From Sphingopyxis sp. LC363 (GTDB lineage: Bacteria; Pseudomonadota; Alphaproteobacteria; Sphingomonadales; Sphingomonadaceae): a stretch of DNA of 64,000 bases. This document shows positions 1 to 64,000 of this stretch, piece by piece. Location: NCBI RefSeq assembly GCF_000756385.1, contig NZ_JNFC01000001.1:1-64000 (forward strand), written 5' to 3'. Under the pieces are notes generated by a model that did no database searches, was not told the DNA's origin, and saw only the letters and a program-made list of their open reading frames with translations. Both the position numbers and the translations under genes were made by a program. Numbering within the stretch: the first letter of the stretch is position 1; each line of letters opens with the position of its first letter.

Positions 1-2
1 TG

Positions 3-770
3 CGCCGTTTGATGCGCGAATATCTCGCCGCCTATCACCCCGACCTGTCGGCGTGGTTCGATGGCGAATGCACCTGTCCCGCGACGATGATCGACCGCAT
101 CGTCCCCGCCACGACCGACGCCGACCGCGCCGCGGTCGAAGCCGCGCTCGGCGCACGCGACGAGGGGGCGGTGGTCACCGAAGCTTTCAGCCAGTGGGTG
201 ATCGAGGATGATTTCGCCGGCCCGCGCCCGCACTGGGAAGCTGGGCGCGCGGAATTGGTGGCCGACGTCGCGCCCTATGAGACCGCGAAGCTGCGCATGC
301 TCAACGGCGCGCATTCGGCGCTCGCCTATATCGGACTGGGGCGCGGACACGAATTTGTCCATCAGGCGATCGCCGATCCTGAAATCCGCCCGGTCATCGA
401 ACGGCTGATGCTGGGCGAAGCCGCGCCGACGATTGCCGCCGCGCCGGGGCAGGACCTCGCTGCCTATGCCGATGCGCTGCTGGGCCGCTTCGCCAACGCC
501 GCGCTCGACCACCGGCTGATCCAGATCGCGATGGACGGCAGCCAGAAGATCCCGCAGCGCTGGCTCGAAACCATGGCCTGGCATCAGGCGCGCGGGGCAC
601 GCTGCCCGTCGCTCAAGGCCGCGATCGCGGCATGGATTGCCTTTCTGCGGAGCGATCGTCCGATCGACGACCCGCTTGCAGACAAGTTGCGCGAAGCGGC
701 GGCAGGCCCTTACGCGATCGAACGGATATTCGGCGACGGCGGGCTGGTCGCTTCGGACTGGCGGCCATAA
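3..770 (+). CDS. Mannitol dehydrogenase family protein, C-terminal part (partial)
   Basis: This is the 3' end of a polyol-specific long-chain dehydrogenase, the family that holds mannitol 2-dehydrogenase, arabinitol dehydrogenase and fructuronate reductase. The frame stays open to the window edge, so the NAD-binding half lies outside and the first ATG (12) is not the true start. The visible part is the helical substrate domain. It contains IEDDFAGPRPHWE, DVAPYE and the family catalytic signature K-x5-N-x2-H in KLRMLNGAH (Lys 288-290, Asn 303-305, His 312-314). About 255 residues are visible, roughly half of the usual 480-500. The enzyme interconverts a ketose or keto-uronate with a polyol using NAD(P)H in the cytoplasm. 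Which substrate it uses cannot be decided from this half. It converges on the LysR gene, with a palindromic repeat between them. Confidence 0.85.
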   Translation, partial: RRLMREYLAAYHPDLSAWFDGECTCPATMIDRIVPATTDADRAAVEAALGARDEGAVVTEAFSQWVIEDDFAGPRPHWEAGRAELVADVAPYETAKLRMLNGAHSALAYIGLGRGHEFVHQAIADPEIRPVIERLMLGEAAPTIAAAPGQDLAAYADALLGRFANAALDHRLIQIAMDGSQKIPQRWLETMAWHQARGARCPSLKAAIAAWIAFLRSDRPIDDPLADKLREAAAGPYAIERIFGDGGLVASDWRP

Positions 771-782
771 ATCCCATATGAT

Positions 783-871
783 CCGTTCGCCCTGAGCTTG
801 TCGAAGGGCCGTTCTTTCTTGCGACGCCGGAAGAAAGAAGGACGGTGCTTCGACAAGCTCAGCACGAACGG
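783..871. repeat. Palindromic intergenic repeat, family A copy 1
   Basis: The two halves are near-perfect inverted copies: CCTGAGCTTGTCGAAG on the left and CTTCGACAAGCTCAG on the right, with TTCTTTCTT/AAGAAAGAA next to the loop. A second copy in the same orientation lies at 16606-16689. It sits between two convergent genes and could fold as a terminator in both directions. Similar sequences are common in sphingomonad intergenic regions. Confidence 0.8.
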
Positions 872-885
872 ATTCGAGGTAGGCG

Positions 886-1773
886 CTAATCCGGCACCAA
901 CAACCCCCGGCTCTCCCTTACCTCCGCATCGAGCCAGTCGATAAAGGCGCGGATGCGCGGCTGCGGCGCAACGTCGCGGTGGAGCGCGAGCCAGAAGGCG
1001 CGCGCGATGACTTGATCGCCCCGCACGCGCACCAGCGCCGGGTCACCCGCCGCGAGGAAGCAGGGGAGCACACCGACCCCCGCGCCGCCCGCGATCATCC
1101 GTCGCTGCGCGAGGATCGACGAGGAGCGCACATTGGCGCGTAGTCCGGGCTCGATCTCGCCGAGATAATCGAGTTCGGGCGCATAAAGGATGTCGGGCAT
1201 ATATCCGATCACCGGAATCCCCGCGCGCGACAGAGGCGCCGCGGCGACCGCGTCCTGCCAGTCGGGCCGGTCGGCGGGGGCATAGAGGCCGAGACTGTAG
1301 TCGGAGAGCTTGCGCGTGATCAGCGGGCCCTTGCGCGGCCGCGCGAGCAGCACCGCCATATCGGCCTCGCGCCGCGACGGATTGAGGAAGCCTGACGAGG
1401 CGACAAGGTCGATCTCGAGCTCGGGATGCGCCGCGACGAAACGCCCGAGCCGCGGCGCGATGAAGCTGTTGCCGAACCCTTCGGAGACGCTTACGCGGAG
1501 TTGCCCCGACAGGTCCGATCCGCCTTCGGAAGCCTTGTGGATGCGCGCCGCCGCCGCCGCCATCGCTTCGGCGTGCGGAACGAGCGCGCGGCCCGCCGCG
1601 GTCAGAACGAAACCCGTCGTCGCGCGTTCGAAGAGCGTCTGCTGGAGCGCGGTTTCGAGCGCGCTGATCTGGCGGCTCACCGTCGTTGCGTCGACATGCA
1701 GCGCCGCCCCGGCGCGCGCAAGTGAGCCGTGGCGTGCGACGAACAGGAAATATTGCAGCTTGTCCCAGTCCAT
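886..1773 (-). CDS. LysR family transcriptional regulator
   Basis: A 295-residue LysR-type regulator. The winged helix-turn-helix is at about residues 1-60 (MDWDKLQYFLFVARHGS, then DATTVSRQISALE), and an effector-binding domain follows from about residue 85. I chose the ATG at 1773 because MDWDKLQYF is the normal LysR beginning; a TTG at 1803 would add ten residues. The ATG has no visible Shine-Dalgarno sequence, so the mRNA may be leaderless or nearly so. The gene diverges from mmsA, which is the usual geometry for a regulator and its target. An inverted repeat CTGCA-N4-TGCAG lies just upstream of the start. I infer that it controls the valine/3-hydroxyisobutyrate genes, but its effector is not visible in the sequence. 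Confidence 0.9.
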   Translation of the reverse strand: MDWDKLQYFLFVARHGSLARAGAALHVDATTVSRQISALETALQQTLFERATTGFVLTAAGRALVPHAEAMAAAAARIHKASEGGSDLSGQLRVSVSEGFGNSFIAPRLGRFVAAHPELEIDLVASSGFLNPSRREADMAVLLARPRKGPLITRKLSDYSLGLYAPADRPDWQDAVAAAPLSRAGIPVIGYMPDILYAPELDYLGEIEPGLRANVRSSSILAQRRMIAGGAGVGVLPCFLAAGDPALVRVRGDQVIARAFWLALHRDVAPQPRIRAFIDWLDAEVRESRGLLVPD

Positions 1774-1776
1774 CAA

Positions 1777-1802
1777 CTGCAAATATGCAGTATTGGACTG
1801 CA
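1777..1802. promoter_or_regulatory. Candidate LysR operator half-sites
   Basis: CTGCA (1777-1781), four bases, then TGCAG (1786-1790) form a short dyad, and a third CTGCA lies at 1798-1802. They sit within 30 bases upstream of the LysR start codon, where autorepression would be expected. Operator function is inferred from position and symmetry only. Confidence 0.4.
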
Positions 1803-1857
1803 AGTCTATCCCTTGCCATCGGCCCGTAACTCGTATGAGAGAGCCTCCGACAATCTC

Positions 1858-1964
1858 CGCATCCCCGAGCGAAGACGAGGGGCTAAGCCGAGCGAAGTCG
1901 AGGCGGCAGCGTAGACGGTTCTCGCTACGCTCGAACGAGCCCCTCGTCTTCGCTCGGGGATGCG
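1858..1964. repeat. Inverted repeat in the LysR-mmsA divergent region
   Basis: Arms of about 26 bases at 1858-1884 and 1938-1964 are reverse complements, with the core CCCCGAGCGAAGACGAGGGG. The loop also contains AGCGAAGTCGAGG, a motif shared with the repeat at 11388-11452. It belongs to the same class of long hairpin-forming intergenic repeats found throughout the window and lies between the LysR start and the mmsA ribosome binding site. Confidence 0.75.
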
Positions 1965-1997
1965 GGAATTTGGTTAAGCGTCAGGGAAGGATCCTCC

Positions 1998-3503
1998 ATG
2001 CGACAGATCGACCATCACATCGTCGGCGGAGCCGGCGGCAGCGCCCGCCAAGGCGACGTCTTTGACCCGAACAATGGCGGCGTGCAGGCGCGGGTCGCGC
2101 TCGGCGACCGCGCCATCCTCGACCGCGCCGTCGCCGCCGCCAAGGCCGCGCAGCCCGCATGGGCCGCAACGAACCCACAGCGCCGCGCGCGCGTGATGTT
2201 CGAATTCAAGCGGCTCGTCGAAGCCAATATGAACCAGCTCGCCGAAATGCTGTCGAGCGAGCATGGCAAGGTGATCGCCGATTCGAAGGGCGACATCCAG
2301 CGCGGCCTCGAAGTCATCGAATTCTGCTGCGGCATCCCGCATGTGCTGAAGGGCGAATATACGCAGGGCGCCGGCCCCGGCATCGACGTCTATTCGATGC
2401 GCCAGCCGATCGGCATCGGCGCGGGCATCACCCCGTTCAACTTCCCCGCGATGATCCCGTTATGGATGGGCGGCGTCGCGACCGCGACCGGCAACGCCTT
2501 CATCTTGAAGCCCAGCGAGCGCGACCCCTCGGTCCCTGTTCGCCTGTCCGAACTCTTCCTCGAAGCCGGCATGCCCGAAGGCATTTTCCAGACCGTCCAC
2601 GGCGACAAGGAAATGGTCGATGCGATCCTCGACCATCCCGACATCGGCGCGGTCAGCTTCGTCGGCTCGTCGGACATCGCGCATTATGTCTACAACCGCG
2701 GCGTCGCCAACGGCAAGCGCGTGCAGGCGATGGGCGGCGCGAAGAACCATGGCATCGTCATGCCCGACGCCGATCTCGACCAGGTGGTGAACGACCTCAC
2801 CGGCGCCGCCTTCGGTTCGGCGGGCGAACGCTGCATGGCGCTGCCCGTCGTCGTGCCCGTGGGCGAGGACACCGCCAACCGCCTGCGCGAAAAACTGATC
2901 CCCGCGATCGAGGCGCTGCGCGTCGGCGTATCGACCGATGCCGAGGCGCATTATGGCCCCGTGGTGACGCAGGCGCACAAGGAAAAGGTCGAAGGCTGGA
3001 TCGCCAAATGCGCCGACGAAGGCGCCGAACTCGTCGTCGATGGCCGCGGCTTCACCTTGCAGGGCCACGAAAAGGGCTTCTTCGTCGGCCCGACCCTGTT
3101 CGACCATGTCACCCCCGACATGGAATCGTACAAGGAAGAAATCTTCGGTCCCGTGCTCCAGATCGTCCGCGCGCCCGATTTCGAAACCGCGCTCGAGCTG
3201 CCGTCGAAGCACCAATATGGCAACGGCGTCGCGATCTTCACGCGCAACGGCCACGCCGCGCGCGAATTCGCCGCGCGCGTGCAAGTCGGCATGGTCGGTA
3301 TCAACGTGCCGATCCCGGTGCCGGTGGCCTATCACAGCTTCGGCGGCTGGAAGCGCTCGGCGTTCGGCGACACCAACCAGCACGGCATGGAAGGCGTGAA
3401 ATTCTGGACCAAGGTCAAGACAATCACCCAGCGCTGGCCCGACGGCGCGGCGGGTGGGGTCGGCGACGCCGGCAACGCCTTCGTGATTCCGACGATGGGC
3501 TGA
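1998..3503 (+). CDS. mmsA: CoA-acylating methylmalonate-semialdehyde dehydrogenase
   Basis: This enzyme converts methylmalonate semialdehyde, NAD and CoA to propionyl-CoA and CO2, the last step of valine breakdown; it also acts in thymine and inositol breakdown. The 501-residue length is normal. The aldehyde dehydrogenase fold is clear: PFNFPAMIPLWM at the cofactor site, FVGSSDIAHYV, and the catalytic cysteine in GSAGERCMALP at residue 279. The C-terminal half has KEEIFGPVLQ. The start at 1998 follows a good Shine-Dalgarno sequence (GGAAGGA). It is the first gene of the plus-strand set and diverges from the LysR gene. The rest of the isobutyryl-CoA pathway follows within 6 kb, which supports valine as the physiological substrate. 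Confidence 0.95.
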   Translation: MRQIDHHIVGGAGGSARQGDVFDPNNGGVQARVALGDRAILDRAVAAAKAAQPAWAATNPQRRARVMFEFKRLVEANMNQLAEMLSSEHGKVIADSKGDIQRGLEVIEFCCGIPHVLKGEYTQGAGPGIDVYSMRQPIGIGAGITPFNFPAMIPLWMGGVATATGNAFILKPSERDPSVPVRLSELFLEAGMPEGIFQTVHGDKEMVDAILDHPDIGAVSFVGSSDIAHYVYNRGVANGKRVQAMGGAKNHGIVMPDADLDQVVNDLTGAAFGSAGERCMALPVVVPVGEDTANRLREKLIPAIEALRVGVSTDAEAHYGPVVTQAHKEKVEGWIAKCADEGAELVVDGRGFTLQGHEKGFFVGPTLFDHVTPDMESYKEEIFGPVLQIVRAPDFETALELPSKHQYGNGVAIFTRNGHAAREFAARVQVGMVGINVPIPVPVAYHSFGGWKRSAFGDTNQHGMEGVKFWTKVKTITQRWPDGAAGGVGDAGNAFVIPTMG

Positions 3504-3573
3504 TGTGCGGATCGGGCGCACCGGTGAAACCTCTGCGCCCGGTCGAACATTTCTCCCGCGAAGGAGAATGACG

Positions 3574-4092
3574 ATGATGCGATGGACGATGCCGGCCGCG
3601 CTGTTAATGCTCACGGCGTGCAGCGGCGGACAGGATGAGGAAACGGGACCCGAAGCCAGCTCGGATATCGGCCCGCTGCAAAAGGCCGAGCGCCCGGCGC
3701 CCGCCGAAACGCCTGCGCCGGACGCAGAACCCGAAGCGCCGGCAAAGACCGAGCCCGGCGACAAAGTCGACGGCAAGACGATCCCCTCCGCGATCCGCGG
3801 CCGCTGGGCGCTGAAGGCCGCCGATTGCGCCGCAAAAAAGGGCGCCGACCTCACCGCGTTGACCATCGACGCAACAAATTTGCGTTTCTTCGAGTCGCAC
3901 GGCGAGCTTGCCGGCGTGCAGAAGAGCGACGCGAACAGCATCGTCGCCGACTATAAATTCAGCGGCGAGGGCGAGGAATGGGATCGCCGGATGCAGCTCG
4001 ATCTCGCCGATGGCGGCAAGACGCTCGTTCGCCGCGATTCGGGTGAGGGTGCCGCAGCGGGCGCGATGCGCTATACGCGCTGCGCCGGATGA
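3574..4092 (+). CDS. Predicted lipoprotein of unknown function
   Basis: A 172-residue predicted lipoprotein. It has a short hydrophobic signal and the lipobox LTAC, followed by an acidic, Pro/Ala/Glu-rich spacer of about 50 residues that probably spans the periplasm. A compact domain starts near IPSAIRGRWALKAADC and ends in YTRCAG, with several cysteines. The region ALTIDATNLRFFES and SGEGEEW looks like a small beta-structured domain, but I do not recognise a named family. ATG 3574 has AAGGAG seven bases upstream; ATG 3568 is too close to it. The gene lies between mmsA and the I78 inhibitor on the same strand, so it may be co-transcribed, though nothing links it to valine metabolism. Confidence 0.75.
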   Translation: MMRWTMPAALLMLTACSGGQDEETGPEASSDIGPLQKAERPAPAETPAPDAEPEAPAKTEPGDKVDGKTIPSAIRGRWALKAADCAAKKGADLTALTIDATNLRFFESHGELAGVQKSDANSIVADYKFSGEGEEWDRRMQLDLADGGKTLVRRDSGEGAAAGAMRYTRCAG

Positions 4093-4117
4093 CGGTTTTT
4101 TGAAAGGGAGATTATCG

Positions 4118-4423
4118 ATGGACATTCGCTTGCTCGCACTTGTCGCCGCCCTGCCGCTTGCCGCCTGCTCGAGCAGCGATGCGCCTGTCGAATCGACCCC
4201 GCCGCCGCCCGAGGCCGAAATGACGTGCAAGGCGGACGCGGTGCAGTCCTATGTCGGCCAGACCGTCACCCCCGATCTCGGCGCCGCGATCCTCAAGGCA
4301 TCGGGCGCGCGCACATTGCGCTGGGGCCCGCCGCGCTCGGCGATGACGATGGACTATCGCGTCGACCGCGTGAACGTCATGTACGACGATGCGTCGAAGA
4401 TCACACAGGTCACCTGTGGCTGA
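4118..4423 (+). CDS. I78 family peptidase inhibitor lipoprotein
   Basis: A 101-residue lipoprotein with lipobox LAAC and a Pro/Glu spacer, followed by the compact I78 domain. CKADAVQSYVGQ begins it and VNVMYDDASKITQVTCG ends it, with the typical RWGPPRSAMTMDYR between them. Known I78 members inhibit serine proteases such as subtilisin and related enzymes. Here it would be an envelope-anchored inhibitor protecting the periplasm or outer membrane. AGGGAG lies seven bases before the ATG. The following RidA-family gene starts eight bases before this stop, so the two are probably translated together. The family assignment comes from the motif pattern; the target protease is unknown. Confidence 0.85.
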   Translation: MDIRLLALVAALPLAACSSSDAPVESTPPPPEAEMTCKADAVQSYVGQTVTPDLGAAILKASGARTLRWGPPRSAMTMDYRVDRVNVMYDDASKITQVTCG

Positions 4424-4811
4424 CGCGTCGCGGCGTCATCACTCCTCGGCGTCCCCGTTCGAACCGGTCTACGGCTACAGCCGCGCGGTTCGGGTGGGGG
4501 ACCGCATCGACGTGGGGGGCTGTGCGCCGATCGAGGCCGACGGCAGTTCGACCGTCGGCGATGCGGGGGTTCAGGCGGCGCGCTGCCTGACGATCATCGC
4601 CGAGGCGCTCGCGGCGCTCGGCGGATCGCCCGCCGACGTCGTGCGCACGCGCATGTATATCACCGACCCCGCCGACGCCGACCTCGTCGGCCGCGCGCAC
4701 GGCGCGATGTTCGGCGACATCCGTCCCGCCTCGACGATGCTCGTCATCCCCGCGCTGATCCGCCCCGAGTGGAAAGTCGAAATCGAAGCCGAAGCGATTC
4801 TAGAGAAATGA
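4416..4811 (+). CDS. RidA/YjgF/Rid family protein
   Basis: A 131-residue protein of the Rid family, trimeric enzymes that hydrolyse reactive enamines/imines or related intermediates. It has SPFEPVYGYSRAVRVGDRI near the N-terminus, VVRTRMYITD in the middle and ALIRPEWKVEIEAEAI at the end. This last part contains the conserved Arg and Glu region of the active site. It belongs to a divergent Rid subgroup with SPFEP...YSRAV, so canonical RidA activity is not certain. I chose the GTG at 4416 because the family begins just before SPFEP; it overlaps the inhibitor gene by eight bases. The stop overlaps the start of the next gene (ATGA), indicating an operon with the isobutyryl-CoA dehydrogenase. Confidence 0.85.
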   Translation: MADASRRHHSSASPFEPVYGYSRAVRVGDRIDVGGCAPIEADGSSTVGDAGVQAARCLTIIAEALAALGGSPADVVRTRMYITDPADADLVGRAHGAMFGDIRPASTMLVIPALIRPEWKVEIEAEAILEK

Positions 4812-5959
4812 CCATGACCGACCAGTTCCAGCTTACCGATGACCAGCTCGCCATCCAGGACATGGCGCGCAAATTCACCGCCGATCGCATCACGCCCTTC
4901 GCGGCCGAGTGGGACGAGAAAAGCCACTATCCCGTCGACGTGTGGAAGGCGGCGGGCGAGCTCGGCTTCGGCGCGATCTACGTCGCCGAGGAGTCCGGCG
5001 GCATCGGGCTCGGCCGGCTCGAGGCGGCGCTGATTATGGAGGCGATGGCCTATGGCTGCCCCGCTACATCCGCTTATGTCTCGATCCACAATATGGCGAC
5101 GTGGATGATCGACCGCTTCGGCGGAGCGGAGGTCAAGGCGCGCTTCCTGCCCGACCTCGTCAGCATGGAAAAGATCGCGAGTTATTGCCTGACCGAGCCG
5201 GGCTCGGGGTCGGACGCCGCGGCGCTCAAGACGACGGCGAAAAGGGACGGCGACCATTATGTCCTGAACGGCACCAAGCAGTTCATCTCGGGCGCGGGCC
5301 ATAACGACATCTATGTCTGCATGGTCCGCACCGGCGACGAGAAGTCGAAAGGCATCTCCTGCCTCGTCGTCGAAAAGGACACGCCGGGCCTCAGCTTCGG
5401 TGCGCCCGAGAAGAAGCTCGGGTGGAACGCCTCCCCCACCGCGCAGGTGATCTTCGAGGATTGCCGCGTGCCCGCCGAGAATCTGGTCGGCGCCGAAGGC
5501 GACGGCTTCCGCTTCGCGATGGCGGGGCTCGACGGCGGGCGGCTCAATATCGGCGCCTGTTCGCTCGGCGGCGCGCAGCGCTGTCTCGACGAAGCGATCG
5601 CCTACACCAAGGATCGCCAGCAGTTTGGGTCCCCGATCGCCGATTTCCAGAACACTCAGTTCATGCTCGCCGACATGGCGACCGACCTCGAAGCGTCGCG
5701 CGCGCTGCTTTACATGGCGGCGGCGAAGGTCACCGCGAACGCGCCCGACAAGTCGCGCTTCTCGGCGATGGCGAAAAGACTCGCGACCGACAATGGCAGC
5801 AAGATCGTCAACGACGCGCTCCAGTTGTTCGGCGGCTATGGCTATCTCAGGGATTATCCGATCGAGCGTTTCTGGCGCGACCTTCGCGTTCATTCGATCC
5901 TCGAAGGCACCAATCAGGTGATGCGGATGATCGTCGGAAGGGACCTGCTGCGCCAATGA
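4808..5959 (+). CDS. Isobutyryl-CoA dehydrogenase (acyl-CoA dehydrogenase)
   Basis: A 383-residue FAD acyl-CoA dehydrogenase. The domains run in the usual order: helical N-terminal, beta (YCLTEPGSGSDAAALKT, then GTKQFISGAGHND) and helical C-terminal (DRQQFGSPIADFQNTQF). The catalytic base Glu is in ILEGTNQVMR at residue 366. YGCPATSAYVSIHNM and the exact placement of Glu match isobutyryl-CoA dehydrogenase (ACAD8 type), which makes methacrylyl-CoA. The start overlaps the Rid stop by four bases, and its own stop overlaps the hydrolase start (ATGA). Electrons would pass to ETF. Context gives the substrate assignment more weight than sequence alone; 2-methylbutyryl-CoA is an alternative. Confidence 0.9.
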   Translation: MTMTDQFQLTDDQLAIQDMARKFTADRITPFAAEWDEKSHYPVDVWKAAGELGFGAIYVAEESGGIGLGRLEAALIMEAMAYGCPATSAYVSIHNMATWMIDRFGGAEVKARFLPDLVSMEKIASYCLTEPGSGSDAAALKTTAKRDGDHYVLNGTKQFISGAGHNDIYVCMVRTGDEKSKGISCLVVEKDTPGLSFGAPEKKLGWNASPTAQVIFEDCRVPAENLVGAEGDGFRFAMAGLDGGRLNIGACSLGGAQRCLDEAIAYTKDRQQFGSPIADFQNTQFMLADMATDLEASRALLYMAAAKVTANAPDKSRFSAMAKRLATDNGSKIVNDALQLFGGYGYLRDYPIERFWRDLRVHSILEGTNQVMRMIVGRDLLRQ

Positions 5960-7002
5960 CCGAAGATGTATTGATTGCAACCGACGTCCGCGTCGGCCGC
6001 ATCTCGCTCAACCGCCCCAAGGCGATCCATGCGCTCAATCTCGCCATGTGCGAAGCGATGATCGACGCGCTTTTAAAGTGGCGCGATGATGATGCAGTCG
6101 AGGCGGTGATCATCGATCATAGCGAGGGACGCGGTTTCTGCGCGGGCGGCGACATCCGCATGCTCGCGGAGAGCGGGGCGAAGGACGGCAAAGAGGCGCG
6201 CGCCTTCTTCCACACCGAATATCGCCTCAACCACCTGCTCTTCACCTACCCCAAACCCGTCGTCGCCTTCATGGACGGCATCACCATGGGCGGCGGGGTC
6301 GGCATTTCGCAGCCGGCGAAATATCGCGTCGCGACCGAGCATACGCGCTTCGCGATGCCCGAAACGGGAATCGGCCTTTTCCCCGACGTCGGCGGCGGCT
6401 GGTATCTGCCGCGGCTCGAAGGGCGCGTTGGTGCTTATCTCGCGCTCACCGGCGCGCGGCTCGACGGCGCCGAATGTCTCGCGCTCGGCCTCGCGACGCA
6501 TTATCTGCCGTCGGAGAAACTTGCCGAGGCCAAGGAACGCATCGCGGTCGCCCCCGACCGCATCGGCGGCATCTTGGGCGAGCTGTCGGTCACCGCGCCG
6601 CCCGCCAGCATCACCCAGAATCTCGAACGGATCAACCGCCTGTTCGCGAGCGACACCTATGAGGACATTCTCGCCGCGCTCGAAGCCGACGGCGGCGAAT
6701 GGGCGGCCAAGGAGCTGGCAACGCTCCACGGCAAGAGCCCGCAGACCTGCAAGGTCGCGCTCCGCCAGCTCAAGGAAGGCGGCGAGATGCACGACTTCGC
6801 CGCGCAGATGACGCAGGAATATGCGATCGGAAGCCGCGTCGTTTCGATGCACGACTTCATCGAAGGCGTCCGCGCGCTGATCATCGACAAGGACAACAGC
6901 CCGAAATGGGATCCGCCGACCCCCGAAGCGGTCACCGACGACTGGATCGACGCGATCTTCGCGCCTTTGCCCGAGAGCGAGAAATGGACCCCGCTGACTT
7001 GA
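5956..7002 (+). CDS. 3-hydroxyisobutyryl-CoA hydrolase (enoyl-CoA hydratase/isomerase family)
   Basis: A 348-residue crotonase-fold enzyme, about 90 residues longer than an ordinary hydratase, as is usual for the HIBCH branch. GRGFCAGGDIRML forms the first oxyanion element, TMGGGVGISQPAKYRVATE the second, and AMPETGIGLFPDVGGGWYL carries the catalytic Glu at residue 136. The FPDVGG signature separates HIBCH from hydratases. It frees 3-hydroxyisobutyrate from its CoA ester, keeping the level of toxic methacrylyl-CoA low. ATG 5956 overlaps the dehydrogenase stop by four bases, so the two are tightly coupled. A palindromic repeat separates it from the next gene. Confidence 0.92.
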   Translation: MTEDVLIATDVRVGRISLNRPKAIHALNLAMCEAMIDALLKWRDDDAVEAVIIDHSEGRGFCAGGDIRMLAESGAKDGKEARAFFHTEYRLNHLLFTYPKPVVAFMDGITMGGGVGISQPAKYRVATEHTRFAMPETGIGLFPDVGGGWYLPRLEGRVGAYLALTGARLDGAECLALGLATHYLPSEKLAEAKERIAVAPDRIGGILGELSVTAPPASITQNLERINRLFASDTYEDILAALEADGGEWAAKELATLHGKSPQTCKVALRQLKEGGEMHDFAAQMTQEYAIGSRVVSMHDFIEGVRALIIDKDNSPKWDPPTPEAVTDDWIDAIFAPLPESEKWTPLT

Positions 7003-7003
7003 T

Positions 7004-7072
7004 CGTCGCCCCCGTGAAGACGGGGGCCGCCAGACTTTAACGCCAACGGCCCCCGCCTTCGCGGGGGCGACG
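7004..7072. repeat. Palindromic intergenic repeat, family B copy 1
   Basis: CGTCGCCCCCGTGAAGACGG on the left mirrors the GCCTTCGCGGGGGCGACG at the right end. The related copy at 8861-8938 has the same arms. It begins one base after the hydrolase stop and ends next to the ribosome binding site of the following hydratase. Confidence 0.75.
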
Positions 7073-7082
7073 GAGAAAAAAG

Positions 7083-7865
7083 ATGACCTACGAAACCCTC
7101 CTCGTCGAAACGCGCGGGGCCGTCACGCTGGTGACGCTCAACCGCCCGCAGGCGCTGAACGCGCTGAATTCGAGCGTACTCGACGATCTGATCGCCGCCT
7201 TCACCGCCTTCGAGGCCGATGCCAGCCAGCGCTGTGCGGTGCTCACCGGATCGGGCGACAAGGCCTTCGCTGCGGGCGCCGACATCAAGGAAATGGCCGA
7301 CAAGCCGGCGGCCGATTTCTACCTTCAGGATTTCTTCTCGAAATGGACAAGCGACTTCGTGAAGAAGGTGCGCAAGCCGTGGATCGCGGCGGTGAATGGC
7401 TTTGCCTTGGGCGGCGGCTGCGAACTTGCGATGATGGCCGACTTCATCATCGCGTCGGACAAGGCGAAGTTCGGTCAGCCCGAAATCAAGCTCGGTGTCG
7501 CCCCCGGCATGGGCGGGTCGCAGCGGCTGACGCGCGCGATCGGCAAGGCGAAGGCGATGGAAATGTGCCTCACCGGCCGGATGATGGACGCCGCCGAAGC
7601 CGAGCGCTCGGGCCTCGTCGCGCGCGTCGTCGCGCATGAAACGCTGGTCGAGGAAGCGGTGAAGACCGCGACCACGATCGCCGCGATGCCGCCGATGGCC
7701 GCGATGGTGAACAAGGACATGGTCAACGCCGCGTTCGAAACCACGCTCGACCAGGGCCTCATCTACGAACGCCGCCTGTTCCAGATCCTCGCCGCGACCG
7801 AGGACAAGGCCGAAGGCATGGCCGCCTTCATCGAAAAGCGCGAAGGCGTGTGGAAGGGGCGGTGA
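7083..7865 (+). CDS. Enoyl-CoA hydratase (methacrylyl-CoA hydratase step)
   Basis: A 260-residue crotonase. AAGADIKEM forms the first oxyanion element, and [15 protein letters not shown] carries Glu114. [18 protein letters not shown] carries Glu134. The two glutamates are 20 residues apart, the spacing of true syn-hydratases. In this context it probably hydrates methacrylyl-CoA to 3-hydroxyisobutyryl-CoA, although such enzymes also take crotonyl-CoA. GGAG lies about 10 bases upstream of the ATG. The flanking HIBCH and mmsB genes support the valine pathway role. Substrate range cannot be read from the sequence. Confidence 0.9.
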
Positions 7866-7873
7866 GCCCAGTT

Positions 7874-7977
7874 CCCCTCCCGCTTGCGGGAGGGGTTAGG
7901 GGAGGGTCTGTTTCCTCTCCACCAGTTCAATATTCGGGACAGGCCCTCCCCCGGCCCCTCCCGCAAGCGGGAGGGGA
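7874..7977. repeat. Palindromic intergenic repeat, family C
   Basis: CCCCTCCCGCTTGCGGGAGG at the left is mirrored by CCCCTCCCGCAAGCGGGAGG at the right, and each end is itself a small hairpin. The right end (GGGAGGGGAG) doubles as the Shine-Dalgarno sequence of mmsB seven bases later, so this repeat supplies the ribosome binding site. Confidence 0.75.
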
Positions 7978-7983
7978 GAGATA

Positions 7984-8859
7984 ATGAAAATCGCATTCAT
8001 CGGACTCGGAAACATGGGCGGCGGCATGGCCGCCAACCTTGCGAAAGCGGGCCACGACGTCCGCGCCTTCGACCTCAGCGAGGAAGCATTGGCGCGCGCC
8101 GTCGAAGCCGGCTGCACCCGCGCCGCATCGGCGGCCGAAGCCGTCACCGGCGCCGAAGCCGTCGTCACCATGCTCCCCGCGGGCAAGCATGTCGCGGGTG
8201 TCTACGAAAGCGACGTCTTTCCCAACGCCGCGCCGGGCACGCTGCTGCTCGACTGCTCGACGATCGACGTCGCGACCGCGCGCGCCAATATCGAAGCCGC
8301 GACCGCCAAGGGCCTCGTCGCGGTCGACGCGCCCGTCTCGGGCGGTATCGCCGCCGCCAATGCGGGAACCTTGACCTTCATGGTCGGCGGCACGGACGAA
8401 GGTTTCGCGCGCGCCGAACCGATCCTCGCCAAGATGGGCAAGGCGGTGATCCATGCGGGCGGCGCCGGCGCGGGGCAGGCCGCGAAAATCTGCAACAACA
8501 TGCTGCTCGGCGCGTCGATGATCGCGACGTGCGAAACGCTCGCGCTCGCGCAGAAGCTCGGGCTCGATCCGCAGAAATTCTTCGACATCGCCAGCGTGTC
8601 GTCGGGGCAATGCTGGTCGCTCACCAGCTACGCGCCGCTCCCCGGCGTCGGGCCGACGACGCCCGCCGACAATGATTACAAGGGCGGCTTCGCCGCCGCG
8701 CTGATGCTCAAGGATTTGCGCCTTGCCATGGAGGCGGCCGCCAGCGTCGATGCCGACGTCCCGATGGGGTCGAAGGCGCGCGAATTGTACGAGGCATTCG
8801 TCGAGGCCGACAAGGACGGCCGCGACTTTTCGGCGATCATCAAGACGCTTCAATCCTAG
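7984..8859 (+). CDS. mmsB: 3-hydroxyisobutyrate dehydrogenase
   Basis: A 291-residue beta-hydroxyacid dehydrogenase that oxidises 3-hydroxyisobutyrate to methylmalonate semialdehyde with NAD, the substrate of MmsA. The Rossmann motif GLGNMGGGMAANL begins at residue 7. The substrate motif DAPVSGGIAAA is near residue 115, and the catalytic Lys168 is in GAGAGQAAKICNN. The C-terminal helical domain has DNDYKGGFAAALMLKDL. All of these are standard for the family and the length is normal. The ribosome binding site is the end of a palindromic repeat. It closes the valine set; the missing upstream enzymes (transaminase and branched-chain keto acid dehydrogenase) are not in the window. Confidence 0.95.
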   Translation: MKIAFIGLGNMGGGMAANLAKAGHDVRAFDLSEEALARAVEAGCTRAASAAEAVTGAEAVVTMLPAGKHVAGVYESDVFPNAAPGTLLLDCSTIDVATARANIEAATAKGLVAVDAPVSGGIAAANAGTLTFMVGGTDEGFARAEPILAKMGKAVIHAGGAGAGQAAKICNNMLLGASMIATCETLALAQKLGLDPQKFFDIASVSSGQCWSLTSYAPLPGVGPTTPADNDYKGGFAAALMLKDLRLAMEAAASVDADVPMGSKARELYEAFVEADKDGRDFSAIIKTLQS

Positions 8860-8860
8860 T

Positions 8861-8938
8861 CGTCGCCCCCGCGAAGGCGGGGGCCGCTGGAAAGGTAGCG
8901 TAAGGCTGATAGCGGCCCCCGCCTTCGCGGGGGCGACG
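8861..8938. repeat. Palindromic intergenic repeat, family B copy 2
   Basis: CGTCGCCCCCGCGAAGGCGG on the left mirrors CCGCCTTCGCGGGGGCGACG on the right, both 20 bases, around a loop with CGTAAGGC. It lies between mmsB and the convergent small gene and may act as a terminator for both. Confidence 0.8.
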
Positions 8939-8942
8939 GGCC

Positions 8943-9179
8943 TCAGTAAAAATCCGCCGTCTCGCCGCCGTCGCGGCGCTCGGTGCGATGCACCTGCGTC
9001 GGGGCCTTGTGCTCGCCGGTGCGTACCTCGATCCGGCCATCGATGCGGCGCACTTCGGCCGGCGCCAATATTCGCGCGCGCGCGACGCCGATCGCGCTAA
9101 CCTGCGGCGTCGCTACGAGAGCGGTTACCGGCACGCTGCCGGTGAGCAACAGGAGGGCAAGGGCGGACATGGCGTTCAT
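8943..9179 (-). CDS. Small secreted protein of unknown function
   Basis: A 78-residue reading frame. It has a hydrophobic N-terminal signal (MSALALLLLTGSVPVTALVA), a central ARILAPAEVRRIDGRIEV and a charged tail ending in ETADFY. The signal peptide and the fit between convergent repeats favour a real gene. I do not recognise the family. No strong ribosome binding site is visible; ATG at 9179 and at 9170 are both possible. It could be exported to the periplasm. Confidence 0.5.
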   Translation of the reverse strand: MNAMSALALLLLTGSVPVTALVATPQVSAIGVARARILAPAEVRRIDGRIEVRTGEHKAPTQVHRTERRDGGETADFY

Positions 9180-9260
9180 GCTCTGCCGTAACGGCGGGTC
9201 TTGCCAGCGCTTTAACCCTGAATCGCAAGTTTTCGCTCACGCCTGCGGCCGCCTCCGGGC

Positions 9261-9300
9261 AAAAGAAAGGCCGCCTGCCCCGCAGCGGGACAGACGGCCT
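9261..9300 (-). terminator. Intrinsic terminator of the FadJ-like gene
   Basis: Read on the minus strand, AGGCCG pairs with CGGCCT around an inner GTCCCGCTGCGGGGC hairpin, followed by TTCTTTT. It lies 24 bases past the stop at 9324, which is a normal distance for a rho-independent terminator. Confidence 0.75.
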
Positions 9301-9323
9301 GCTTTTCGTGAGCGTGCGCGGGC

Positions 9324-11357
9324 TCAGAAGCCCGATTTCGCCTCCGCTTTCTCCTTGAGCAGCGGCGCGATTTCGAAACCATGTTTCTCGAGCGCCGCGA
9401 CGATCTTGTCGGTGCCTTCCAGCCCCGCCCAGAACATCGGGCCGCCGCGATAGACCGGCCAGCCATAGCCATAGATCCACACGACATCGATGTCGCTCGC
9501 CCGCTGCGCCTTGCCTTCGGACAGGATCAGCGCGCCTTCGTTGACCATCGGATAGAGGGTGCGCTCGATGATCTCCTGATCGGTGATCTCGCGCTTCTCG
9601 ACTCCCGCCTTTTGGCGGAATTCCTCGATGATCTCGGCAACGCGCGGGCTTTCGCTCGGCGTGCGCTTTTCGTCATAGTCGTAGAAACCTGCTTGCTTCT
9701 TCTGGCCCCATCGGCCTTCGGCGGCGAGCGCGTCGCGGATGCTTTCGATGCGGTTGGGGTCGCGGTGCCAGCCGATGTCGACGCCGGCAAGGTCGCTCAT
9801 CTGGAACGGCCCCATCGGCATCCCGAACTCGACATGCACCTTGTCGACCTGCGCCGGCGTCGCGCCTTCGAGCAGCAGCTTCATCGCCTCCATCTGGCGC
9901 GGCTTCAGCATCCGGTTGCCGATAAAGCCGTCGCACACGCCCGCGACCACGGCGACCTTCCCGATCTTTTTGCCGATCGCCATCGCCGTCGCCAGCGCGT
10001 CGGGCGCGGTCTTGTCGCCGCGCACGACCTCGAGCAGCTTCATGACGTTGGCGGGCGAGAAGAAGTGCATGCCCAGCACGTCGCCGGGGCGGCTCGTCGC
10101 GGTCGCGATTTCGTCGATGTCGAGATAGGAGGTGTTCGACGCGAGGATCGCGCCGGGCTTCGCGATCTTGTCGAGCTTGCCGAAAATGTCCTTCTTGACG
10201 TCCATATTCTCATAGACCGCCTCGATGATGAGGTCGCAGTCGGCCAGGTCGTCGAGGCTGAGCGAGGGGGTGATCAGCCCCATCATAGCCTCGACCTGTT
10301 CGGGCTTGAAGCGGCCCTTGGCGGCCGACGCGTCGTAGTTCTTGCGCACGACGCCCAGCCCGCGGTCGAGCGCGTCCTGTTGCATTTCGACTATCGTGCA
10401 CGGAATGCCCTTCTGCAGGAAGTTCATCATGATCCCGCCGCCCATCGTGCCGGCGCCGATGATGCCGACCTTTTTGATCTCGCGCAGCTGCGTGTCCTTG
10501 GGCAGGCCGTCGATCTTGGCCGCCTGACGCTCGGCGAAGAAGATGTGCCGCTGTGCCGCCGACTGGCTGCCGAACATCAGCTTCATGAACTGCTCGCGCT
10601 CGAAGGCGAGGCCTTCGTCGAAGGGCAGGCGCGTCGCCGCCTCGACGCAGGCGAGGTTGGCATAGGGCGCCTCGAACCCGCGCCAGCGCTTGGCATTCTT
10701 GGCCTTGAGCTGTTCGATCACCGCAACGTCGCCGAATACCGGACGTTCGCGCGTCGGGCGCGGGCCGTCGGCGATCTTGGCGCGGGCGAAGGCGATCGCA
10801 TCGGCGGCAAGGCTGTCCTCGCCCGCCAGTTCGTCAACGAGGCCTAGCTCTTTGGCCTTCGATGCGGGCAGCGGATCGCCGGTCGAGGTCATCGTCGCGG
10901 CGGCTTCGACGCCGACGACGCGCGGCAGGCGCTGCGTGCCGCCCGCGCCGGGGAGCAGGCCGAGCTTCACCTCGGGCACGCCGAGCTTCGCCGAGGGCAC
11001 CGCAACACGGTAATGACAGACGAGCGCGGTTTCGAGACCGCCGCCGAGCGCCGTCCCGTGGATCGCCGCGACGACGGGCTTCGATGCCGCTTCGATGCTG
11101 TTGAGCACCGCGTTGAAATCGGGGCCGCGCGGCGGCTTGCCGAATTCGCTGATGTCGGCGCCCGCGATGAAGGTCGCGCCGGCGCAGCGCAGCACGATCG
11201 CCTTGACGCCATCGTCGGCGAGCGCGGCGGTGAAATTATCCTCGAGCCCCTGCCGGACGTGCCAGGAGAGCGCGTTGACCGGCGGGTTGTTGACGATGAT
11301 GACGGCGATTTCGCCATCCTTTTCCATCGTGACGGATACGGGGGTTTCTTCGGTCAT
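9324..11357 (-). CDS. FadJ/FadB-like bifunctional enoyl-CoA hydratase/3-hydroxyacyl-CoA dehydrogenase
   Basis: A 677-residue fusion. Residues 10-190 form a crotonase domain with [11 protein letters not shown], Glu109 in GGGLETALV and Glu129 in [20 protein letters not shown] linker follows, then a 3-hydroxyacyl-CoA dehydrogenase NAD-binding domain with GAGTMGGGI near residue 302 and the catalytic His431 in [11 protein letters not shown]. The C-terminal helical repeats include [16 protein letters not shown]. It would hydrate 2-enoyl-CoA and oxidise the 3-hydroxyacyl-CoA to 3-ketoacyl-CoA. No partner thiolase lies next to it. AAGGAG is eight bases before the ATG. It is slightly shorter than E. 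coli FadB and is followed by an intrinsic terminator. Confidence 0.93.
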
Positions 11358-11387
11358 GGGAGAACTCCTTCAAATAGGCCGCTCGCA

Positions 11388-11452
11388 TCGAGCGAAGTCG
11401 AGATGCCCCTCGGGCTAGGCGCCCGTTCGACGGGTGTCTCGACTTCGCTCGA
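11388..11452. repeat. Inverted repeat upstream of the FadJ-like gene
   Basis: TCGAGCGAAGTCGAGA (11388-11403) and TCTCGACTTCGCTCGA (11437-11452) are exact reverse complements of 16 bases. The core resembles part of the 1858-1964 repeat. It lies between the FadJ-like start and the end of the serine hydrolase gene. Confidence 0.8.
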
Positions 11453-11478
11453 CACGAACGGAGAGGTGGTGTTGCATT

Positions 11479-12681
11479 TCAGTCATCGATCGCGGCGTGG
11501 ACAAGCGTCTTGACCTCGCGCCGCACGGGATAGGTGGAGGAAGGCATGAGCTGGGTCATGAAGACCATGCAAATCTCCTCGACCGGATCGACGAAGAAGC
11601 CGGTCGAGAACATGCCGCCCCAGTAAAAGTCGCCCGCCGAGCCGGGAATGCCCGCGCGCGCCGGATCGAGCGTGACCGCGAAGCCGAGCCCGAAGCCGAC
11701 CCCGGCATTCTCGTCCTCGCTGAAAATGCCGACGCTGTGCTGCGTCAAATCGCCGCCGCCGACGAGGTGGTTCGATGTCATCAGATCGAGCGTCTTGCGG
11801 CTGACGATCCGTGTGTTGCCCAATTTACCACCGCCAAGCAGCATCAGGCAGAAGCGGTGATAATCGCCCAGCGTCGAGGCAAGCCCGCCGCCACCCGAGT
11901 GGAAACTGCGCTCCTTCGCCCAGCGGCTGCGCGCGCCTTCGTCGAAGCCCTGCATCTTGTTCTTGGGGTGAAAGGCATAGGCGTCGGTCAGGCGGTGCTG
12001 CTGGTCGGCGGGCACCCGGAACCCGGTGTCGACCATGCCGAGCGGGCCAAAGATGCGCTCCTGCAACACCTCTGCGAACGGCTTACCCTCGATCCGCTCG
12101 ATCACCGCGCCGAGCACGTCGGTCGCCATCGAATAATTCCAGTGCGCGCCGGGGTCGAATTGCAGCGGGATTTTCGCGAGGTCGGCGATAAAGCTGTCCA
12201 TCGTGTAATCGGCATCGAAATCGTCGATCCGCGCCTTGCGATAAGCCGCGTCGACCGGGGTGCGCTCCTGAAAGCCATAGGTCAGTCCCGACGTATGGCG
12301 CAGCAAATCGACCATGCGGATCGGCGACGCGGGCGGTCGCGTCAGGAAGGGGACATTGCCGCCGCCCGCGACGAAGACGCCGGTGTCCTTGAACTCGGGG
12401 CAGAACTTCACCAACGGATCGGACAGCGCGACCTTGCCCTCCTCGACCAGCATCATGAAGGCGATGCTGGTGATCGGCTTGGTCATGCTCGCGATGCGAA
12501 AGATCGCGTCGTCCTTCAGCGCCTCGCCGGGCCGCGCGTCGCCGATGCACGAGCGATGCGCGATCTCGCCGCGCCGCGATACGAGCGTCGCGGCGTGCGG
12601 CAGGCGGCCGGTGTCGACATATTTGGCGGCGAGAAAGGCGGGGATGCGGTCGAGCCGCGTCGTGTCGAATCCGTGGGTCAT
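11479..12681 (-). CDS. Serine hydrolase of the beta-lactamase superfamily (family VIII esterase-like)
   Basis: A 400-residue class C beta-lactamase-fold protein without a signal peptide, so probably cytoplasmic. The nucleophile motif S65-M-T-K68 is in [11 protein letters not shown]183 in [12 protein letters not shown] replaces the Y-x-N of true beta-lactamases with Y-x-x. [10 protein letters not shown] is the third motif. This pattern fits family VIII carboxylesterases such as EstB rather than an antibiotic resistance enzyme. I chose ATG 12681, which leaves 13 bases after the upstream SDR stop; a longer frame starts at 12714. Lying in an acyl-CoA catabolic cluster, it may hydrolyse an ester or lactone intermediate, but the substrate is unknown. 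Confidence 0.85.
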
Positions 12682-12694
12682 GCAGCGCTGCCTA

Positions 12695-13501
12695 TCAGTG
12701 CGAGGTCTGGCCAAGCAACTGGCGCGTCACCGGGTGCGAACTGGTGAGGCCGCCATCGACCGCGATCGCTTGTCCGTTGACATAGCTCGCCTGATCGCTC
12801 GCGAGGAACAGCGCGACATTGGCGAGCTCCTCGGGCTGCGCCGCGCGGCGTAAAGGGTTCAATTGGCCGAGTTTGTGCGTGACTTCCTTGGCCTTGGCAT
12901 AATCGAAGGTCGGCTTGGTCATCCCCGTTTCGGTCAGGCCGGGGCAGACGGCATTGACCCGCACGCCGCTCGTCGACAGCTGCTGCGCCGCGACCTTGGC
13001 AAGGTTGATCACCCCCGCTTTCGACGCGGAGTAAGCACCCGGGCCCGCGCCCGAATTGATCCCGGCAACGCTCGCGGTCAGCACGATCGCGCCGCCGCGG
13101 CCCTGGTCGACCATCGCCTTGCCCGCATGTTTCACCATCAGCGCGGGGCCGATCAGGTTGACGCGCAGCGTTTCGGTCCATTGGGCGGGATCGAAATCGA
13201 AGATGCCGCCCATGTCGCCGATGATCCCGGCATTGGCGAAGGCGACGTCGAGGCCACCGAAATTCTCTTTCGCGGCCGCGACGAGCGAGGCGACATCGGC
13301 TTCTACGCCCGCGTCGATTTCGAGCGCGACGACTTCGCCGCCCGCATCCTTCACCAGCTTTGCCGTGTCGTGCACCGCCGCACTCTTGTCGCCGATGACG
13401 AGCTTCGCGCCCTCGGCGGCGAAGCGCAGCGCGCTCGCGCGGCCGATGCCGCTGCCCGCGCCCGTGATGATCGCAACCTTGCCGTCCAATGCGCCCATCA
13501 T
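12695..13501 (-). CDS. SDR family oxidoreductase
   Basis: A 268-residue classical short-chain dehydrogenase. The glycine motif GAGSGIGRA is at about residue 13, NAG follows in [10 protein letters not shown], and the catalytic Ser-Tyr157-Lys161 is in YSASKAG. The end, [13 protein letters not shown], is typical. The start ATG 13501 overlaps the stop of the next upstream SDR by four bases, and another in-frame ATG is adjacent. The acidic residue after the second strand of the fold (LVIGDKSA) suggests NAD rather than NADP. As part of a minus-strand operon with a second SDR and an APH-like kinase, it probably oxidises a hydroxyl on an acyl-CoA or acid intermediate. Confidence 0.88.
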
Positions 13502-14274
13502 GCGCCTCCCGAAATCGTGGCTCCGCCATCGCACACGATGGTCTGGCCGGTGGTGAATGCCCCCGCCTTGCTGGCGAGGAAGACCGCGGCGCCCGCGATC
13601 TCGTGCGGCTCGCCGATCCGCTTCAGGGTCGAGGCGGCGGTCGAGCGCCCCAGATTTTCTTCATTTTCCCACAAGGCGCGTGCCATGTCGGTGCGGATCA
13701 GGCCCGGCGCGATGCAGTTGACGCGCACGCCGCTGGGTCCGAACTCGACCGAAAAATTGCGCGCGACCTGCATGTCGGCGGCTTTCGAAATCCCATAGGC
13801 GCCGATGATCGGCGATCCTTTCAGCCCGCCGATCGAGCTGATGATCGTGATCGACCCTTCGCCGCGTTCGAGCATTTCGGGCGCGACCATCGTGATCAGC
13901 CAGTGATTGGACAGGATATTATTGTCCATGATCTTGCGGAACTGATCGTCGCTGATCCCGAGGCCGGGACCATAATAGGGGTTTGACGCCGCGTTGCAGA
14001 CGAGCGCGGTGATCTTGCCGAAGGCGGCGCGCGTTTCGTTGACGAGGTTCTGCAAATCGTCCTTCGACGAGATGTTGGCGGCAACCGAAATCGCCGTGCC
14101 GTCGCCGAACTTCGCGTTGATCTCCGCTGCGGTCGCGTCGCACGCATCCTGCTTGCGGCTCGAAATCACCACCTTCGCGCCCTGCTCGGCCATCGCTTCG
14201 GCCGTGGCCTTGCCAATGCCGCGCGACGATCCGGTGATCAGCGCGACCTGCCCGGTCATGTCGAACAGGCTCAT
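13498..14274 (-). CDS. SDR family oxidoreductase
   Basis: A 258-residue classical [12 protein letters not shown] is the cofactor motif and [10 protein letters not shown] the third. Tyr160 and Lys164 lie in YGISKAADM, after ISSIGG. The end has [28 protein letters not shown] after the second strand would accept NADP. The start at 14274 overlaps the kinase stop by four bases (ATGA), and its own stop overlaps the following SDR, so three genes are translationally coupled. I infer a role in the same pathway as the kinase and the ACAD10/11-type dehydrogenase. Its substrate cannot be named from the sequence. Confidence 0.88.
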
Positions 14275-15338
14275 GCGCCGGCCTTTCGTGCAAAGTCCCA
14301 CGCCTTTTCGGCGAGCGGACGGACGCGTTCGGACATCGCTTTCGCATGGGCGGAGGAAGCGGTGCCGTCGATGACGCGCTTCTTGATCCCCTGCATGATG
14401 CCGGCGAGGCGGAAGAAATTATAGGCGAAATACCAGTTCATGTCGGGCACGCCGTCGCGGCCGGTGGCTTGGCAATAGCGTTCGACCATCTCGTCGAGTT
14501 CGGGAATGCCGAGCGCCTTGCGGTCGAGGTCCATCACCCCCGACCGCCCGCCATTTTCGGTCACCCACGCCATCGCGACATAGGTGAAATCGGCGAGCGG
14601 ATCGCCCAGCGTCGACAGCTCCCAGTCGAGCACCGCGAGTACCTCGGGCCGATCCTTGGCGAAGATCATATTGTCGATGCGGTAATCGCCATGGACGACG
14701 CTGGTACGCGTCTGCTCGGGCAAGGTTGCGGGCAGCCACGCGATCAGCTGCTCCATCTCGTCCATCGTCTCGGTTTCGGAGAGGCGGTACTGCTTGGTCC
14801 AGCGGTCAACCTGGCGGCCGAAATAATTGCCGGGCTTGCCGAAGTCACTGAGCCCCGCCGCCTCGATATCGACGCTGTGCAGCGCCGCAAGCGTGTCGAT
14901 CATCGCCTCATAGGTCGCGCGGCGGTTCTCGGGGGTCGATCCCGGCATAGCGCCGTCCCAGATCGTGTGGCCGTCGACCATGCCCATCACATAGAACCAG
15001 CTGCCGACCACCGAATCATCGGTGCAGAGGCCATATTGGCGCGCGACGGGGAAGCCCATTTTATGCAGGCCTGCCTGCACCTTATACTCGCGATCGACCG
15101 CATGCGCCGAGGGCAGCAGTGGGCCGAAGGGCTTGCGGCGCAGCACATAATTGCCCGACGGGGCCGAAATCTTGTACGTCGGGTTCGACTGGCCGCCGGC
15201 GAACTTGCCCTGCGTCAGCGGACCTTCGAAGCCCTCGACATTGGCTTCCATCCACGCGGTCAGCTTCGCCTCGTCGAGCACATCGGCGCCCTCGGGCGCA
15301 ACGGTGCCGCTGAAGGCTTTCTGGGCGTCCAAGGTCAT
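14271..15338 (-). CDS. APH-like phosphotransferase family protein (possible 4-hydroxyacyl-CoA kinase)
   Basis: A 355-residue aminoglycoside-phosphotransferase-fold protein. GGQSNPTYKI is the nucleotide-binding loop, YVLRRKP holds the ATP lysine, and VVHGDYRIDNMIF has the catalytic Asp218 and Asn223. LDWELSTLGDPLAD has the metal-binding Asp238. This subgroup matches the N-terminal domain of ACAD10/ACAD11 and the bacterial LvaA kinase, which phosphorylates 4-hydroxyacyl-CoA. A separate ACAD10/11-type dehydrogenase lies 1.4 kb upstream on the same strand. The ribosome binding site (GGGAGG on the minus strand) is the end of a palindromic repeat. The kinase substrate is inferred; antibiotic resistance is unlikely. 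Confidence 0.88.
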   Translation of the reverse strand: MTLDAQKAFSGTVAPEGADVLDEAKLTAWMEANVEGFEGPLTQGKFAGGQSNPTYKISAPSGNYVLRRKPFGPLLPSAHAVDREYKVQAGLHKMGFPVARQYGLCTDDSVVGSWFYVMGMVDGHTIWDGAMPGSTPENRRATYEAMIDTLAALHSVDIEAAGLSDFGKPGNYFGRQVDRWTKQYRLSETETMDEMEQLIAWLPATLPEQTRTSVVHGDYRIDNMIFAKDRPEVLAVLDWELSTLGDPLADFTYVAMAWVTENGGRSGVMDLDRKALGIPELDEMVERYCQATGRDGVPDMNWYFAYNFFRLAGIMQGIKKRVIDGTASSAHAKAMSERVRPLAEKAWDFARKAGA

Positions 15339-15342
15339 ATGT

Positions 15343-15475
15343 TCCTCCCTGCGCGAAGCGTGGGGAGGGGGACCATGGGAAGCATGGTGGAGGGGCCGAC
15401 GAAGGAGGCGAGCGGCGCTCGCTGCCCCTCCACCAGCCTGCGGCCGGTCCCCCTCCCCATCTTCGACGGGGAGGA
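15343..15475. repeat. Palindromic intergenic repeat, family E copy 1
   Basis: Outer arms TCCTCCCTGCGCGAAGCG and TTCGACGGGGAGGA enclose inner arms GGGGAGGGGGACC and GGTCCCCCTCCCC. Related copies lie at 30493-30628 and 53084-53219. Here the outer arm also provides the ribosome binding site of the kinase gene. Confidence 0.75.
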
Positions 15476-15495
15476 TTGGGGGACGTGCCCCACGC

Positions 15496-16587
15496 TCATT
15501 GGTCGAACACGATCACCGACCGTGCGGCGTCGCCTTTCCTCATCTTGTCGAAGCCTTCGTTGACTTGTCCCAGCGGGATCGTCTCGGCGACGATCGAGTC
15601 GAGGTCGAGCAGCCCGCGCAGGTAGAAGTCGACGAGCCGCGGGATGTCGACCGGGAAGCGGTTGCCGCCCATGATCGCGCCCTGCAATTTCTTGCCCGAC
15701 AGCAGGTCCATTGCGCTGAGGCCGACCTTCTCGGCGAGCGGCATCATGCCGAGGATTGTCGCGGTGCCGCCGCGCCGCAGCGACGCGACGGCGAGGCTCG
15801 CCGAGGCGGGACGCCCCACGGCCTCGATCGCATGGTCGACGCCGCCCTTACTGATTTCAACGATCTGCTTCGCGGCGTCGTCCGATAGCGCATCGACGAC
15901 GTCGGTCGCCCCCAGCTTCTTCGCGAGTTCGCGCTTTTCGGGCACGGGGTCGGCGGCGATGATGCGCCCCGCACCCGCGATCTTCGCGGCGTTGATCGTC
16001 GCGAGGCCCACGCCGCCGCAGCCGACGACCGCGACGGTCTCGCCCGGCGTCACCTTGCACGCGTTGAAGATCGTTCCCGCACCCGTCGTCACCGCGCAGC
16101 CGATCACCGCGGCGCGGTCGAGCGGCATGTCGGGGTCGATCGCGACGCACGCATGTTCGTGGACCAGCATGACTTCCGAAAAGGCCGAGAGGTTGAGCAT
16201 CTGGTTCACCGGCGACCCGTCGGGGCGCGTAATGCGCGGGGCCGATCCCGCCGGCCGCCGCGTGTCGCCGCCCATGCACAGCGACATGCGCCCGGTGACG
16301 CAGAACTCGCAATGGCCGCAGAAAGCGGAGAGGCAGGTGACGACCGCATCGCCGACCTTCACCGTGCGCACTTCGCTGCCGACCGCCTCGACGATGCCCG
16401 CGGCTTCGTGGCCGGGGATCGCGGGCAGCGGATGCGGATAAGCGCCGTCGATGAAATGCAGGTCCGAATGGCACAGCCCGCACGCGGCGGTGCGGATGCG
16501 CACCTCGTGCGGGCCGCAATCGGCAACGACGACGTCCTCGATGGACAGCGGCTTGCCCGGCTCGATCAGGATCGCGGCTTTGGTCAT
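15496..16587 (-). CDS. Zinc-dependent alcohol dehydrogenase
   Basis: A 363-residue medium-chain dehydrogenase. The catalytic zinc ligands are Cys39 in ACGLCHSDLHF and His60-Glu61 in IPGHEAAGIVE, plus a later Cys. The structural zinc cysteines are in SAFCGHCEFCVTGRMSLC. The cofactor motif GCGGVGLATI is followed by IIAADPVPEK, where Asp suggests NAD. The family resembles class III-like aryl/alkyl alcohol dehydrogenases. It lies on the same strand as the kinase and SDR genes but is separated from them by a repeat, so co-transcription is uncertain. It probably oxidises a primary alcohol to an aldehyde; the substrate is unknown. Confidence 0.9.
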   Translation of the reverse strand: MTKAAILIEPGKPLSIEDVVVADCGPHEVRIRTAACGLCHSDLHFIDGAYPHPLPAIPGHEAAGIVEAVGSEVRTVKVGDAVVTCLSAFCGHCEFCVTGRMSLCMGGDTRRPAGSAPRITRPDGSPVNQMLNLSAFSEVMLVHEHACVAIDPDMPLDRAAVIGCAVTTGAGTIFNACKVTPGETVAVVGCGGVGLATINAAKIAGAGRIIAADPVPEKRELAKKLGATDVVDALSDDAAKQIVEISKGGVDHAIEAVGRPASASLAVASLRRGGTATILGMMPLAEKVGLSAMDLLSGKKLQGAIMGGNRFPVDIPRLVDFYLRGLLDLDSIVAETIPLGQVNEGFDKMRKGDAARSVIVFDQ

Positions 16588-16605
16588 TTAGACTACCCTC
16601 TCTTG

Positions 16606-16689
16606 CCGTTTGCCCTGAGCCTGTCGAAGGGCCGTTCTTTCTGTATGCGAGAAAGAAGGACGGTGCTTCGACTAGCTCAGCACGAACGG
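16606..16689. repeat. Palindromic intergenic repeat, family A copy 2
   Basis: CCTGAGCCTGTCGAAGGGCC on the left mirrors GGTGCTTCGACTAGCTCAG on the right, with TTCTTTCT/AGAAAGAA at the loop. It matches the copy at 783-871 at most positions and in the same orientation. It lies between two same-strand genes. Confidence 0.8.
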
Positions 16690-16697
16690 ATTATCCT

Positions 16698-17987
16698 TTA
16701 GCGTGATACCCCGATGTCGCCCGACGAAAAGCCCGGATCGCTCGCCTCGCTATGTTTGGCGAATTCGATGCGCGCGATCGCGCGTTCGTGGACTTCGTCG
16801 GGACCGTCGGCCAGACGCAACGTGCGTTGATGCGCATAGGCCTTGGCGAGCCCGAAATCCTCCGACACGCCGGCGCCGCCATGCGCCTGGATCGCATCGT
16901 CGATGATCTTGAGCGCCATGTTCGGCGCCTGCACCTTGATCATCGCGATCTCGGCCGCCGCGGTCTTGTTGCCGACCTTGTCCATCATGTCGGCGGCTTT
17001 CAGACACAGCAGGCGCGTCATCTCGATATCGATGCGCGCGCGCGCGAGGCGATGTTCCCAGATGCTGTATTCGGCGACCTTCTTGCCGAACGCCACGCGC
17101 GACTGGAGGCGCTTCGCCATCTTCGCGATCGCTTCTTCCGCCACGCCGATCGTGCGCATGCAATGGTGGATGCGGCCGGGCCCGAGGCGCCCTTGCGCGA
17201 TCTCGAACCCGCGCCCCTCGCCGAGCAGCATCGCTTCCTCGGCATTGACGCGCACGTCCTTCAGTTCGATTTCCATATGGCCGTGCGGCGCATCGTCATA
17301 ACCGAAGACGGGGAGGTGGCGCAGGATGTTCACCCCGGGGGCGTTCAGCGGCATCAGCACCATCGACTGTTGCGCGTGGCGCTTGGCGGCAAAGTCGGTT
17401 TTGCCCATCACGATCGCGACCTCGCAGCGCGGATCGCCCGCGCCCGACGACCACCATTTGCGGCCGTTGATCACATAATCGTCGCCGTCGCGCTCGATGC
17501 GCGTTTCGATATTCGTCGCGTCGGACGAGGCGACGCGCGGTTCGGTCATCAGAAAGGCCGAACGAATCTCGCCGTTCATCAGCCGGCCGAGATATTTGTC
17601 CTTCTGCGCGCGCGTCCCGTAACGGTGGAACACCTCCATATTGCCGGTGTCGGGCGCCGAGCAGTTGAACACCTCGCTCGCAAAGCCGACGCGGCCCATT
17701 TCCTCGGCGCACAGCGCATATTCGAGGTTGGTGAGGCCGGGCCCCTCGAACTCGAACGTCTCGTCGACATGGTGATGCGCGGCGCTGCGCGGGGGCATGA
17801 ACAGGTTCCAGATGCCGGCTTCCTTCGCCTCGGCCTTCAGGTCCTCGACGACCTGGATGACCTTCCAGCGGTCGCCCGCCTTGTCCTGTTCGTTATAGGT
17901 GGGGACGGCGGGGCGGACCTTGCGTTCGATGAAATCGCGCACCCGGTCGCGCCAATAGACCTGCCGGTCGGTGAGATCGAAATCCAT
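16698..17987 (-). CDS. Acyl-CoA dehydrogenase, ACAD10/ACAD11-like
   Basis: A 429-residue acyl-CoA dehydrogenase. [18 protein letters not shown] replaces the usual TEPGSGSD loop, and [16 protein letters not shown] and [14 protein letters not shown] follow. The end has [20 protein letters not shown] and [13 protein letters not shown]. The Asp in LADGPDEVH stands where many family members have the catalytic Glu. This pattern is typical of ACAD10/11 and LvaC-type enzymes. ACAD11 and LvaC act together with an APH-like kinase to convert 4-hydroxyacyl-CoAs, and such a kinase lies in the same cluster. The start 17987 follows GGAAGG by eight bases; an upstream frame extension is not needed. Confidence 0.9.
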
Positions 17988-18097
17988 CTCCACATCCTTC
18001 CCTTTACGTTCACGTAAACCCTTGGACCGATTCGCGGGCCTTGCCAAGTCCTGCGGTCCGAAAATTACCTCATTTGGTCATGGCGCGCATTTTTCGC

Positions 18098-19558
18098 TTA
18101 CGGGTGCGCCCCGCTCGCGTCGGGTTCGGCGCGCGCCGCGTCGCCCAGCAGCGCCAGCCGCGCCTCGTGATCGGCGCGCGAAATCGGAAAGCGCCGCATC
18201 ACGATCAGCCCGACGATCCCGATGACGAGCACCGAAAGCATGTAACCGAGCGCCAGATCGCCGAGCACCGCGTTGCTGACCTGTCCCGGCTTGGCCCCGG
18301 CCGGAAAGGCGGCGAAGGACAGGATCATCCCCGCAGCGAAGATGCCGATGCCCGTCGCGCATTTCTGCATGAAGAAATAGCCCGCGAAGAACAGCCCTTC
18401 CGACCGGCGCCCCGTCTCGCTCTGCGACGCCTCGACGACGTCGGCCATCATCGACGAGGAGAGGATCATCAGGATGATCGAGAAGCTGTTGCTGACGAAA
18501 ACGAGCGCGAACATCGTGGCGACACTCGGCTTGCCGGGCAGGCCCGGAAAAAAGCCTTGAATCCACGCGAAATAAATGCCGCTGTTGACGATCAGCGAGA
18601 TCGCACCGGCGACGATCGCGGCGTCGCGCTTGCCGAGCTTGGTCGACAGCGGCGCGACGAGCAGAAAGGCCGCGATCATCGTCCCGAACAGCAGGAAGAC
18701 ATAGGCGACCATCTCCCCCCGCGTGAACTGCCAGAAGAAACTCAGCAGATAATTGTTCATCGCAAAGGTGATGCCCTGATTGACGAAGCCGAACAGCGCG
18801 GCGAACACCAGCCACAGGAAGGCGCGGTTCGACAGCGTATCGCGCATGTCGCGCAGGATATGCGACAGGCTCATTGCGGGCTGGTGGTCGGCGAGATTCG
18901 ACACCGCGATCCGCTTGTGCTGGCCCGCCGCCGAGATGACGACGGCGCCGAGCATGACGAGCGCCCCGGTCAGCGCATAGGGGAAATAGCCCGCCGGATC
19001 GACCAGCCCCTTGGCGCCGCCGAAAAAGACGCCATAGGCGAGGACGAGGATCACCAGCCCGCCGCCCCAGCCGAACAGGAAGCGGTAGCGCATCACCGCG
19101 GTGCGCTCGTCATAATCGGCGGTGAGTTCGGGGACGATCGCTACCGACGGCACTTCGCACATCGACACGAGTGCGCGCACGATGATCGCGAAGCCGATCA
19201 GCCAGGCGACGGTCGCCGCGTCGCTCATTTCTGGCGGGCTCCACAGCGCCATCCACGCGAACGCGAGCGGGAAGGGCGCGATATAGAGCCATGGCAGGCG
19301 GCGGCCCCAGCGGCTGCGGGTGCGGTCGGTCAGTTCGCCGATCACCGGGTCGACGAACGCATCGAAGATCAGCGCAACCATGATAGCGATGCCGACGACG
19401 CCGGCGTCGAGCCCGATGACCTGATTGTAGAAGAGCAGCAGGAAGGTCGAAAAGCCGTTTTCCTTGACGCCGTAAGCGATGCTGCCGAGCCCGTGCACGA
19501 GCTTCAGCCAGACGGGCAGGCGTTTGGGCGGCGGAACCGTCGCGGCGGCCGCGCTCAC
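18098..19558 (-). CDS. GPH family sugar/cation symporter-like MFS transporter
   Basis: A 486-residue membrane protein with about twelve hydrophobic segments. The first loop has IGELTDRTRSRWGRRLPWL, the signature of the glycoside-pentoside-hexuronide:cation symporter family (MelB type); DAFVDPVIG is the helix before it. Sphingomonads have many such proteins in catabolic clusters with acidic or sterol-like substrates, so sugar transport should not be assumed. The GTG start at 19558 overlaps the SDR stop (GTGA), indicating a transcriptional and translational link with the SDR. It probably imports the compound degraded by this cluster, an inference from context. Confidence 0.85.
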   Translation of the reverse strand: MSAAAATVPPPKRLPVWLKLVHGLGSIAYGVKENGFSTFLLLFYNQVIGLDAGVVGIAIMVALIFDAFVDPVIGELTDRTRSRWGRRLPWLYIAPFPLAFAWMALWSPPEMSDAATVAWLIGFAIIVRALVSMCEVPSVAIVPELTADYDERTAVMRYRFLFGWGGGLVILVLAYGVFFGGAKGLVDPAGYFPYALTGALVMLGAVVISAAGQHKRIAVSNLADHQPAMSLSHILRDMRDTLSNRAFLWLVFAALFGFVNQGITFAMNNYLLSFFWQFTRGEMVAYVFLLFGTMIAAFLLVAPLSTKLGKRDAAIVAGAISLIVNSGIYFAWIQGFFPGLPGKPSVATMFALVFVSNSFSIILMILSSSMMADVVEASQSETGRRSEGLFFAGYFFMQKCATGIGIFAAGMILSFAAFPAGAKPGQVSNAVLGDLALGYMLSVLVIGIVGLIVMRRFPISRADHEARLALLGDAARAEPDASGAHP

Positions 19559-20412
19559 GCGTCGGCTCCGGCCTTGGCGGCCTCCTCCATCGCGACGAGG
19601 GCGTCGAACAGGCCGGGGGCTTCGGGGTCCCACGCGTGGCGCTGGCCGATGGTCAGCCCGCCGTCGACCAGCATATGCGTGCCGGTCATGAAGGAGGATT
19701 CCTCGCTCGCGAGATAGGCGACCGCGTTGGCGATATCCTCGGGCTGGCCGCCGCGCGCGACGGGTTGCGCGGCCGCGCTCATCCCCGCGATGATCGCCTT
19801 CGCCTCATCCTTATTCGCCTCGGGCACATCGAGCGACGAGGTGAAGATATTGGTGTTGATGAAGCCGGGGCAGATCGCGTTGACGCGAATGCCGTAACGC
19901 GCAAGGTCGGTCGCGGCGACCTTGGAGAGATGCAGCACGCCCGCCTTCGCCACCGCATAGGCGATCGGCGAATAGCCCGCGCCGAGCGCCGCGACGCTCG
20001 CGGTGTTGACGATGCTCGCGCCCTTGCGGCCCTTCATATGCGGCGCGGCATAGCGGATGCCCATCGCGACCGACTTCAGCACGAGATCCATCGTCCGGTC
20101 CCAGCCCTCGGGGCTGATCTCGTCGATCGGCGCGCGGTCGCCCGCGGCGGCGGCATTATTGAACACGATGTCGATGCCGCCGGCTTTCGCCGCGGCTTCA
20201 TTCATCAGTGCCTCGATGTCCGATGGCTTGGTGACGTCGCAGCGCACGAAGTCGATCTTGCCGTTCGACTGCTCGGCGAGTGCCTGTCCGCCCGCCTCGT
20301 CGATGTCGGCGGCGAAGACATGCGCGCCTTCGCCCGCGAGTTTCAAAACCGCTGCCTTGCCTATGCCCGACGCCGCTCCGGTGACGACGGCAATCTTGCC
20401 TGCGAATCGCAT
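19555..20412 (-). CDS. SDR family oxidoreductase
   Basis: A 285-residue classical SDR. GAASGIGKA is the cofactor motif, ADIDEAGG gives an NAD-type acidic residue, and NNAAAAGD is the third. Tyr152 and Lys156 lie in YAVAKAG, and MTGTHMLVDGG ends the core. A tail of about 35 residues continues past the usual end. ATG 20412 has GGGAG about ten bases upstream. It is the first gene of a two-gene unit with the GPH transporter and diverges from the plus-strand acyl-CoA dehydrogenase pair. It probably acts on a hydroxyl of the imported substrate or its CoA derivative. Confidence 0.88.
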   Translation of the reverse strand: MRFAGKIAVVTGAASGIGKAAVLKLAGEGAHVFAADIDEAGGQALAEQSNGKIDFVRCDVTKPSDIEALMNEAAAKAGGIDIVFNNAAAAGDRAPIDEISPEGWDRTMDLVLKSVAMGIRYAAPHMKGRKGASIVNTASVAALGAGYSPIAYAVAKAGVLHLSKVAATDLARYGIRVNAICPGFINTNIFTSSLDVPEANKDEAKAIIAGMSAAAQPVARGGQPEDIANAVAYLASEESSFMTGTHMLVDGGLTIGQRHAWDPEAPGLFDALVAMEEAAKAGADA

Positions 20413-20585
20413 TGACCCATTCTCCCGTTTTCTTTTGCCACTTAGCTTAGGCGCCAAAGGTGACGCGTCAACGGCGGTCGAATCGACGCTACGGCGCCGT
20501 AACGGCAGGCCCGATTCTCCAAGTTGACGCTTGCGTAAAGTGGCGAAGCGGACGTAGATTTGGGCGCAGAAGAGGAGCCAAAAGG

Positions 20586-21767
20586 ATGAGCGAACTGGAC
20601 GCTTTCCGTACCGAGGTGCGGGAATGGCTGGAGGCGAACTGCCCCGCCGAAATGCGCGAACCGATCCGCGACGAGGGTGACGTCTGCTGGGGCGGGCGCA
20701 ATTTCAAATTCAAGAATGAAGCGCAGAAAGCGTGGCTCGAAGCGTGCGTGGCAAAGGGCTATACCGTGCCCGACTGGCCGAAGCCCTATGGCGGTGCCGG
20801 GCTGACCCCCGAGCAGACCAAGATCCTCAAACAGGAAATGAAGCGCATCAAGGCGCGCTCGCCGCTCGACAGCTTCGGTATCTGGATGCTCGGCCCCGCG
20901 CTGCTGCAATTCGGGACCGAGGAGCAGAAGGTCCAATATCTGAACCCGATCGCACGCGGCGAAATCCGCTGGTGCCAGGGCTATTCGGAACCCGGCTCGG
21001 GCAGCGACCTTGTCAGCTTGCAGACCTTCGGCGAGGACAAGGGCGATCACTGGGTCGTCAACGGGTCGAAGATCTGGACCAGCTACGCCGACAAGGCCGA
21101 CTGGATTTTCTGCCTCGTCCGCACCGACAAGACGAACAAATATCAGGGCATCACCTTCATGCTCTTTGACATGGAGAGCAAGGGCGTCACGACCAAGCCG
21201 ATCCTGCTGATTTCGGGCAACTCGCCCTTCTGCGAAACCTTCTTCGACGATGTCGAAGTGCCGAAGACGCAATATGTCGGCGAGATCAACCGCGGCTGGG
21301 ACGTCGCCAAATATCTGCTTGGCCACGAACGCGAGATGATCTCGGGCGGCGGTGCGGGCGGCGACATGGTCAGCATCGGCGGCGCCTTTGCCAAGGCGTT
21401 CGGCAAGAATGCGGCGGGCGAACTCGACGACCCGATCCTCCGCGCCGAAATGGCGGCGTTCGACGTCGATGTCTTTGCCTACAGGGCCATGGGCGAGCGT
21501 TTCATGGATATGTGGAAGACCGGCCGCGCGCATCCGGCCAGCTCGAACATGATGAAATATGTCGGGACCGAGCTCAACAAGCGGCGACACGAGCTGGTGA
21601 TGTCGGGCGGCGGCAGCGAAGCGCTCGAATGGGACAGCGAGGAAAGCAAGGGCGGCGCGCGCGCGCGCGGGTGGCTGCGCACCAAGGCGAATTCGATCGA
21701 AGGCGGGACGAGCGAAGTCATGCTCAACGTCATCGCCAAGCGCATCCTGGATTTGCCGGGGGCGTAA
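20586..21767 (+). CDS. Acyl-CoA dehydrogenase (possible catalytic subunit of a pair)
   Basis: A 393-residue acyl-CoA dehydrogenase. GRNFKFKNEAQKAWL and WPKPYGGAGLTPEQ are at the N-terminus. QGYSEPGSGSDLVSLQT is the flavin loop, GSKIWTSYADKADW follows, and the end has SIEGGTSEVMLNVIAKRIL. The GGTSE ending is that of FadE-type enzymes found as one half of two-subunit dehydrogenases in steroid and similar side-chain degradation. The start at 20586 is preceded by AGGAG and matches the family N-terminus. The next gene downstream is a second, unlike acyl-CoA dehydrogenase, which supports a heteromeric enzyme. The substrate is unknown. Confidence 0.9.
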   Translation: MSELDAFRTEVREWLEANCPAEMREPIRDEGDVCWGGRNFKFKNEAQKAWLEACVAKGYTVPDWPKPYGGAGLTPEQTKILKQEMKRIKARSPLDSFGIWMLGPALLQFGTEEQKVQYLNPIARGEIRWCQGYSEPGSGSDLVSLQTFGEDKGDHWVVNGSKIWTSYADKADWIFCLVRTDKTNKYQGITFMLFDMESKGVTTKPILLISGNSPFCETFFDDVEVPKTQYVGEINRGWDVAKYLLGHEREMISGGGAGGDMVSIGGAFAKAFGKNAAGELDDPILRAEMAAFDVDVFAYRAMGERFMDMWKTGRAHPASSNMMKYVGTELNKRRHELVMSGGGSEALEWDSEESKGGARARGWLRTKANSIEGGTSEVMLNVIAKRILDLPGA

Positions 21768-21777
21768 ACGAGACACG

Positions 21778-21902
21778 CCCTCCCCTTCAGGGGAGGGCAG
21801 CGAGACTTGGGAGCTTGCTCCCTAGTCGCAGCGGGTGGGGTCTATCGGCCTTACGCCACGCCGACAGACCCCACCCCAACCCCTCCCCTGAAGGGGAGGG
21901 GC
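21778..21902. repeat. Palindromic intergenic repeat, family D copy 1
   Basis: CCCTCCCCTTCAGGGGAGGG at the left and CCCTCCCCTGAAGGGGAGGG region at the right are each small hairpins and are mirror copies of one another. Inner arms GGGTGGGGTCTATCGG and GACAGACCCCACCCC also pair. A second copy follows at 23044-23178, so the two flank the second dehydrogenase gene. Confidence 0.8.
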
Positions 21903-21915
21903 TAAGGAGACAGAT

Positions 21916-23034
21916 ATGCCGCTCTATCACAATGACGATCAGGCGATGCTCAAGGACAGCGTCGCCCCCTTCGTGGCCGAACAGGCGCCGGTTTCGCACC
22001 TCCGCAAGCTACGCGACAGCGCCGACGCGACCGGCTTTTCGCGCGATCTCTGGGCGCAATTCACCGAAATGGGCCTGCCCGGCATGCTCGTTCCCGAGGC
22101 GCATGGCGGGCTCGGCATGGGGCATATGGAGGCGGGCATCGTGCTCGAGGAAATCGGCCGCAACCTGACCCCGTCGCCCTTCCTCTCGACCGGCGTCGGC
22201 GCGGTCGCCGCGCTGGCGAAGGCGGGCGGAACGCAGGCCGGCCGCTGGCTTCCCGCCATCGCGTCGGGCGAGGCGATCGTCGCGCTCGCGATCGACGAGG
22301 GCGCGAAGCACCGCCCCGACCGCATCGCGACGACCGCGACGCGCGCCGGAAACGGCTTTCGCCTCGACGGCAAGAAGAGCTTCGTGCTCCACGGCCATGT
22401 CGCCGATGTCAGCATCGTCGCGGCGAAGAGTGACGGCGGCATCACTTTGTTCGCGGTGCCGAAGGACGCGAAGGGCCTGACCGCCGATCCGCGCCGTCTC
22501 GTCGACTCCTCGCTCGCGAGCCACGTCACGCTCGACGGCGTCGAGGTCGATGCCGACGCGGTGATCGGCGAGGTCGATGCCGGCGGCGAGATCCTCGACG
22601 CGCTGCTCGCCGCGACCCGCACCGGCGCCGCCGCCGAGATGGTCGGCGTCGGCCAGGGCGCGATGGACATGACCGTCAATTACCTCAAGGAACGCAAGCA
22701 GTTCGGCAAGCTGATCGGCGAGTTCCAGAGCCTCCAGCACCGCGCCGCGCATCTCTACGGCGAGATGGAAGTCGCGCGCGCCACGGTAATGAAGGCGCAG
22801 CAATTGCTCGACGAGGGCAGCGAGGGCGCGAAGCTGATGGTCTCGGTCGCGAAAGCCAAGGCGGGCCGCGCCGCGAACCTCGCGGTGCGCGAAGGCGTGC
22901 AGATGCACGGCGGCATCGGCATGACCGACGAATATGACATCGGCCTCTATATGAAACGCGACCGCGCGCTCGCCGAATATATGGGCGACGTGCATTATCA
23001 CATCGATCAGGTCGCGCGGATGAACGGCTACTAA
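21916..23034 (+). CDS. Acyl-CoA dehydrogenase, divergent (possible non-catalytic subunit)
   Basis: A 372-residue acyl-CoA dehydrogenase fold. LPGMLVPEAHGGLGMGHME is near the N-terminus. The usual TEPGSGSD loop is absent; in its place is VALAIDEGAKHRPDR. RKQFGKLIGEFQSLQH and QMHGGIGMTDEYDIG are normal. Near the end, AEYMGDVHYHIDQVARM stands where catalytic members have Y-E-G-T, so the usual base appears to be replaced by Met. These features fit the partner subunit of a two-component dehydrogenase such as those of actinobacterial steroid degradation. AAGGAG lies upstream of the ATG. It follows the first dehydrogenase after one repeat. Confidence 0.88.
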   Translation: MPLYHNDDQAMLKDSVAPFVAEQAPVSHLRKLRDSADATGFSRDLWAQFTEMGLPGMLVPEAHGGLGMGHMEAGIVLEEIGRNLTPSPFLSTGVGAVAALAKAGGTQAGRWLPAIASGEAIVALAIDEGAKHRPDRIATTATRAGNGFRLDGKKSFVLHGHVADVSIVAAKSDGGITLFAVPKDAKGLTADPRRLVDSSLASHVTLDGVEVDADAVIGEVDAGGEILDALLAATRTGAAAEMVGVGQGAMDMTVNYLKERKQFGKLIGEFQSLQHRAAHLYGEMEVARATVMKAQQLLDEGSEGAKLMVSVAKAKAGRAANLAVREGVQMHGGIGMTDEYDIGLYMKRDRALAEYMGDVHYHIDQVARMNGY

Positions 23035-23043
23035 TCAGCCGAA

Positions 23044-23178
23044 CCCCTCCCCTTCAGGGGAGGGGCAGAGAGACTTGGTCCGGCGTTAGCCGGGCCTTAG
23101 TCGAGCGGGGTGGGGGGCATCGGCCTTACGCTACCTCGCCGAACCCCACCCCAACCCCTCCCCTGAAGGGGAGGGGGC
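23044..23178. repeat. Palindromic intergenic repeat, family D copy 2
   Basis: The same outer arms CCCTCCCCTTCAGGGGAGGG and CCCCTCCCCTGAAGGGGAGG as copy 1 are seen here, with inner GGGGTGGGG and CCCCACCCC arms. The right end abuts the ribosome binding site of the following SDR. Confidence 0.8.
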
Positions 23179-23197
23179 TTCAAGAGGAGCCCAACCA

Positions 23198-24001
23198 ATG
23201 AACCTCAATGACATGTTCGGCCTCGACGGCCGTATCGCACTCGTCACCGGCGGCTCGCGCGGCATCGGCAAGATGATCGTCGAGGGCTATCTCGCCGCGG
23301 GCGCCGCGCGCGTCTATATTTCGGCGCGCAAGAGTGCGCAGATCGAGGAAGCCGTCGCCGATTTCGAAACGCGCTATCCGGGCAAGGTCATCGGCCTTCC
23401 CGTCGATCTCTCGACCGTCGAGGGTTGCCGCGCGCTCGCCAAGGAACTCGAAGCGCGCGAGGAGCGGCTCGACATCCTCGTCAACAACGCCGGCGCGGCG
23501 TGGGGCGAACCCTTCGAAGGCTTCCCCGAGGCGGGCTGGGACAAGGTGATGGACATCAACGTCAAGTCGCCCTTCTTCCTGACGCAGGCGCTGCACGGGC
23601 TGCTAAAGGCCGGCGGCACCGCCGACCGCCCGGCAAAGGTCATCAACATCGGCTCGATCGACGGCATGCGGCTCAACCCGTGGGAAACATACAGCTACCA
23701 CGCGTCGAAAGCGGCGATCCTCTACCTCACCAAGCGCATGGCCGCGCGGCTGGTCACCGACCATATCCTCGTCACCGCGATCGCGCCGGGCGCCTTCCAG
23801 TCGGACATGAACAAGGCCGCGCGCGACCATGGCGACGCGGTGGCGAAGAGCATCCCGGTCAAGCGCATCGGCGTGCCCGAGGACATGGCCGGCGCCGCGA
23901 TCTTCCTCGCATCGAAGGCGGGCGACTATGTCGTCGGCGACACGATCACCGTCGACGGCGGGCTGGTGCACGGCGATCTGAAAACCAGCATCGACGCCTG
24001 A
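23198..24001 (+). CDS. SDR family oxidoreductase
   Basis: A 267-residue classical SDR. GGSRGIGKM is the cofactor motif, YISARKSAQ after the second strand suggests NADP, and NNAGAAWGEPFE is the third. Ser in INIGSIDGM and Tyr167/Lys171 in YSYHASKAA are catalytic. ASKAGDYVVGDTITVDGG ends it. The NAGAAWG and GSIDG parts resemble the RhlG-like subgroup of 3-oxoacyl reductases. GAGGAG is about ten bases before the ATG. It follows the acyl-CoA dehydrogenase pair and probably acts on the same acyl chain; direction and substrate are unknown. Confidence 0.88.
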   Translation: MNLNDMFGLDGRIALVTGGSRGIGKMIVEGYLAAGAARVYISARKSAQIEEAVADFETRYPGKVIGLPVDLSTVEGCRALAKELEAREERLDILVNNAGAAWGEPFEGFPEAGWDKVMDINVKSPFFLTQALHGLLKAGGTADRPAKVINIGSIDGMRLNPWETYSYHASKAAILYLTKRMAARLVTDHILVTAIAPGAFQSDMNKAARDHGDAVAKSIPVKRIGVPEDMAGAAIFLASKAGDYVVGDTITVDGGLVHGDLKTSIDA

Positions 24002-24017
24002 CGCCTCCTCTCCTGCA

Positions 24018-24113
24018 TCGTCACCCTCGAACGAGACACGTGGCTCGTTCGACTTGATCCGGGGTCCACGACTGCGGCCGTTGCATGGATCCGGGTCAAG
24101 CCCGGCATGACGA
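24018..24113. repeat. Imperfect inverted repeat, family F
   Basis: ACTTGATCCGGGGTCCA pairs imperfectly with TGGATCCGGGTCAAG, and TGCATCGTCACCC resembles the right end GGCATGACG in reverse. This resembles repeats seen downstream of many sphingomonad operons. It follows the SDR stop and may end transcription. Confidence 0.5.
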
Positions 24114-24123
24114 AAGGGGGAGA

Positions 24124-24165
24124 TTGACTCAATTACTCCAAGGTGTATTATATAACTAATGCACC
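24124..24165 (+). promoter_or_regulatory. Promoter with overlapping palindromic operator
   Basis: TTGACT (24124-24129) and TATTAT (24146-24151) are 16 bases apart and fit a housekeeping promoter. GGTGTATTA (24142-24150) and TAATGCACC (24157-24165) form a dyad with six bases between them and one mismatch in nine pairs. The dyad covers the -10 box, where a bound repressor would block transcription. The symmetry resembles operators of GntR/YtrA-type repressors, but that link is only by resemblance. Confidence 0.55.
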
Positions 24166-24178
24166 AAGGAGATTGACC

Positions 24179-24697
24179 ATGCGTCTGGCGTTCCTGATTC
24201 CCCCGATGATGCTCCTCGCCGCCTGCGGGTCGAACGAGAAGGCGGCCGGCGACGCGACCGAGGTCTCGATCAATGCCGAAGGCGACGGCGGCGGCGTCAA
24301 GATCCGCACCGGCAAGGACGGCGGCAAGATCAGCATCGGCGGTGAAGGGGCCGCGATCAACATCGACGTCCCCGACTTCGTCGATCTCGACATCGAGGGC
24401 GATTTCGACATCGACGGGGTCAAGCTCTACCCCGGCAGTAACGTGACGACGGTCAACGTCGACGCGAGCGACAAGGGGGGCGCCGACAAGGCGCGGGTCG
24501 AACTCGGCTTTACCTCGCCCGCCGCGCCCGCGAAGGCGGCCGACTGGATGGCGGGCGAATTCGCCAAAAACGGCGTCAAGGTCACGCGAAGCGGCGACAC
24601 GCTCGCGGGCAAGACGAAGGACGGCGAGGATTTCACGATCAACTTCGGCCCCGACGGCGCGAACGCCAAGGGCAAGGTGCTGATCACCAAGAGCTGA
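24179..24697 (+). CDS. Predicted lipoprotein of unknown function
   Basis: A 172-residue lipoprotein. The lipobox LAAC follows a hydrophobic signal. The mature part has glycine- and aspartate-rich segments: GEGAAINIDVPDFVDLDI is followed by EGDFDIDGVKLYPG. The second half (ARVELGFTSPAAPAKAADWM, GVKVTRSGD) looks like a compact domain, and DFTINFGPDG near the end suggests a beta structure. I do not recognise a named family. ATG 24179 has AAGGAG nine bases upstream. Its promoter carries a clear palindrome, so expression is probably repressible, perhaps by an envelope or small-molecule signal. A terminator-like repeat follows. Confidence 0.75.
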   Translation: MRLAFLIPPMMLLAACGSNEKAAGDATEVSINAEGDGGGVKIRTGKDGGKISIGGEGAAINIDVPDFVDLDIEGDFDIDGVKLYPGSNVTTVNVDASDKGGADKARVELGFTSPAAPAKAADWMAGEFAKNGVKVTRSGDTLAGKTKDGEDFTINFGPDGANAKGKVLITKS

Positions 24698-24713
24698 GCT
24701 TCGCTCCTGTGAT

Positions 24714-24792
24714 CGTCATCCCGGCGAAGGCCGGGATCTCTCCGTTGCGTACTGGCGAGAGGTCGAGACCCCGGCCTTCACCGGGGTGACGG
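24714..24792. repeat. Palindromic intergenic repeat, family F-like
   Basis: CGTCATCCCGGCGAAGGCCG on the left is mirrored by CGGCCTTCACCGGGGTGACG on the right, with GGGATCTC/GAGACCCC next to the loop. It lies between the convergent lipoprotein and ppc genes and may terminate both. Confidence 0.75.
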
Positions 24793-24815
24793 TTTTGGTG
24801 GCGCGACTTGGCTTC

Positions 24816-27494
24816 CTATCCGCTGTTCCGAAGCGCCGTCGCGATCGCGTTGATCGTCAGCTGGATACCCTCGGCGATGCGCGGGTCGGTTTCGCCCGCG
24901 CGGTGGCGCTTCATCAGCTCGATCTGCAGCAGGTTGAGCGGCTCGATATAGGGCAGCCGCAGCCGGATCGACGCCTCGAGCGCCGGGTTCCTCTCGAGCA
25001 ACCGCGTCTGGCCGGTGATCTCCAGCAGCCCGTCGTGCGCGCGGTTCCAGCCATCCTTGATGCGGCCGAAGATCGCGTCATGCCCGTCGACTTCGCTTGC
25101 CAGCCCGGCATAGCGCGCCGCGATTCCCATGTCGGACTTCGCGAGCACCATCTCCATATTGCCGAGCAGCGCGGCGAAGAAGGGCGAGCTTTGCGCCATG
25201 TCGGCGAGCAGCGCTCGATCACCGAACGCCGCGAACGCCTCGCCGGTGCCGTACCAGCCGGGCAGCATCGTGCGCGCCTGCGCCCAGCTGAACACCCAGG
25301 GGATCGCGCGCAGATCCTCGATCGCCGTGCTCTTCTTGCGGCTCGACGGACGCGATCCGATCTTGAGCGTCGCGATCTCGGCGATCGGCGTCATCGCGCG
25401 GAAGAAATCCTTGAACGCCGGCGTGCCATAGACAAGATCGCGATAGGCGGCGAAGGCGGTATCGGACAAGGCGTCCATCGCGGTGGTGAAGGACTCGCTC
25501 GCATCCCCGCCAAGGCTCTCGGGCTCGAGGCTCGCGAGCAGGCTCGCCGACACCATCGCTTCGAGGTTCGTCGCCGCACTGTCGATCGTGCCATATTTGG
25601 CGGCGATCACCTCGCCCTGTTCGGTGATGCGGATGCGGCCCTGCACGGTGCCCGCGGGCTGCGCGCGGATCGCCGCAAAGGCGCTGCCGCCGCCGCGGCC
25701 GACCGCACCGCCGCGGCCGTGGAACAGCTGCATCGCGGTGTCGACCTCGTCGAACACCGGAGTCAGTGCCTGCGATGCCTGATGCAATCCCCAGGTCGAG
25801 GTGAAATAGCCGCCGTCCTTGTTCGAATCCGAATAGCCGATCATCACTTCCTGATGCCCGCGCACCCCGACCTGCGGGCCGATTTCGGGCATCGCGAAAT
25901 AGCGGCGCATGATGTCGGGCGCGCGGCTCAGGTCGTCGATCGTCTCGAACAGCGGCACGACCATCAGATTGCTGGCGCCCGCCTCGGTGCCGCTCCGCCA
26001 CAGCCCGCCTTCGCGCGCGAGGACATGGACCTCGAGCAGGTCGGACAGGTCCTGCGCCATGCTGATGATCCACTGGCAGATCGCATCCTTGCCGAGCCGG
26101 GCCCGCACGTCGGCTGCGGCATGGACGATCGCCAGTTCGCCCGCGGTCTCCTCGCTCCACTGATGCCAGGGCGCGGCGAGCGGCCGGTCGCTCGCGAGTT
26201 CGGCGGTGAGCAGCGCGACGCGCGCCGCTTCGTCCAGCGCCAGATAGTCGGCGCACACGCCCGATACCGCCAGCAGCTCGGCGAGCACGCGTTCGTGCAC
26301 CGCACTATTCTGCCGCATGTCGAGCGTCGCCAAGTGGAAACCGAACACCTCGACCGCGCGGATCAGCCGCCCGAGCGCGCCGATACCCGCAAGTTGTCCC
26401 TTGCCGCTCGCCGACAGGCCGTTCGCGATGGTGACGAGGTCGCGGCGGAAATCGGCGGGGGTGGCATAGGCCTCGCCCTTCAGCGCGGCGGGGCGCGGCG
26501 GCGCCTTGCCGGTGATCGCCAGATACGTGGCCGACAGCCGCGCATAAATGCCCGACAGCGCCCGGCGATAGGGTTCGTCGCCGCGGCTCGGCGCGGCGTC
26601 GCCGCTCGCTTCCGCCAGCGCTTCGACCGCCTCGGGCACCGGCGCGAGGCTCGACGACACCGACAGTTCGGCGCCCAATGCGTGGACCTGGTCGATATAA
26701 TGGCCGATCACCGCCGCGGCGTTGCGCGACGTCGCCTGTCGCAACGTCTCGGCGGTAACGAAGGGATTGCCGTCGCGGTCGCCGCCGATCCAGCTCCCGA
26801 CGCGCAGGAAGCTCGCGGGGCGGACGCCCAGCTCCTTCTCCCAGCGCGCATAGAGCTTGGGCACCACGGGCAGGAAAACGTCGCGCAAATAGGTCAGCGC
26901 ATTGTCGATCTCGTCGGCGACGAACAATTTCTGCGTGCGCAGCGGCCGCGTCTGCCACAGGAGGACGACCTGCCGCCGGATCGCGTCCTCGATCACATCG
27001 CCTTCGGGCGTCTCGTCGAGCCCGGCATCGCGCATCCGCATCAGTTCGGCGACGCGGTTCTTGTGGTCGAGCACCGACTTGCGGCGCACTTCGGTCGGAT
27101 GCGCGGTGAGCACCGGCGCGACGAGTGAGGCGCCGAGCAGCGCGGCGACCGCGTCATCGTCGATCCCGTCGGCCTTCAGCTTTTCGAGCGCCGCCGCGAC
27201 CGTCGCCTCGGGTTCGGCCGCGACCCCCTGCCGGTCCTCGGCCAGGTTCGCGAGCATCGAAAACAGCATGAAGCCGCGCACGAAGGAAATCGTGTCGTCG
27301 AGGCTCAGCGCATCGAGCCCCGGGTCGATCGCCTCGGCCCCCGCGATGCCGCGGTGCCGGTCGACGCTCGACGAGCGGATATATTCGGTCTGGCGGAACA
27401 ATTTGTCGCCGCCATAGGCGCGGATGACGTCGCCGAGGATCCGCCCCAAATAGCGGATGTCGGGATTTTGCGAGATCTGGATAGGCGGGCCCAT
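24816..27494 (-). CDS. ppc: Phosphoenolpyruvate carboxylase
   Basis: An 892-residue enzyme that carboxylates phosphoenolpyruvate to oxaloacetate, refilling the TCA cycle. VLTAHPTEVRRKS has the catalytic His132, GGDRDGNPFVTAETL follows, and FHGRGGAVGRGGG and MIGYSDSNKDGGYFTSTW are the other active-site motifs. GSRPSSRKKS is near residue 720. The C-terminus is LRNSG where most have NTG. ATG 27494 fits the family N-terminus (ISQNPDIRYLG). It lacks a clear Shine-Dalgarno sequence and lies at the base of a strong hairpin; an upstream ATG at 27539 would add 15 residues. The fixation of carbon fits an organism using propionyl- and acetyl-CoA-forming pathways. Confidence 0.95.
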   Translation of the reverse strand: MGPPIQISQNPDIRYLGRILGDVIRAYGGDKLFRQTEYIRSSSVDRHRGIAGAEAIDPGLDALSLDDTISFVRGFMLFSMLANLAEDRQGVAAEPEATVAAALEKLKADGIDDDAVAALLGASLVAPVLTAHPTEVRRKSVLDHKNRVAELMRMRDAGLDETPEGDVIEDAIRRQVVLLWQTRPLRTQKLFVADEIDNALTYLRDVFLPVVPKLYARWEKELGVRPASFLRVGSWIGGDRDGNPFVTAETLRQATSRNAAAVIGHYIDQVHALGAELSVSSSLAPVPEAVEALAEASGDAAPSRGDEPYRRALSGIYARLSATYLAITGKAPPRPAALKGEAYATPADFRRDLVTIANGLSASGKGQLAGIGALGRLIRAVEVFGFHLATLDMRQNSAVHERVLAELLAVSGVCADYLALDEAARVALLTAELASDRPLAAPWHQWSEETAGELAIVHAAADVRARLGKDAICQWIISMAQDLSDLLEVHVLAREGGLWRSGTEAGASNLMVVPLFETIDDLSRAPDIMRRYFAMPEIGPQVGVRGHQEVMIGYSDSNKDGGYFTSTWGLHQASQALTPVFDEVDTAMQLFHGRGGAVGRGGGSAFAAIRAQPAGTVQGRIRITEQGEVIAAKYGTIDSAATNLEAMVSASLLASLEPESLGGDASESFTTAMDALSDTAFAAYRDLVYGTPAFKDFFRAMTPIAEIATLKIGSRPSSRKKSTAIEDLRAIPWVFSWAQARTMLPGWYGTGEAFAAFGDRALLADMAQSSPFFAALLGNMEMVLAKSDMGIAARYAGLASEVDGHDAIFGRIKDGWNRAHDGLLEITGQTRLLERNPALEASIRLRLPYIEPLNLLQIELMKRHRAGETDPRIAEGIQLTINAIATALRNSG

Positions 27495-27550
27495 GCGCCG
27501 CTTGCTGCACCTGCGAAGATGCAGGGTCAAGCGGCGCATAGCTATGCGCC
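27493..27550 (-). promoter_or_regulatory. Structured leader over the ppc start codon
   Basis: ATGCGCCGCTTG CTGCA (27493-27509) pairs with TGCAG and CAAGCGGCGCAT (27520-27539) in a 17-pair stem with a three-base bulge that ends on the ppc start codon. GGCGCATAGCTATGCGCC (27533-27550) is an exact 18-base palindrome that shares bases with it, so the two folds exclude each other. A role in translation control is inferred. Confidence 0.5.
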
Positions 27551-27557
27551 TATAAGA

Positions 27558-27983
27558 TCAGTTCGTCTTGACGAGTGTCAGCATGCCCAGATCGATTGCG
27601 CGGCGGCCGTCGAACGTAACAGAGTTGCGCGTATCGGTGATGAACATCAACCTGCCCGACGCATCCGTGATCCGCGCCGACACCGCATAGCTGTGGCGCG
27701 GATCGAGCTGGCGCTGATCGACGGTTAGCGAAAAGGCGAAGGGCACCTGCCGGCCGTCGGCGGTGAAGCTTTGCTGTGCGATCGTCTTCGACGGTGCGTC
27801 CATCAAACTGACGTCGGCTAGCGTCACTTCGACCTGCGCCGTCGGCGGCAATGCCATGCGCTCGCGATAGGTGATGCTGCCGGTGACCGAGACCGGCTCT
27901 TCGGCGGGCGGGATCGTCGCGCAGGCGGCGAGCAGCGGCCCGGCGATCGCACTGACGGCGAGCATGCGGCTGATGCGAACCAT
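27558..27983 (-). CDS. YbaY/YscW family lipoprotein
   Basis: A 141-residue lipoprotein with lipobox LAAC. VTGSITYRERMALPPTAQVE is the typical start of the YbaY/YscW-like domain (first described as a type III secretion lipoprotein chaperone, but widespread in bacteria without such a system). VPFAFSLTVDQRQLDPRHSY and ARITDASGRLMFITDT are the other conserved blocks. No secretion genes are nearby, so a general outer-membrane role is more likely. AGGGAAA lies upstream of the ATG. It lies upstream of ppc on the same strand with 63 bases between, but the palindromes there suggest separate regulation. Confidence 0.85.
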   Translation of the reverse strand: MVRISRMLAVSAIAGPLLAACATIPPAEEPVSVTGSITYRERMALPPTAQVEVTLADVSLMDAPSKTIAQQSFTADGRQVPFAFSLTVDQRQLDPRHSYAVSARITDASGRLMFITDTRNSVTFDGRRAIDLGMLTLVKTN

Positions 27984-28065
27984 GATGTTTCCCTTTTTTC
28001 GATGGTTGGCGCGCGCCTAATTCCATCGAGGTGAACCCATGCTGTCGCGCCCGCCCATGCGCCGT

Positions 28066-28632
28066 TCAGCCTTCGAGTTCAACATCCCAGTAAAGCCAGT
28101 CGATCCAGCTCGTATGGAGATAATTCGGCGGAAACGCCCGCCCATTGTCCTGCAACTGCCAGCTCGTCGGACGCCACGGCTGGCGATAGAGCGGCATATG
28201 CGCCTGCTGCGGGGTGCGGCCGCCCTTCTTGAGGTTGCAAGGGGCGCAGGCGGTCGCGACATTTTCCCATGTCGTCCGCCCGCCCAGCCGGCGCGGCACG
28301 ACATGATCGAAGGTCAGGTCCTTGCCCGACCCGCAATATTGGCAGGCGAAGCGGTCGCGCAGGAACAGGTTGAAGCGCGTGAAGGCGGGATGCTCCGACG
28401 GCTTCACATATTGGCGGAGAGCGATCACGCTCGGGATCGGCATCGTCCGCGTCGGCGAATGAATCTCGCGCTCGTAATTTTCGACGATGGTGACCCTGTC
28501 GAGGAACACCGCCTTCACCGCGGTCTGCCAGGGCCAGAGGCTCAAAGGATAATAGCTCAGCGGCGTATAGTCGGCGTTGAGAACGAGCGCCGGACAGCTG
28601 TCGGGATGCCGGGCAAGATCGGGATGGAACAT
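28066..28632 (-). CDS. HNH endonuclease
   Basis: A 188-residue HNH nuclease. The N-terminal half has ALVLNADYTPLSYYPLSLWP and FLDRVTIVENYE. The HNH core is FACQYCGSG (first zinc cysteines), LTFDHVVPRRLGG (catalytic His), WENVATACAPCNLKKGGR (Asn and second cysteine pair). This is a stand-alone bacterial family with conserved neighbours in many alphaproteobacteria, not an intron or phage nuclease by context. No partner methylase or defence gene is seen. ATG 28632 matches the family start; a GTG at 28677 would add 15 residues. Its biological role is not established. Confidence 0.88.
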   Translation of the reverse strand: MFHPDLARHPDSCPALVLNADYTPLSYYPLSLWPWQTAVKAVFLDRVTIVENYEREIHSPTRTMPIPSVIALRQYVKPSEHPAFTRFNLFLRDRFACQYCGSGKDLTFDHVVPRRLGGRTTWENVATACAPCNLKKGGRTPQQAHMPLYRQPWRPTSWQLQDNGRAFPPNYLHTSWIDWLYWDVELEG

Positions 28633-28802
28633 GGCTAGGTAACGCTGCCCCCATTGCTTCACGGGATGGCGCGCCACTGCCTCCCGCGCGTGACACTGTC
28701 ATTACATGCCCTATCAGATTCTGCCGTCAAGGGGCTTATTTCCGCAAGATATGGAATGATTCGCTTTGACTCGGCACAGCATATGGATTCATTGCAGAGG
28801 CA

Positions 28803-29666
28803 ATGCTGACGCGTTTCGCCCCCAGCCCGACCGGCGACCTGCACTTGGGTCATGCCTATAGCGCGGTTCTCGCGCACGCTGCCGCGCGCGCCGTGGGCGG
28901 GCAATTTCGTCTCCGCATCGACGATATCGACGGCGGCCGCTCGCGCGAGGATTATGTCACCGGCTCGCTCGCCGACCTCGCATGGCTCGGGATCGACCGG
29001 GACGGCGATCCGGTGCGCCAGTCCGACCGGCTCGGCAGCTATGCCGCCGCGCTCGACGACCTTCGCGCGCGTGGCCTCGTCTACCCCTGTTTCTGCACCC
29101 GCGCCGACATCGCCGCCAGCCTGTCGGCGCCGCACGGGCCCCCAGATGGACCGTCCGGCGCGATCTATCCCGGCACCTGCCGCGACCTGTCCGTGGGCGA
29201 GCGCGAACTGCGCATGGCGGACGAGCCGCATTGCTGGCGCCTCGACATGGCGCGCGCGGCGGCGGAGGCCGGCGATCTCGTCTGGGAAGAAGCGGGGCAG
29301 GGGCTGCGCCTCGCCGACCCCGCCGCGCACGGCGATATCGTCCTCGCGCGCAAGGACGCGCCCGCCTCCTATCATCTTGCGAGCACGCTCGACGACGCCG
29401 CCATGGGCGTGACGCACGTCATCCGCGGCGCCGACCTGATCGCCTCAACCGACGTTCACCGGCTGCTGCAGGCTTTGCTCGGCCTGGCCGTGCCGGTTTA
29501 TCGCCACCATGCGCTCGTTTGCGGCGCGGACGGTAGAAGACTCGCCAAGCGCGACGCCGCGGCGTCGCTCAAATCGCTGCGCGACGCGGGTGCCGACGGC
29601 CGCACGCTTGCGGCCGATTTGGCGGTCGACAGGCTTCCCACTGGCTATTCGCTGCAAAATCCCTAG
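28803..29666 (+). CDS. gluQRS: tRNA glutamyl-Q(34) synthetase
   Basis: A 287-residue truncated glutamyl-tRNA synthetase paralogue, with no anticodon-binding domain. It attaches glutamate to queuosine at position 34 of tRNA-Asp. RFAPSPTGDLHLGHAYSA has the HIGH-type motif at residues 13-16, and RLRIDDIDGGRSRED binds ATP and Glu. CFCTRAD and YPGTCRD supply the zinc ligands. RRLAKRDAAASL is the KMSKS equivalent. Length and motifs fit the family. The product needs queuosine-modified tRNA, and a queuosine-precursor transporter gene lies 9 kb away (37874-38551). Confidence 0.92.
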   Translation: MLTRFAPSPTGDLHLGHAYSAVLAHAAARAVGGQFRLRIDDIDGGRSREDYVTGSLADLAWLGIDRDGDPVRQSDRLGSYAAALDDLRARGLVYPCFCTRADIAASLSAPHGPPDGPSGAIYPGTCRDLSVGERELRMADEPHCWRLDMARAAAEAGDLVWEEAGQGLRLADPAAHGDIVLARKDAPASYHLASTLDDAAMGVTHVIRGADLIASTDVHRLLQALLGLAVPVYRHHALVCGADGRRLAKRDAAASLKSLRDAGADGRTLAADLAVDRLPTGYSLQNP

Positions 29667-29675
29667 ATAGGTTCT

Positions 29676-29900
29676 ATGGAAATCCTGCTCATCCTTGGCG
29701 TCGTCATCGCCGCCGGCTTCGTCCTCTTCTCGCTCGCGCGGGGGCTCTTCTATTTCTCGCAGGGCCACCGCGCCCAGGTCGAGGGCACCGTCCAGGAAAA
29801 TCAGGTGATGCAGAACAAGATGATGATGGCCCGCGTCAAATGGCAGGCGATCACCATCATCCTGCTCGTGCTGATCGGCGTTTTTGCTGCCGGAAGCTAA
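29676..29900 (+). CDS. HIG1 domain-type small membrane protein (twin transmembrane)
   Basis: A 74-residue protein with two transmembrane helices, MEILLILGVVIAAGFVLFSL and AITIILLVLIGVFAAGS. Between them is RGLFYFSQGHRAQVEGT with the QGHRAQV pattern of HIG1-type proteins; NKMMMARVKWQA follows. Bacterial HIG1-type proteins are thought to support respiratory complex assembly at the inner membrane, by analogy with the mitochondrial Rcf1. It starts ten bases after gluQRS and ten before the adenosyltransferase gene, so an operon is likely. The function is inferred by family. Confidence 0.85.
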   Translation: MEILLILGVVIAAGFVLFSLARGLFYFSQGHRAQVEGTVQENQVMQNKMMMARVKWQAITIILLVLIGVFAAGS

Positions 29901-29909
29901 GGCCCGGCG

Positions 29910-30491
29910 ATGGTCAAGCTTAACAAGATCTACACGCGCACCGGCGACGACGGCACCACCGGCCTCGTCGATGGCTCGCGCATCGCCAAGTCCGACGCGC
30001 TGATGGCGGCGATCGGCGAAGTCGACGAAGCGAACAGCGCGATCGGCATCGCTGCCGCGGCGATCGACGCCACAAGCTACGAAGCCGCGATGCTGTCGCG
30101 CATCCAGAACGAGCTCTTCGACCTCGGCGCCGATCTTGCGACCCCGCCCGACATCCAGTTCGGCTTCGGCCCGCACGACATGGCGCTGCGCATCGTGCCG
30201 AGCCAGATCGCGCGGCTTGAGGACGAGATCGACGCGATGAACGACAATCTCGACGCGCTCAAAAGCTTCATCCTGCCCGGCGGCACCGAAGCCGCGGCAC
30301 GCCTCCACCTCGCGCGCGCGGTCACGCGCCGCGCCGAACGCGCTGCGGTCGCGGCGGGCGCGGCGCGCAAGCTCAACCCGCTCGCGCTCGCTTATCTCAA
30401 CCGCCTGTCGGACCATCTCTTCGTGCTCACACGGCACCTCAACGCCGCCGCGGGCGGCGATATCCTCTGGAAACCCGGCGCGACGCGGTGA
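29910..30491 (+). CDS. Cob(I)alamin adenosyltransferase, PduO type
   Basis: A 193-residue ATP:cob(I)alamin adenosyltransferase of the PduO/MMAB type, which makes adenosylcobalamin. KIYTRTGDDGTTGLVDGSR is the ATP loop, IGEVDEANSAIGI follows, and the second active-site block is LPGGTEAAARLHLARAVTRRA. LNPLALAYLNRLSDHLFVL is the C-terminal helix. Adenosylcobalamin is the cofactor of methylmalonyl-CoA mutase, which is needed to use the propionyl-CoA that MmsA generates; that mutase is not in the window. The gene follows the HIG1-type gene by ten bases. Confidence 0.92.
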   Translation: MVKLNKIYTRTGDDGTTGLVDGSRIAKSDALMAAIGEVDEANSAIGIAAAAIDATSYEAAMLSRIQNELFDLGADLATPPDIQFGFGPHDMALRIVPSQIARLEDEIDAMNDNLDALKSFILPGGTEAAARLHLARAVTRRAERAAVAAGAARKLNPLALAYLNRLSDHLFVLTRHLNAAAGGDILWKPGATR

Positions 30492-30492
30492 A

Positions 30493-30628
30493 AATCCTCC
30501 CTGCCGCGAAGCGGTGGGGAGGGGGACCGCCGTCGTAGGCGGCGGTGGAGGGGCGGAGACGTCGCGCTAACGGCCCCTTCGTCAGCCTACGGGCTGCCAC
30601 CTCCCATCGCTCCGTGACGGGGAGGATT
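30493..30628. repeat. Palindromic intergenic repeat, family E copy 2
   Basis: AATCCTCCC and GGGGAGGATT are the outer arms, and GTGGGGAGGGGGACC resembles the inner arm of the copies at 15343 and 53084. It fills the space after the adenosyltransferase gene and could end its transcript before egtB. Confidence 0.75.
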
Positions 30629-30633
30629 ATTTT

Positions 30634-30648
30634 GTTCCCTAAATGTTC
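30634..30648. promoter_or_regulatory. Possible LexA-like box upstream of egtB
   Basis: GTTC (30634-30637), seven bases, then GTTC (30645-30648) match the alphaproteobacterial SOS-box pattern GTTC-N7-GTTC. It lies 76 bases before the egtB start. One or two such matches are expected by chance in 64 kb, so support is weak. Confidence 0.25.
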
Positions 30649-30723
30649 TAGACTTTGCCACATGCTGTAACCATAATCGGGTGAACCGCGAAACCGAATC
30701 GCTCCCCGGGGAATTGTCACAGC

Positions 30724-31989
30724 ATGGCCAGCCGCACCGACGCTTCGAACCGCACCGACCCGATCGAGGCGCTGACCCGGCGCTTTGCCGCGACGCGGCG
30801 TCTGTCGCTCGAACTCGCGGAGACCCTCTCCGACGCCGACGCGAGCGCGCAGTCGATGCCCGACGCCTCGCCCGCCAAATGGCATCTCGCGCACACGACA
30901 TGGTTCTTCGAAACCTTCATCCTGCGCGACCATGTGCCGGGCTATGGCCTCTTCGACGATCGCTATCCCTTTCTTTTCAACTCCTATTATGAGGCCGAGG
31001 GGCCGCGCCACGCCCGCCGGCATCGCGGGCTGCTGACGCGCCCCTCGCTCGACGACGTGTGCGTCTGGCGCGCGCATGTCGATGCCGCGGTGCAGAGCGC
31101 GCTGCCCGACCTTCCGGCGAGCACGCTGGCACTGGTCGAGCTCGGCATCCATCACGAGCAGCAGCATCAGGAATTGCTGCTCACCGACATCAAGCATCTT
31201 TTCGCGCAAAATCCGCTCGGCCCCGCGGTGTGGAACGCGCCGATCGCGAGCGAAGTTCGGAAATTTTCCGCCATGAAATGGGTGAAGGGCGCCGAAGGCG
31301 TCGCCGCGGTCGGCCACGGCGGCGAGGGCTTCGCCTTCGACTGCGAAGGTCCGCGCCACGACGCGCTGCTCACCCCGCACGCGCTCGCGAGCCGCCCGGT
31401 CAGCAATGGCGAATGGCAGGAATTCATCGCCGACGGCGGCTATCATACCGCCGCGCTCTGGCTCAGCGATGGCTGGGCATGGGTGCAGGCCGAAGACGTC
31501 GAGGCGCCCGCCTATTGGCGGGACGGCCAGCTTTTCACCCTGTCGGGCTGGCAAGATATCGACCCCGCCGCGCCGGTGACGCATATCAGCTTTTTCGAGG
31601 CCGACGCCTTTGCCAGCTGGGCCGGCGCGCGCTTGCCGACCGAGCAGGAATGGGAAGCGTCCGCCGCGGGGCTTGATCCCGACGGCGGTCAGCAACTCGA
31701 CGGCGCTGGGCCGGTCCAGCCCACGCCCGCTGCAGACGACACCGATCTGCAACAGATGTTCGGCAGCGTGTGGGAATGGACCGGCAGCGCCTATCGCCCC
31801 TATCCCGGCTTCCGCGCCGCGCCCGGCGCGGTCGGCGAATATAATGGCAAGTTCATGAGCGGCCAGTTCGTGCTCCGCGGCGGCAGCTGCGCGACCCCGC
31901 GCGGTCATTGCCGCGCTTCCTACCGCAACTTCTTCTACCCCCACCAGCGCTGGCAATTCACCGGTCTGCGCCTCGCGAAGGATCTGTAG
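30724..31989 (+). CDS. egtB: Ergothioneine biosynthesis sulfoxide synthase EgtB
   Basis: A 421-residue non-haem iron enzyme that joins trimethylhistidine (hercynine) with a thiol donor. The N-terminal DinB-like domain has KWHLAHTTWFFETF (His54 and His57). It also has the iron motif H144-x3-H148-x-E150 in HHEQQHQELLL. The formylglycine-generating-enzyme-like C-terminal domain has SNGEWQEFIADGGY, LPTEQEWE and GSVWEWTGSAYRPYPGF, ending in FTGLRLAKDL. Whether the donor is cysteine or gamma-glutamylcysteine is not visible. A GGGGAA lies 11 bases upstream of ATG. Its stop codon TAG is made of TA plus the first base of an inserted MITE-like element. Confidence 0.94.
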   Translation: MASRTDASNRTDPIEALTRRFAATRRLSLELAETLSDADASAQSMPDASPAKWHLAHTTWFFETFILRDHVPGYGLFDDRYPFLFNSYYEAEGPRHARRHRGLLTRPSLDDVCVWRAHVDAAVQSALPDLPASTLALVELGIHHEQQHQELLLTDIKHLFAQNPLGPAVWNAPIASEVRKFSAMKWVKGAEGVAAVGHGGEGFAFDCEGPRHDALLTPHALASRPVSNGEWQEFIADGGYHTAALWLSDGWAWVQAEDVEAPAYWRDGQLFTLSGWQDIDPAAPVTHISFFEADAFASWAGARLPTEQEWEASAAGLDPDGGQQLDGAGPVQPTPAADDTDLQQMFGSVWEWTGSAYRPYPGFRAAPGAVGEYNGKFMSGQFVLRGGSCATPRGHCRASYRNFFYPHQRWQFTGLRLAKDL

Positions 31990-32252
31990 GACCTCCTCAG
32001 GGCAACAGGCCGGCTGAGGTTTGAAGCAAATTTGTTCGGTGCAAGGAGGAGCGACGAAGACATATGAATATATTTCGAGGCATTCCGACGCGGCAGCGGA
32101 CAAATTTGATCAAATCCCGAAGGGACGACAAAATGGCTTCCATCTCGAACCAAATGCCCCTTGGGCATGGAACCACTATTCCCGGCGGGTCATTTGGCCC
32201 GATATGTTCGCCATTTTGGCGCCTCAGCCGGCCTGTTGCCCTGAAGAGGTCC
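31989..32252. mobile_element. MITE-like element between egtB and egtD
   Basis: Terminal inverted repeats of 31 bases (31989-32019 and 32222-32252) match at 30 of 31 positions. They begin GGACCTC and end GCTGAGG. The element is 264 bases long, has no transposase and is flanked by TA on both sides (31987-31988 and 32253-32254). A TA duplication and TIRs are typical of IS630/Tc1-mariner relatives. The left border is in the egtB stop codon. Removing it and one TA gives TAA-CC-ATG, a tight egtB-egtD junction. No second copy was seen in this window. Confidence 0.8.
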
Positions 32253-32257
32253 TAACC

Positions 32258-33244
32258 ATGGGTGTTGTGCGCAACCTTCGTCAGGTTTCGGCCGATGACG
32301 CCGGCGTCGACATCGCCTTTCGCGCCGACGTCCACGCCGGCCTTGCGCAGCGGCAAAAGGCGATTCCGGCGCGCTGGTTCTACGACGCGACCGGCTCGGC
32401 CTTGTTCGAGGATATCACCGCGCTCCCCGAATATTATCCGACGCGCAGCGAAACCGACCTGCTGACGCGCCACGCCGCCGACATCGCCGCTGCGACCGGC
32501 CCCGACCGCGCGGTCGTCGAACTCGGCTCGGGCAGCTCGACCAAGACGCCCCTGCTCCTCGACGCCATCGCGCCCGCCGCCTATGTCCCGGTCGATATTT
32601 CGGGCGATTTCCTGCGCGACAGCGCGCTGGCGCTCGCGGCGCGCTTCCCCGCGGTGCCGATCTATCCGGTCGAGGCCGATTTCACCCAGCGGGTCGAATT
32701 GCCGCGCGAAATCTGCCCGCTTCCGAAACTCGGCTTTTTTCCGGGCTCGACGATCGGCAACATGGTCGCGCGCACCGCGATCGACCTCTTGCGGGGCTGG
32801 CGCGCGACGCTCGGCGACGGGTCGCTGATGCTGATCGGCATCGACCGGATCAAGGACATCGGCATACTCGAAACCGCCTATGACGATCCGGCGGGGGTGA
32901 CCGCCGCCTTCAACCTCAACCTGCTCGAACGCATCAACCGCGAACTCGGCGGCGATATAGCGGTCGAGAATTTCAGCCATCGCGCGGTCTGGGACGATGT
33001 CCACGCGCGCATCGAAATGCACCTCGTCGCCGCCTGCGACATGGATTTCACGATCGACGGCCGCGCCTATCATATGGCGAAGGGCGAAACGATCCACAGC
33101 GAGAACAGCCATAAATACGGGGCCCGCGACGCGAACCTGCTGCTCCGCGCCGGCGGCTGGACTCCGGTCGCGACATGGGACGATGCCAGCCCCGCCTTTG
33201 CCCTGATCCTCGCCGAAGCGACCGAGTTCCGCTCCGCCCCCTGA
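32258..33244 (+). CDS. egtD: L-histidine N-alpha-methyltransferase EgtD
   Basis: A 328-residue SAM enzyme that trimethylates histidine to hercynine, the first step of ergothioneine synthesis. FEDITALPEYYPTRSETDLL is the family signature near residue 50, VVELGSGSSTKT is the SAM motif, YVPVDISGDFL follows, and FFPGSTIGNMV is the histidine-binding region. IHSENSHKYGARD is near the end. I chose ATG 32258, with AAGAGG nine bases upstream. That ribosome binding site lies inside the right terminal repeat of the MITE. The open frame continues back into the element, but its sequence there has no EgtD similarity. An intrinsic terminator follows the stop. Confidence 0.94.
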   Translation: MGVVRNLRQVSADDAGVDIAFRADVHAGLAQRQKAIPARWFYDATGSALFEDITALPEYYPTRSETDLLTRHAADIAAATGPDRAVVELGSGSSTKTPLLLDAIAPAAYVPVDISGDFLRDSALALAARFPAVPIYPVEADFTQRVELPREICPLPKLGFFPGSTIGNMVARTAIDLLRGWRATLGDGSLMLIGIDRIKDIGILETAYDDPAGVTAAFNLNLLERINRELGGDIAVENFSHRAVWDDVHARIEMHLVAACDMDFTIDGRAYHMAKGETIHSENSHKYGARDANLLLRAGGWTPVATWDDASPAFALILAEATEFRSAP

Positions 33245-33262
33245 CGGCTCGCTCTTGACGCC

Positions 33263-33296
33263 CCTGCCCGAAGCCGTAGGGCCACGGGCAGGTTTT
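33263..33296 (+). terminator. Intrinsic terminator after egtD
   Basis: CCTGCCCG (33263-33270) pairs with CGGGCAGG (33285-33292) around a 14-base loop and is followed by TTTT. It lies about 20 bases past the egtD stop. Confidence 0.75.
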
Positions 33297-33313
33297 CAGC
33301 GAAAGGGCAGGAT

Positions 33314-34180
33314 ATGATCGTCGGCGTTATCGGAGCGGGGCAGATGGGCGCGGGGATCGCGCAGGTGTCGGCGGGCGCCGGCCACGACGTGCTCCTCTCC
33401 GACATCGACATCGCCCGCGCCGAAGCGGGCAAGGCCGGCATCGCCAAGGCACTCGGCCGCCTGGTCGCGAAAGAGAAGATGAGCCAGAGCGACGCCGATG
33501 CGCTGCTCGAACGCATCACGCCCGTTGCCGACCATAGCGCCTTCGCCCCCGCCGACCTCGTCATCGAAGCGGCGACCGAGCGCGAGGAAATCAAGCGCGC
33601 GATTTTCGCCAGCGTCGGCGAACATCTCTCGGCAACCGCGATCCTCGCGAGCAACACCAGTTCGATCCCGATCACGCGGCTCGCCCAGGCGGCGCCCGAT
33701 CCGGCGCGCTTCATCGGTGTCCATTTCTTCAACCCGGTGCCGGTGATGGGGCTGATCGAACTGATCCGCGGCCTCGCGACGAGCGACGATACGCTCGCCA
33801 GGGTCGAGACCTATGGCGGCGGGCTCGGCAAGGAGATCGTCCACGCCAACGACGCGCCGGGCTTCATCGTCAACCGCGTGCTGATGCCGCTCATCAACGA
33901 AGCGGTCTTCGCGCTTGGCGAGGGCGTCGCAACGATGCAGGACATCGATACGGGCTGCCGCCTTGGGCTCAATCATCCGATGGGACCGATCACGCTCGCC
34001 GACTTCATCGGCCTCGACACCTGCCTCGAAATCATCCGCGTGCTTTACAGCGGCACCGGCGATCCGAAATTCCGTCCCGCGCCCTTGCTCGTCCAATATG
34101 TCGATGCCGGCTGGGTCGGGAAAAAGGCCGGCCGCGGCTTTTACGACTGGACGGGGCCGGAGCCCGTCCCGACGCGGTGA
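33314..34180 (+). CDS. 3-hydroxybutyryl-CoA/3-hydroxyacyl-CoA dehydrogenase
   Basis: A 288-residue monofunctional NAD-dependent dehydrogenase of the Hbd/PaaH type. GAGQMGAGIAQV is the cofactor motif at residue 7, SNTSSIPIT and GVHFFNPVPVM with catalytic His137 follow, NDAPGFIVNRVLMPL and NHPMGPITLADFIGLDTCL close the C-terminal domain. It oxidises (S)-3-hydroxybutyryl-CoA or works in reverse, and could serve beta-oxidation or polyhydroxybutyrate cycles. It lies downstream of the egtD terminator, so it probably has its own promoter. Its stop overlaps the GTG start of the next gene. Confidence 0.93.
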   Translation: MIVGVIGAGQMGAGIAQVSAGAGHDVLLSDIDIARAEAGKAGIAKALGRLVAKEKMSQSDADALLERITPVADHSAFAPADLVIEAATEREEIKRAIFASVGEHLSATAILASNTSSIPITRLAQAAPDPARFIGVHFFNPVPVMGLIELIRGLATSDDTLARVETYGGGLGKEIVHANDAPGFIVNRVLMPLINEAVFALGEGVATMQDIDTGCRLGLNHPMGPITLADFIGLDTCLEIIRVLYSGTGDPKFRPAPLLVQYVDAGWVGKKAGRGFYDWTGPEPVPTR

Positions 34181-34779
34181 GCGGTTCCGACGCCCGGACG
34201 CTTGCCTTCTACGCGGCCGAAGCGCCGGTCTATTCGGCGTCGGGCCCGTCGGGTGTATCGCGCCATCTCGATCACTTCCTCGACCGGTTGCCCGCGGGGG
34301 CGGAGATTCTCGAACTCGGCTGTGGCGGCGGGCGCGATGCCGCGCATATGATCGTGCGCGGTTTCGCGGTCGACCCAACCGACGGAGTGGCCGAGATCGC
34401 GGCCCAGGCCGAAGCGAGGATCGGCAGGCCGGTCCGCGTGATGCGCTTCGGCGAACTCGACGCCGTCGGCCGCTACGACGCCATCTGGGCGTCGGCCAGC
34501 CTGCTCCATGTGCCGCGCGGCGATCTTCCGGGCGTGCTGGCGCGTATCCATCGCGCGCTGAAACCCGGCGGACTGCATTTCGCGAGCTACAAGGGCGGCG
34601 GACGCGAAGGGCGAGACCGGTTCGGTCGCTATTTCAACTATTTTGCGCGCGAGGAACTCGAATCCGTTTATCGTGACGCCGCGTCTTGGGACTGGCTCGA
34701 TCTTACCGAAGGTCTCGGCGGCGGCTACGATGGGGTGCAGGTACCATGGATTCAAATCACCGTGCGCCGCCCGCTATAG
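34177..34779 (+). CDS. Class I SAM-dependent methyltransferase
   Basis: A 200-residue methyltransferase with ILELGCGGGRDAAHMIVRGF as motif I and an acidic end of strand two (AVDPTDGVAE). AIWASASLLHVPRGDLPGVL is motif IV. HRALKPGGLHFASYKGG and EGRDRFGRYFNYFA are typical for the small, stand-alone group related to UbiE/Tellurite-resistance-like enzymes. The GTG start at 34177 overlaps the preceding stop by four bases. The substrate is unknown; nothing in the sequence links it to the dehydrogenase beyond co-transcription. Confidence 0.88.
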   Translation: MSGSDARTLAFYAAEAPVYSASGPSGVSRHLDHFLDRLPAGAEILELGCGGGRDAAHMIVRGFAVDPTDGVAEIAAQAEARIGRPVRVMRFGELDAVGRYDAIWASASLLHVPRGDLPGVLARIHRALKPGGLHFASYKGGGREGRDRFGRYFNYFAREELESVYRDAASWDWLDLTEGLGGGYDGVQVPWIQITVRRPL

Positions 34780-34838
34780 GGGGCGATGGAGCCGAAAGAC
34801 ATCGGGCGCGTTGGATCTGCGAGACTGTAGGGGATGGA

Positions 34839-35333
34839 ATGATCATGCGTAACAAGGCGTTATTCGCTCTTGCGGCAATCTTGCTGGCCGGCGCCGCACC
34901 TGCCCACGCCCAACAGGGCGCGCCCGAAGAGTCGACGATCGAGGACACGGCCAATTCGGTGACCGAACCCTTCGACGGCAAGGAAGTGCCCCCCAAGCTG
35001 CTTGAGGTGCAAGGCGATCCCTATTCGCTGGCGGGCCTCGGCAAATGCGCCGCCATCATCCGCGAAGTGAACGAACTCGACGAAGTGCTCGGCCCGGATG
35101 TCAACGAACAAGTCGACAAGAGCCGCGCGAAGAAGCGCGAGGAAACCGCCGGCCGCGTCGCCGGCACGGTGGCGGGCGGCATCATCCCCTTCCGCGGACT
35201 GATCGGCGAGGTCACCGGCGCCAATGCCGAACGGCGGCGCTACGCGCTCGCCGTTTACGCCGGGACGGTGCGTCGCGGCTTCCTGAAGGGCGTCGGACTC
35301 GAGCGCGGCTGCAAGGCACCGGCCCGGCCCTGA
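34839..35333 (+). CDS. Secreted protein of unknown function
   Basis: A 164-residue protein with a cleavable signal (FALAAILLAGAAPAHA|QQG). The mature part has an acidic start, then DPYSLAGLGKCAAIIREVNE and a long charged helix (LDEVLGPDVNEQVDKSR). A hydrophobic, glycine-rich segment (AGTVAGGIIPFRGLIGEVTG) could lie in a membrane. It ends in RRGFLKGVGLERGCKAP with a second Cys. I do not recognise a named family. ATG 34839 follows AGGGGATGGA closely; ATG 34845 is an alternative. It is probably periplasmic. Confidence 0.75.
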   Translation: MIMRNKALFALAAILLAGAAPAHAQQGAPEESTIEDTANSVTEPFDGKEVPPKLLEVQGDPYSLAGLGKCAAIIREVNELDEVLGPDVNEQVDKSRAKKREETAGRVAGTVAGGIIPFRGLIGEVTGANAERRRYALAVYAGTVRRGFLKGVGLERGCKAPARP

Positions 35334-35342
35334 TCCCGGCTC

Positions 35343-35660
35343 TCAGAGCGGCGTGTAGACGGTGCGGCAGCTTTCGGGCGCCGAGCGCAGCGCGGTGTTC
35401 CACGTCACCTCGTTGCCATTCCGCTGGAGCCGCGCGCCCTTCTTGTTCTCATAGACCGCACCGCCCGTCGACGGGGTCTGCTTCAGCACCATCGAGCGCC
35501 GGCCGTTGACGCGTACGATCGCGGTGTTGCCGACATAGTCGACCTTCAGCTTGGTGCCGCGGTTGCAATCATAGCTGGTGCCGGTGTTGCGCGGCACCGA
35601 CGAACAGGCCGCAAGGGCAAGAACCGCGGCGGCGACCACGACAACCGTCATCGACTTCAT
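35343..35660 (-). CDS. MliC family lysozyme inhibitor-like lipoprotein
   Basis: A 105-residue lipoprotein with lipobox LAAC. The MliC fold is seen in SYDCNRGTKLKVDYVGNTAI, VNGRRSMVLKQTPSTGGAVY, ENKKGARLQRNGNEVTW and the C-terminal Cys. Members bind and inhibit c-type lysozymes from the outer membrane or periplasm. GGGAGA precedes the ATG. It starts 13 bases after the crystallin-like gene stop on the same strand, so the two probably form an operon. Inhibitory function is by family resemblance only. Confidence 0.85.
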   Translation of the reverse strand: MKSMTVVVVAAAVLALAACSSVPRNTGTSYDCNRGTKLKVDYVGNTAIVRVNGRRSMVLKQTPSTGGAVYENKKGARLQRNGNEVTWNTALRSAPESCRTVYTPL

Positions 35661-35673
35661 TATCGGTCTCCCC

Positions 35674-36288
35674 TCAATAACCCGAGCGAACGCAGAGCAC
35701 GTCGGCGAGGTAAACCCTGCCGCTCACCGTCTCCATATGCTCGCGCGCCGACCCGTTCCAGCCGATCGAGCGGCACCAATTGTCCGCCGTCTGCGCAGCG
35801 CAATTGGCGGTCGCCGACCCGCGGGTACAGGCGAGGACACGGTAGTTGCTTGTCGCCGGCTGTGTGTGAAATTCGGCAAAATTGCCGCGCGCGACCTGAT
35901 CATTGGCGGGCGGGTTGGGGTTCCAGCCGCCGCCACCCGAACCGGCGGGACGCATCGACTGGACGGTGATGCCGCGCAGGACATTGTTCAGCATCGGCGT
36001 GTCGCGATCGACCGTCCGGCAGTTCCCGCGATAGCGCGTCCGTTCGCAAAGCTCCCAGCGGCCGCGAGTGACGCGGATCGAATTGACGGGCCAAGCGAGC
36101 CCAAGGTTCGGCTTTTCCTCGCCGATGAAGACCGCGGGGCCGCGATAGCCAGCGTCGCGATAGATCGTCGCCTCGGGCGGACGGTATCGTTCTGTTTCAA
36201 CGGTCTGGGCGTTCGACGTGGCGAGAAAACCCGCCCCTATCGACGCCGCGGCTGCGGCAAGGATCGACAAACGATAAGCGGATTTCAT
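35674..36288 (-). CDS. Beta/gamma crystallin-related secreted protein
   Basis: A 204-residue protein with a signal (SILAAAAASIGAGFLATSNA|QTV). Two Greek-key-like motifs follow: ATIYRDAGYRGPAVFIGEE and RGRWELCERTRYRGNCRTVD, both with the spacing of beta/gamma crystallin domains. A glycine/proline linker (GSGGGGWNPNPP) leads to a C-terminal part with four cysteines (ACTRGSATANCAAQTADNW, CRSIGW) and SGRVYLADVLCVRSGY. The crystallin domain may bind Ca2+, but the calcium motif is not clear. GGGAGG is upstream of the ATG at 36288. It leads into the MliC-type gene. Confidence 0.8.
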   Translation of the reverse strand: MKSAYRLSILAAAAASIGAGFLATSNAQTVETERYRPPEATIYRDAGYRGPAVFIGEEKPNLGLAWPVNSIRVTRGRWELCERTRYRGNCRTVDRDTPMLNNVLRGITVQSMRPAGSGGGGWNPNPPANDQVARGNFAEFHTQPATSNYRVLACTRGSATANCAAQTADNWCRSIGWNGSAREHMETVSGRVYLADVLCVRSGY

Positions 36289-36410
36289 TACAGCCTCCCT
36301 GTTGACGAACATGACCCGGGATTCGTTATGTTCCCATAATTTACGTCATTGCATGATGGCTTGCAAACTCTCCCGATCGCCAATCCGCGCGTGCGTTTCG
36401 TGGGAATGAA

Positions 36411-37748
36411 TCAGGGTACTGTCGTCGATGGCGCCGGCGCGGCGACGGCGGTATCGGGCGTGGCCGCCGGGATCGCGGCAGGCTCGGGTGCCGGGGTGGC
36501 CATCGGCGGCGCGATCCCGAGCATCAGCCCCGCAAGTGCAGCCGACATCAGGTTCGAGAGGCTGCCAGCGAGTAGCGCCTTCAGCCCGAGCTTGGCGATC
36601 ATCGGACGCTGGTTCGGCGCGAGTCCGCCGGTCACTGCCATCTGGATCGCGATCGAGCTGAAATTGGCGAAGCCGCAAAGCGCGAAGGTGGCGATCGCGA
36701 CCGCCGCCAGCGACATGTCGGCTTGCGCCCTGCCAAGGTCGATGAAGGCCACGAATTCGTTGAGCACGACCTTGCTGCCGAACAGGCCGCCGACCGTCGC
36801 GCTTTCCTCCCACGGCACGCCCATCAGCCACATCACGGGGCGGAAGATCGCGCCGATGACCGCTTGGAAAGACAGATCGGGATAGCCGAACCAGCCGCCG
36901 ATTCCTGCAAGCAACCCGTTGGCGAGCGCGACGAGCGCGACGAAGGCGAGCACCATCGCGCCGACCGCGACCGCCAGCTTGACCCCCGTCTGCGCGCCCT
37001 GCGCTGCCGCCATGATGATGTTGGCGGGCTTTTCCTCGTCATGGCTCGCCTCGGGCATGATCACGGGTTCGATGCCGAGGTCCTTGGGATCGTCGGGCAT
37101 CATGATCTTGGCCATCAATATGCCCCCCGGCGCGGACATGAAGCTCGCCGCGAGCAGATAGGGCAGGAGCTCTTCGCCGATCATGCTCGCATAAGCGCCG
37201 AGGATCGTACCCGCGACACCCGCCATGCCGACCGTCATCACGGTGAAGAGCTGCGAGGGGGTGAGCCCGGCGAGATAGGGCCGGATGACGAGCGGCGATT
37301 CGGACTGGCCGACGAAGATATTCGCGGCCGCACCCAGGCTTTCGACCTTGGTGATACCGGTGATCTTCTGGATCGCCCCGCCGACCCATTTGATCACCAG
37401 CTGCATGATGCCGAGATAATAGAGGATCGAGATGAGCGAGGCGAAGAAGATGATCACCGGCAGCGCCGCGATCGCGAAGCTGTTCGCGCCCATTTCGGGC
37501 GAGGCGAGCGGGCCGAAGATGAAATCGGTTCCGGCCTTGGCATAGCCGAGGAGGTTCGAGACGGCGTTCGACATCGCCTGGATCACCGCGCGACCCCACG
37601 GCGTCCCGATGACGAGGATCGCGAACCCGGCCTGGAGCAGGAAAGCGGGAATGACGACGCGCAGCCGAATCCACCGCCGGTTCGACGAAAAAAGCACGGC
37701 AATCGCAAGCAATGCGACGATCCCAAGCAGACCGATCAGGCGTTCCAT
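36411..37748 (-). CDS. NupC/CNT family concentrative nucleoside transporter
   Basis: A 445-residue inner membrane protein, with an N-terminal hydrophobic helix and several further segments. SALISILYYLG-like motifs and NIFVGQSESPLVIRPYL (the CNT signature) are clear. ASMIGEELLPYLLAAS and KVVLNEFVAFIDLG follow, and CGFANFSSIAIQMAVTGGLA closes the core. It imports nucleosides with H+ or Na+. A 30-residue Ala/Pro-rich tail (PAPEPAAIPAATPD) is an unusual addition. ATG 37748 starts the first membrane helix; ATG upstream would need an arginine-rich extension without support. No nucleoside salvage genes are adjacent. Confidence 0.9.
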   Translation of the reverse strand: MERLIGLLGIVALLAIAVLFSSNRRWIRLRVVIPAFLLQAGFAILVIGTPWGRAVIQAMSNAVSNLLGYAKAGTDFIFGPLASPEMGANSFAIAALPVIIFFASLISILYYLGIMQLVIKWVGGAIQKITGITKVESLGAAANIFVGQSESPLVIRPYLAGLTPSQLFTVMTVGMAGVAGTILGAYASMIGEELLPYLLAASFMSAPGGILMAKIMMPDDPKDLGIEPVIMPEASHDEEKPANIIMAAAQGAQTGVKLAVAVGAMVLAFVALVALANGLLAGIGGWFGYPDLSFQAVIGAIFRPVMWLMGVPWEESATVGGLFGSKVVLNEFVAFIDLGRAQADMSLAAVAIATFALCGFANFSSIAIQMAVTGGLAPNQRPMIAKLGLKALLAGSLSNLMSAALAGLMLGIAPPMATPAPEPAAIPAATPDTAVAAPAPSTTVP

Positions 37749-37873
37749 GATGTAAATGCGTCCCCCGCAAGTTAATGGGCCTGAATAACGGGCTTTGGCG
37801 GCGGGGCAAGAGCTGCGCGTCGAGCCGCGCTTCTCGGACTTTCCACCCTGCGTAAAACCGACTATCGGGCGGC

Positions 37874-38551
37874 ATGACCGAACCCACCTCGGCGGCGTTG
37901 CCGCGCACGCTTCCGCCATCGCTCTTTCTTTTCTCGATCGTCTATGGCGGCATGGTCGTGCTCGCGGGCGTACTCGGTAACAAGCAGGTCGCGCTGGGAA
38001 GCTGGCTGGCGGTCGAGGCGGGCATTTTCGCCTTTCTGCTGCTCGTCGCGCTGTCGAGCGCGGTGTCCGAACTCCACGGACAGTCGGTCGCGAACCGGCT
38101 GGTGCTCTGGGGTTTCGTCCCGCTCGTCCTGTCGATCATGCTGACCTCGCTCGTTCTCGCGCTCCCGGCATCGCCCGAAATGCAGCCCCAGCGGCTCGCG
38201 GCCTTCGACATGATCCTGGGTCAGAGCCCACGCCTGATGGCGGCGGGTATCGTCGCCTATGGCACATCGCAATTCCTGAATGTCACGATCTTCTCAAAGC
38301 TTCGCGGACGGGAAGGGGCGGGGAGCGGGACGACCTGGCTCGCGATCCGCGGCGCGATCGCCAGCGCGCTGAGCCAGATCGTCGACACATTGCTGTTCGT
38401 CACGATCGCTTTTTACGGCGTGTTCCCGATCGCCAACCTGATGGGCGGGCAGATGCTCGCCAAGGTCGCGCTGTCGGTGCTCGTCATTCCTTTCGTCATC
38501 ACCGGGCTGGTCGCACTCGGCCGCAGCCTCGATGCGAAGAACGCCGGATGA
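37874..38551 (+). CDS. yhhQ: Queuosine precursor transporter (YhhQ/VUT family)
   Basis: A 225-residue membrane protein with about six helices. [20 protein letters not shown] and [20 protein letters not shown] are the strongly conserved YhhQ/QPTR motifs, and [18 protein letters not shown] is the first. The family imports preQ0/preQ1 or queuine for queuosine in tRNA. The queuosine-using GluQRS is in the same window. The stop overlaps the argB start (ATGA), which places a tRNA-modification transporter in an amino-acid/folate operon. The preferred precursor is not visible. Confidence 0.88.
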
Positions 38552-39456
38552 TATCGATGACTGACCCTTCGCAAATGCCCGACCTGCTCGCCAAGGCCGA
38601 AACGCTCGTCGAGGCGCTGCCCTATCTGCAGCGCTATGCCGGCGAGACGTTCGTGATCAAATATGGCGGCCACGCGATGGGCGACCCGGAGGCGCAGCGC
38701 GATTTCGCCGAGGATGTCGTGCTCTTGAAGGCCGTCGGGATCAATCCCGTCGTCGTCCATGGCGGCGGGCCGCAGATCGGCGCGATGCTGAAACAGCTCG
38801 GGATCGAATCGACCTTCGTCGGCGGGCTGCGCGTCACCGACGCCGCGACCGCCGAAGTCGCCGAGATGGTCCTTGCGGGCAAGATCAACAAGGAAATCGT
38901 CAGCTGGATCGCCGGGCTCGGCGGCCGCGCGGTCGGCATTTCGGGCAAGGACGCCAATCTCGTCCTTGCCGAAAAGGTCGCGCGCACCGAGCCCGATCCC
39001 AATTCGGGGATCGAGCGCCACGTCGACCTCGGCTTCGTCGGCGAGCCGGTCGCGGTCGACCCGACGATTCTCGTCAACCTGACCAACGACAATTTCATCC
39101 CCGTCGTCGCACCCGTCGCGCTTGGCGCCGACGGCGCGACCTATAATATCAACGCCGACACGATGGCGGGCGCGATCGCGGGCGCGCTCGGGGCGAAACG
39201 CTTCTTCCTGCTCACCGATGTTGCGGGGGTGCTCGACAAGTCGGGCGCGCTGCTCACCGATCTCGATCGCACCGCGATCGACGGGCTGAAGGGCGACGGT
39301 ACGATCACCGGAGGCATGATCCCGAAGGTCGAAACCTGCGTCGCGGCGGTCGATGCGGGGGTCGAGGCGGCGGTCATCCTCGACGGGCGCATCCCGCATG
39401 CGATGCTGCTTGAAATTTTCACCGCGAGGGGTGCGGGGACGCTCATTCACCGCTAA
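38548..39456 (+). CDS. argB: Acetylglutamate kinase
   Basis: A 302-residue N-acetyl-L-glutamate 5-kinase, second step of arginine synthesis. [12 protein letters not shown] and [13 protein letters not shown] are the nucleotide and substrate glycine motifs; [10 protein letters not shown] and [14 protein letters not shown] follow, then [12 protein letters not shown]. The N-terminal helix ([20 protein letters not shown]) is that of the arginine-sensitive hexameric type, so feedback inhibition by arginine is likely. ATG 38548 overlaps the yhhQ stop; ATG 38557 is close behind. It leads to yggT after 36 bases. Confidence 0.94.
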
Positions 39457-39492
39457 CATCGTCGCCATCGACCTTCCGGCCGGAGACCTTCC

Positions 39493-39801
39493 TTGTATTT
39501 CTTGCTTCTCGATATTCTGTCGATCCTGCTCAACATCCTTTGGTGGATCATCATCGTCCAGGCGGTGATGTCGTGGCTGATCGCGTTCAACGTCATCAAC
39601 ACGCACAATGATTTCGTCGGACAGCTCTGGCATGTACTCGACCGGATCACCGAGCCGCTCTACCGTCCGTTCCGGCGTATCATGCCCGATTTCGGAGGCA
39701 TCGACCTGACGCCGATGGTGGTGCTGATCCTGCTCATCATCCTCCAGGGCCCGGTGATGTCCTATCTCTACCGGCTCGGCGTCCAGACCGGGATGGCCTG
39801 A
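39493..39801 (+). CDS. YggT family membrane protein
   Basis: A 102-residue protein with two hydrophobic segments around LSWLIAFNVINTHNDFV-like and ITEPLYRPFRRIMPDFGGID, the YggT/Ycf19 signature. Homologues are small inner membrane proteins whose exact role is unsettled; links to division and to osmotic stress have been suggested. The start is TTG at 39493, with GGAG about eight bases upstream. No ATG fits the family beginning (YFLLLDILSILLN). folD begins three bases after its stop, so they are co-transcribed. Confidence 0.88.
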   Translation: MYFLLLDILSILLNILWWIIIVQAVMSWLIAFNVINTHNDFVGQLWHVLDRITEPLYRPFRRIMPDFGGIDLTPMVVLILLIILQGPVMSYLYRLGVQTGMA

Positions 39802-39804
39802 GGC

Positions 39805-40713
39805 ATGGCCGGTTCGGTTCCCGCGACCAAAGTAATCGACGGCAAGGCGTTCGCCGCGGGGCTTCGCGCGCGGATCGCCGACGCGGTTCCGGCCTTTCGC
39901 GCGGCGACGGGACGCGCGCCAGGGCTTGCCGTCGTCCTCGTCGGCGACGATCCGGCGAGCGCGGTCTATGTCGGATCGAAGGGCAAGGCGACGGTCGCCG
40001 CAGGCATGGAAAGCTTCGAGCACCGCCTGCCCGCGACGGCCCGCCAAGAAGAGGTCGAGGCGCTGCTCGCCAGGCTCAACGCCGACGAGGCGGTCGACGG
40101 CATCCTGCTCCAGCTCCCGCTGCCGGGCCATCTCGACGAGCAAGCGGCGATTGCGACGATCGATCCGGACAAGGACGTCGACGGGCTGACCCCGGTCAGC
40201 GCCGGGCGCCTCGCGCTCGGTATCCCCGGCATGGTGCCGTGTACACCCTATGGCTGCCTGCTGCTGCTGCAGGACCGGCTCGGCGACCTGTCGGGCAAGG
40301 ATGCGATCGTCGTCGGACGCTCGATCCTCGTCGGTAAGCCGATGGGACAATTGCTGCTCGGCGCCAATTGCACCGTCACCATGGCGCATAGCCGCACCCG
40401 CAATCTGCCCGATCTCGTGCGCCACGCAGACATCGTCGTCGCCGCGGTCGGGCGGGCCGAAATGGTGAAGGGCGACTGGATCAAGCCCGGCGCGATCGTG
40501 ATCGACGTCGGCATCAACCGCCTGCCGCCCGCCGAGGGTGAAGCCAAGGGGCGGCTGGTCGGCGATGTCGACTATGCCGAAGCCGCGGACGTTGCCGACG
40601 CGATCACGCCAGTGCCCGGCGGCGTCGGCCCGATGACCATCGCGTGCCTGCTGCGCAACACGCTCGTCGCGGCACATCGCCGCGCGGGGCTTTCCGATCC
40701 GGAGGGTTTTTGA
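39805..40713 (+). CDS. folD: Bifunctional methylenetetrahydrofolate dehydrogenase/cyclohydrolase
   Basis: A 302-residue enzyme that oxidises 5,10-methylene-THF and hydrolyses the methenyl form to 10-formyl-THF for purine and formyl-Met-tRNA synthesis. [20 protein letters not shown] has the catalytic Lys59 in YVGSKGKA, then [32 protein letters not shown] and [18 protein letters not shown]. All are standard. The start at 39805 is three bases after the YggT stop, and its own stop overlaps the next ATG by one base. purD and xseA further on belong to related metabolism but not to this operon. Confidence 0.95.
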
Positions 40714-41381
40714 TGCGCCAGCTGATCGTCGCCGCGCTTGCCCTGATGCTCGCGGGCTGTGCGGGATCGCCCGACGATTTCCGCAACCGGCCGCTCGCCG
40801 CGAACCCCAGCGCCTTCATTGCCGCCGAGATCGGCTTCGCCCGGCTTGCGCAGGAAAAGGGCCAGTGGACCGCGTTCCGCGAAACGTCGCATCCCGATGC
40901 CATCATGTTCGTACCCGAACGCGTCAAGGCGCGCGACTGGCTGAAATCGCAGAAGGATCCTGCCGAGGTGGTGAGGTGGCAACCGCACGCCGTCTATGTC
41001 AGCTGTGACGGCAATAGCGGCGTCACCACCGGCGCGTGGCAAAAGGGGCCGGCAAATGGTTTCTTCACCACCGTCTGGGCGCGCGATGAAAAGGGCCGGC
41101 TGAGCTGGGTCCTCGACCATGGCGACGCGCTGGCGACGCCGCGCGAAGCGCCCGAATTCATCGCGTCGAAACGGGCGGTCTGCGGTTCGCGGCCCGCAGT
41201 TCCGATCGAGGCGGCGGGCGAAGGCGAAGATATGGCCGTCGGCCTCTCGGCGGATCAGACGCTGAGCTGGACCTCGACCGTTCGCGCCGACAAGTCGCGC
41301 CGCGTCACGATCCGCCTGTGGGACGGCAAGGAAATGGCGACCGTCATCGACGACCGGGTCGCGGCGCCGAAGCAGCCATGA
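40713..41381 (+). CDS. Predicted lipoprotein, SnoaL/DUF4440-like
   Basis: A 222-residue lipoprotein with lipobox LAGC. AAEIGFARLAQEKGQWTAFR and PDAIMFVPERVKARDWLK are the helix-plus-strand opening of an NTF2/SnoaL-type fold (DUF4440-like), and GVTTGAWQKGPANGFFTTVW is the central strands. KGRLSWVLDHGD follows. An extra C-terminal part (SWTSTVRADKSRRVTIRLWD) adds a beta domain. Its role is unknown. The ATG overlaps the folD stop by one base; its stop overlaps marC (ATGA). It is the periplasmic member of the operon. Confidence 0.8.
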   Translation: MRQLIVAALALMLAGCAGSPDDFRNRPLAANPSAFIAAEIGFARLAQEKGQWTAFRETSHPDAIMFVPERVKARDWLKSQKDPAEVVRWQPHAVYVSCDGNSGVTTGAWQKGPANGFFTTVWARDEKGRLSWVLDHGDALATPREAPEFIASKRAVCGSRPAVPIEAAGEGEDMAVGLSADQTLSWTSTVRADKSRRVTIRLWDGKEMATVIDDRVAAPKQP

Positions 41382-42007
41382 TCGATCTTTTCATCTCGGC
41401 CTTCGTTACGCTCTTCGTCGTGATCGACCCGCCGGGCTGCGCGCCGATCTATGCCAGCCTGACGACGGGCGCGAGCGCGGCGCAGCGTCGCTCGATGGCG
41501 GTCCGTGCGACGATCATCGCGGGCCTCATCCTCATCTTTTTCGCGATGTTCGGCGAAGCTTTGCTCAGCTTCCTCCACATCGACCTCGACAGTTTCCGCA
41601 TCGCGGGCGGGATCATGCTGTTCATCATCGCGATCGACATGGTGTTCGAAAAGCGCACCGAACGCCGCGAACAGCGCGCCGAAAAGGTCATGGCAACCCC
41701 CGAGATCGAGGATGTCTCGGTCTTTCCGATGGCGATGCCGATGCTTGCCGGGCCGGGATCGATCGCCTCGGTGATGCTGCTGGTGTCGCAGAATAATGGG
41801 ATCGAGCGCGCCTTCGTCATCTTCGGTGCACTGCTGCTCGTGCTGCTGCTCACGCTGGCCGCGCTGCTGTCCGCGGGGCCGCTGATGCGGCTGATCGGCA
41901 ACAAGGGCGAGGCGGTGATCACGCGCCTGCTCGGCGTGCTGCTCGCGGCGCTCGCCGCGCAATTCGTGATCGACGGATTGAAAGCGAGTTTTCCGAGCCT
42001 GACGTAA
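41378..42007 (+). CDS. MarC family membrane protein
   Basis: A 209-residue inner membrane protein with about six helices. LFVVIDPPGCAPIYASLTTG is the first conserved block and IDMVFEKRTERREQR follows. VSVFPMAMPMLAGPGSIASV, with its PGSI turn, is the MarC-family signature. Despite the name, members do not confer multiple antibiotic resistance; the transported substrate is not known. The start at 41378 overlaps the lipoprotein stop by four bases. It ends the operon, and a stem-loop follows the stop. Confidence 0.9.
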   Translation: MIDLFISAFVTLFVVIDPPGCAPIYASLTTGASAAQRRSMAVRATIIAGLILIFFAMFGEALLSFLHIDLDSFRIAGGIMLFIIAIDMVFEKRTERREQRAEKVMATPEIEDVSVFPMAMPMLAGPGSIASVMLLVSQNNGIERAFVIFGALLLVLLLTLAALLSAGPLMRLIGNKGEAVITRLLGVLLAALAAQFVIDGLKASFPSLT

Positions 42008-42008
42008 A

Positions 42009-42034
42009 AGGGCGCCGCCTGCCGGCGACGCCCT
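42009..42034. terminator. Possible bidirectional terminator
   Basis: AGGGCG pairs with CGCCCT around CCGCCTGCCGGCGA, between convergent marC and OmpA-type genes. It lacks a clear T-tract, so support is moderate. Confidence 0.4.
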
Positions 42035-42059
42035 CTCCTCTCCACGGGAATGGAAAGCT

Positions 42060-42749
42060 TTACTGCGCCGCGTTGACGTCGGCCTGAGTCACTGGCGCGA
42101 TGCGAATCTCGACGCGGCGGTTGCACTGATAATCGGCCTCGCTCCGCTCGGGCGAGCATTTCAATTGCGATTCGCCATAGCCGAGCGTCGCCATGCGCGC
42201 GCGCTGGATGCCGCGGCCCGCTAGATAGTCGGCGACCGAGGCGGCACGGCGTTCGGACAGGCCCTGGTTATAACTGTCGCTGCCGGTCGAATCGGTGTGG
42301 CCATAGACGTCGATATAGGTGCTCGGATATTCGGCGAGCGTCGAGGCGACATTGTCGAGCGCGCTGCGGAACTGCGATTTCACCATCGCGCTGTTGAGGT
42401 CGAAGGTCACGTCGCCGGGCATGTTGAGCACGAGCTGGTCGCCCTGGCGTTCGACGTCGATTCCGGTGCCCGCGGTGCGTTCACGCAGCTTCTTTTCCTG
42501 CTGATCCATATAATAGCCGACCCCCGCACCCGCGACCGCGCCGATACCCGCGCCGACGATTTCCTCGGTGCGGCTGTTGCGCCCGCCGATCAGGTCGCCG
42601 AGCAGATAGCCGCCGAGCGCGCCGCCGACGCCGCCGATCGCGGCCTTCGATATCTTGCGTTCGCCGGTCACCGGATCGGTGACGCAGCCCGTCAGCGCGA
42701 TCGCGCCGATGCTGGTGAGAATGGTGAGCTTGATCGTCCTGCTGTTCAT
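42060..42749 (-). CDS. OmpA family lipoprotein with glycine-zipper domain
   Basis: A 229-residue outer membrane lipoprotein. The lipobox LTGC follows a hydrophobic signal. AIGGVGGALGGYLLGDLIGG and GAGIGAVAGAGVGYYMDQQE form a glycine-zipper region. The C-terminal OmpA domain binds peptidoglycan: GDVTFDLNSAMVKSQFRSAL, IDVYGHTDSTGSDSYN, LSERRAASVADYLAGRGI and CNRRVEIRI. The related proteins YiaD/Pal-like link the outer membrane to the wall. AGGGAG is upstream of the ATG at 42749. A longer frame reaches 42890 but has no signal. Confidence 0.9.
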   Translation of the reverse strand: MNSRTIKLTILTSIGAIALTGCVTDPVTGERKISKAAIGGVGGALGGYLLGDLIGGRNSRTEEIVGAGIGAVAGAGVGYYMDQQEKKLRERTAGTGIDVERQGDQLVLNMPGDVTFDLNSAMVKSQFRSALDNVASTLAEYPSTYIDVYGHTDSTGSDSYNQGLSERRAASVADYLAGRGIQRARMATLGYGESQLKCSPERSEADYQCNRRVEIRIAPVTQADVNAAQ

Positions 42750-42968
42750 TTTTCGCTCCCTTATCCAGCGGATGCCTTTGATCTTTTGCATGCCGCGCTT
42801 GTGTGCCGATAACATATGGCCAGCGATCTGGTTCCCGAATAGCGCTGAACGGCGGCTGAGCAGGGCATTCAGGTGAGCACCATTGTGCAACGCCGCGCCT
42901 TTCGCTTATAGGGTGGAAATGACCGACGATGACAGGGGCCAGGCGCCGACGCGCTGCACGACCGCCCA

Positions 42969-44291
42969 ATGACCCCTTTCCCTTGGTCCGACGTCGCGAT
43001 CATCGCGGTCCTCGTCCTCCTCAACGGCGTTTTCGCCATGTCCGAACTCGCGATCGTTTCGGCGCGCGACCCGCGCCTTCAGGCGGCCGAGAAGCGCGGC
43101 AGCCGCGGCGCGAAGATCGCGCGCCAGCTCGCTTCCGATCCCGGCCGCTTCCTGTCTACGGTGCAGGTTGGAATCACGCTGATCGGCGTGCTGACCGGCG
43201 CCTATTCGGGTGCCAGCCTCGGCCAGCCGGTAGCCGATCGGCTCGCGGCATGGCTTGGCCTCGATCCCGAAAACGCCCAAGCGGCGGGCTTTGCGACGGT
43301 CATTGCGCTAACCACCTATTTCTCGCTGATCGCGGGCGAGCTGGTGCCGAAGCAGTTCGCGCTGCGCTCGCCCGAGCGGATCGCGATTTTCATGGCGGTT
43401 CCGATGTACTGGCTGTCGCGTGTCGCGGCGCCGCTCGTCTGGCTGCTCGACAACAGTTCGGCGCTGGTGTTCCGCCTGCTCGGCCTCAACCGCGAATCGG
43501 AAGATCGCGTGACGGCCGAGGAACTCCACCTGATCGTCGCCGAGGCGTCGAAATCGGGGGTGATCGAGGAAAGCGAGCGCGCGATCATTTCGGGCGTCGT
43601 GCGCCTTGCCGACCGTCCGGTGCGCGAGGTGATGACGCCGCGCAAGGACGTGGACTGGATCGATGCCGGACTCGACGCGCGCGGGGTGCGCGACAAATTG
43701 CTCGAAACCCCGCACAGCCGCCTGCCCGTCGCGCGCGGGTCGGTCGACGACATCGTGGGGGTGGTGCAGGCGCGCGATATCGCCGCGGCGCTGTTTCAGG
43801 GCGAGACGCTCGACCTCGAACAGCTGATGCGCCCCACCAAAGTCATCCACGACCAGATCGACGCGATGGACGCGCTCGAGGCGCTGCGCGTCGCCGAAGT
43901 GCCGATGCTGCTCGTCCACGACGAATATGGCCATTTCGACGGGCTGGTCACGCCCGCCGACCTTTTGTCGGCGATCGCCGGCGAATTCGCGTCGGACCAG
44001 GATATCGGCAGCGAACCCTTCGTCGTCGAGCGCGACGACGGCAGCCTGCTCATCGCGGGATCGATGCCCGCCGACCAGATGGCCGAGCGGCTCGGCATCG
44101 AACTCGGCGAAGACCGCGACTATGCGACCGCGGCGGGCCACGTCCTTGCGATCCTGAAGCATCTGCCGACCGAGGGTGAAAAGTTCACCGACAGGGGCTG
44201 GCGCTTTGAGATCATCGACATGGACGGGCGCAAGATCGACAAATTGCTCGTCACCGAAATCCGCAAGCCGAAGGATGCCGAGGCGGAGTAG
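42969..44291 (+). CDS. Hemolysin-like CNNM/CorC family membrane protein
   Basis: A 440-residue protein. The N-terminal CNNM/DUF21 membrane domain (residues 1-190) has VLVLLNGVFAMSELAIVSAR. Two CBS domains follow: REVMTPRKDVDWIDAGL and VIHDQIDAMDALEALR. The CorC/HlyC C-terminal domain is GSLLIAGSMPADQMAERLGI and DRGWRFEIIDMDGRKIDKLL. Members are implicated in Mg2+/Co2+ transport or efflux; the hemolysin name is historical. The start ATG 42969 is the first in frame with DUF21. It converges on the HTH gene. An imperfect inverted repeat lies just past the stop. Confidence 0.9.
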   Translation: MTPFPWSDVAIIAVLVLLNGVFAMSELAIVSARDPRLQAAEKRGSRGAKIARQLASDPGRFLSTVQVGITLIGVLTGAYSGASLGQPVADRLAAWLGLDPENAQAAGFATVIALTTYFSLIAGELVPKQFALRSPERIAIFMAVPMYWLSRVAAPLVWLLDNSSALVFRLLGLNRESEDRVTAEELHLIVAEASKSGVIEESERAIISGVVRLADRPVREVMTPRKDVDWIDAGLDARGVRDKLLETPHSRLPVARGSVDDIVGVVQARDIAAALFQGETLDLEQLMRPTKVIHDQIDAMDALEALRVAEVPMLLVHDEYGHFDGLVTPADLLSAIAGEFASDQDIGSEPFVVERDDGSLLIAGSMPADQMAERLGIELGEDRDYATAAGHVLAILKHLPTEGEKFTDRGWRFEIIDMDGRKIDKLLVTEIRKPKDAEAE

Positions 44292-44296
44292 GCGTG

Positions 44297-44358
44297 GCTT
44301 AAGGCCACAAAAGCCCCGCATGAACGCCTTCAAAATGAGTCCTTTGTGGCTTTAAGCG
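44297..44358. repeat. Inverted repeat over the end of the HTH gene
   Basis: GCTTAAGGCCACAAAAG on the left and CCTTTGTGGCTTTAAGC on the right pair at about 15 of 17 positions around a 27-base loop that contains the HTH stop codon (44330-44332). It may terminate both convergent genes. Confidence 0.5.
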
Positions 44359-44758
44359 GCGCCGCATCTTCGCGCAGCGCTGAATGGACGATGTCCATAT
44401 CGGGGCCACCGGTCACGTCGACCGCACCGCCACGCAGCACCCGGACGGTGGTGATGCCGTTGATCGCGCGATCCATCGCATAATCGAACTGCCGCATCCG
44501 GCCCATCGAGATCGCGCGGTCCCATGCCTGCGCAAAGCTCTCCGCGCCGGGGCGGTCGCGCAAGCGATAGGCGGAGCGGCGCCCCATGCCGACGGCGCGC
44601 GCGGCCTGTCCGACCGAACCCATCGCTTCGAGTGCGCGGATGAAGCATTGCTGCATTATGGGTGTCCAGCCGTCGGCGCGGCGGCGCTGCTGCGGCACGG
44701 GATGGAAGGCGAGGCAGGTGCCGGCGAGCAGCTGGGCGGGTGGGGGTGTCGGTTCCAT
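44330..44758 (-). CDS. Helix-turn-helix protein of unknown function
   Basis: A 142-residue protein. The core QQCFIRALEAMGSVGQAARA and VGMGRRSAYRLRDRPGAESF has the look of a helix-turn-helix, like those of terminase-small-subunit or resolvase-like proteins, with AQAWDRAISMGRMRQFDYAM after it. No phage genes are near, so a terminase role is unlikely; related proteins occur singly in sphingomonad genomes. I chose ATG 44758 before the proline-rich start; an upstream ATG at 44869 adds 37 residues that lie in repeat-like DNA. It overlaps the 3' part of the HhH reading frame in another frame. Confidence 0.65.
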   Translation of the reverse strand: MEPTPPPAQLLAGTCLAFHPVPQQRRRADGWTPIMQQCFIRALEAMGSVGQAARAVGMGRRSAYRLRDRPGAESFAQAWDRAISMGRMRQFDYAMDRAINGITTVRVLRGGAVDVTGGPDMDIVHSALREDAAPLKATKDSF

Positions 44759-45617
44759 CGACCAGTCTGGAGCATGGCGCAATAAAGTAGGAAAGCGAAA
44801 TTTGCCGGCCTGTTTCCGCTTTGGGGTGGGGAGCGGACATTCCACAACCGTCGCCCCCGATCGCGCCATATTTCGCTTCGAACCCTGCTTTGTCGCCGCG
44901 TGCGAGATAGGCGGCCTGGTCGACGATATTGTCGCGCGCGATGCGGCCCTGGAAGGCGCCGAGCTGTGCGTCGACCCTAGCGATGTCGGCGTCGGTCCAG
45001 TCGGCGATCTGCTGGAAGCTGGTGACGCCGAGGCCGTTCAGCAGCACGACGAGCTTGGGGCCGACGCCCTTCAGCAATTGCAGATCGTCGGTCTTCGCCG
45101 CCGACGGGGCGGGGGCGGGTTTGGCCGCGGGCGGCGGGGGAACGGCCGGCTCTTGCGGAATCGCGGCGGCGTCGGTCGTCGCCGGTTTGGCCGCCGCCTT
45201 TTTTGCGGCGGGTTTTGCTGCCGTCTTTGCCGCCGGCTTCGCAGCGGGTTTCGCTGCCGATTCCTTGGCGGCAGCCTTCTTCGTGGCAGGCTTTGCCGCG
45301 GCTTTGGGTTTCGCCGCGGGCTTGGACGCCGGGGGTAGGGCTTCCACAGCCGCTTCGGACGCGGGAGCGGGAGCCGGCTCGGGTGCCGGCGGCGGGGCAG
45401 CGGGCTGCGGCTTGGGTTCGATCGGCTTGAAGCGCGCGGGCTCGGCAGCGACGATTTCGGGCTTCGCCGGTTCGAGCGGCTTGGCGGGCTTCGCCGGCTC
45501 CACGGTCGGCGGCGCAATCTCTGCGGGCTTGGCGCGTCCGAACAGCCACCACAGCAGCACGACGGCAACGACGAGGCCGACGACCGCGATAATCCAGTTT
45601 TCCTGAAGCCAGATCAT
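44352..45617 (-). CDS. Membrane-anchored helix-hairpin-helix protein, 3' end apparently read through
   Basis: The 421-residue frame has one N-terminal membrane helix (NWIIAVVGLVVAVVLLWWLF), then a Pro/Ala/Lys-rich region with histone-like repeats (AAKPAAKPAAKTAAKPA) to about residue 180. Then a helix-hairpin-helix domain follows: LQLLKGVGPKLVVLLNGLG, IADWTDADIARVDAQLGAF, QGRIARDNIVDQAAYLARG. This domain normally ends about 15 residues later, near residue 255 (about 44853). The rest of the frame is arginine/proline-rich and overlaps the HTH gene in another frame. I think the natural stop has been lost, possibly through the GC-rich repeat at 44822-44840. The DNA or protein partner is unknown. 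GGAG precedes the ATG. Confidence 0.7.
   Translation of the reverse strand: MIWLQENWIIAVVGLVVAVVLLWWLFGRAKPAEIAPPTVEPAKPAKPLEPAKPEIVAAEPARFKPIEPKPQPAAPPPAPEPAPAPASEAAVEALPPASKPAAKPKAAAKPATKKAAAKESAAKPAAKPAAKTAAKPAAKKAAAKPATTDAAAIPQEPAVPPPPAAKPAPAPSAAKTDDLQLLKGVGPKLVVLLNGLGVTSFQQIADWTDADIARVDAQLGAFQGRIARDNIVDQAAYLARGDKAGFEAKYGAIGGDGCGMSAPHPKAETGRQISLSYFIAPCSRLVDGTDTPTRPAARRHLPRLPSRAAAAPPRRRLDTHNAAMLHPRTRSDGFGRTGRARRRHGAPLRLSLARPPRRGELCAGMGPRDLDGPDAAVRLCDGSRDQRHHHRPGAAWRCGRRDRWPRYGHRPFSAARRCGAA
44822..44840. repeat. Short dispersed repeat, copy 1
   Basis: TGGGGTGGGGAGCGGACAT here and TGGGGCGGGGAGCGGACGT at 53062-53080 match at 17 of 19 positions. TCCGCT before it and AGCGGA within it can form a small hairpin. 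This copy lies where the HhH frame leaves its conserved domain. Confidence 0.6.
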
Positions 45618-45679
45618 GATCTTCTCCGCTTGTGAGTTTTATCCAGCCTATTCCGCGTTTTCGCGCGCGTCCACCATTG

Positions 45680-46957
45680 TCACCCGGCTTCGCGTGCAAC
45701 CTCGCGCCAGCCGATATCGCGGCGGCAGAAACCGCTCGGGAAGTCGAGCTTGTCGACCGCGGCATAGGCGTGCGCCTGCGCTTCGGTGACGCTCTTGCCC
45801 GTCGCGGTCACGTTGAGCACGCGCCCGCCGGCGGCGACGATCACGCGATCCTCTCGCGCCGTTCCGGCGTGAAAGACGCGCACTCCGCCGGCCTCGGCGT
45901 CGGCGATGCCGCGGATCGCGCCGCCCTTTTCGGGCGTCCCCGGATAGCCCTTTGCCGCCATCACGACGGTCAGCGCATAGTCGTGCGAAAAGGCAGGGGT
46001 CTCGGCCGCGGCGATGGTCCCGGTCGCGGCGGCGTTGAGCAATGCGGCGAAATCGCCCTTGAAGCGCATCATCAGCACCTGGCATTCGGGGTCGCCGAAG
46101 CGGCAATTATATTCGATCAGCTTCGGGCCTTCGCCCGTGAGCATCAGCCCGGCGAACAATACGCCCACATAGGGTGTGCCCTCGGCGGCGAGCGTCGCGA
46201 CCGTCGGGCGGATGATGCGGTCCATCACCTGCGCTTCGAGATCGGGTGTAAGGACGGGTGCGGGGCTGTAGGCGCCCATGCCGCCGGTGTTCGGTCCCAT
46301 GTCGCCGTCGCCGACGCGCTTGTGATCCTGCGCGCTGCCGAAGGCGATGACGTCGGTGCCGTCGGAGAGCGCGAAGAAACTCGCCTCCTCGCCGGCCATA
46401 AATTCCTCGATCACCACCTCGGCGCCCGCGCTGCCGAAGGCGCCGTCGAACATATCCTCGATCGCCGCCTCGGCGCCTTCGCGGCTTTCGGCGATGATCA
46501 CGCCCTTGCCCGCAGCGAGGCCGTCGGCCTTGATCACGACGGGGATGGCAAAGCCTTCGAGGACGGCGCGCGCCTCTTCGGCACTCGTGCAGCGGACATA
46601 GGCGGCGGTCGGGATCGACGCACGCGCGCAGAGATCCTTGGTGAAGCCCTTCGAGCCTTCGAGCCGTGCGGCGGCCGCCGACGGTCCGAACGCTGGGATG
46701 CCGATCTCGCCGAGGCGGTCGGCGAGGCCCGCGACGAGCGGCGCTTCGGGGCCGACGACGACGAAGTCGATCGCATGCGCCTTGACGAAGGCGATCAGTC
46801 CGTCGATGTCGTCGACCGAAATCGGCACGCATTCGGCGTAGAGTTCGATCCCCGGGTTGCCCGGTGCGGCATAGAGCTTGGCGCAGCTTGGCGATTGTGC
46901 CAACTGCCAGCTGAGCGCATGTTCGCGGCCCCCCGATCCGACCAGCAGGATATTCAT
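45680..46957 (-). CDS. purD: Phosphoribosylamine-glycine ligase
   Basis: A 425-residue ATP-grasp enzyme of purine synthesis (GAR synthetase). [19 protein letters not shown] is the family N-terminus, [15 protein letters not shown] follows, [20 protein letters not shown] is the ATP-grasp, and [20 protein letters not shown] near residue 290 is the signature. The start codon at 46957-46955 overlaps the divergent xseA start. A good ribosome binding site AGGGA lies in the first codons of xseA. Upstream extension of the frame is not needed. Confidence 0.95.
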
Positions 46958-48380
46958 GTCAGTCCCTTTTCCCGATACGGCGTCCGACGATGGCACCGAA
47001 GCGCGGCTGTTAGCCGAGGCGGCGCCGGGGGACAATGCGCCTGCCTTATCGGTCAGCCAATTGTCGGCGGCGATCAAGCGGACGGTCGAGGACGGCTTCG
47101 CGCGCGTGCGCGTGCGAGGTGAGTTGTCGGGGGCGAAGCGTGCGGCGTCGGGGCATTTCTATGCGGCGCTGAAGGACGACAATGCGCTGATCGACATGGT
47201 GATGTGGAAGGGGCAGGCGGGGCGGCTCGCCTTCCGGCCCGAGGACGGGATCGAGGTGATCGCGACCGGCAAGCTCACCACCTATCCGGGGCGCTCCAAA
47301 TATCAGCTCGTCGTCGATACGCTCGAGGTCGCGGGCGAGGGCGCCTTGATGCTGCTCTTCGAAAAATTGAAGGCGCGGCTCGGCGCCGAAGGGCTGTTCG
47401 ACCGCGAGCGCAAATATGACCGGCTGCCCTATCTGCCGCGCACGATCGGGGTCGTGACCTCGCCGACGGGGGCGGTGATCCGCGACATCCTGCATCGCCT
47501 CGCCGACCGCTGCCCGACGCATGTGATCGTCTGGCCGGTGCTGGTGCAGGGCGACGGCGCCGCGGCGCAGGTCGCGAGCGCGATTCGCGGCTTTGACGCC
47601 ATCGCGCCGGGCGGACCGGTGCCGCGTCCCGATCTGGTCATCGTCGCGCGCGGCGGCGGGTCGATCGAGGATCTGTGGGCGTTCAACGAGGAAGTGGTCG
47701 TGCGCGCGATCGCCGACTGCCGCATCCCGACGATCAGCGCGGTGGGGCACGAGACCGACGTGACGCTCGCCGACTACGCCGCCGACGTGCGCGCGCCGAC
47801 GCCGACCGCTGCTGCCGAGATGGCGGTGCCGGTGCGCGCCGAGCTTATGTCGCAGCTGGCGACGTGGAACGGCCGCGTCATCGGGGCGGCAAACCGGCAT
47901 CAGCGGCTGGCGGGCGGGCGGCTGACCGCGCTCGCGCGTCACCTGCCGAAGCGCGAGGCGCTCTACGCGCCGCAGCGCCAGCGTCTCGACGATGCCGGCG
48001 AGCGGCTCGACCGCAGCCAGCGCCACCGGCTGACGATGATTTCGGAACGGCTCGCGGCGCGCGGCGCGGCGCTGCGGCCGGCGCTGCTCGCGCGGCGCTG
48101 GGACCGCGACCGGGCACAGCTCGACGGGCTGGGGCGACTGCTGACGTCGCTAGATCCGCGCGCGTTGCTCTCGCGCGGTTATGCGATGGTGCGCGACGGC
48201 GGCGGCGCGATCGTCACGTCGGCGGGCAAGGCGAAGGACGCCGGGCATCTGCGGCTGCAGTTCGCCGACGGCGAGGTGCCGGTGCATGTGTCGGGCAGCG
48301 ATGCGCCGCCGCCCGCGCCCAAGCCACAGCGCAAGCCGCCGCTCGCCGAGCCGAAGCGCGGGCAGGGCGAGCTCTTCTGA
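46956..48380 (+). CDS. xseA: Exodeoxyribonuclease VII large subunit
   Basis: A 474-residue large subunit of exonuclease VII, which degrades single-stranded DNA with XseB. The N-terminal OB domain is [78 protein letters not shown] and [20 protein letters not shown] are the catalytic-domain motifs. A long coiled-coil follows with several arginines. The start ATG overlaps the purD start on the other strand; CAGGAT seven bases upstream is a plausible ribosome binding site inside purD. xseB is not in the window. A stem-loop covers the stop codon. Confidence 0.94.
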
Positions 48381-48389
48381 AGCTCGCCC
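48365..48389 (+). terminator. Stem-loop over the xseA stop codon
   Basis: GGGCGAGCT (48365-48373) and AGCTCGCCC (48381-48389) pair exactly around a seven-base loop that contains TGA. No T-tract follows, but a C5/G9 run does. It may serve as mRNA 3' end protection or a weak terminator. Confidence 0.45.
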
Positions 48390-48472
48390 CAGGACCCCCG
48401 GGGGGGGGTGGCCGCATCGCGCGATGCTGTTATAACCGTACCCATGACCTGCCGCCTTATGGATAGAGAATC

Positions 48473-48685
48473 ATGCTGATCGCGAGCCGCAACCGCCTTG
48501 CCCGCCTGCAATATGGGCCGAACGGCTTTCGCGTCCTCGCGCCCGGCGACCATGTGCTGTGCGCGGTGACCGGCGCGCCGATCGGGCTCGACGAGCTGCG
48601 CTATTGGTCGGTCGCGCGGCAGGAAGCCTATGCGAGCGCCGAACTGTCGGTGCAAGCCGCACTGGATACCGCGCGCAAGGCATGA
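48473..48685 (+). CDS. DUF2093 domain-containing protein
   Basis: A 70-residue small protein. RLARLQYGPNGFRVLAPGDH, VTGAPIGLDELRYWSVARQE and AYASAELSVQAALDTARKA match the DUF2093 family, common in alphaproteobacteria. No function is known. The VLCAVTGAPIGLDEL part resembles a zinc-ribbon-like turn but has only one Cys. Its stop overlaps the M23 peptidase start (ATGA), so the two are co-translated. Confidence 0.85.
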   Translation: MLIASRNRLARLQYGPNGFRVLAPGDHVLCAVTGAPIGLDELRYWSVARQEAYASAELSVQAALDTARKA

Positions 48686-49608
48686 GGTCGGCGGCGGATC
48701 GGCTTCAATGCGGCGGGGCGCTGGCGCTGGTCGCCGTGCTTGCCGGCTGCGTGCCGCCGGTCGATGCGGGACAGCAGCCCGCGCCGCGGCCGCCGGTTCA
48801 GCCCGATCCGGCGCCGCCGCCCACTCCCCCGCGCCCGCCGGTGCGCGCCGACTTCGCGCTGCAGGGCATCCCCGAACAGGGCGCGGTGATGGTCGGGCAG
48901 GTACCCGAGGGCACGCGCACGCTGACTTTCGACGGCGAGGCGATTCCGGTCGCGGCCGACGGGCGCTTCCTGATCGCCTTCGATCGCGACGCGGAGCCCG
49001 AGGCGCGGCTCGTCGCGACGCTCGCCGACGGGCGCGCGGTCGTGCGGCCGATCGCGGTCGCGCCGGGCCGCTGGCGACTCGAGCATATCAACGCGCCGTA
49101 TCGCGGCAGCGCGCGGAGCGACGCCGATTTCGAGCGCCGCCGCCCCGCCGAACTCGCCCGGATCGCCGCGGCGCGGAGCAGTCAGGTCGAATCGGGCGGC
49201 TGGCGGCAGGCGTTCCGCTGGCCGGTGACGGGGCGGCTATCGGGCTTCTTCGGCTCGCAGCGCGTCTATCAGGGTAAGCCCGGCAGCTATCATAGCGGCA
49301 CCGACGTCGCGGTTCCCGCGGGAACGCCCTTCGTCGCGCCCGCCGACGGGGTGGTCGTGCTGGCGGCGGACGCGCCCTTCACGCTCGAGGGCAATCTGCT
49401 CATCGTCGACCACGGCATGGGATTGTCGAGCGCCTTTCTCCATTGCCAGCGCCTCGACGTAAAGCCCGGCGACCGCGTCGTGCAGGGCCAGCGGCTCGGC
49501 ACGGTAGGCCAAACCGGACGCGCGACGGGGCCGCATATGCACTGGGGACTCAAGTGGCGCGACGCGCGCCTCGATCCGGCCAAGCTCGCGGGCCCGATCG
49601 GCGGCTGA
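48682..49608 (+). CDS. M23 family metallopeptidase, lipoprotein
   Basis: A 308-residue LytM-type peptidase. The lipobox LAGC follows a signal. A Pro-rich spacer (PAPRPPVQPDPAPPPTPPRP) leads to a small beta domain, then LASTyl-type M23: SGFFGSQRVYQG, H204 and D208 in YHSGTDVAVPAGTP, and H285/H287 in GPHMHWGLKW. All zinc ligands of an active peptidase are kept. It would cut peptidoglycan cross-links in the periplasm or act at division. It starts four bases inside the DUF2093 gene. Confidence 0.92.
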   Translation: MRSAADRLQCGGALALVAVLAGCVPPVDAGQQPAPRPPVQPDPAPPPTPPRPPVRADFALQGIPEQGAVMVGQVPEGTRTLTFDGEAIPVAADGRFLIAFDRDAEPEARLVATLADGRAVVRPIAVAPGRWRLEHINAPYRGSARSDADFERRRPAELARIAAARSSQVESGGWRQAFRWPVTGRLSGFFGSQRVYQGKPGSYHSGTDVAVPAGTPFVAPADGVVVLAADAPFTLEGNLLIVDHGMGLSSAFLHCQRLDVKPGDRVVQGQRLGTVGQTGRATGPHMHWGLKWRDARLDPAKLAGPIGG

Positions 49609-49874
49609 ACCCTCGCCCCGTCGCGGGATTTCGTATCCGTTGAAACAAAATGTCGCGAATGGCGCGATGCAGCATATTGTATTTCGCGGCTTTCCGAGTT
49701 TGTTGCAAATACGTCACAATGCGCCGCGAAACGGCCCTTTGCGCCGGGAATTCCCTTTACTCCACATGAACGAAGTTTCATCCCGCACCCTATCGGGGCA
49801 TCTGCGCGTCGGCTTTCTGTCGCCGCGCCGGGGGTCCGGGTAATTTCAATCCACCAGTAGCAAGGGACTGCACT
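49609..49874. other. Intergenic region before the TonB receptor
   Basis: This 266-base stretch has lower GC than the genes. It holds no convincing ORF and no clear -35/-10 pair. The last bases (AAGGGA) are the ribosome binding site of the receptor. Its length suggests that the receptor promoter and any regulator site lie here, but I see no specific operator. Confidence 0.5.
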
Positions 49875-52800
49875 GTGAAGAAAACCCACTATTCCAAGCT
49901 GAAGCTGGGTGCTGCGCCGCTCGTGATGAGCGTCGCCCTGGTTTCGGCTCCTGCCTATGCGCAGGACGCAGCCGTTGAGGGCGCGGCACCGGGCGAGGAA
50001 ATCGTCGTCACCGGTACGCTGATCCGCAACCCCAACCTCGAACAGTCGACGCCGGTCAACGTCACGACCGCCGACACGATCGAGCTGAAGCAGTCGAACG
50101 TCGCCGAAGAAGTTCTGCGCGAACTGCCCGGCGTGGTCGCCAACATCGGTTCGGCGGTCAACAACGGCAACGGCGGCGCTTCGTACGTCGACCTTCGCGG
50201 CCTCGGCTCGACCCGCAACATCGTCCTCCTGAACGGCAACCGCGTCGCTCCGTCGGACGTCAACGGCCGCGTCGACCTCAACAATATCCCGCTCGCGCTG
50301 ATCGAGCGCGTCGACGCGCTGACCGGCGCGGCGGTGACCACCTATGGCGCCGACGCCATCACCGGCGTCGTCAACTTCATCACCAGGCGCGATTTCGCCG
50401 GCCTTGAAGTCACCGCTTCGGAGCAGATCACCGAACAGGGCGACGGCAACATCTTCCGCGTCGACGCCACGATCGGCGCCAACTTCGACGACGGCCGCGG
50501 CAACGCGGTGCTGAGCGTCGGTTACCAGCAGGCCGATGCCGTCTATCAGGGCGCGCGTCCCTTCTCGGAAAACACGCTCGACAGCTATTCGAACACCTTC
50601 ATCGGTTCGGGCACGAGCGTTCCGTCGCGCTTCTCGGGCACGCGTCCGCTCGGCCCCGACGGCCTGCCGATCACCGATCCCGATGTCGCCAACAATGGCG
50701 TGTTCCAGGTCGATCCGGCGACGGGCACGGCGGTTCCGACCTTCGCGACCTATAACTTCAACCCGTTCAACATCTTCCAGACGCCGTTCGAACGCTTCAA
50801 CATCTATGGCCAGGCCAATTACGAGGTCTCGGACGCGATCGAAGTCTATACGCGCGGCATGTTCTCGAAGCAGACCGTGTCGACGATCATCGCGCCGTCG
50901 GGTTCGTTCGGCGGCACCGTGACGATCAACCTGAACAACCCGTTCCTGCCCGCCAACCTGCGCAACCAGTTCTGCGGCTTCAACACGACGCAGGCGGATG
51001 GTATCTACACGCCGCGCTTCACGCAGGCCGAGTGTGATGCTGCTGCTACGGCGGTGGACGCGGATGATCCGAACTATCGCGAAGTCACCGCCACGCTGAA
51101 CCGCCGCACGCCCGAAGTCGGGCCGCGTGTCAGCGACTATCAGACGACCTTCTTCGATTATCGCGTCGGCGCCCGCGGCGGCATCACCGACACGATCGAC
51201 TGGAGCGTCGAGGGCGCTTACGGCGAATCGGAAAACATCCAGACGATTCAGGGCTACACGCTGCAGTCGCGCTGGCGCGAAGCTTCGCTGGTCAACCTGG
51301 TGGATGGCGTCCCGACCTGTGCAAGCGGCAACCCGGATTGCGTCCCCGTCGACCTGTTCGGCCCCGAAGGTTCGATCACGCCTGAAATGGCCGATTATCT
51401 TCAGGAAAACAGCACCTCGGTGAACCGCACCTCGCTGGCGCAGGTTCGTGCCATCGTTTCCGGCGATCTCGGTTTCTCGTCGCCCATGGCGGTGCAGCCG
51501 ATCGGCTTCGCGCTTGGCGGCGAATATCGCAGCTACAAGGCACAGCAGCAGTCGGATCTCCTCGCGAAGACGGCGGGCGAACTCGGCGGTGCCGGCGGTG
51601 CGGCTCCGGACATCGACGGTGCCTATGACGTGTATGAGGCCTATGCCGAAATCGTCGCGCCGCTGATCGAGGACAAGCCCTTCTTCGAAAGCCTGACTCT
51701 CGAAGCCGGTGTCCGCTATTCGGATTACAGCATCCGCGGTGCGGGCGGCTACGACACCTGGACCTGGAAGGCCGGCGGCAGCTGGGAACCGGGCGCGGGC
51801 GTCAAGTTCCGCGGCAACTACAGCCGCGCGGTTCGCGCGCCGAACATCGGCGAACTGTTCACGCCGACCTCGACGGTGCTGACCAACCTCGGCATCGACC
51901 CCTGCGCGGGCAGTGCGCCGACGAACAACGCCAACCTGGCGGCCATCTGTATCGCGCAGGGCGCGCCGGCAGGGACGATCGGTATCATCACCAATCCGAC
52001 CGCGGCTCAGGCGAACATCACCGCTGGTGGTAACCTGAACCTGCAGCCTGAAAAGGCCGATACCTGGACGCTCGGCGTGGTGTTCCAGCCGGACTTCCTG
52101 CCGCGTTTCAACCTGTCGCTTGATTATTACAACATCAAGATCAACGACGTGTTGGGCACGCCGCTTCCGGATGACATCATCAGTGCCTGCTTCGACAACA
52201 TCACGGCGGCGAGCGCGAGCGACCCGGCCTGTACGTCGATCCGCCGCAACCCGATCACCGGCGGTCTCGACGGCGATCCGGCGACCACCCCGGGCCTGTT
52301 CGGTCTGACCAACAACCTCGGCCGCCTGTACACGGATGGTTTCGACCTTCTGATGAACTACAACACCGATGTTGGTTTCGCGAACCTCGCCTGGTCGTTC
52401 GTCGGCAACTGGACGCGTCATTCGAAGTTCAACGCCAACGTTGCCAGCCCGGATTCGCTGAACCGCGAATGCGTCGGCTACTACAGCGTGAACTGCTCGT
52501 TCACGGGCTCGATCCAGCCGGAGTTCCAGTTCTCGAACCGCTTCACGCTGGGCTTCGACACCGTCGACCTCTCGCTGCTGTGGCGCTGGCAGGACTCCGT
52601 GTCGTTCGAACCGGCGCAGCTCGCGGCTGACCGTGCGGCGGCCGATGCGGCGAACCGTGACGGCGACGGCGTTCTGCTCCCGATCGACGATCAGGGCTGC
52701 CCCGACTTCGATGGTGCCGATCCGGGCGCCTGCGTCGTCGATCCGCAGTTCCGCAAGATCAAGGCGCAGCACTATTTCGACCTGACGGCACGTTTCAATG

Positions 52801-52970
52801 TCAGCGAGAATCTGGTGTTCACCGCGACCGTGCAGAACCTGCTCGACAACAAGCCGCCGATCGTCGGCAACTCGATCGGTTCGACCACCTACAACAGCGG
52901 CAACACCTTCCCGTCGACCTACGACGCGCTGGGCCGCCGTTACGCGGTGTCGGCGAAGCTGAAGTTCTAG
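49875..52970 (+). CDS. TonB-dependent outer membrane receptor
   Basis: A 1031-residue receptor. A signal (LVMSVALVSAPAYAQ) is followed by a TonB-box-like region (GEEIVVTGTLIRNP), the plug domain (TPVNVTTADTIELK, VDLRGLGSTRNIVLLNGNRV, RVDALTGAAVTTYGADAITG, VVNFITRRDF) and a large beta-barrel ending in Phe (YAVSAKLKF). The barrel carries several cysteine pairs in loops (GNPDCVPVDL, DQGCPDFDGADPGACV). The gene starts with GTG, with AAGGGA nine bases upstream. Receptors of this group in Sphingomonadales and Caulobacterales often lie beside hydroxylase and sulfotransferase-like genes, as here. The ligand is not identifiable; it may be a modified peptide or oligosaccharide. Confidence 0.94.
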   Translation: MKKTHYSKLKLGAAPLVMSVALVSAPAYAQDAAVEGAAPGEEIVVTGTLIRNPNLEQSTPVNVTTADTIELKQSNVAEEVLRELPGVVANIGSAVNNGNGGASYVDLRGLGSTRNIVLLNGNRVAPSDVNGRVDLNNIPLALIERVDALTGAAVTTYGADAITGVVNFITRRDFAGLEVTASEQITEQGDGNIFRVDATIGANFDDGRGNAVLSVGYQQADAVYQGARPFSENTLDSYSNTFIGSGTSVPSRFSGTRPLGPDGLPITDPDVANNGVFQVDPATGTAVPTFATYNFNPFNIFQTPFERFNIYGQANYEVSDAIEVYTRGMFSKQTVSTIIAPSGSFGGTVTINLNNPFLPANLRNQFCGFNTTQADGIYTPRFTQAECDAAATAVDADDPNYREVTATLNRRTPEVGPRVSDYQTTFFDYRVGARGGITDTIDWSVEGAYGESENIQTIQGYTLQSRWREASLVNLVDGVPTCASGNPDCVPVDLFGPEGSITPEMADYLQENSTSVNRTSLAQVRAIVSGDLGFSSPMAVQPIGFALGGEYRSYKAQQQSDLLAKTAGELGGAGGAAPDIDGAYDVYEAYAEIVAPLIEDKPFFESLTLEAGVRYSDYSIRGAGGYDTWTWKAGGSWEPGAGVKFRGNYSRAVRAPNIGELFTPTSTVLTNLGIDPCAGSAPTNNANLAAICIAQGAPAGTIGIITNPTAAQANITAGGNLNLQPEKADTWTLGVVFQPDFLPRFNLSLDYYNIKINDVLGTPLPDDIISACFDNITAASASDPACTSIRRNPITGGLDGDPATTPGLFGLTNNLGRLYTDGFDLLMNYNTDVGFANLAWSFVGNWTRHSKFNANVASPDSLNRECVGYYSVNCSFTGSIQPEFQFSNRFTLGFDTVDLSLLWRWQDSVSFEPAQLAADRAAADAANRDGDGVLLPIDDQGCPDFDGADPGACVVDPQFRKIKAQHYFDLTARFNVSENLVFTATVQNLLDNKPPIVGNSIGSTTYNSGNTFPSTYDALGRRYAVSAKLKF

Positions 52971-52996
52971 TCGCTTCACGCTTCGACCAAGAATTG

Positions 52997-53025
52997 GGGG
53001 CGGACAGCAATGTCCGCCCCTTTTT
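52997..53025 (+). terminator. Intrinsic terminator of the TonB receptor gene
   Basis: GGGGCGGACA (52997-53006) pairs exactly with TGTCCGCCCC (53011-53020) around GCAA, and TTTTT follows. It lies 27 bases past the stop. Confidence 0.9.
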
Positions 53026-53061
53026 CTATGGGGGTGGCGAGGTTGGCTTAAACGACCGTTA

Positions 53062-53080
53062 TGGGGCGGGGAGCGGACGT
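53062..53080. repeat. Short dispersed repeat, copy 2
   Basis: TGGGGCGGGGAGCGGACGT matches the copy at 44822-44840 at 17 of 19 positions. It lies between the terminator and the long palindromic repeat that follows. Confidence 0.6.
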
Positions 53081-53083
53081 CAA

Positions 53084-53219
53084 AATCCTCCCTGTCGCGA
53101 AGCGATGGGGAGGGGGACGCCGCCGCAGGCGGTGGTGGAGGGGCTGCGACGTAGCTTCATCAGCCCCTCCGTCAGCGCTTCGCGCTGCCACCTCCCCATG
53201 GCTTCGCCACAGGGAGGAT
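53084..53219. repeat. Palindromic intergenic repeat, family E copy 3
   Basis: Outer arms AATCCTCCCTGTCGCGAAGC and GCTTCGCCACAGGGAGGAT enclose ATGGGGAGGGGG and CACCTCCCCAT. It is closest to the copies at 15343-15475 and 30493-30628. It separates the convergent TonB receptor and sulfotransferase-like genes. Confidence 0.8.
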
Positions 53220-53261
53220 CATCCGTCCGCTTCCGGCCGTAACCGGTCTTTCCGGAGGGTG

Positions 53262-54287
53262 TCAGCGCACCGGCAACGGCCCCGGCAGGATCAGCGGAAT
53301 ATTCGCCTGCTCCGCAACGGCCTCCGCCCAGCCGATGACTTGCGAGATTTCTTCGCCATAGGCGGCCTCGGCCTCGGCAAGGTCGCGCTGCCGTTCGCCT
53401 TCGGCGAAGGCGGCGCCCGATTTGCTGTTGCGCGCCAGTGCGGGATGATCGGCAACCATCGAACGATCGCCCGCGAGGTGCAGATGATCCATCGCCGCCG
53501 CGACCGCCGCGGCAGGATCGCGCGTCAACGTCTCGCTGTCGAGCGATGCGATCCGCTCGGGGGCCCAGTCGAGCAGCGCGGCGAAGGCCTGTTGTTGCGC
53601 GAGCCAGCCGACCGCCGCGATCTGCAGGTCCGACTGACGAAAATAATCGCGCGGTTCGAAACCGAGCCCGACGAAGCCGTCGGCGAGATAGGATTCGAGC
53701 AATTCACGGCACCACAGGCGGCACCACATGCCCTTGCGTGCGACCGACAGCAAAAAAACACGGAGCGGTGCGTAAAGCAGGATCGCGCGCGCCTGCGGCC
53801 GCAGCATCAGCGCCCCGCGCGCGAGCGGATTGAAGATGTTCGACGGTTTGACGATCACCGACTCGCCCGGCGCGAAGCCGCGCCCGAGCATCGTGAGCGC
53901 GCCGTCCATCACCCGGCCATGCTCGCGCGGCGCCGCGCCGCGACGGCGCCAGCCGACCATGTCGTTGAGCAGTACCGGTTCGGACAGGCTGGCTGCGACG
54001 CTCGGCTGATCGAGCGCGTGGGTCAGCATTGTCGAGGCGCAATAGGCCGAATGAAAGACGAAATGGAGCGGGGCCGATGCCGCCCCCATCGCGCCGAGGC
54101 AGTCGCTCCGGCGCAATATCGCCGGCGCCGTCTCTTCGCCCAGATGCGCGTCGGTGAGGAAGGGAACCGCGCTGCGCTTGTGGCGCGCGACCCGGCGAAA
54201 ATGGAAGGTGTCGTGCCCCGGATCGTATCGATGCGCGAGCCATTCGGCGTCGTCGATAATGGCGGACACGGGGGGCGTTGCGGTCAT
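53262..54287 (-). CDS. Sulfotransferase-like P-loop protein
   Basis: A 341-residue cytoplasmic protein. HFVFHSAYCASTMLTHALD at residues 75-93 looks like the PAPS-binding loop of sulfotransferases (S-x-x-C-A-S-T). ESVIVKPSNIFNPLARGALM and RAILLYAPLRVFLLSVARKG follow as in the group of stand-alone bacterial sulfotransferase-like proteins; LARNSKSGAAFAEGERQRD is near the end. The glycine usually expected in the loop is absent, so true activity is uncertain. AAGG precedes the ATG. It diverges from the TPR-hydroxylase gene with about 28 bases between the starts. The two probably share a promoter region and act on the same target. Confidence 0.7.
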   Translation of the reverse strand: MTATPPVSAIIDDAEWLAHRYDPGHDTFHFRRVARHKRSAVPFLTDAHLGEETAPAILRRSDCLGAMGAASAPLHFVFHSAYCASTMLTHALDQPSVAASLSEPVLLNDMVGWRRRGAAPREHGRVMDGALTMLGRGFAPGESVIVKPSNIFNPLARGALMLRPQARAILLYAPLRVFLLSVARKGMWCRLWCRELLESYLADGFVGLGFEPRDYFRQSDLQIAAVGWLAQQQAFAALLDWAPERIASLDSETLTRDPAAAVAAAMDHLHLAGDRSMVADHPALARNSKSGAAFAEGERQRDLAEAEAAYGEEISQVIGWAEAVAEQANIPLILPGPLPVR

Positions 54288-54315
54288 CAATCGACCTTGC
54301 CGATTGGTCCCGCCG

Positions 54316-55515
54316 ATGGCAAGCATGGGCATGACCAGCACACCTCCACCCGCCTCCGCAGTCGAGGCCAACCGGCTTGGCATCGCGGCCTTGCAGGCCG
54401 GCGACAATGAAGCCGCCGCGAACCATTTCGGCGCGGCGATCGCGGCCGATCCGCATTCGGGCGCCTTGCAGCGCAACCTCGCCTCGGCATGGCGCGCGCT
54501 CGGCGACGATGTCCGGGAGCTCGAGGCGCTCGATGCCGCGCTCGCGATCGATCGCCGCGACTTGATGGCGTGGATCCGCAAGGGCGAACGCCACGAGGCG
54601 CGCGGCGAAATGGGCTTGGCGCTCGCCGCGTGGAGCGCCGCGATCGCGCTCGGCGCGCAACTCGACCCCGTGCCGCCGCCGCTCGCCCCGCTGCTCGCGC
54701 ATGGCCGGGATTTCGTCGCGGGGGCGACCGATACGATGTTTACCGCGGCGTCGGGCGCGTTCGATGACATGCGCCGCGACCTGTCGGAAACCGAAGCGCG
54801 GCGCGGCCAAGCTTTCATCGCGAGCGCGCTCGGCCGTCGCCGCATCTATCGGAACGAATGCGCAGGGGTTTATTATCCCTTCCTGCCCGCCGACGAGTTC
54901 TTCGACCGCGGCCATTTTTCCTGGCTTCCTGAAATCGAGGCACAGACCGCCGCGATCCGTGCGGAATTGCAGGCGCTGCTCGACGACCCGGGCGAGGCGC
55001 TTCGTCCCTATGTGCGGATGGAGGCGGGCTCGCCCGAAACCATCTGGTCGGGTCTCGACAACCGGCTCGACTGGGGCGCCTGTTTCCTGTGGGAATATGG
55101 CGAGCCGAACCAGCCGGTGCTCGACCGCTGCCCCGCGACCGCCGCCGCGCTCGCCGCCATACCGGGCGCGCGCATTCCGGGCCGCGCGCCCAGCGCCTTC
55201 TTCTCGATGCTGAAACCGCACACGCGCATTCCGCCGCATACCGGCGTCACCAACACGCGCGCGATCGTGCATTTGCCGCTGATCGTCCCGCCCGGTTGCG
55301 GCTTTCGCGTCGGGGGCGAAATACGCGAGTGGAAGGAAGGCACCGCCTTCGCCTTCGACGACACGATCGAGCATGAAGCATGGAACGACAGCGACGAACT
55401 GCGCGCGGTGCTGATCTTCGACGTCTGGAACCCGCATATGACCGCCGGCGAACGTGAGCTTCTGCTGCGCTATTTCGCGTCGGCCGATGCGTCGGGCTAC
55501 GCCGTGCCGCGCTAG
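54316..55515 (+). CDS. TPR-linked aspartyl/asparaginyl beta-hydroxylase domain protein
   Basis: A 399-residue protein with two parts. Residues 10-130 are TPR-like helices (ANRLGIAALQAGDNEAAANH, LASAWRALGDDVRELEALDA), suited to holding a protein or peptide. The C-terminal part is a 2-oxoglutarate/Fe(II) beta-hydroxylase: IPPHTGVTNTRAIVHLPL with His308, GFRVGGEIREWKEG and FDDTIEHEAWNDSDELR with His353. FFSMLKPHTRIP is the preceding strand. Such enzymes hydroxylate Asp or Asn beta-carbons. ATG 54316, 54325 and 54331 are all possible; none has a clear ribosome binding site. It diverges from the sulfotransferase-like gene and lies before the three small secreted proteins. Confidence 0.85.
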   Translation: MASMGMTSTPPPASAVEANRLGIAALQAGDNEAAANHFGAAIAADPHSGALQRNLASAWRALGDDVRELEALDAALAIDRRDLMAWIRKGERHEARGEMGLALAAWSAAIALGAQLDPVPPPLAPLLAHGRDFVAGATDTMFTAASGAFDDMRRDLSETEARRGQAFIASALGRRRIYRNECAGVYYPFLPADEFFDRGHFSWLPEIEAQTAAIRAELQALLDDPGEALRPYVRMEAGSPETIWSGLDNRLDWGACFLWEYGEPNQPVLDRCPATAAALAAIPGARIPGRAPSAFFSMLKPHTRIPPHTGVTNTRAIVHLPLIVPPGCGFRVGGEIREWKEGTAFAFDDTIEHEAWNDSDELRAVLIFDVWNPHMTAGERELLLRYFASADASGYAVPR

Positions 55516-55622
55516 GCCCGGCACGGCCCGTCGCGCCGGAGATTCAGCTTTGCGAAAGCCGCGAGGGCACATAAGATGCAGAGCATGAGGCTGTGGGTTA
55601 TGCCCGCGGCAGGAGGACTAGC

Positions 55623-55952
55623 ATGAACCGGATTTTACCTGCTTTCATGGCCGCGACGCTGCTCGCTGCGCCGGCGTTCGCCACCGAGAGCGCGGCGCCC
55701 GCCGATCACGCGCCGCCGCCCAAGGCGCCGTCGGCGATGACCCCGACCGAGATCAAGGCGCATAATGAGGGACTGGCGCAGACCCACCCCTATTATATCA
55801 AATGCCGCAAGACGCTTGAGATCGGGTCGCTCGTGAAGAAGAATCGCGTTTGCTATACCAATGAAAAGTGGAAGGAAGTGACCGCGCAGGGCAACCAGAA
55901 TGCGCGCGACACCGCCGAAGCGATGGTGGGCAAGGGCGTGAACTCGAACTGA
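55623..55952 (+). CDS. Small secreted two-cysteine protein, paralogue 1
   Basis: A 109-residue protein with a cleavable signal (ILPAFMAATLLAAPAFA|TES). The mature part is APSAMTPTEIKAHNEGLAQT, then PYYIKCRKTLEIGSLVKK, NRVCYTNEKWKEVTAQGNQN and ARDTAEAMV. The two cysteines (KC and VC) are shared with the next two genes and could form a disulfide. I do not recognise a family. AGGAGG lies eight bases upstream of the ATG. This is the first of three tandem paralogues; the family appears to be periplasmic or secreted. Confidence 0.75.
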   Translation: MNRILPAFMAATLLAAPAFATESAAPADHAPPPKAPSAMTPTEIKAHNEGLAQTHPYYIKCRKTLEIGSLVKKNRVCYTNEKWKEVTAQGNQNARDTAEAMVGKGVNSN

Positions 55953-55980
55953 TCGGTCATCGGGGCGAAAAGGGGGGAAG

Positions 55981-56331
55981 ATGCGGGCGCTGGCAATAAG
56001 CGTTGCGATCATCGCCGCCACACCGGCGGGCGCAGGTGATGGCACTTTGCGCCTCGCGCGCGCGCCGTCGGACATGTCGGGGGCAGAGATCGACGCCTAT
56101 AACGAAGGGCGGATGGCGAGCGATCCCGACTATATCCGTTGCCGCCGGATCGAGCAGGTGGGTTCGCTCGTCAAGAAGCTGCGCGTCTGCAACACCAACG
56201 CCGAATGGAAGCGCATCGTCGACAAGGGCAATCAGGATGCGCGCGATTCGATGGAAACGCTCGCGCGCGGGTGGAGCGTTTCGCAGGAACCCCAGGATCA
56301 GTTGATGCGGGCGCCCGGCCGGCCGCAATGA
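55981..56331 (+). CDS. Small secreted two-cysteine protein, paralogue 2
   Basis: A 116-residue protein with a signal (ALAISVAIIAATPAGA|GDG). The same core follows: APSDMSGAEIDAYNEGRMAS, PDYIRCRRIEQVGSLVKKLR, VCNTNAEWKRIVDKGNQDAR, DSMETLARG. It is the most divergent of the three and has an extra C-terminal tail ending in APGRPQ. Both core cysteines are kept. AAGGGGGGAAG lies directly upstream. It starts 28 bases after paralogue 1, so an operon is likely. Confidence 0.75.
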   Translation: MRALAISVAIIAATPAGAGDGTLRLARAPSDMSGAEIDAYNEGRMASDPDYIRCRRIEQVGSLVKKLRVCNTNAEWKRIVDKGNQDARDSMETLARGWSVSQEPQDQLMRAPGRPQ

Positions 56332-56350
56332 ACGGAAGGATATCTCTCCC

Positions 56351-56662
56351 ATGCTGAATATCTTGACCGCACTCGCGCTCGCCGCCGCCCCGGCGACGAC
56401 GGAGACCGAAAACCGCCGCGCGCTCGACAAGGCGCCGTCGGCGATGACCAATGCCGAGATCAAGGCGTTCAACGAAGGGCTGGCGATGACCCATCCCGAC
56501 TATATCAAATGCCGCAGGATCGAGGAGAGCGGCTCGTGGGTCAAAAAAGCACGCGTGTGCCGCACCAACGAGCAGTGGAAGCAGGCATGGGCGCAGGGCA
56601 ACCAGAATGCGCGCGACACCGCCGAGGCGATGACGCGCGCACCCGTCAATCACAGCAATTGA
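56351..56662 (+). CDS. Small secreted two-cysteine protein, paralogue 3
   Basis: A 103-residue protein with a short hydrophobic signal (LNILTALALAAAPATT). The core repeats closely: APSAMTNAEIKAFNEGLAMT, PDYIKCRRIEESGSWVKKAR, VCRTNEQWKQAWAQGNQNAR, DTAEAMT. It is closer to paralogue 1 than to 2, with the shared QGNQNARDTAEAM near the end. GGAAGGA precedes the ATG. It is the last gene before the convergent clpB. Confidence 0.75.
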   Translation: MLNILTALALAAAPATTETENRRALDKAPSAMTNAEIKAFNEGLAMTHPDYIKCRRIEESGSWVKKARVCRTNEQWKQAWAQGNQNARDTAEAMTRAPVNHSN

Positions 56663-56694
56663 TCCGCGCCGTTCCGGGAGCGGGCTGATCCGGC

Positions 56695-59274
56695 TCAGGC
56701 CGGGGTCAGCACCAGCGCCCCGTCGCCTTCGTCGACCATGATCGTCGACCCATCCTTGACCTCGCCCTTCAGGATCAGGTCGGCGAGCGGGTCCTGCAGA
56801 TATTTCTGCACCGCGCGCTTCAAGGGCCGCGCGCCATAGACCGGATCATAACCGACGCGGCCGAGCCACGCGCGCGCGGCGTCGGTGAGGTCGAGCGTGA
56901 CCTTGCGGTCGGCGAGCAATTTCTGGACGCGCGCGACCTGGATGTCGACGATGCCGCCCATATGCTGCTGGCCGAGGCGGTGGAAGAGCACGATCTCGTC
57001 GAGCCGGTTCAGGAACTCGGGCCTAAAATGCGCGCGCACGACCTCCATCACCGCGGGCTCGGCCTGTTCGATCGGCGCGTCGTCGGGAAGCGCGGCGATC
57101 GCCTGGCTGCCGAGGTTTGACGTGAGGATGATCAGCGTGTTGGTGAAGTCGACCGTGCGGCCCTGTCCGTCGGTCAGCCGCCCGTCGTCGAGCACCTGGA
57201 GCAGGATGTTGAACACGTCCGCATGCGCCTTTTCGACCTCGTCGAACAGCACGACCTGATAGGGACGGCGCCGCACCGCTTCGGTGAGCGTGCCGCCCTC
57301 TTCATAGCCGACATAGCCCGGCGGCGCCCCGACGAGCCGCGCGACGCTGTGCTTCTCCATGAACTCGGACATGTCGATGCGGACCATCGCATTGTCGTCG
57401 TCGAACAGGAAACGCGCGAGCGCCTTGGTAAGCTCGGTCTTGCCGACGCCCGTGGGGCCGAGGAAGAGGAACGAGCCCAAGGGCCGGTTCGGGTCCTGCA
57501 GCCCGGCGCGCGCGCGGCGCACCGCGGTCGAGACGGCGCGGACGGCTTCGTCCTGCCCGATCACGCGCTGACCCAGCGTGTCTTCCATGCCGAGCAGTTT
57601 CTCGCGCTCGCCCTCCATCATCCGGTCGACGGGAATGCCGGTCCATTTGCTCACGACGGCGGCGATGTCGTCGGCGGTGACTTCCTCGCGCAGCATCGCG
57701 TTGCCCGCGGCCGCCTGCGCTTCCTCAAGCCGCTTTTCGAGGCCGGGGATGGTGCCGTAGGAGAGCTCGCCCGCCTTGGCGAGGTCGCCCGCGCGCTGCG
57801 CCTGATCGAGCGCCGAGCGCGCGGCGTCGAGCTCTTCCTTGATCTTCGCCTCGGCGTGGATCTTGTCCTTTTCGGCCTGCCATTTCTGGGTGAGTTCGGC
57901 CGACTGCTGCTCGAGATTGGCGAGTTCGGCCTGCAAGCTTGCGAGCCGGTCCTTCGACGCGGCGTCGCTTTCTTTGCCGAGCGCGGCCTCCTCGATCTTC
58001 ATCTGGATAATGCGGCGGTCGAGGCTCTCGATCGCTTCGGGCTTCGATTCGACCTCCATGCGGATGCGGCTCGCCGCCTCGTCCATCAGGTCGATCGCCT
58101 TGTCGGGCAAAAAGCGGTCGGAGATATAGCGGTTCGACAGCGTCGCCGCGGCAACGATCGCGCCGTCGGTGATCCGCACGCCGTGGTGCAGCTCATATTT
58201 CTCCTTGATCCCGCGCAGGATCGAGATCGAGTCCTCGACCGTCGGCTCGCCGACGAAGACCGGCTGGAAACGCCGCTGGAGCGCGGGATCCTTTTCGACA
58301 TGCTTGCGATATTCGTCGAGCGTCGTCGCGCCGATGCAGTGGAGTTCGCCGCGTGCGAGCGCGGGCTTCAAGAGGTTCGACGCGTCCATCGCGCCCTCGC
58401 CCTTGCCCGCGCCAACGAGCGTGTGCATCTCGTCGATGAACAGGATGATTTCGCCCTCGGCCGCCTTCACATCGTCGAGCACGCCCTTGAGGCGCTCCTC
58501 GAACTCGCCGCGATATTTGGCGCCCGCGATCAGTGCACCCATGTCGAGCGCGAGCAGACGGCGGTCCTTCAGGCTGTCGGGCACGTCGCCGTTGACGATG
58601 CGGAGTGCCAGCCCTTCGGCTATCGCGGTTTTGCCGACGCCGGGTTCGCCGATCAGTACCGGGTTGTTCTTGGTGCGGCGCGCGAGGATCTGCACCGTGC
58701 GGCGGATTTCCTCGTCGCGGCCGATGACGGGATCGAGCTTGCCCTCGCGCGCGACCTCGGTGAGGTCGCGGGCGAATTTTTGGAGCGCGTCGTAGCGGTC
58801 CTCGGCCGACGCCGTATCGGCGGTGCGGCCGCCGGTCAGCTTGGCGATCGCGGCGTTCAACGCTTCGGGCTTCACGCCGGCGTCGGCAAAGGCCTTGCCC
58901 ACCGGCGTGCTCGGGGCGAGCACCATCGCGAGCAGGATGTTCTGGACGGCGACATATTCGCTGCCCGCCTTTGCCGCGACCTGTTCGGCTTGGTCGAGCA
59001 GGCGCACCGCGTCGTTGTCGAGCCCCGGTGTCGCCTGCGCGCCCGATCCCGACACGGCGGGGAGCTTGGCGAGCAGCGCGTCGATGCCGGCCACCGCGCG
59101 CGCGGTGTCGCCGCCGCTGTTGTCGATCAGCCCTGCGGCCATGCCCTGATTGTCTTCGAGCAAGGCCTTGGCGATATGCTCGGGCGCGATCCGCTGATGG
59201 TTCATGCGGATCGCGATCGTCTGCGCCGCTTGCAAAAAGCCCTTGGCGCGGTCGGTAAATTTTTCGAGGTTCAT
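56695..59274 (-). CDS. clpB: ATP-dependent disaggregase ClpB
   Basis: An 859-residue hexameric AAA+ chaperone that rescues aggregated proteins with DnaK. The N-domain ([19 protein letters not shown]), NBD1 with [18 protein letters not shown] at about residue 210, and the long middle coiled-coil ([20 protein letters not shown]) are followed by NBD2 with [20 protein letters not shown] at about 605. It ends in DGALVLTPA. The middle domain and its length mark ClpB rather than ClpA/ClpC. Upstream on the minus strand is a likely RpoH-type heat-shock promoter. Confidence 0.96.
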
Positions 59275-59303
59275 TCTGGATAAGCCCCTTTCTCGCCGGC
59301 CAA

Positions 59304-59331
59304 GATAGTGTTGCTATTGTGCAACACAAGG
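59304..59331 (-). promoter_or_regulatory. Candidate heat-shock (RpoH) promoter of clpB
   Basis: Read on the minus strand, CTTGTG (rc 59325-59330) and ACTATCTT (rc around 59302-59309) fit the CTTG / CCTATNT-like pattern of alphaproteobacterial sigma-32 promoters. TGTTGC-N6-GCAACA (59309-59326) is an extra dyad within it. The assignment rests on pattern and context. Confidence 0.5.
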
Positions 59332-59355
59332 GGCATTGCGAGGTTCCGCAAGACT

Positions 59356-60930
59356 CTATTCGCTGTCTCGCGCGAGCTGGTCGAGCAGGCGCACGCCGAA
59401 GCCGGTCATTCCCTTGGGAACAAGCGGTGTTGCTTTGTCGGCCTGGTTGACGCCGGCGATGTCGAGATGCGCCCAAGGGGTCGCCTCGTCGACGAAGAAT
59501 CCGATAGCGTGCGCGCCGAGGCTGGCGCCCGGTCCCTGCCCCGGCGCGATGTTACGGATGTCGGCGATGTCGGATTTGAGCTTCTCGGCGTAATTTTTGT
59601 GGAGCGGCATCCGCCACAGCTCCTCGCCGCTCGCGGCGCCGGCGGCGAGCAAGGCGTCGGCGAGCTTTTCGTCGCGCGCGAAGAGGCCGGCATATTGATC
59701 GTCGAGCGCGCCGACGATCGACCCGGTGAGCGTCGCGATATTGACGATCGCGCGCGGCTTGTAAGTCGCCGCGACATATTCATTGGCATCGGCAAGGACG
59801 AGACGGCCTTCGGCGTCGGCGTTGAGCATCTCGATCGTCTTGCCCGACATGGTGCGCGTGATGTCGCCGGGGCGCTGGGCATTGCCGTCGGGCATATTTT
59901 CGGCCAGCGCGGCGACCGCGACGACATGGACCGGCGCGCGTGACTTTGCGAGCGACAGCGCCGCACCGACGACCGAGGCGGCGCCCGACATGTCGCCCTT
60001 CATGTTCCACATGCCGTTTCCGGGCTTCAAGGAAATGCCGCCCGAATCGAAGGTGATGCCCTTGCCGACGAAAGCGATCGGCGCGTCGGATGTGCCCGCG
60101 CCGCGATAGCGCACCGCGAGCAGGCGCGACCCGCGCGGGCTGCCCTGTCCGACGCCGACGAGCGTTCCCATGCCGAGCTTGCGCATCGCCGCTTCGTCGA
60201 GCACCTCGATGCTGACGCCCGGCGCCCCGGCAAAGGCCTCGCGGACGCGCGCGACGAAGCTTTCGGGATAGATGATGTTCGCTGGCTCGTTCGCGAGGTC
60301 GCGCGACAGGCGCACGCCGTCGACAAGCGACTTCCAGCGGCGGGCGAAGGCGGTTTCGGCCTCGGCGGGGTCGGCGCCCACCAACGTCACCGCGCCCGTC
60401 GGCGGCGTGTTTTTGTCGACCGTCTTGTAGCGGTCGAAGCGATATTGGCCGAGCGCGAAGCCATAGGCGGCGTCTGCCGCGCTTATGTCGCCGAAAGCGC
60501 CCGCGATGGTCACCGGATGCGCTTCGCTCTTGAGTTCCTGTGCCGCCTTGCCGCCCGCTTCGGCCAGCGCGAGCGACGAGGGCGTAGCGCCCGCGCCGAC
60601 GAGCAGGATGCGTGGGTGCGCGCCAATGCCGCGCAGCGACAGCGTCGATCCGGCCTTGCCGTCGAAGCCCGCCGCGGTAGCCGCTGCGGCGACGGCCTGA
60701 CGCTCGGCCGCGGTCAGCGCGACGCCGTCGAGCGGCGGCAGCGTGGCGTCGGTCATTATGACGACGAGCGCGGCGCCCGCGGGTGCCGTCGCGGCAAAGC
60801 CGATCGCGCGCTCGGCGCTGTTCGCGGCGGTCGCCGGGACGACGCCCGACCCGATGACGCTCTGCGCCATCGCGGCGGGTGCGGGCGCCAGCGTAAGGCA
60901 GGCGGATAGGAGCAGGCTCTTGATGCGCAT
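59356..60930 (-). CDS. Periplasmic M17 leucyl aminopeptidase
   Basis: A 524-residue M17 aminopeptidase with a signal (LAPAPAAMA|QSV), unusual for this family, most of whose members are cytoplasmic. VGKGITFDSGGISLKPG has Lys290 and Asp295; NMKGDMSGAASVVGA follows, and NADAEGRLVLADA is the third metal motif. An N-terminal domain of about 180 residues is normal. It would release N-terminal amino acids from peptides in the periplasm. ATG 60930 lies at the signal peptide; a longer frame to 61026 lacks a ribosome binding site. It diverges from the penicillin-acylase gene. Confidence 0.92.
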   Translation of the reverse strand: MRIKSLLLSACLTLAPAPAAMAQSVIGSGVVPATAANSAERAIGFAATAPAGAALVVIMTDATLPPLDGVALTAAERQAVAAAATAAGFDGKAGSTLSLRGIGAHPRILLVGAGATPSSLALAEAGGKAAQELKSEAHPVTIAGAFGDISAADAAYGFALGQYRFDRYKTVDKNTPPTGAVTLVGADPAEAETAFARRWKSLVDGVRLSRDLANEPANIIYPESFVARVREAFAGAPGVSIEVLDEAAMRKLGMGTLVGVGQGSPRGSRLLAVRYRGAGTSDAPIAFVGKGITFDSGGISLKPGNGMWNMKGDMSGAASVVGAALSLAKSRAPVHVVAVAALAENMPDGNAQRPGDITRTMSGKTIEMLNADAEGRLVLADANEYVAATYKPRAIVNIATLTGSIVGALDDQYAGLFARDEKLADALLAAGAASGEELWRMPLHKNYAEKLKSDIADIRNIAPGQGPGASLGAHAIGFFVDEATPWAHLDIAGVNQADKATPLVPKGMTGFGVRLLDQLARDSE

Positions 60931-61080
60931 CGTTCGAAATTCCCCGTTGTTCAAAGACCTGTATCCTGCATAGCGGCGCTCGGCCCACCCGCAAATCCGC
61001 CTCGACGAACGACAGCCGCTTGCCATCGGACGACATGACGGCCACAGATGCGCCCGGACCGGCGACGAAGAGGACCCACG

Positions 61081-63237
61081 ATGCTGCGACGGATTTTACT
61101 GGGCTTTCTGGCTCTGGTCGTCGTTGCCGCCGTATCGCTCGCTTTTTGGGAACCGCTGACTGCCGAAGCGCCGCCGGCCCCCGTCTTCAAGCCTGCCGAC
61201 GTCCGCATCGCGCGCGACAATTTCGGCGTGCCGCATATCTTCGGAAAGACCGACGCCGACGTCGCCTATGGCGTTGCCTATGCCCATGCCGAGGATGATT
61301 TCTCGACGCTGCAGGAAGTGCTCGCGATGACGCGCGGGCGCGCCGGCGCGATGCTCGGCGAGGATGGGGCGAAGGTCGACTATGCCGCGGCACTGCTCGA
61401 TATCCGCGCGACGACGCGGCGCGACTGGCCGCGTCTGCCCGAGGATGTGAAAAATCTGTTCACGGCCTATGCCGCGGGGCTCAACCATTATGCCGACAAG
61501 CATCCGGGCGAGGTGCGGTTGTCGGGACTGTTCCCGGTGACCGGCGAGGATGTCGTCGCGGGCTTCGTGCTGCGCTCGCCCTTTTTCTTCGGGCTCGATT
61601 CGGTGCTCGGTTCGCTCGTCGAAGGCACCGAGATCGGGCGCGAAGGCGGCCCCGCGCTCGACAAATCGGGCAAGCTCGTCCCGCGCGAGCTGACGCCGGT
61701 CGGCACCGACCCGGCCGATAACGGCTCCAATGCGATGGCGGTCGCGCCAGCGCGATCGACCGACGGCGCGACGCGGCTCGTCTCCAATTCGCACCAGCCG
61801 TGGACCGGCGGCGTCGCCTGGTACGAGCTGGTCGTCCATAGCGATGAGGGCTGGGATTTCGCCGGCGCCAACTTCCCGGGCTCGCCTTACCCCTTCCTCG
61901 GCCACAATAAATATCTCGGCTGGACCAACACGGTGAACCGGCCCGACCTGATCGACGTCTACAAGCTGGTGCTCGACGACAGCGGCGAAAATTACCGCTT
62001 TGACGGCGCGTGGCGCCCGCTTGCGGAGCAGCGCATCTGGCTGAAGGTCAAGTTCGGCCCGTTCGTGCTGCCGGTGCCGCGTACCATCTGGCAGTCGGTC
62101 CACGGGCCGGTGGTGAAGAATGAAAAGGGCGCCTTTGCGATCCGCTACGCCGGGATCGATCAGGCGAATATGGTCACCCAATATTATCGGCTCAACAAGG
62201 CGAAGAGTTTCGCCGAATGGCGCGCGGCGATGGCGGGGCAGGGCGTGCCCGCGACCAATTTCATCTATGCCGATGCAAAGGGCAATATCGGGCTTTTCTA
62301 CAATGCCATGTTCCCCGACCGCCCGGCGGGGTTCAACTGGCGCGGGGTACTGCCCGGCGACACGTCGGCGGATCTGTGGACGAAGACGCTGCCGTTCGAC
62401 CGCGTGCCCGCGCTCGTCAATCCGCGCTCGGGCTATGTGATGAACGCGAACAACACGCCGTGGGTCGCGGCGGGGCCGGGCGACGAACTCGACGCCGCGG
62501 CCTTTTCGCCGCTGCTCGGGATCGAGGACGATATGACCAATCGCGCGGTGCGGCTGATCGAGCTGTTCGAAGCGTCGGGGCAGATCGACGAGGCGCGGCT
62601 CAAGGCGATCAAATATGACACCGCCTATTCGCGGAGGGGCTATGCGAAAGCGTGGATGGACCGGCTGCTCGCACTCGACACCAAGGATGATCCGGCGCTC
62701 GCGCGGGCGCAGGAACTGCTGCGCGCATGGGACTGGACTCTCGACGGCCGGGGCAAGGGCGACGCGCTCGCGCTGATGGTGCTGCGTCCGGCGAACGGCC
62801 GCCATTACCAGCGCCGTGCGGCACCCGACCCGCGCACCGTGCTGAAGGAGACGGTCGCGCATCTGCAGGAACATTTCAACGGGCTCGATCCGAAGCTCGG
62901 CACCGTGCTGCGCCTCCGCCACGGCGAAGGCGCGAACCGCGTCGACCTGCCGCTCGACGGGGGCAACGACACGGTGCGCGCTTCGACCCTGTGGGACGAG
63001 GAGCCCGACGGGCGGCTGAAGGTGCGCCACGGCGACAGCTTCATCATGTTCGTGACGTGGGACCGGAACGGGCGCGTGCGCTCCGAATCGATCCAGCCGT
63101 TCGGCGCCGCGACGACGCGCCCCGACAGCCCGCATTACAATGATCAGGCGCCGCTGTTCGTGGCGCATAAATTGAAGCCCGTGCTGTTCGATCCGGCCGC
63201 GCTGAAGGCCAGCGGCGCGCGTTTCTATCGGCCTTGA
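61081..63237 (+). CDS. Penicillin acylase family (N-terminal nucleophile) hydrolase
   Basis: A 718-residue Ntn hydrolase. A signal-anchor (ILLGFLALVVVAAVSLAFWE) and the alpha-chain (VRIARDNFGVPHIFGKTDAD, YAHAEDDFSTLQEVLAMTRG) precede the autoprocessing site; the nucleophile Ser216 is in DNGSNAMAVAPARS. SNSHQPWTGGVAWYELVVHS, FPGSPYPFLGHNKYLGWTN and VMNANNTPWVAAGPGD follow in the beta-chain. The family includes penicillin and acyl-homoserine-lactone acylases. The substrate cannot be told, but a quorum-quenching AHL acylase is plausible. AAGAGGAC lies upstream of the ATG. Confidence 0.9.
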   Translation: MLRRILLGFLALVVVAAVSLAFWEPLTAEAPPAPVFKPADVRIARDNFGVPHIFGKTDADVAYGVAYAHAEDDFSTLQEVLAMTRGRAGAMLGEDGAKVDYAAALLDIRATTRRDWPRLPEDVKNLFTAYAAGLNHYADKHPGEVRLSGLFPVTGEDVVAGFVLRSPFFFGLDSVLGSLVEGTEIGREGGPALDKSGKLVPRELTPVGTDPADNGSNAMAVAPARSTDGATRLVSNSHQPWTGGVAWYELVVHSDEGWDFAGANFPGSPYPFLGHNKYLGWTNTVNRPDLIDVYKLVLDDSGENYRFDGAWRPLAEQRIWLKVKFGPFVLPVPRTIWQSVHGPVVKNEKGAFAIRYAGIDQANMVTQYYRLNKAKSFAEWRAAMAGQGVPATNFIYADAKGNIGLFYNAMFPDRPAGFNWRGVLPGDTSADLWTKTLPFDRVPALVNPRSGYVMNANNTPWVAAGPGDELDAAAFSPLLGIEDDMTNRAVRLIELFEASGQIDEARLKAIKYDTAYSRRGYAKAWMDRLLALDTKDDPALARAQELLRAWDWTLDGRGKGDALALMVLRPANGRHYQRRAAPDPRTVLKETVAHLQEHFNGLDPKLGTVLRLRHGEGANRVDLPLDGGNDTVRASTLWDEEPDGRLKVRHGDSFIMFVTWDRNGRVRSESIQPFGAATTRPDSPHYNDQAPLFVAHKLKPVLFDPAALKASGARFYRP

Positions 63238-63334
63238 AAGCCCGGAACCGCTGTCCTAAACCGTTGATACAGTGCCGTCCGGCACCCGATTTCGAGCAGG
63301 CGTTCGCCTGCGTGCCTTGATCTAGGGGATTTTC

Positions 63335-64000
63335 ATGGCTCGTTTCCATCGTTTCGTCGTCGCCCTTGCCTTGTCGACCTCGCTCGTCGCCGCCGCTCCT
63401 GCGCTCGCCAAAGCCGCGGCGCCCGCGCCGACCGCCGACCTCGTCAAAGCGGTCGATATTCCCTACGAAGCCTTCACGCTCGACAATGGCCTGCGCGTCA
63501 TCGTGCACGAGGATCGTAAGGCGCCGGTCGTCGCGGTGTCGGTGTGGTACCGCGTCGGGTCGAAGCACGAGCCCGCGGGCAAGACGGGCTTCGCCCATCT
63601 GTTCGAGCATCTGATGTTCAACGGCTCCGAAAACGCTCCCGACGATTTCTTCGAGCCGCTGCGCCAGGTCGGCGCGACCGATTTCAACGGCACCACCTTC
63701 CTCGACCGCACCAATTATTTCGAAACGGTGCCGACCGGCGCGCTCGATCTCGCGCTGTTCCTCGAAAGCGACCGCATGGGGCATCTGCTCGGCGCGGTGA
63801 CGCAGGAAAAGCTCGATAACCAGCGCGGCGTCGTCCAGAATGAAAAAAGGCAGGGCGACAACAATCCCTATGGGCTGCTTCGCTACGAGATTTTCGAGAA
63901 TCTCTTTCCCAAGGGGCACCCCTATCATCACAGCACGATCGGCTCGATGGCCGACCTCGACGCGGCGAGCCTCGACGACGTGAAGACATGGTTCACCGAC
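63335..64000 (+). CDS. M16 family zinc peptidase (partial, continues past the window)
   Basis: The first 222 codons of an M16 (pitrilysin/insulinase-like) peptidase. A signal (VVALALSTSLVAAAPALA) precedes DNGLRVIVHEDRKAPVVAVS. The inverted zinc motif H88-x-x-E91-H92 is in FAHLFEHLMFNGS. NGTTFLDRTNYFETVPTGAL and VVQNEKRQGDNNPYG follow, and YHHSTIGSMADLDAASLDDV ends the visible part. It is probably periplasmic. The ATG 63335 lacks a strong ribosome binding site but starts a good signal. With the M17 enzyme and acylase it points to periplasmic peptide breakdown. Confidence 0.92.
   Translation, partial: MARFHRFVVALALSTSLVAAAPALAKAAAPAPTADLVKAVDIPYEAFTLDNGLRVIVHEDRKAPVVAVSVWYRVGSKHEPAGKTGFAHLFEHLMFNGSENAPDDFFEPLRQVGATDFNGTTFLDRTNYFETVPTGALDLALFLESDRMGHLLGAVTQEKLDNQRGVVQNEKRQGDNNPYGLLRYEIFENLFPKGHPYHHSTIGSMADLDAASLDDVKTWFTD

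Follow-up and report, generated by a model that had tools for sequence, protein, structure and literature searches.

The genes egtB and egtD of Sphingopyxis sp. LC363 are separated by a palindromic unit of 264 bp. How did this unit come to lie between them, and what keeps its two ends complementary? The locus lies in a window of 64,000 nucleotides (contig NZ_JNFC01000001.1, positions 1 to 64,000, forward strand), which is the whole stretch of DNA that was analysed and to which the coordinates below refer. Its features are as follows.

30724-31989, plus strand: egtB, encoding an FGE-sulfatase/DinB_2 protein (open reading frame; Pfam FGE-sulfatase and DinB_2)
31978-31982, plus strand: AAGGA inside the end of egtB, presumably the native SD sequence of egtD
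31987-32254, plus strand: the whole element with both flanking TAs (arm match; core matches in the same genome)
31989-32252: the element proper, without the TAs, 264 bp
31987-31989, plus strand: TAG stop codon of egtB, made of the target TA and the element's first G
31989-32015, plus strand: left variable arm, 27 nt, the 5' strand of stem P1
32016-32019, plus strand: GAGG, the conserved inner end of P1, with its partner CCTC at 32222-32225
32020-32114, plus strand: hairpin P2 of the four-way junction (consensus fold and covariation)
32115-32125, plus strand: short hairpin P3, TCCC-GAA-GGGA (consensus fold and covariation)
32126-32221, plus strand: hairpin P4, absent from short derivatives elsewhere (consensus fold and covariation)
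32226-32252, plus strand: right variable arm, 27 nt, the 3' strand of P1
32244-32249, plus strand: AAGAGG in the right arm, the proposed new ribosome binding site of egtD, predicted to be paired in the stem
32258-33244, plus strand: egtD, encoding a histidine-specific methyltransferase (open reading frame; Pfam Methyltransf_33)

The insert at the egtB-egtD junction

The original prediction described terminal inverted repeats of 31 bases, and alignment of the arms bears it out: 30 of the 31 positions match (31989-32019 against 32222-32252), the unit is 264 bases long, and TA stands on both sides. Including the TAs, the 33-nt arms (31987-32019 and 32222-32254) are 97% complementary; the left variable arm has a single mismatch to 32226-32252. 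The right TA is followed by ACC and the ATG of egtD. The ORF listing holds no frame of 80 aa or more within the element, which agrees with the predicted lack of a transposase. By that listing the element is short, ends in inverted repeats and carries no transposase gene, as a MITE does. An open frame does run from a TTG through the element into egtD (32021-33244), and an N-terminally extended EgtD would be possible on paper.

EgtD was matched in 55 of 60 genomes of the genus, its own included. The egtB-egtD junction was read at 56 loci, its own plus 55 others from 54 other genomes (G031 was read twice, and weaker second EgtD matches in G052 and G053 were left out). The insert is absent from all 55 other junctions. 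In 53 of them the stop and start codons are 1-4 nt apart, in one they overlap (L252), and in the last the aligned egtD start lies 15 nt from the egtB stop (L134). The closest relative, with 94% identity on the egtD side and 92% on the egtB side, has the junction TTTGACCATG. Removing the element and one TA from the LC363 junction gives GATCTG-TAA-CC-ATG; since the relative L251 reads GATCTG-TAA-CG-ATG, the presumed pre-insertion state exists.

Because the other junctions are empty (54 of the 55 overlap or are 1-4 nt apart) and L251 resembles the pre-insertion state, the claim of a once-tight egtBD operon was right. The proposed alignment of relatives thus went in favour of an insertion, and the case named as speaking against it, the same insert at every junction, does not occur. 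Empty junctions, TA flanks and a family elsewhere support a MITE-like insertion at TA which, judged from these alignments, is lineage-specific.

As foreseen, TA and the element's first G form a TAG in the egtB frame. The further idea of an insertion that repairs its own damage holds as far as the stop is kept, and involves nothing special, because any insert starting with G at the TA of TAA or TAG recreates TAG.

A family with variable, complementary arms

Elsewhere in the LC363 genome, 11 places resemble the core of the element (query 30-239) with 71-81% identity, five of them over part of the core, which makes 12 places with the egtBD copy. At all 11, at least the outermost 24 bases on each side are unmatched; in the copies that were inspected, one outer arm matches the other. 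A degenerate pattern scan of a sequence collection found at least 112 stretches, a minimum and no census. Among the matches listed, 78 of 80 titles name Sphingomonadales (Sphingopyxis, Tsuneonella, Erythrobacter, Novosphingobium, Altererythrobacter, Sphingobium and others), and the remaining two an alphaproteobacterial MAG and Thiobacillus. The pattern fixed GAGGTTTGAAGC and TCAAATCCC exactly, so that those columns are conserved by construction, as is GAGG; it misses copies with GAGGTTTGAGGC. Two pattern matches, one in a viral contig (L127) and one in Thiobacillus (L061), are without arms and are probably chance.

When a single element served as query (1e-12), matches came from at least 22 of 236 genomes of the order, in at least 8 of 69 genera, all of one family, and from at least 1 of 289 genomes in a sample of the class, the LC363 genome itself; both tallies are lower bounds, since two or three candidates were scored per genome. 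The element occurs in six plasmid records, and a phage search gave no match. By these similarities it belongs to a family scattered through Sphingomonadales. The nearest relatives of the egtBD copy among 80 genomes of the genus (E <= 1e-45, up to nine candidates scored per genome) are 88% (G056) and 84-86% (G039, G045, G019, G016, G060) identical to it.

The original prediction proposed to search sphingomonad genomes with the 31-base repeat for other copies and a parent IS. What it missed is that the 27-bp arms are no conserved sequence: they differ between copies and are complementary within each, and the left-arm letters at egtBD are not common to the other copies compared. The search has a divided outcome, with other family copies on one side and neither the same arms nor a parent IS on the other. 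No other compared locus matches the egtBD arm at 21 or more of its 31 bases, the nearest relatives fetched later carry other arms, and none of the loci compared is a donor with these arms. A repeat confined to this locus had been named as counting against the insertion, and among the loci compared it is literally so confined; the idea of an insertion survives, since it is the core that identifies the family and the arms differ yet covary. For one arm subfamily, the exact 18-bp ends were searched in 40 genomes; 12 gave any match and none showed a pair at IS-like spacing. The genome with 33 such ends has 13 pairs 249-250 bp apart and seven single ends.

Arm distance between copies averages 0.40, against 0.24 for the core. 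The two distances correlate (r = 0.58), and subfamilies with similar arms can be seen by eye. A young burst of 16 full-length copies with a median of six differences is found in G038, which is S. alaskensis by its plasmid.

Gapless alignment over 268 columns was obtained for 93 full-length copies, each required to match at 22 or more of 31 arm bases and to end on the right in one of a few CCTC-like words; the rows include two orthologous pairs (L030/L033 and L055/L099). The predicted consensus fold is a four-way junction in which an outer stem of 32 pairs, P1, closes P2, P3 and P4. Paired cells make up 98.2% of 8649, compared with 82.8% after shuffling and at most 42.8% when the fold is slid along the alignment. 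Two-sided changes affect 64 of the 93 pairs and 1260 cells; shuffled alignments have 327 such cells and slid ones no more than 208. In P1, 28 of 32 pairs covary and 97.0% of cells are paired. The shuffles ignore relatedness, and the fold beats its slid versions partly because it was derived from the same alignment. For the egtBD copy by itself (31980-32265), DNA folding predicts -89.1 kcal/mol where 200 shuffles give -42.6 +/- 4.3 kcal/mol (z = -10.7), a modelled stability far beyond chance. A search of Rfam with 31500-32600 gave three matches, all below the gathering score and none taken seriously, and five loci gave none at E 0.1 or better.

Comparison of copies at orthologous sites is free of the shuffles' weakness with relatedness. 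Seven orthologous pairs show 25 two-sided changes, each replacing one Watson-Crick pair by a different one, besides 36 one-sided changes. Since only 2.8 two-sided changes are expected under independence at the same sites, pairing has been restored after insertion. These pairs exclude an identical one (L007/L173) and those differing in length (L010/L177, L038/L091, L050/L085, L058/L086); L030/L033 and L082/L217 were taken as orthologs by matching downstream starts rather than by alignment of both flanks. Unpaired columns differ at 16.7% and paired columns at 6.6%, which correction alone fails to explain; the fold is therefore probably under selection as well. It is thus the folded shape, rather than the letters, that seems to be kept.

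The mismatches that persist bear on the level at which the arms pair. Selection on RNA should favour G-U, and the arms, with 44 G-T against 42 A-C mismatches in 2604 cells, show no such preference and are therefore read as a DNA-level effect; the equality points to pairing of DNA or to correction of one arm by the other. This strand-neutral picture fits the arms and not every stem. P2 has 165 G-T against 8 A-C mismatches, two wobble-rich columns included, and P4 has 26 A-C against 9 G-T.

Several copies depart from the common form. In one (L115, 3988-4169) the interior of P2 is reversed between its stem halves, by eye a hairpin flip. Short derivatives lack P4 and keep their arms (L010, L011, L024, L027, L028, L029, and further L040, L079, L086, L094, L097), and one site has a short copy in L010 and a full one in L177. 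Both the flip and the short copies, as read by eye, fit DNA hairpins. There is also a second repeat family, with other letters and the same anatomy of a long stem and three hairpins in a single-sequence fold (L204, 1200-1480). It occurs in G038 at G038:C2:1814040-1814275 and 16 further near-full places, 17 near-full copies of 96-100% identity, TA-flanked in the three printed; the LC363 genome has one partial match, at 72%.

Placement relative to genes

Insertion occurs at TA, mostly C/T-TA-A/G and often CTAG, and the TA target is seen at egtBD and at several other sites. Empty sites elsewhere read CTAG, TTAG or TTAA; three start-adjacent ones have no TA (L018, L072, L114). The empty counterpart of the L114 site lies in the window at 54315-54339, directly 5' of an ATG. 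The copies are dispersed and have empty sites that indicate target duplication, which would look the same as a 266-bp unit inserted between T and A.

For the gene context, 17 of the 125 pattern matches taken up were dropped (11 cut at a locus edge, three short with weak arms, one truncated, two chance), and removing five ortholog duplicates from the remaining 108 left 103 sites, which still include two copies that precede the same gene in two species (L030 and L033). Genes were called by a purpose-made codon-usage caller, whose calls at L004 and L012 look wrong. At 40 of 103 sites the stop codon of a sense gene falls at the left end of the element, and at 16 that of an antisense gene falls at the right end. 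The right end is placed -10 to +6 nt relative to a sense start at 28 sites, and the mirrored case is found at none. A caller-free test (100 codons) gives 30 starts against 5 and 37 stops against 21, a weaker start asymmetry than 28 to 0. Convergent genes flank 13 of the 103 sites.

In the 8-kb loci, stop codons hold 22% of non-coding YTAR sites and 11% of all TA. The young burst in G038 is near this background, with 5 of 17 copies at gene ends and 0 of 17 next to a start. Copies with both TAs intact lie at gene ends in 30 of 52 cases, above both the 22% YTAR background and the 5 of 17 of the burst. Start-adjacent placement is found in 22 of 51 copies that have lost a TA, compared with 6 of 52 with both (Fisher p = 0.0004), and in 28 of 103 sites overall, compared with 0 of 17 in the burst (p = 0.01). 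Our reading is that insertion is little biased towards genes and that retention favours start-adjacent copies in one orientation; given the 30 of 52 at gene ends, a preference for gene ends at insertion may exist. The egtBD copy, which is lineage-specific and start-adjacent with both TAs, does not fit a simple rule that only old copies lie there.

Nine of the 12 closest matches to the egtBD copy in other genomes could be parsed (all but L219, L220 and L224), and in seven of these an ATG lies within 4 nt of the right end. Examples are copies before an Fpg-type glycosylase and before a gene of the inositol-phosphatase family, at the same starts. In different genomes, copies lie just 5' of the start of the Fpg-type DNA glycosylase (L082/L216 and L217; identified by Pfam in L082 and by the same first codons in L216 and L217). 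Another lies 5' of the start of what is, by eye, a probable riboflavin synthase (L221). The 20 downstream proteins scanned show no common function; HD is the only notable family seen twice, and one protein, at L007, has no family.

Translation of egtD and the mechanism

How egtD is translated behind such an insert bears on two of the rival explanations. The original prediction held that the right repeat supplies a new ribosome binding site, AAGAGG. It lies 8 nt upstream of the ATG and overlaps a 5-nt SD match; its unpaired probability in the predicted transcript is at most 0.03 at five of its six bases, which would bury it in the stem, and such a right-side match occurs in only 2 of 29 start-adjacent copies, the egtBD copy among them. 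The claim therefore does not hold up well and is considered unlikely. Alternatively, the closed stem could act as a bridge that brings the native SD sequence, across the element from egtD, next to the ATG, with translation passing over the insert. AAGGA-TCTG-[stem]-ACC-ATG has nearly native spacing when the stem is closed, AAGGA is visible in 47 of the 55 other junctions, and the AUG is predicted to be unpaired more often than paired (0.81, 0.64, 0.52). Against this, four of the five bases of AAGGA itself are predicted to be paired within the stretch modelled, the orientation is left unexplained, and SD matches of 4 nt or more show no clear excess on the left of 27 start-adjacent copies: 41% there and 33% on the right, where random sequence gives 26% and typical genes 51% (n = 567). 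The bridge is thus rather doubtful.

Two further explanations concern the element as a whole. It could be a cis-regulatory leader, a structured RNA that selection on the transcript maintains, with mobility secondary. The strong orientation at starts (weaker in the caller-free count), the compensation at orthologous sites and the ATG close behind seven of nine relatives speak for a leader. Its arms, however, lack a wobble preference and are kept about equally whether or not a start is adjacent (1.44, 1.43 and 1.12 mismatches of 27 for 25, 28 and 25 copies in the start-adjacent and other groups); the downstream proteins share no function, Rfam gives no family at its gathering score, and 13 of the 103 sites lie between convergent genes. 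Such a leader is possible, with the balance against it. An ordinary MITE, finally, would have complementary arms only since both ends serve one transposase, and the compensation would reflect copying of young elements. TA flanks, the missing ORF, the burst of near-identical copies, the arm-core correlation and the similar-arm subfamilies agree with this; the arm letters, however, vary widely and, in copies sharing a site, have changed pairwise since insertion, and the reading is already disfavoured and quite improbable.

The explanation we hold to be likely is that a palindromic repeat, MITE-like and non-autonomous, inserted in this lineage only, and that its shape is kept. The unit of 264 bp, by its predicted fold a long terminal stem closing three internal hairpins, inserts at TA. 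A transposase or other machinery acting in trans would read mainly the extreme ends and the shape or junction, not the 27-bp arms. The arms may stay complementary largely through arm-to-arm correction of hairpin-forming DNA (template switching), with some selection on the fold in addition. At egtBD the position of the TA within the stop codon, which leaves both proteins intact, would make the insert tolerable, as would the closed stem, which puts stop and start side by side. Copies that directly precede a start codon, in one orientation, would be kept preferentially over time. More tentatively, there may be a whole class of mobile elements recognised by shape, with a four-way-junction DNA fold, arms free to vary if paired, in-place correction, and copies that later become start-codon leaders; the existence of the second family, built to the same plan, argues for a class instead of a single family.

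The letters of terminal inverted repeats are commonly regarded as what a transposase reads. Here arm letters drift and pairing stays, at dozens of loci and also after insertion, which offers a natural setting in which to ask whether recognition of a mobile element can rest on its shape. It also allows template-switch correction of palindromes to be measured in living lineages, and the natural stop-start insertions allow translation across a 264-nt hairpin to be measured.

By its sequence the element appears to work like a MITE, but terminal repeats that share their letters among copies are not found across the family. Several known systems resemble it in part. ERIC or IRU elements of enterobacteria are imperfect palindromes of about 127 bp without an ORF, intergenic, transcribed, targeted to TA and conserved in sequence; they reportedly affect nearby genes depending on orientation. 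The present element shares the palindrome, the missing ORF and the TA target, and its 264 bp, four-way junction and covarying arms set it apart from ERIC by description. Correia elements and RUP, also small repeats with TA targets, presumably depend for movement on transposases of the IS630 type acting in trans, and the letters of their terminal repeats are conserved. Unlike them, this family conserves only about the first three bases at its ends, and no IS was seen with the one arm type tested. The attC sites of integrons keep structure while sequence varies and are recognised as folded single strands; the element likewise keeps shape over letters and sits between a stop and a start codon, but it has three internal hairpins, no cassette array and no attC core motif noticed by eye. 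In phage T4, a hairpin between the SD sequence and the start codon can bring both together; at egtBD a hairpin lies in the same position, and here the hairpin is a mobile element.
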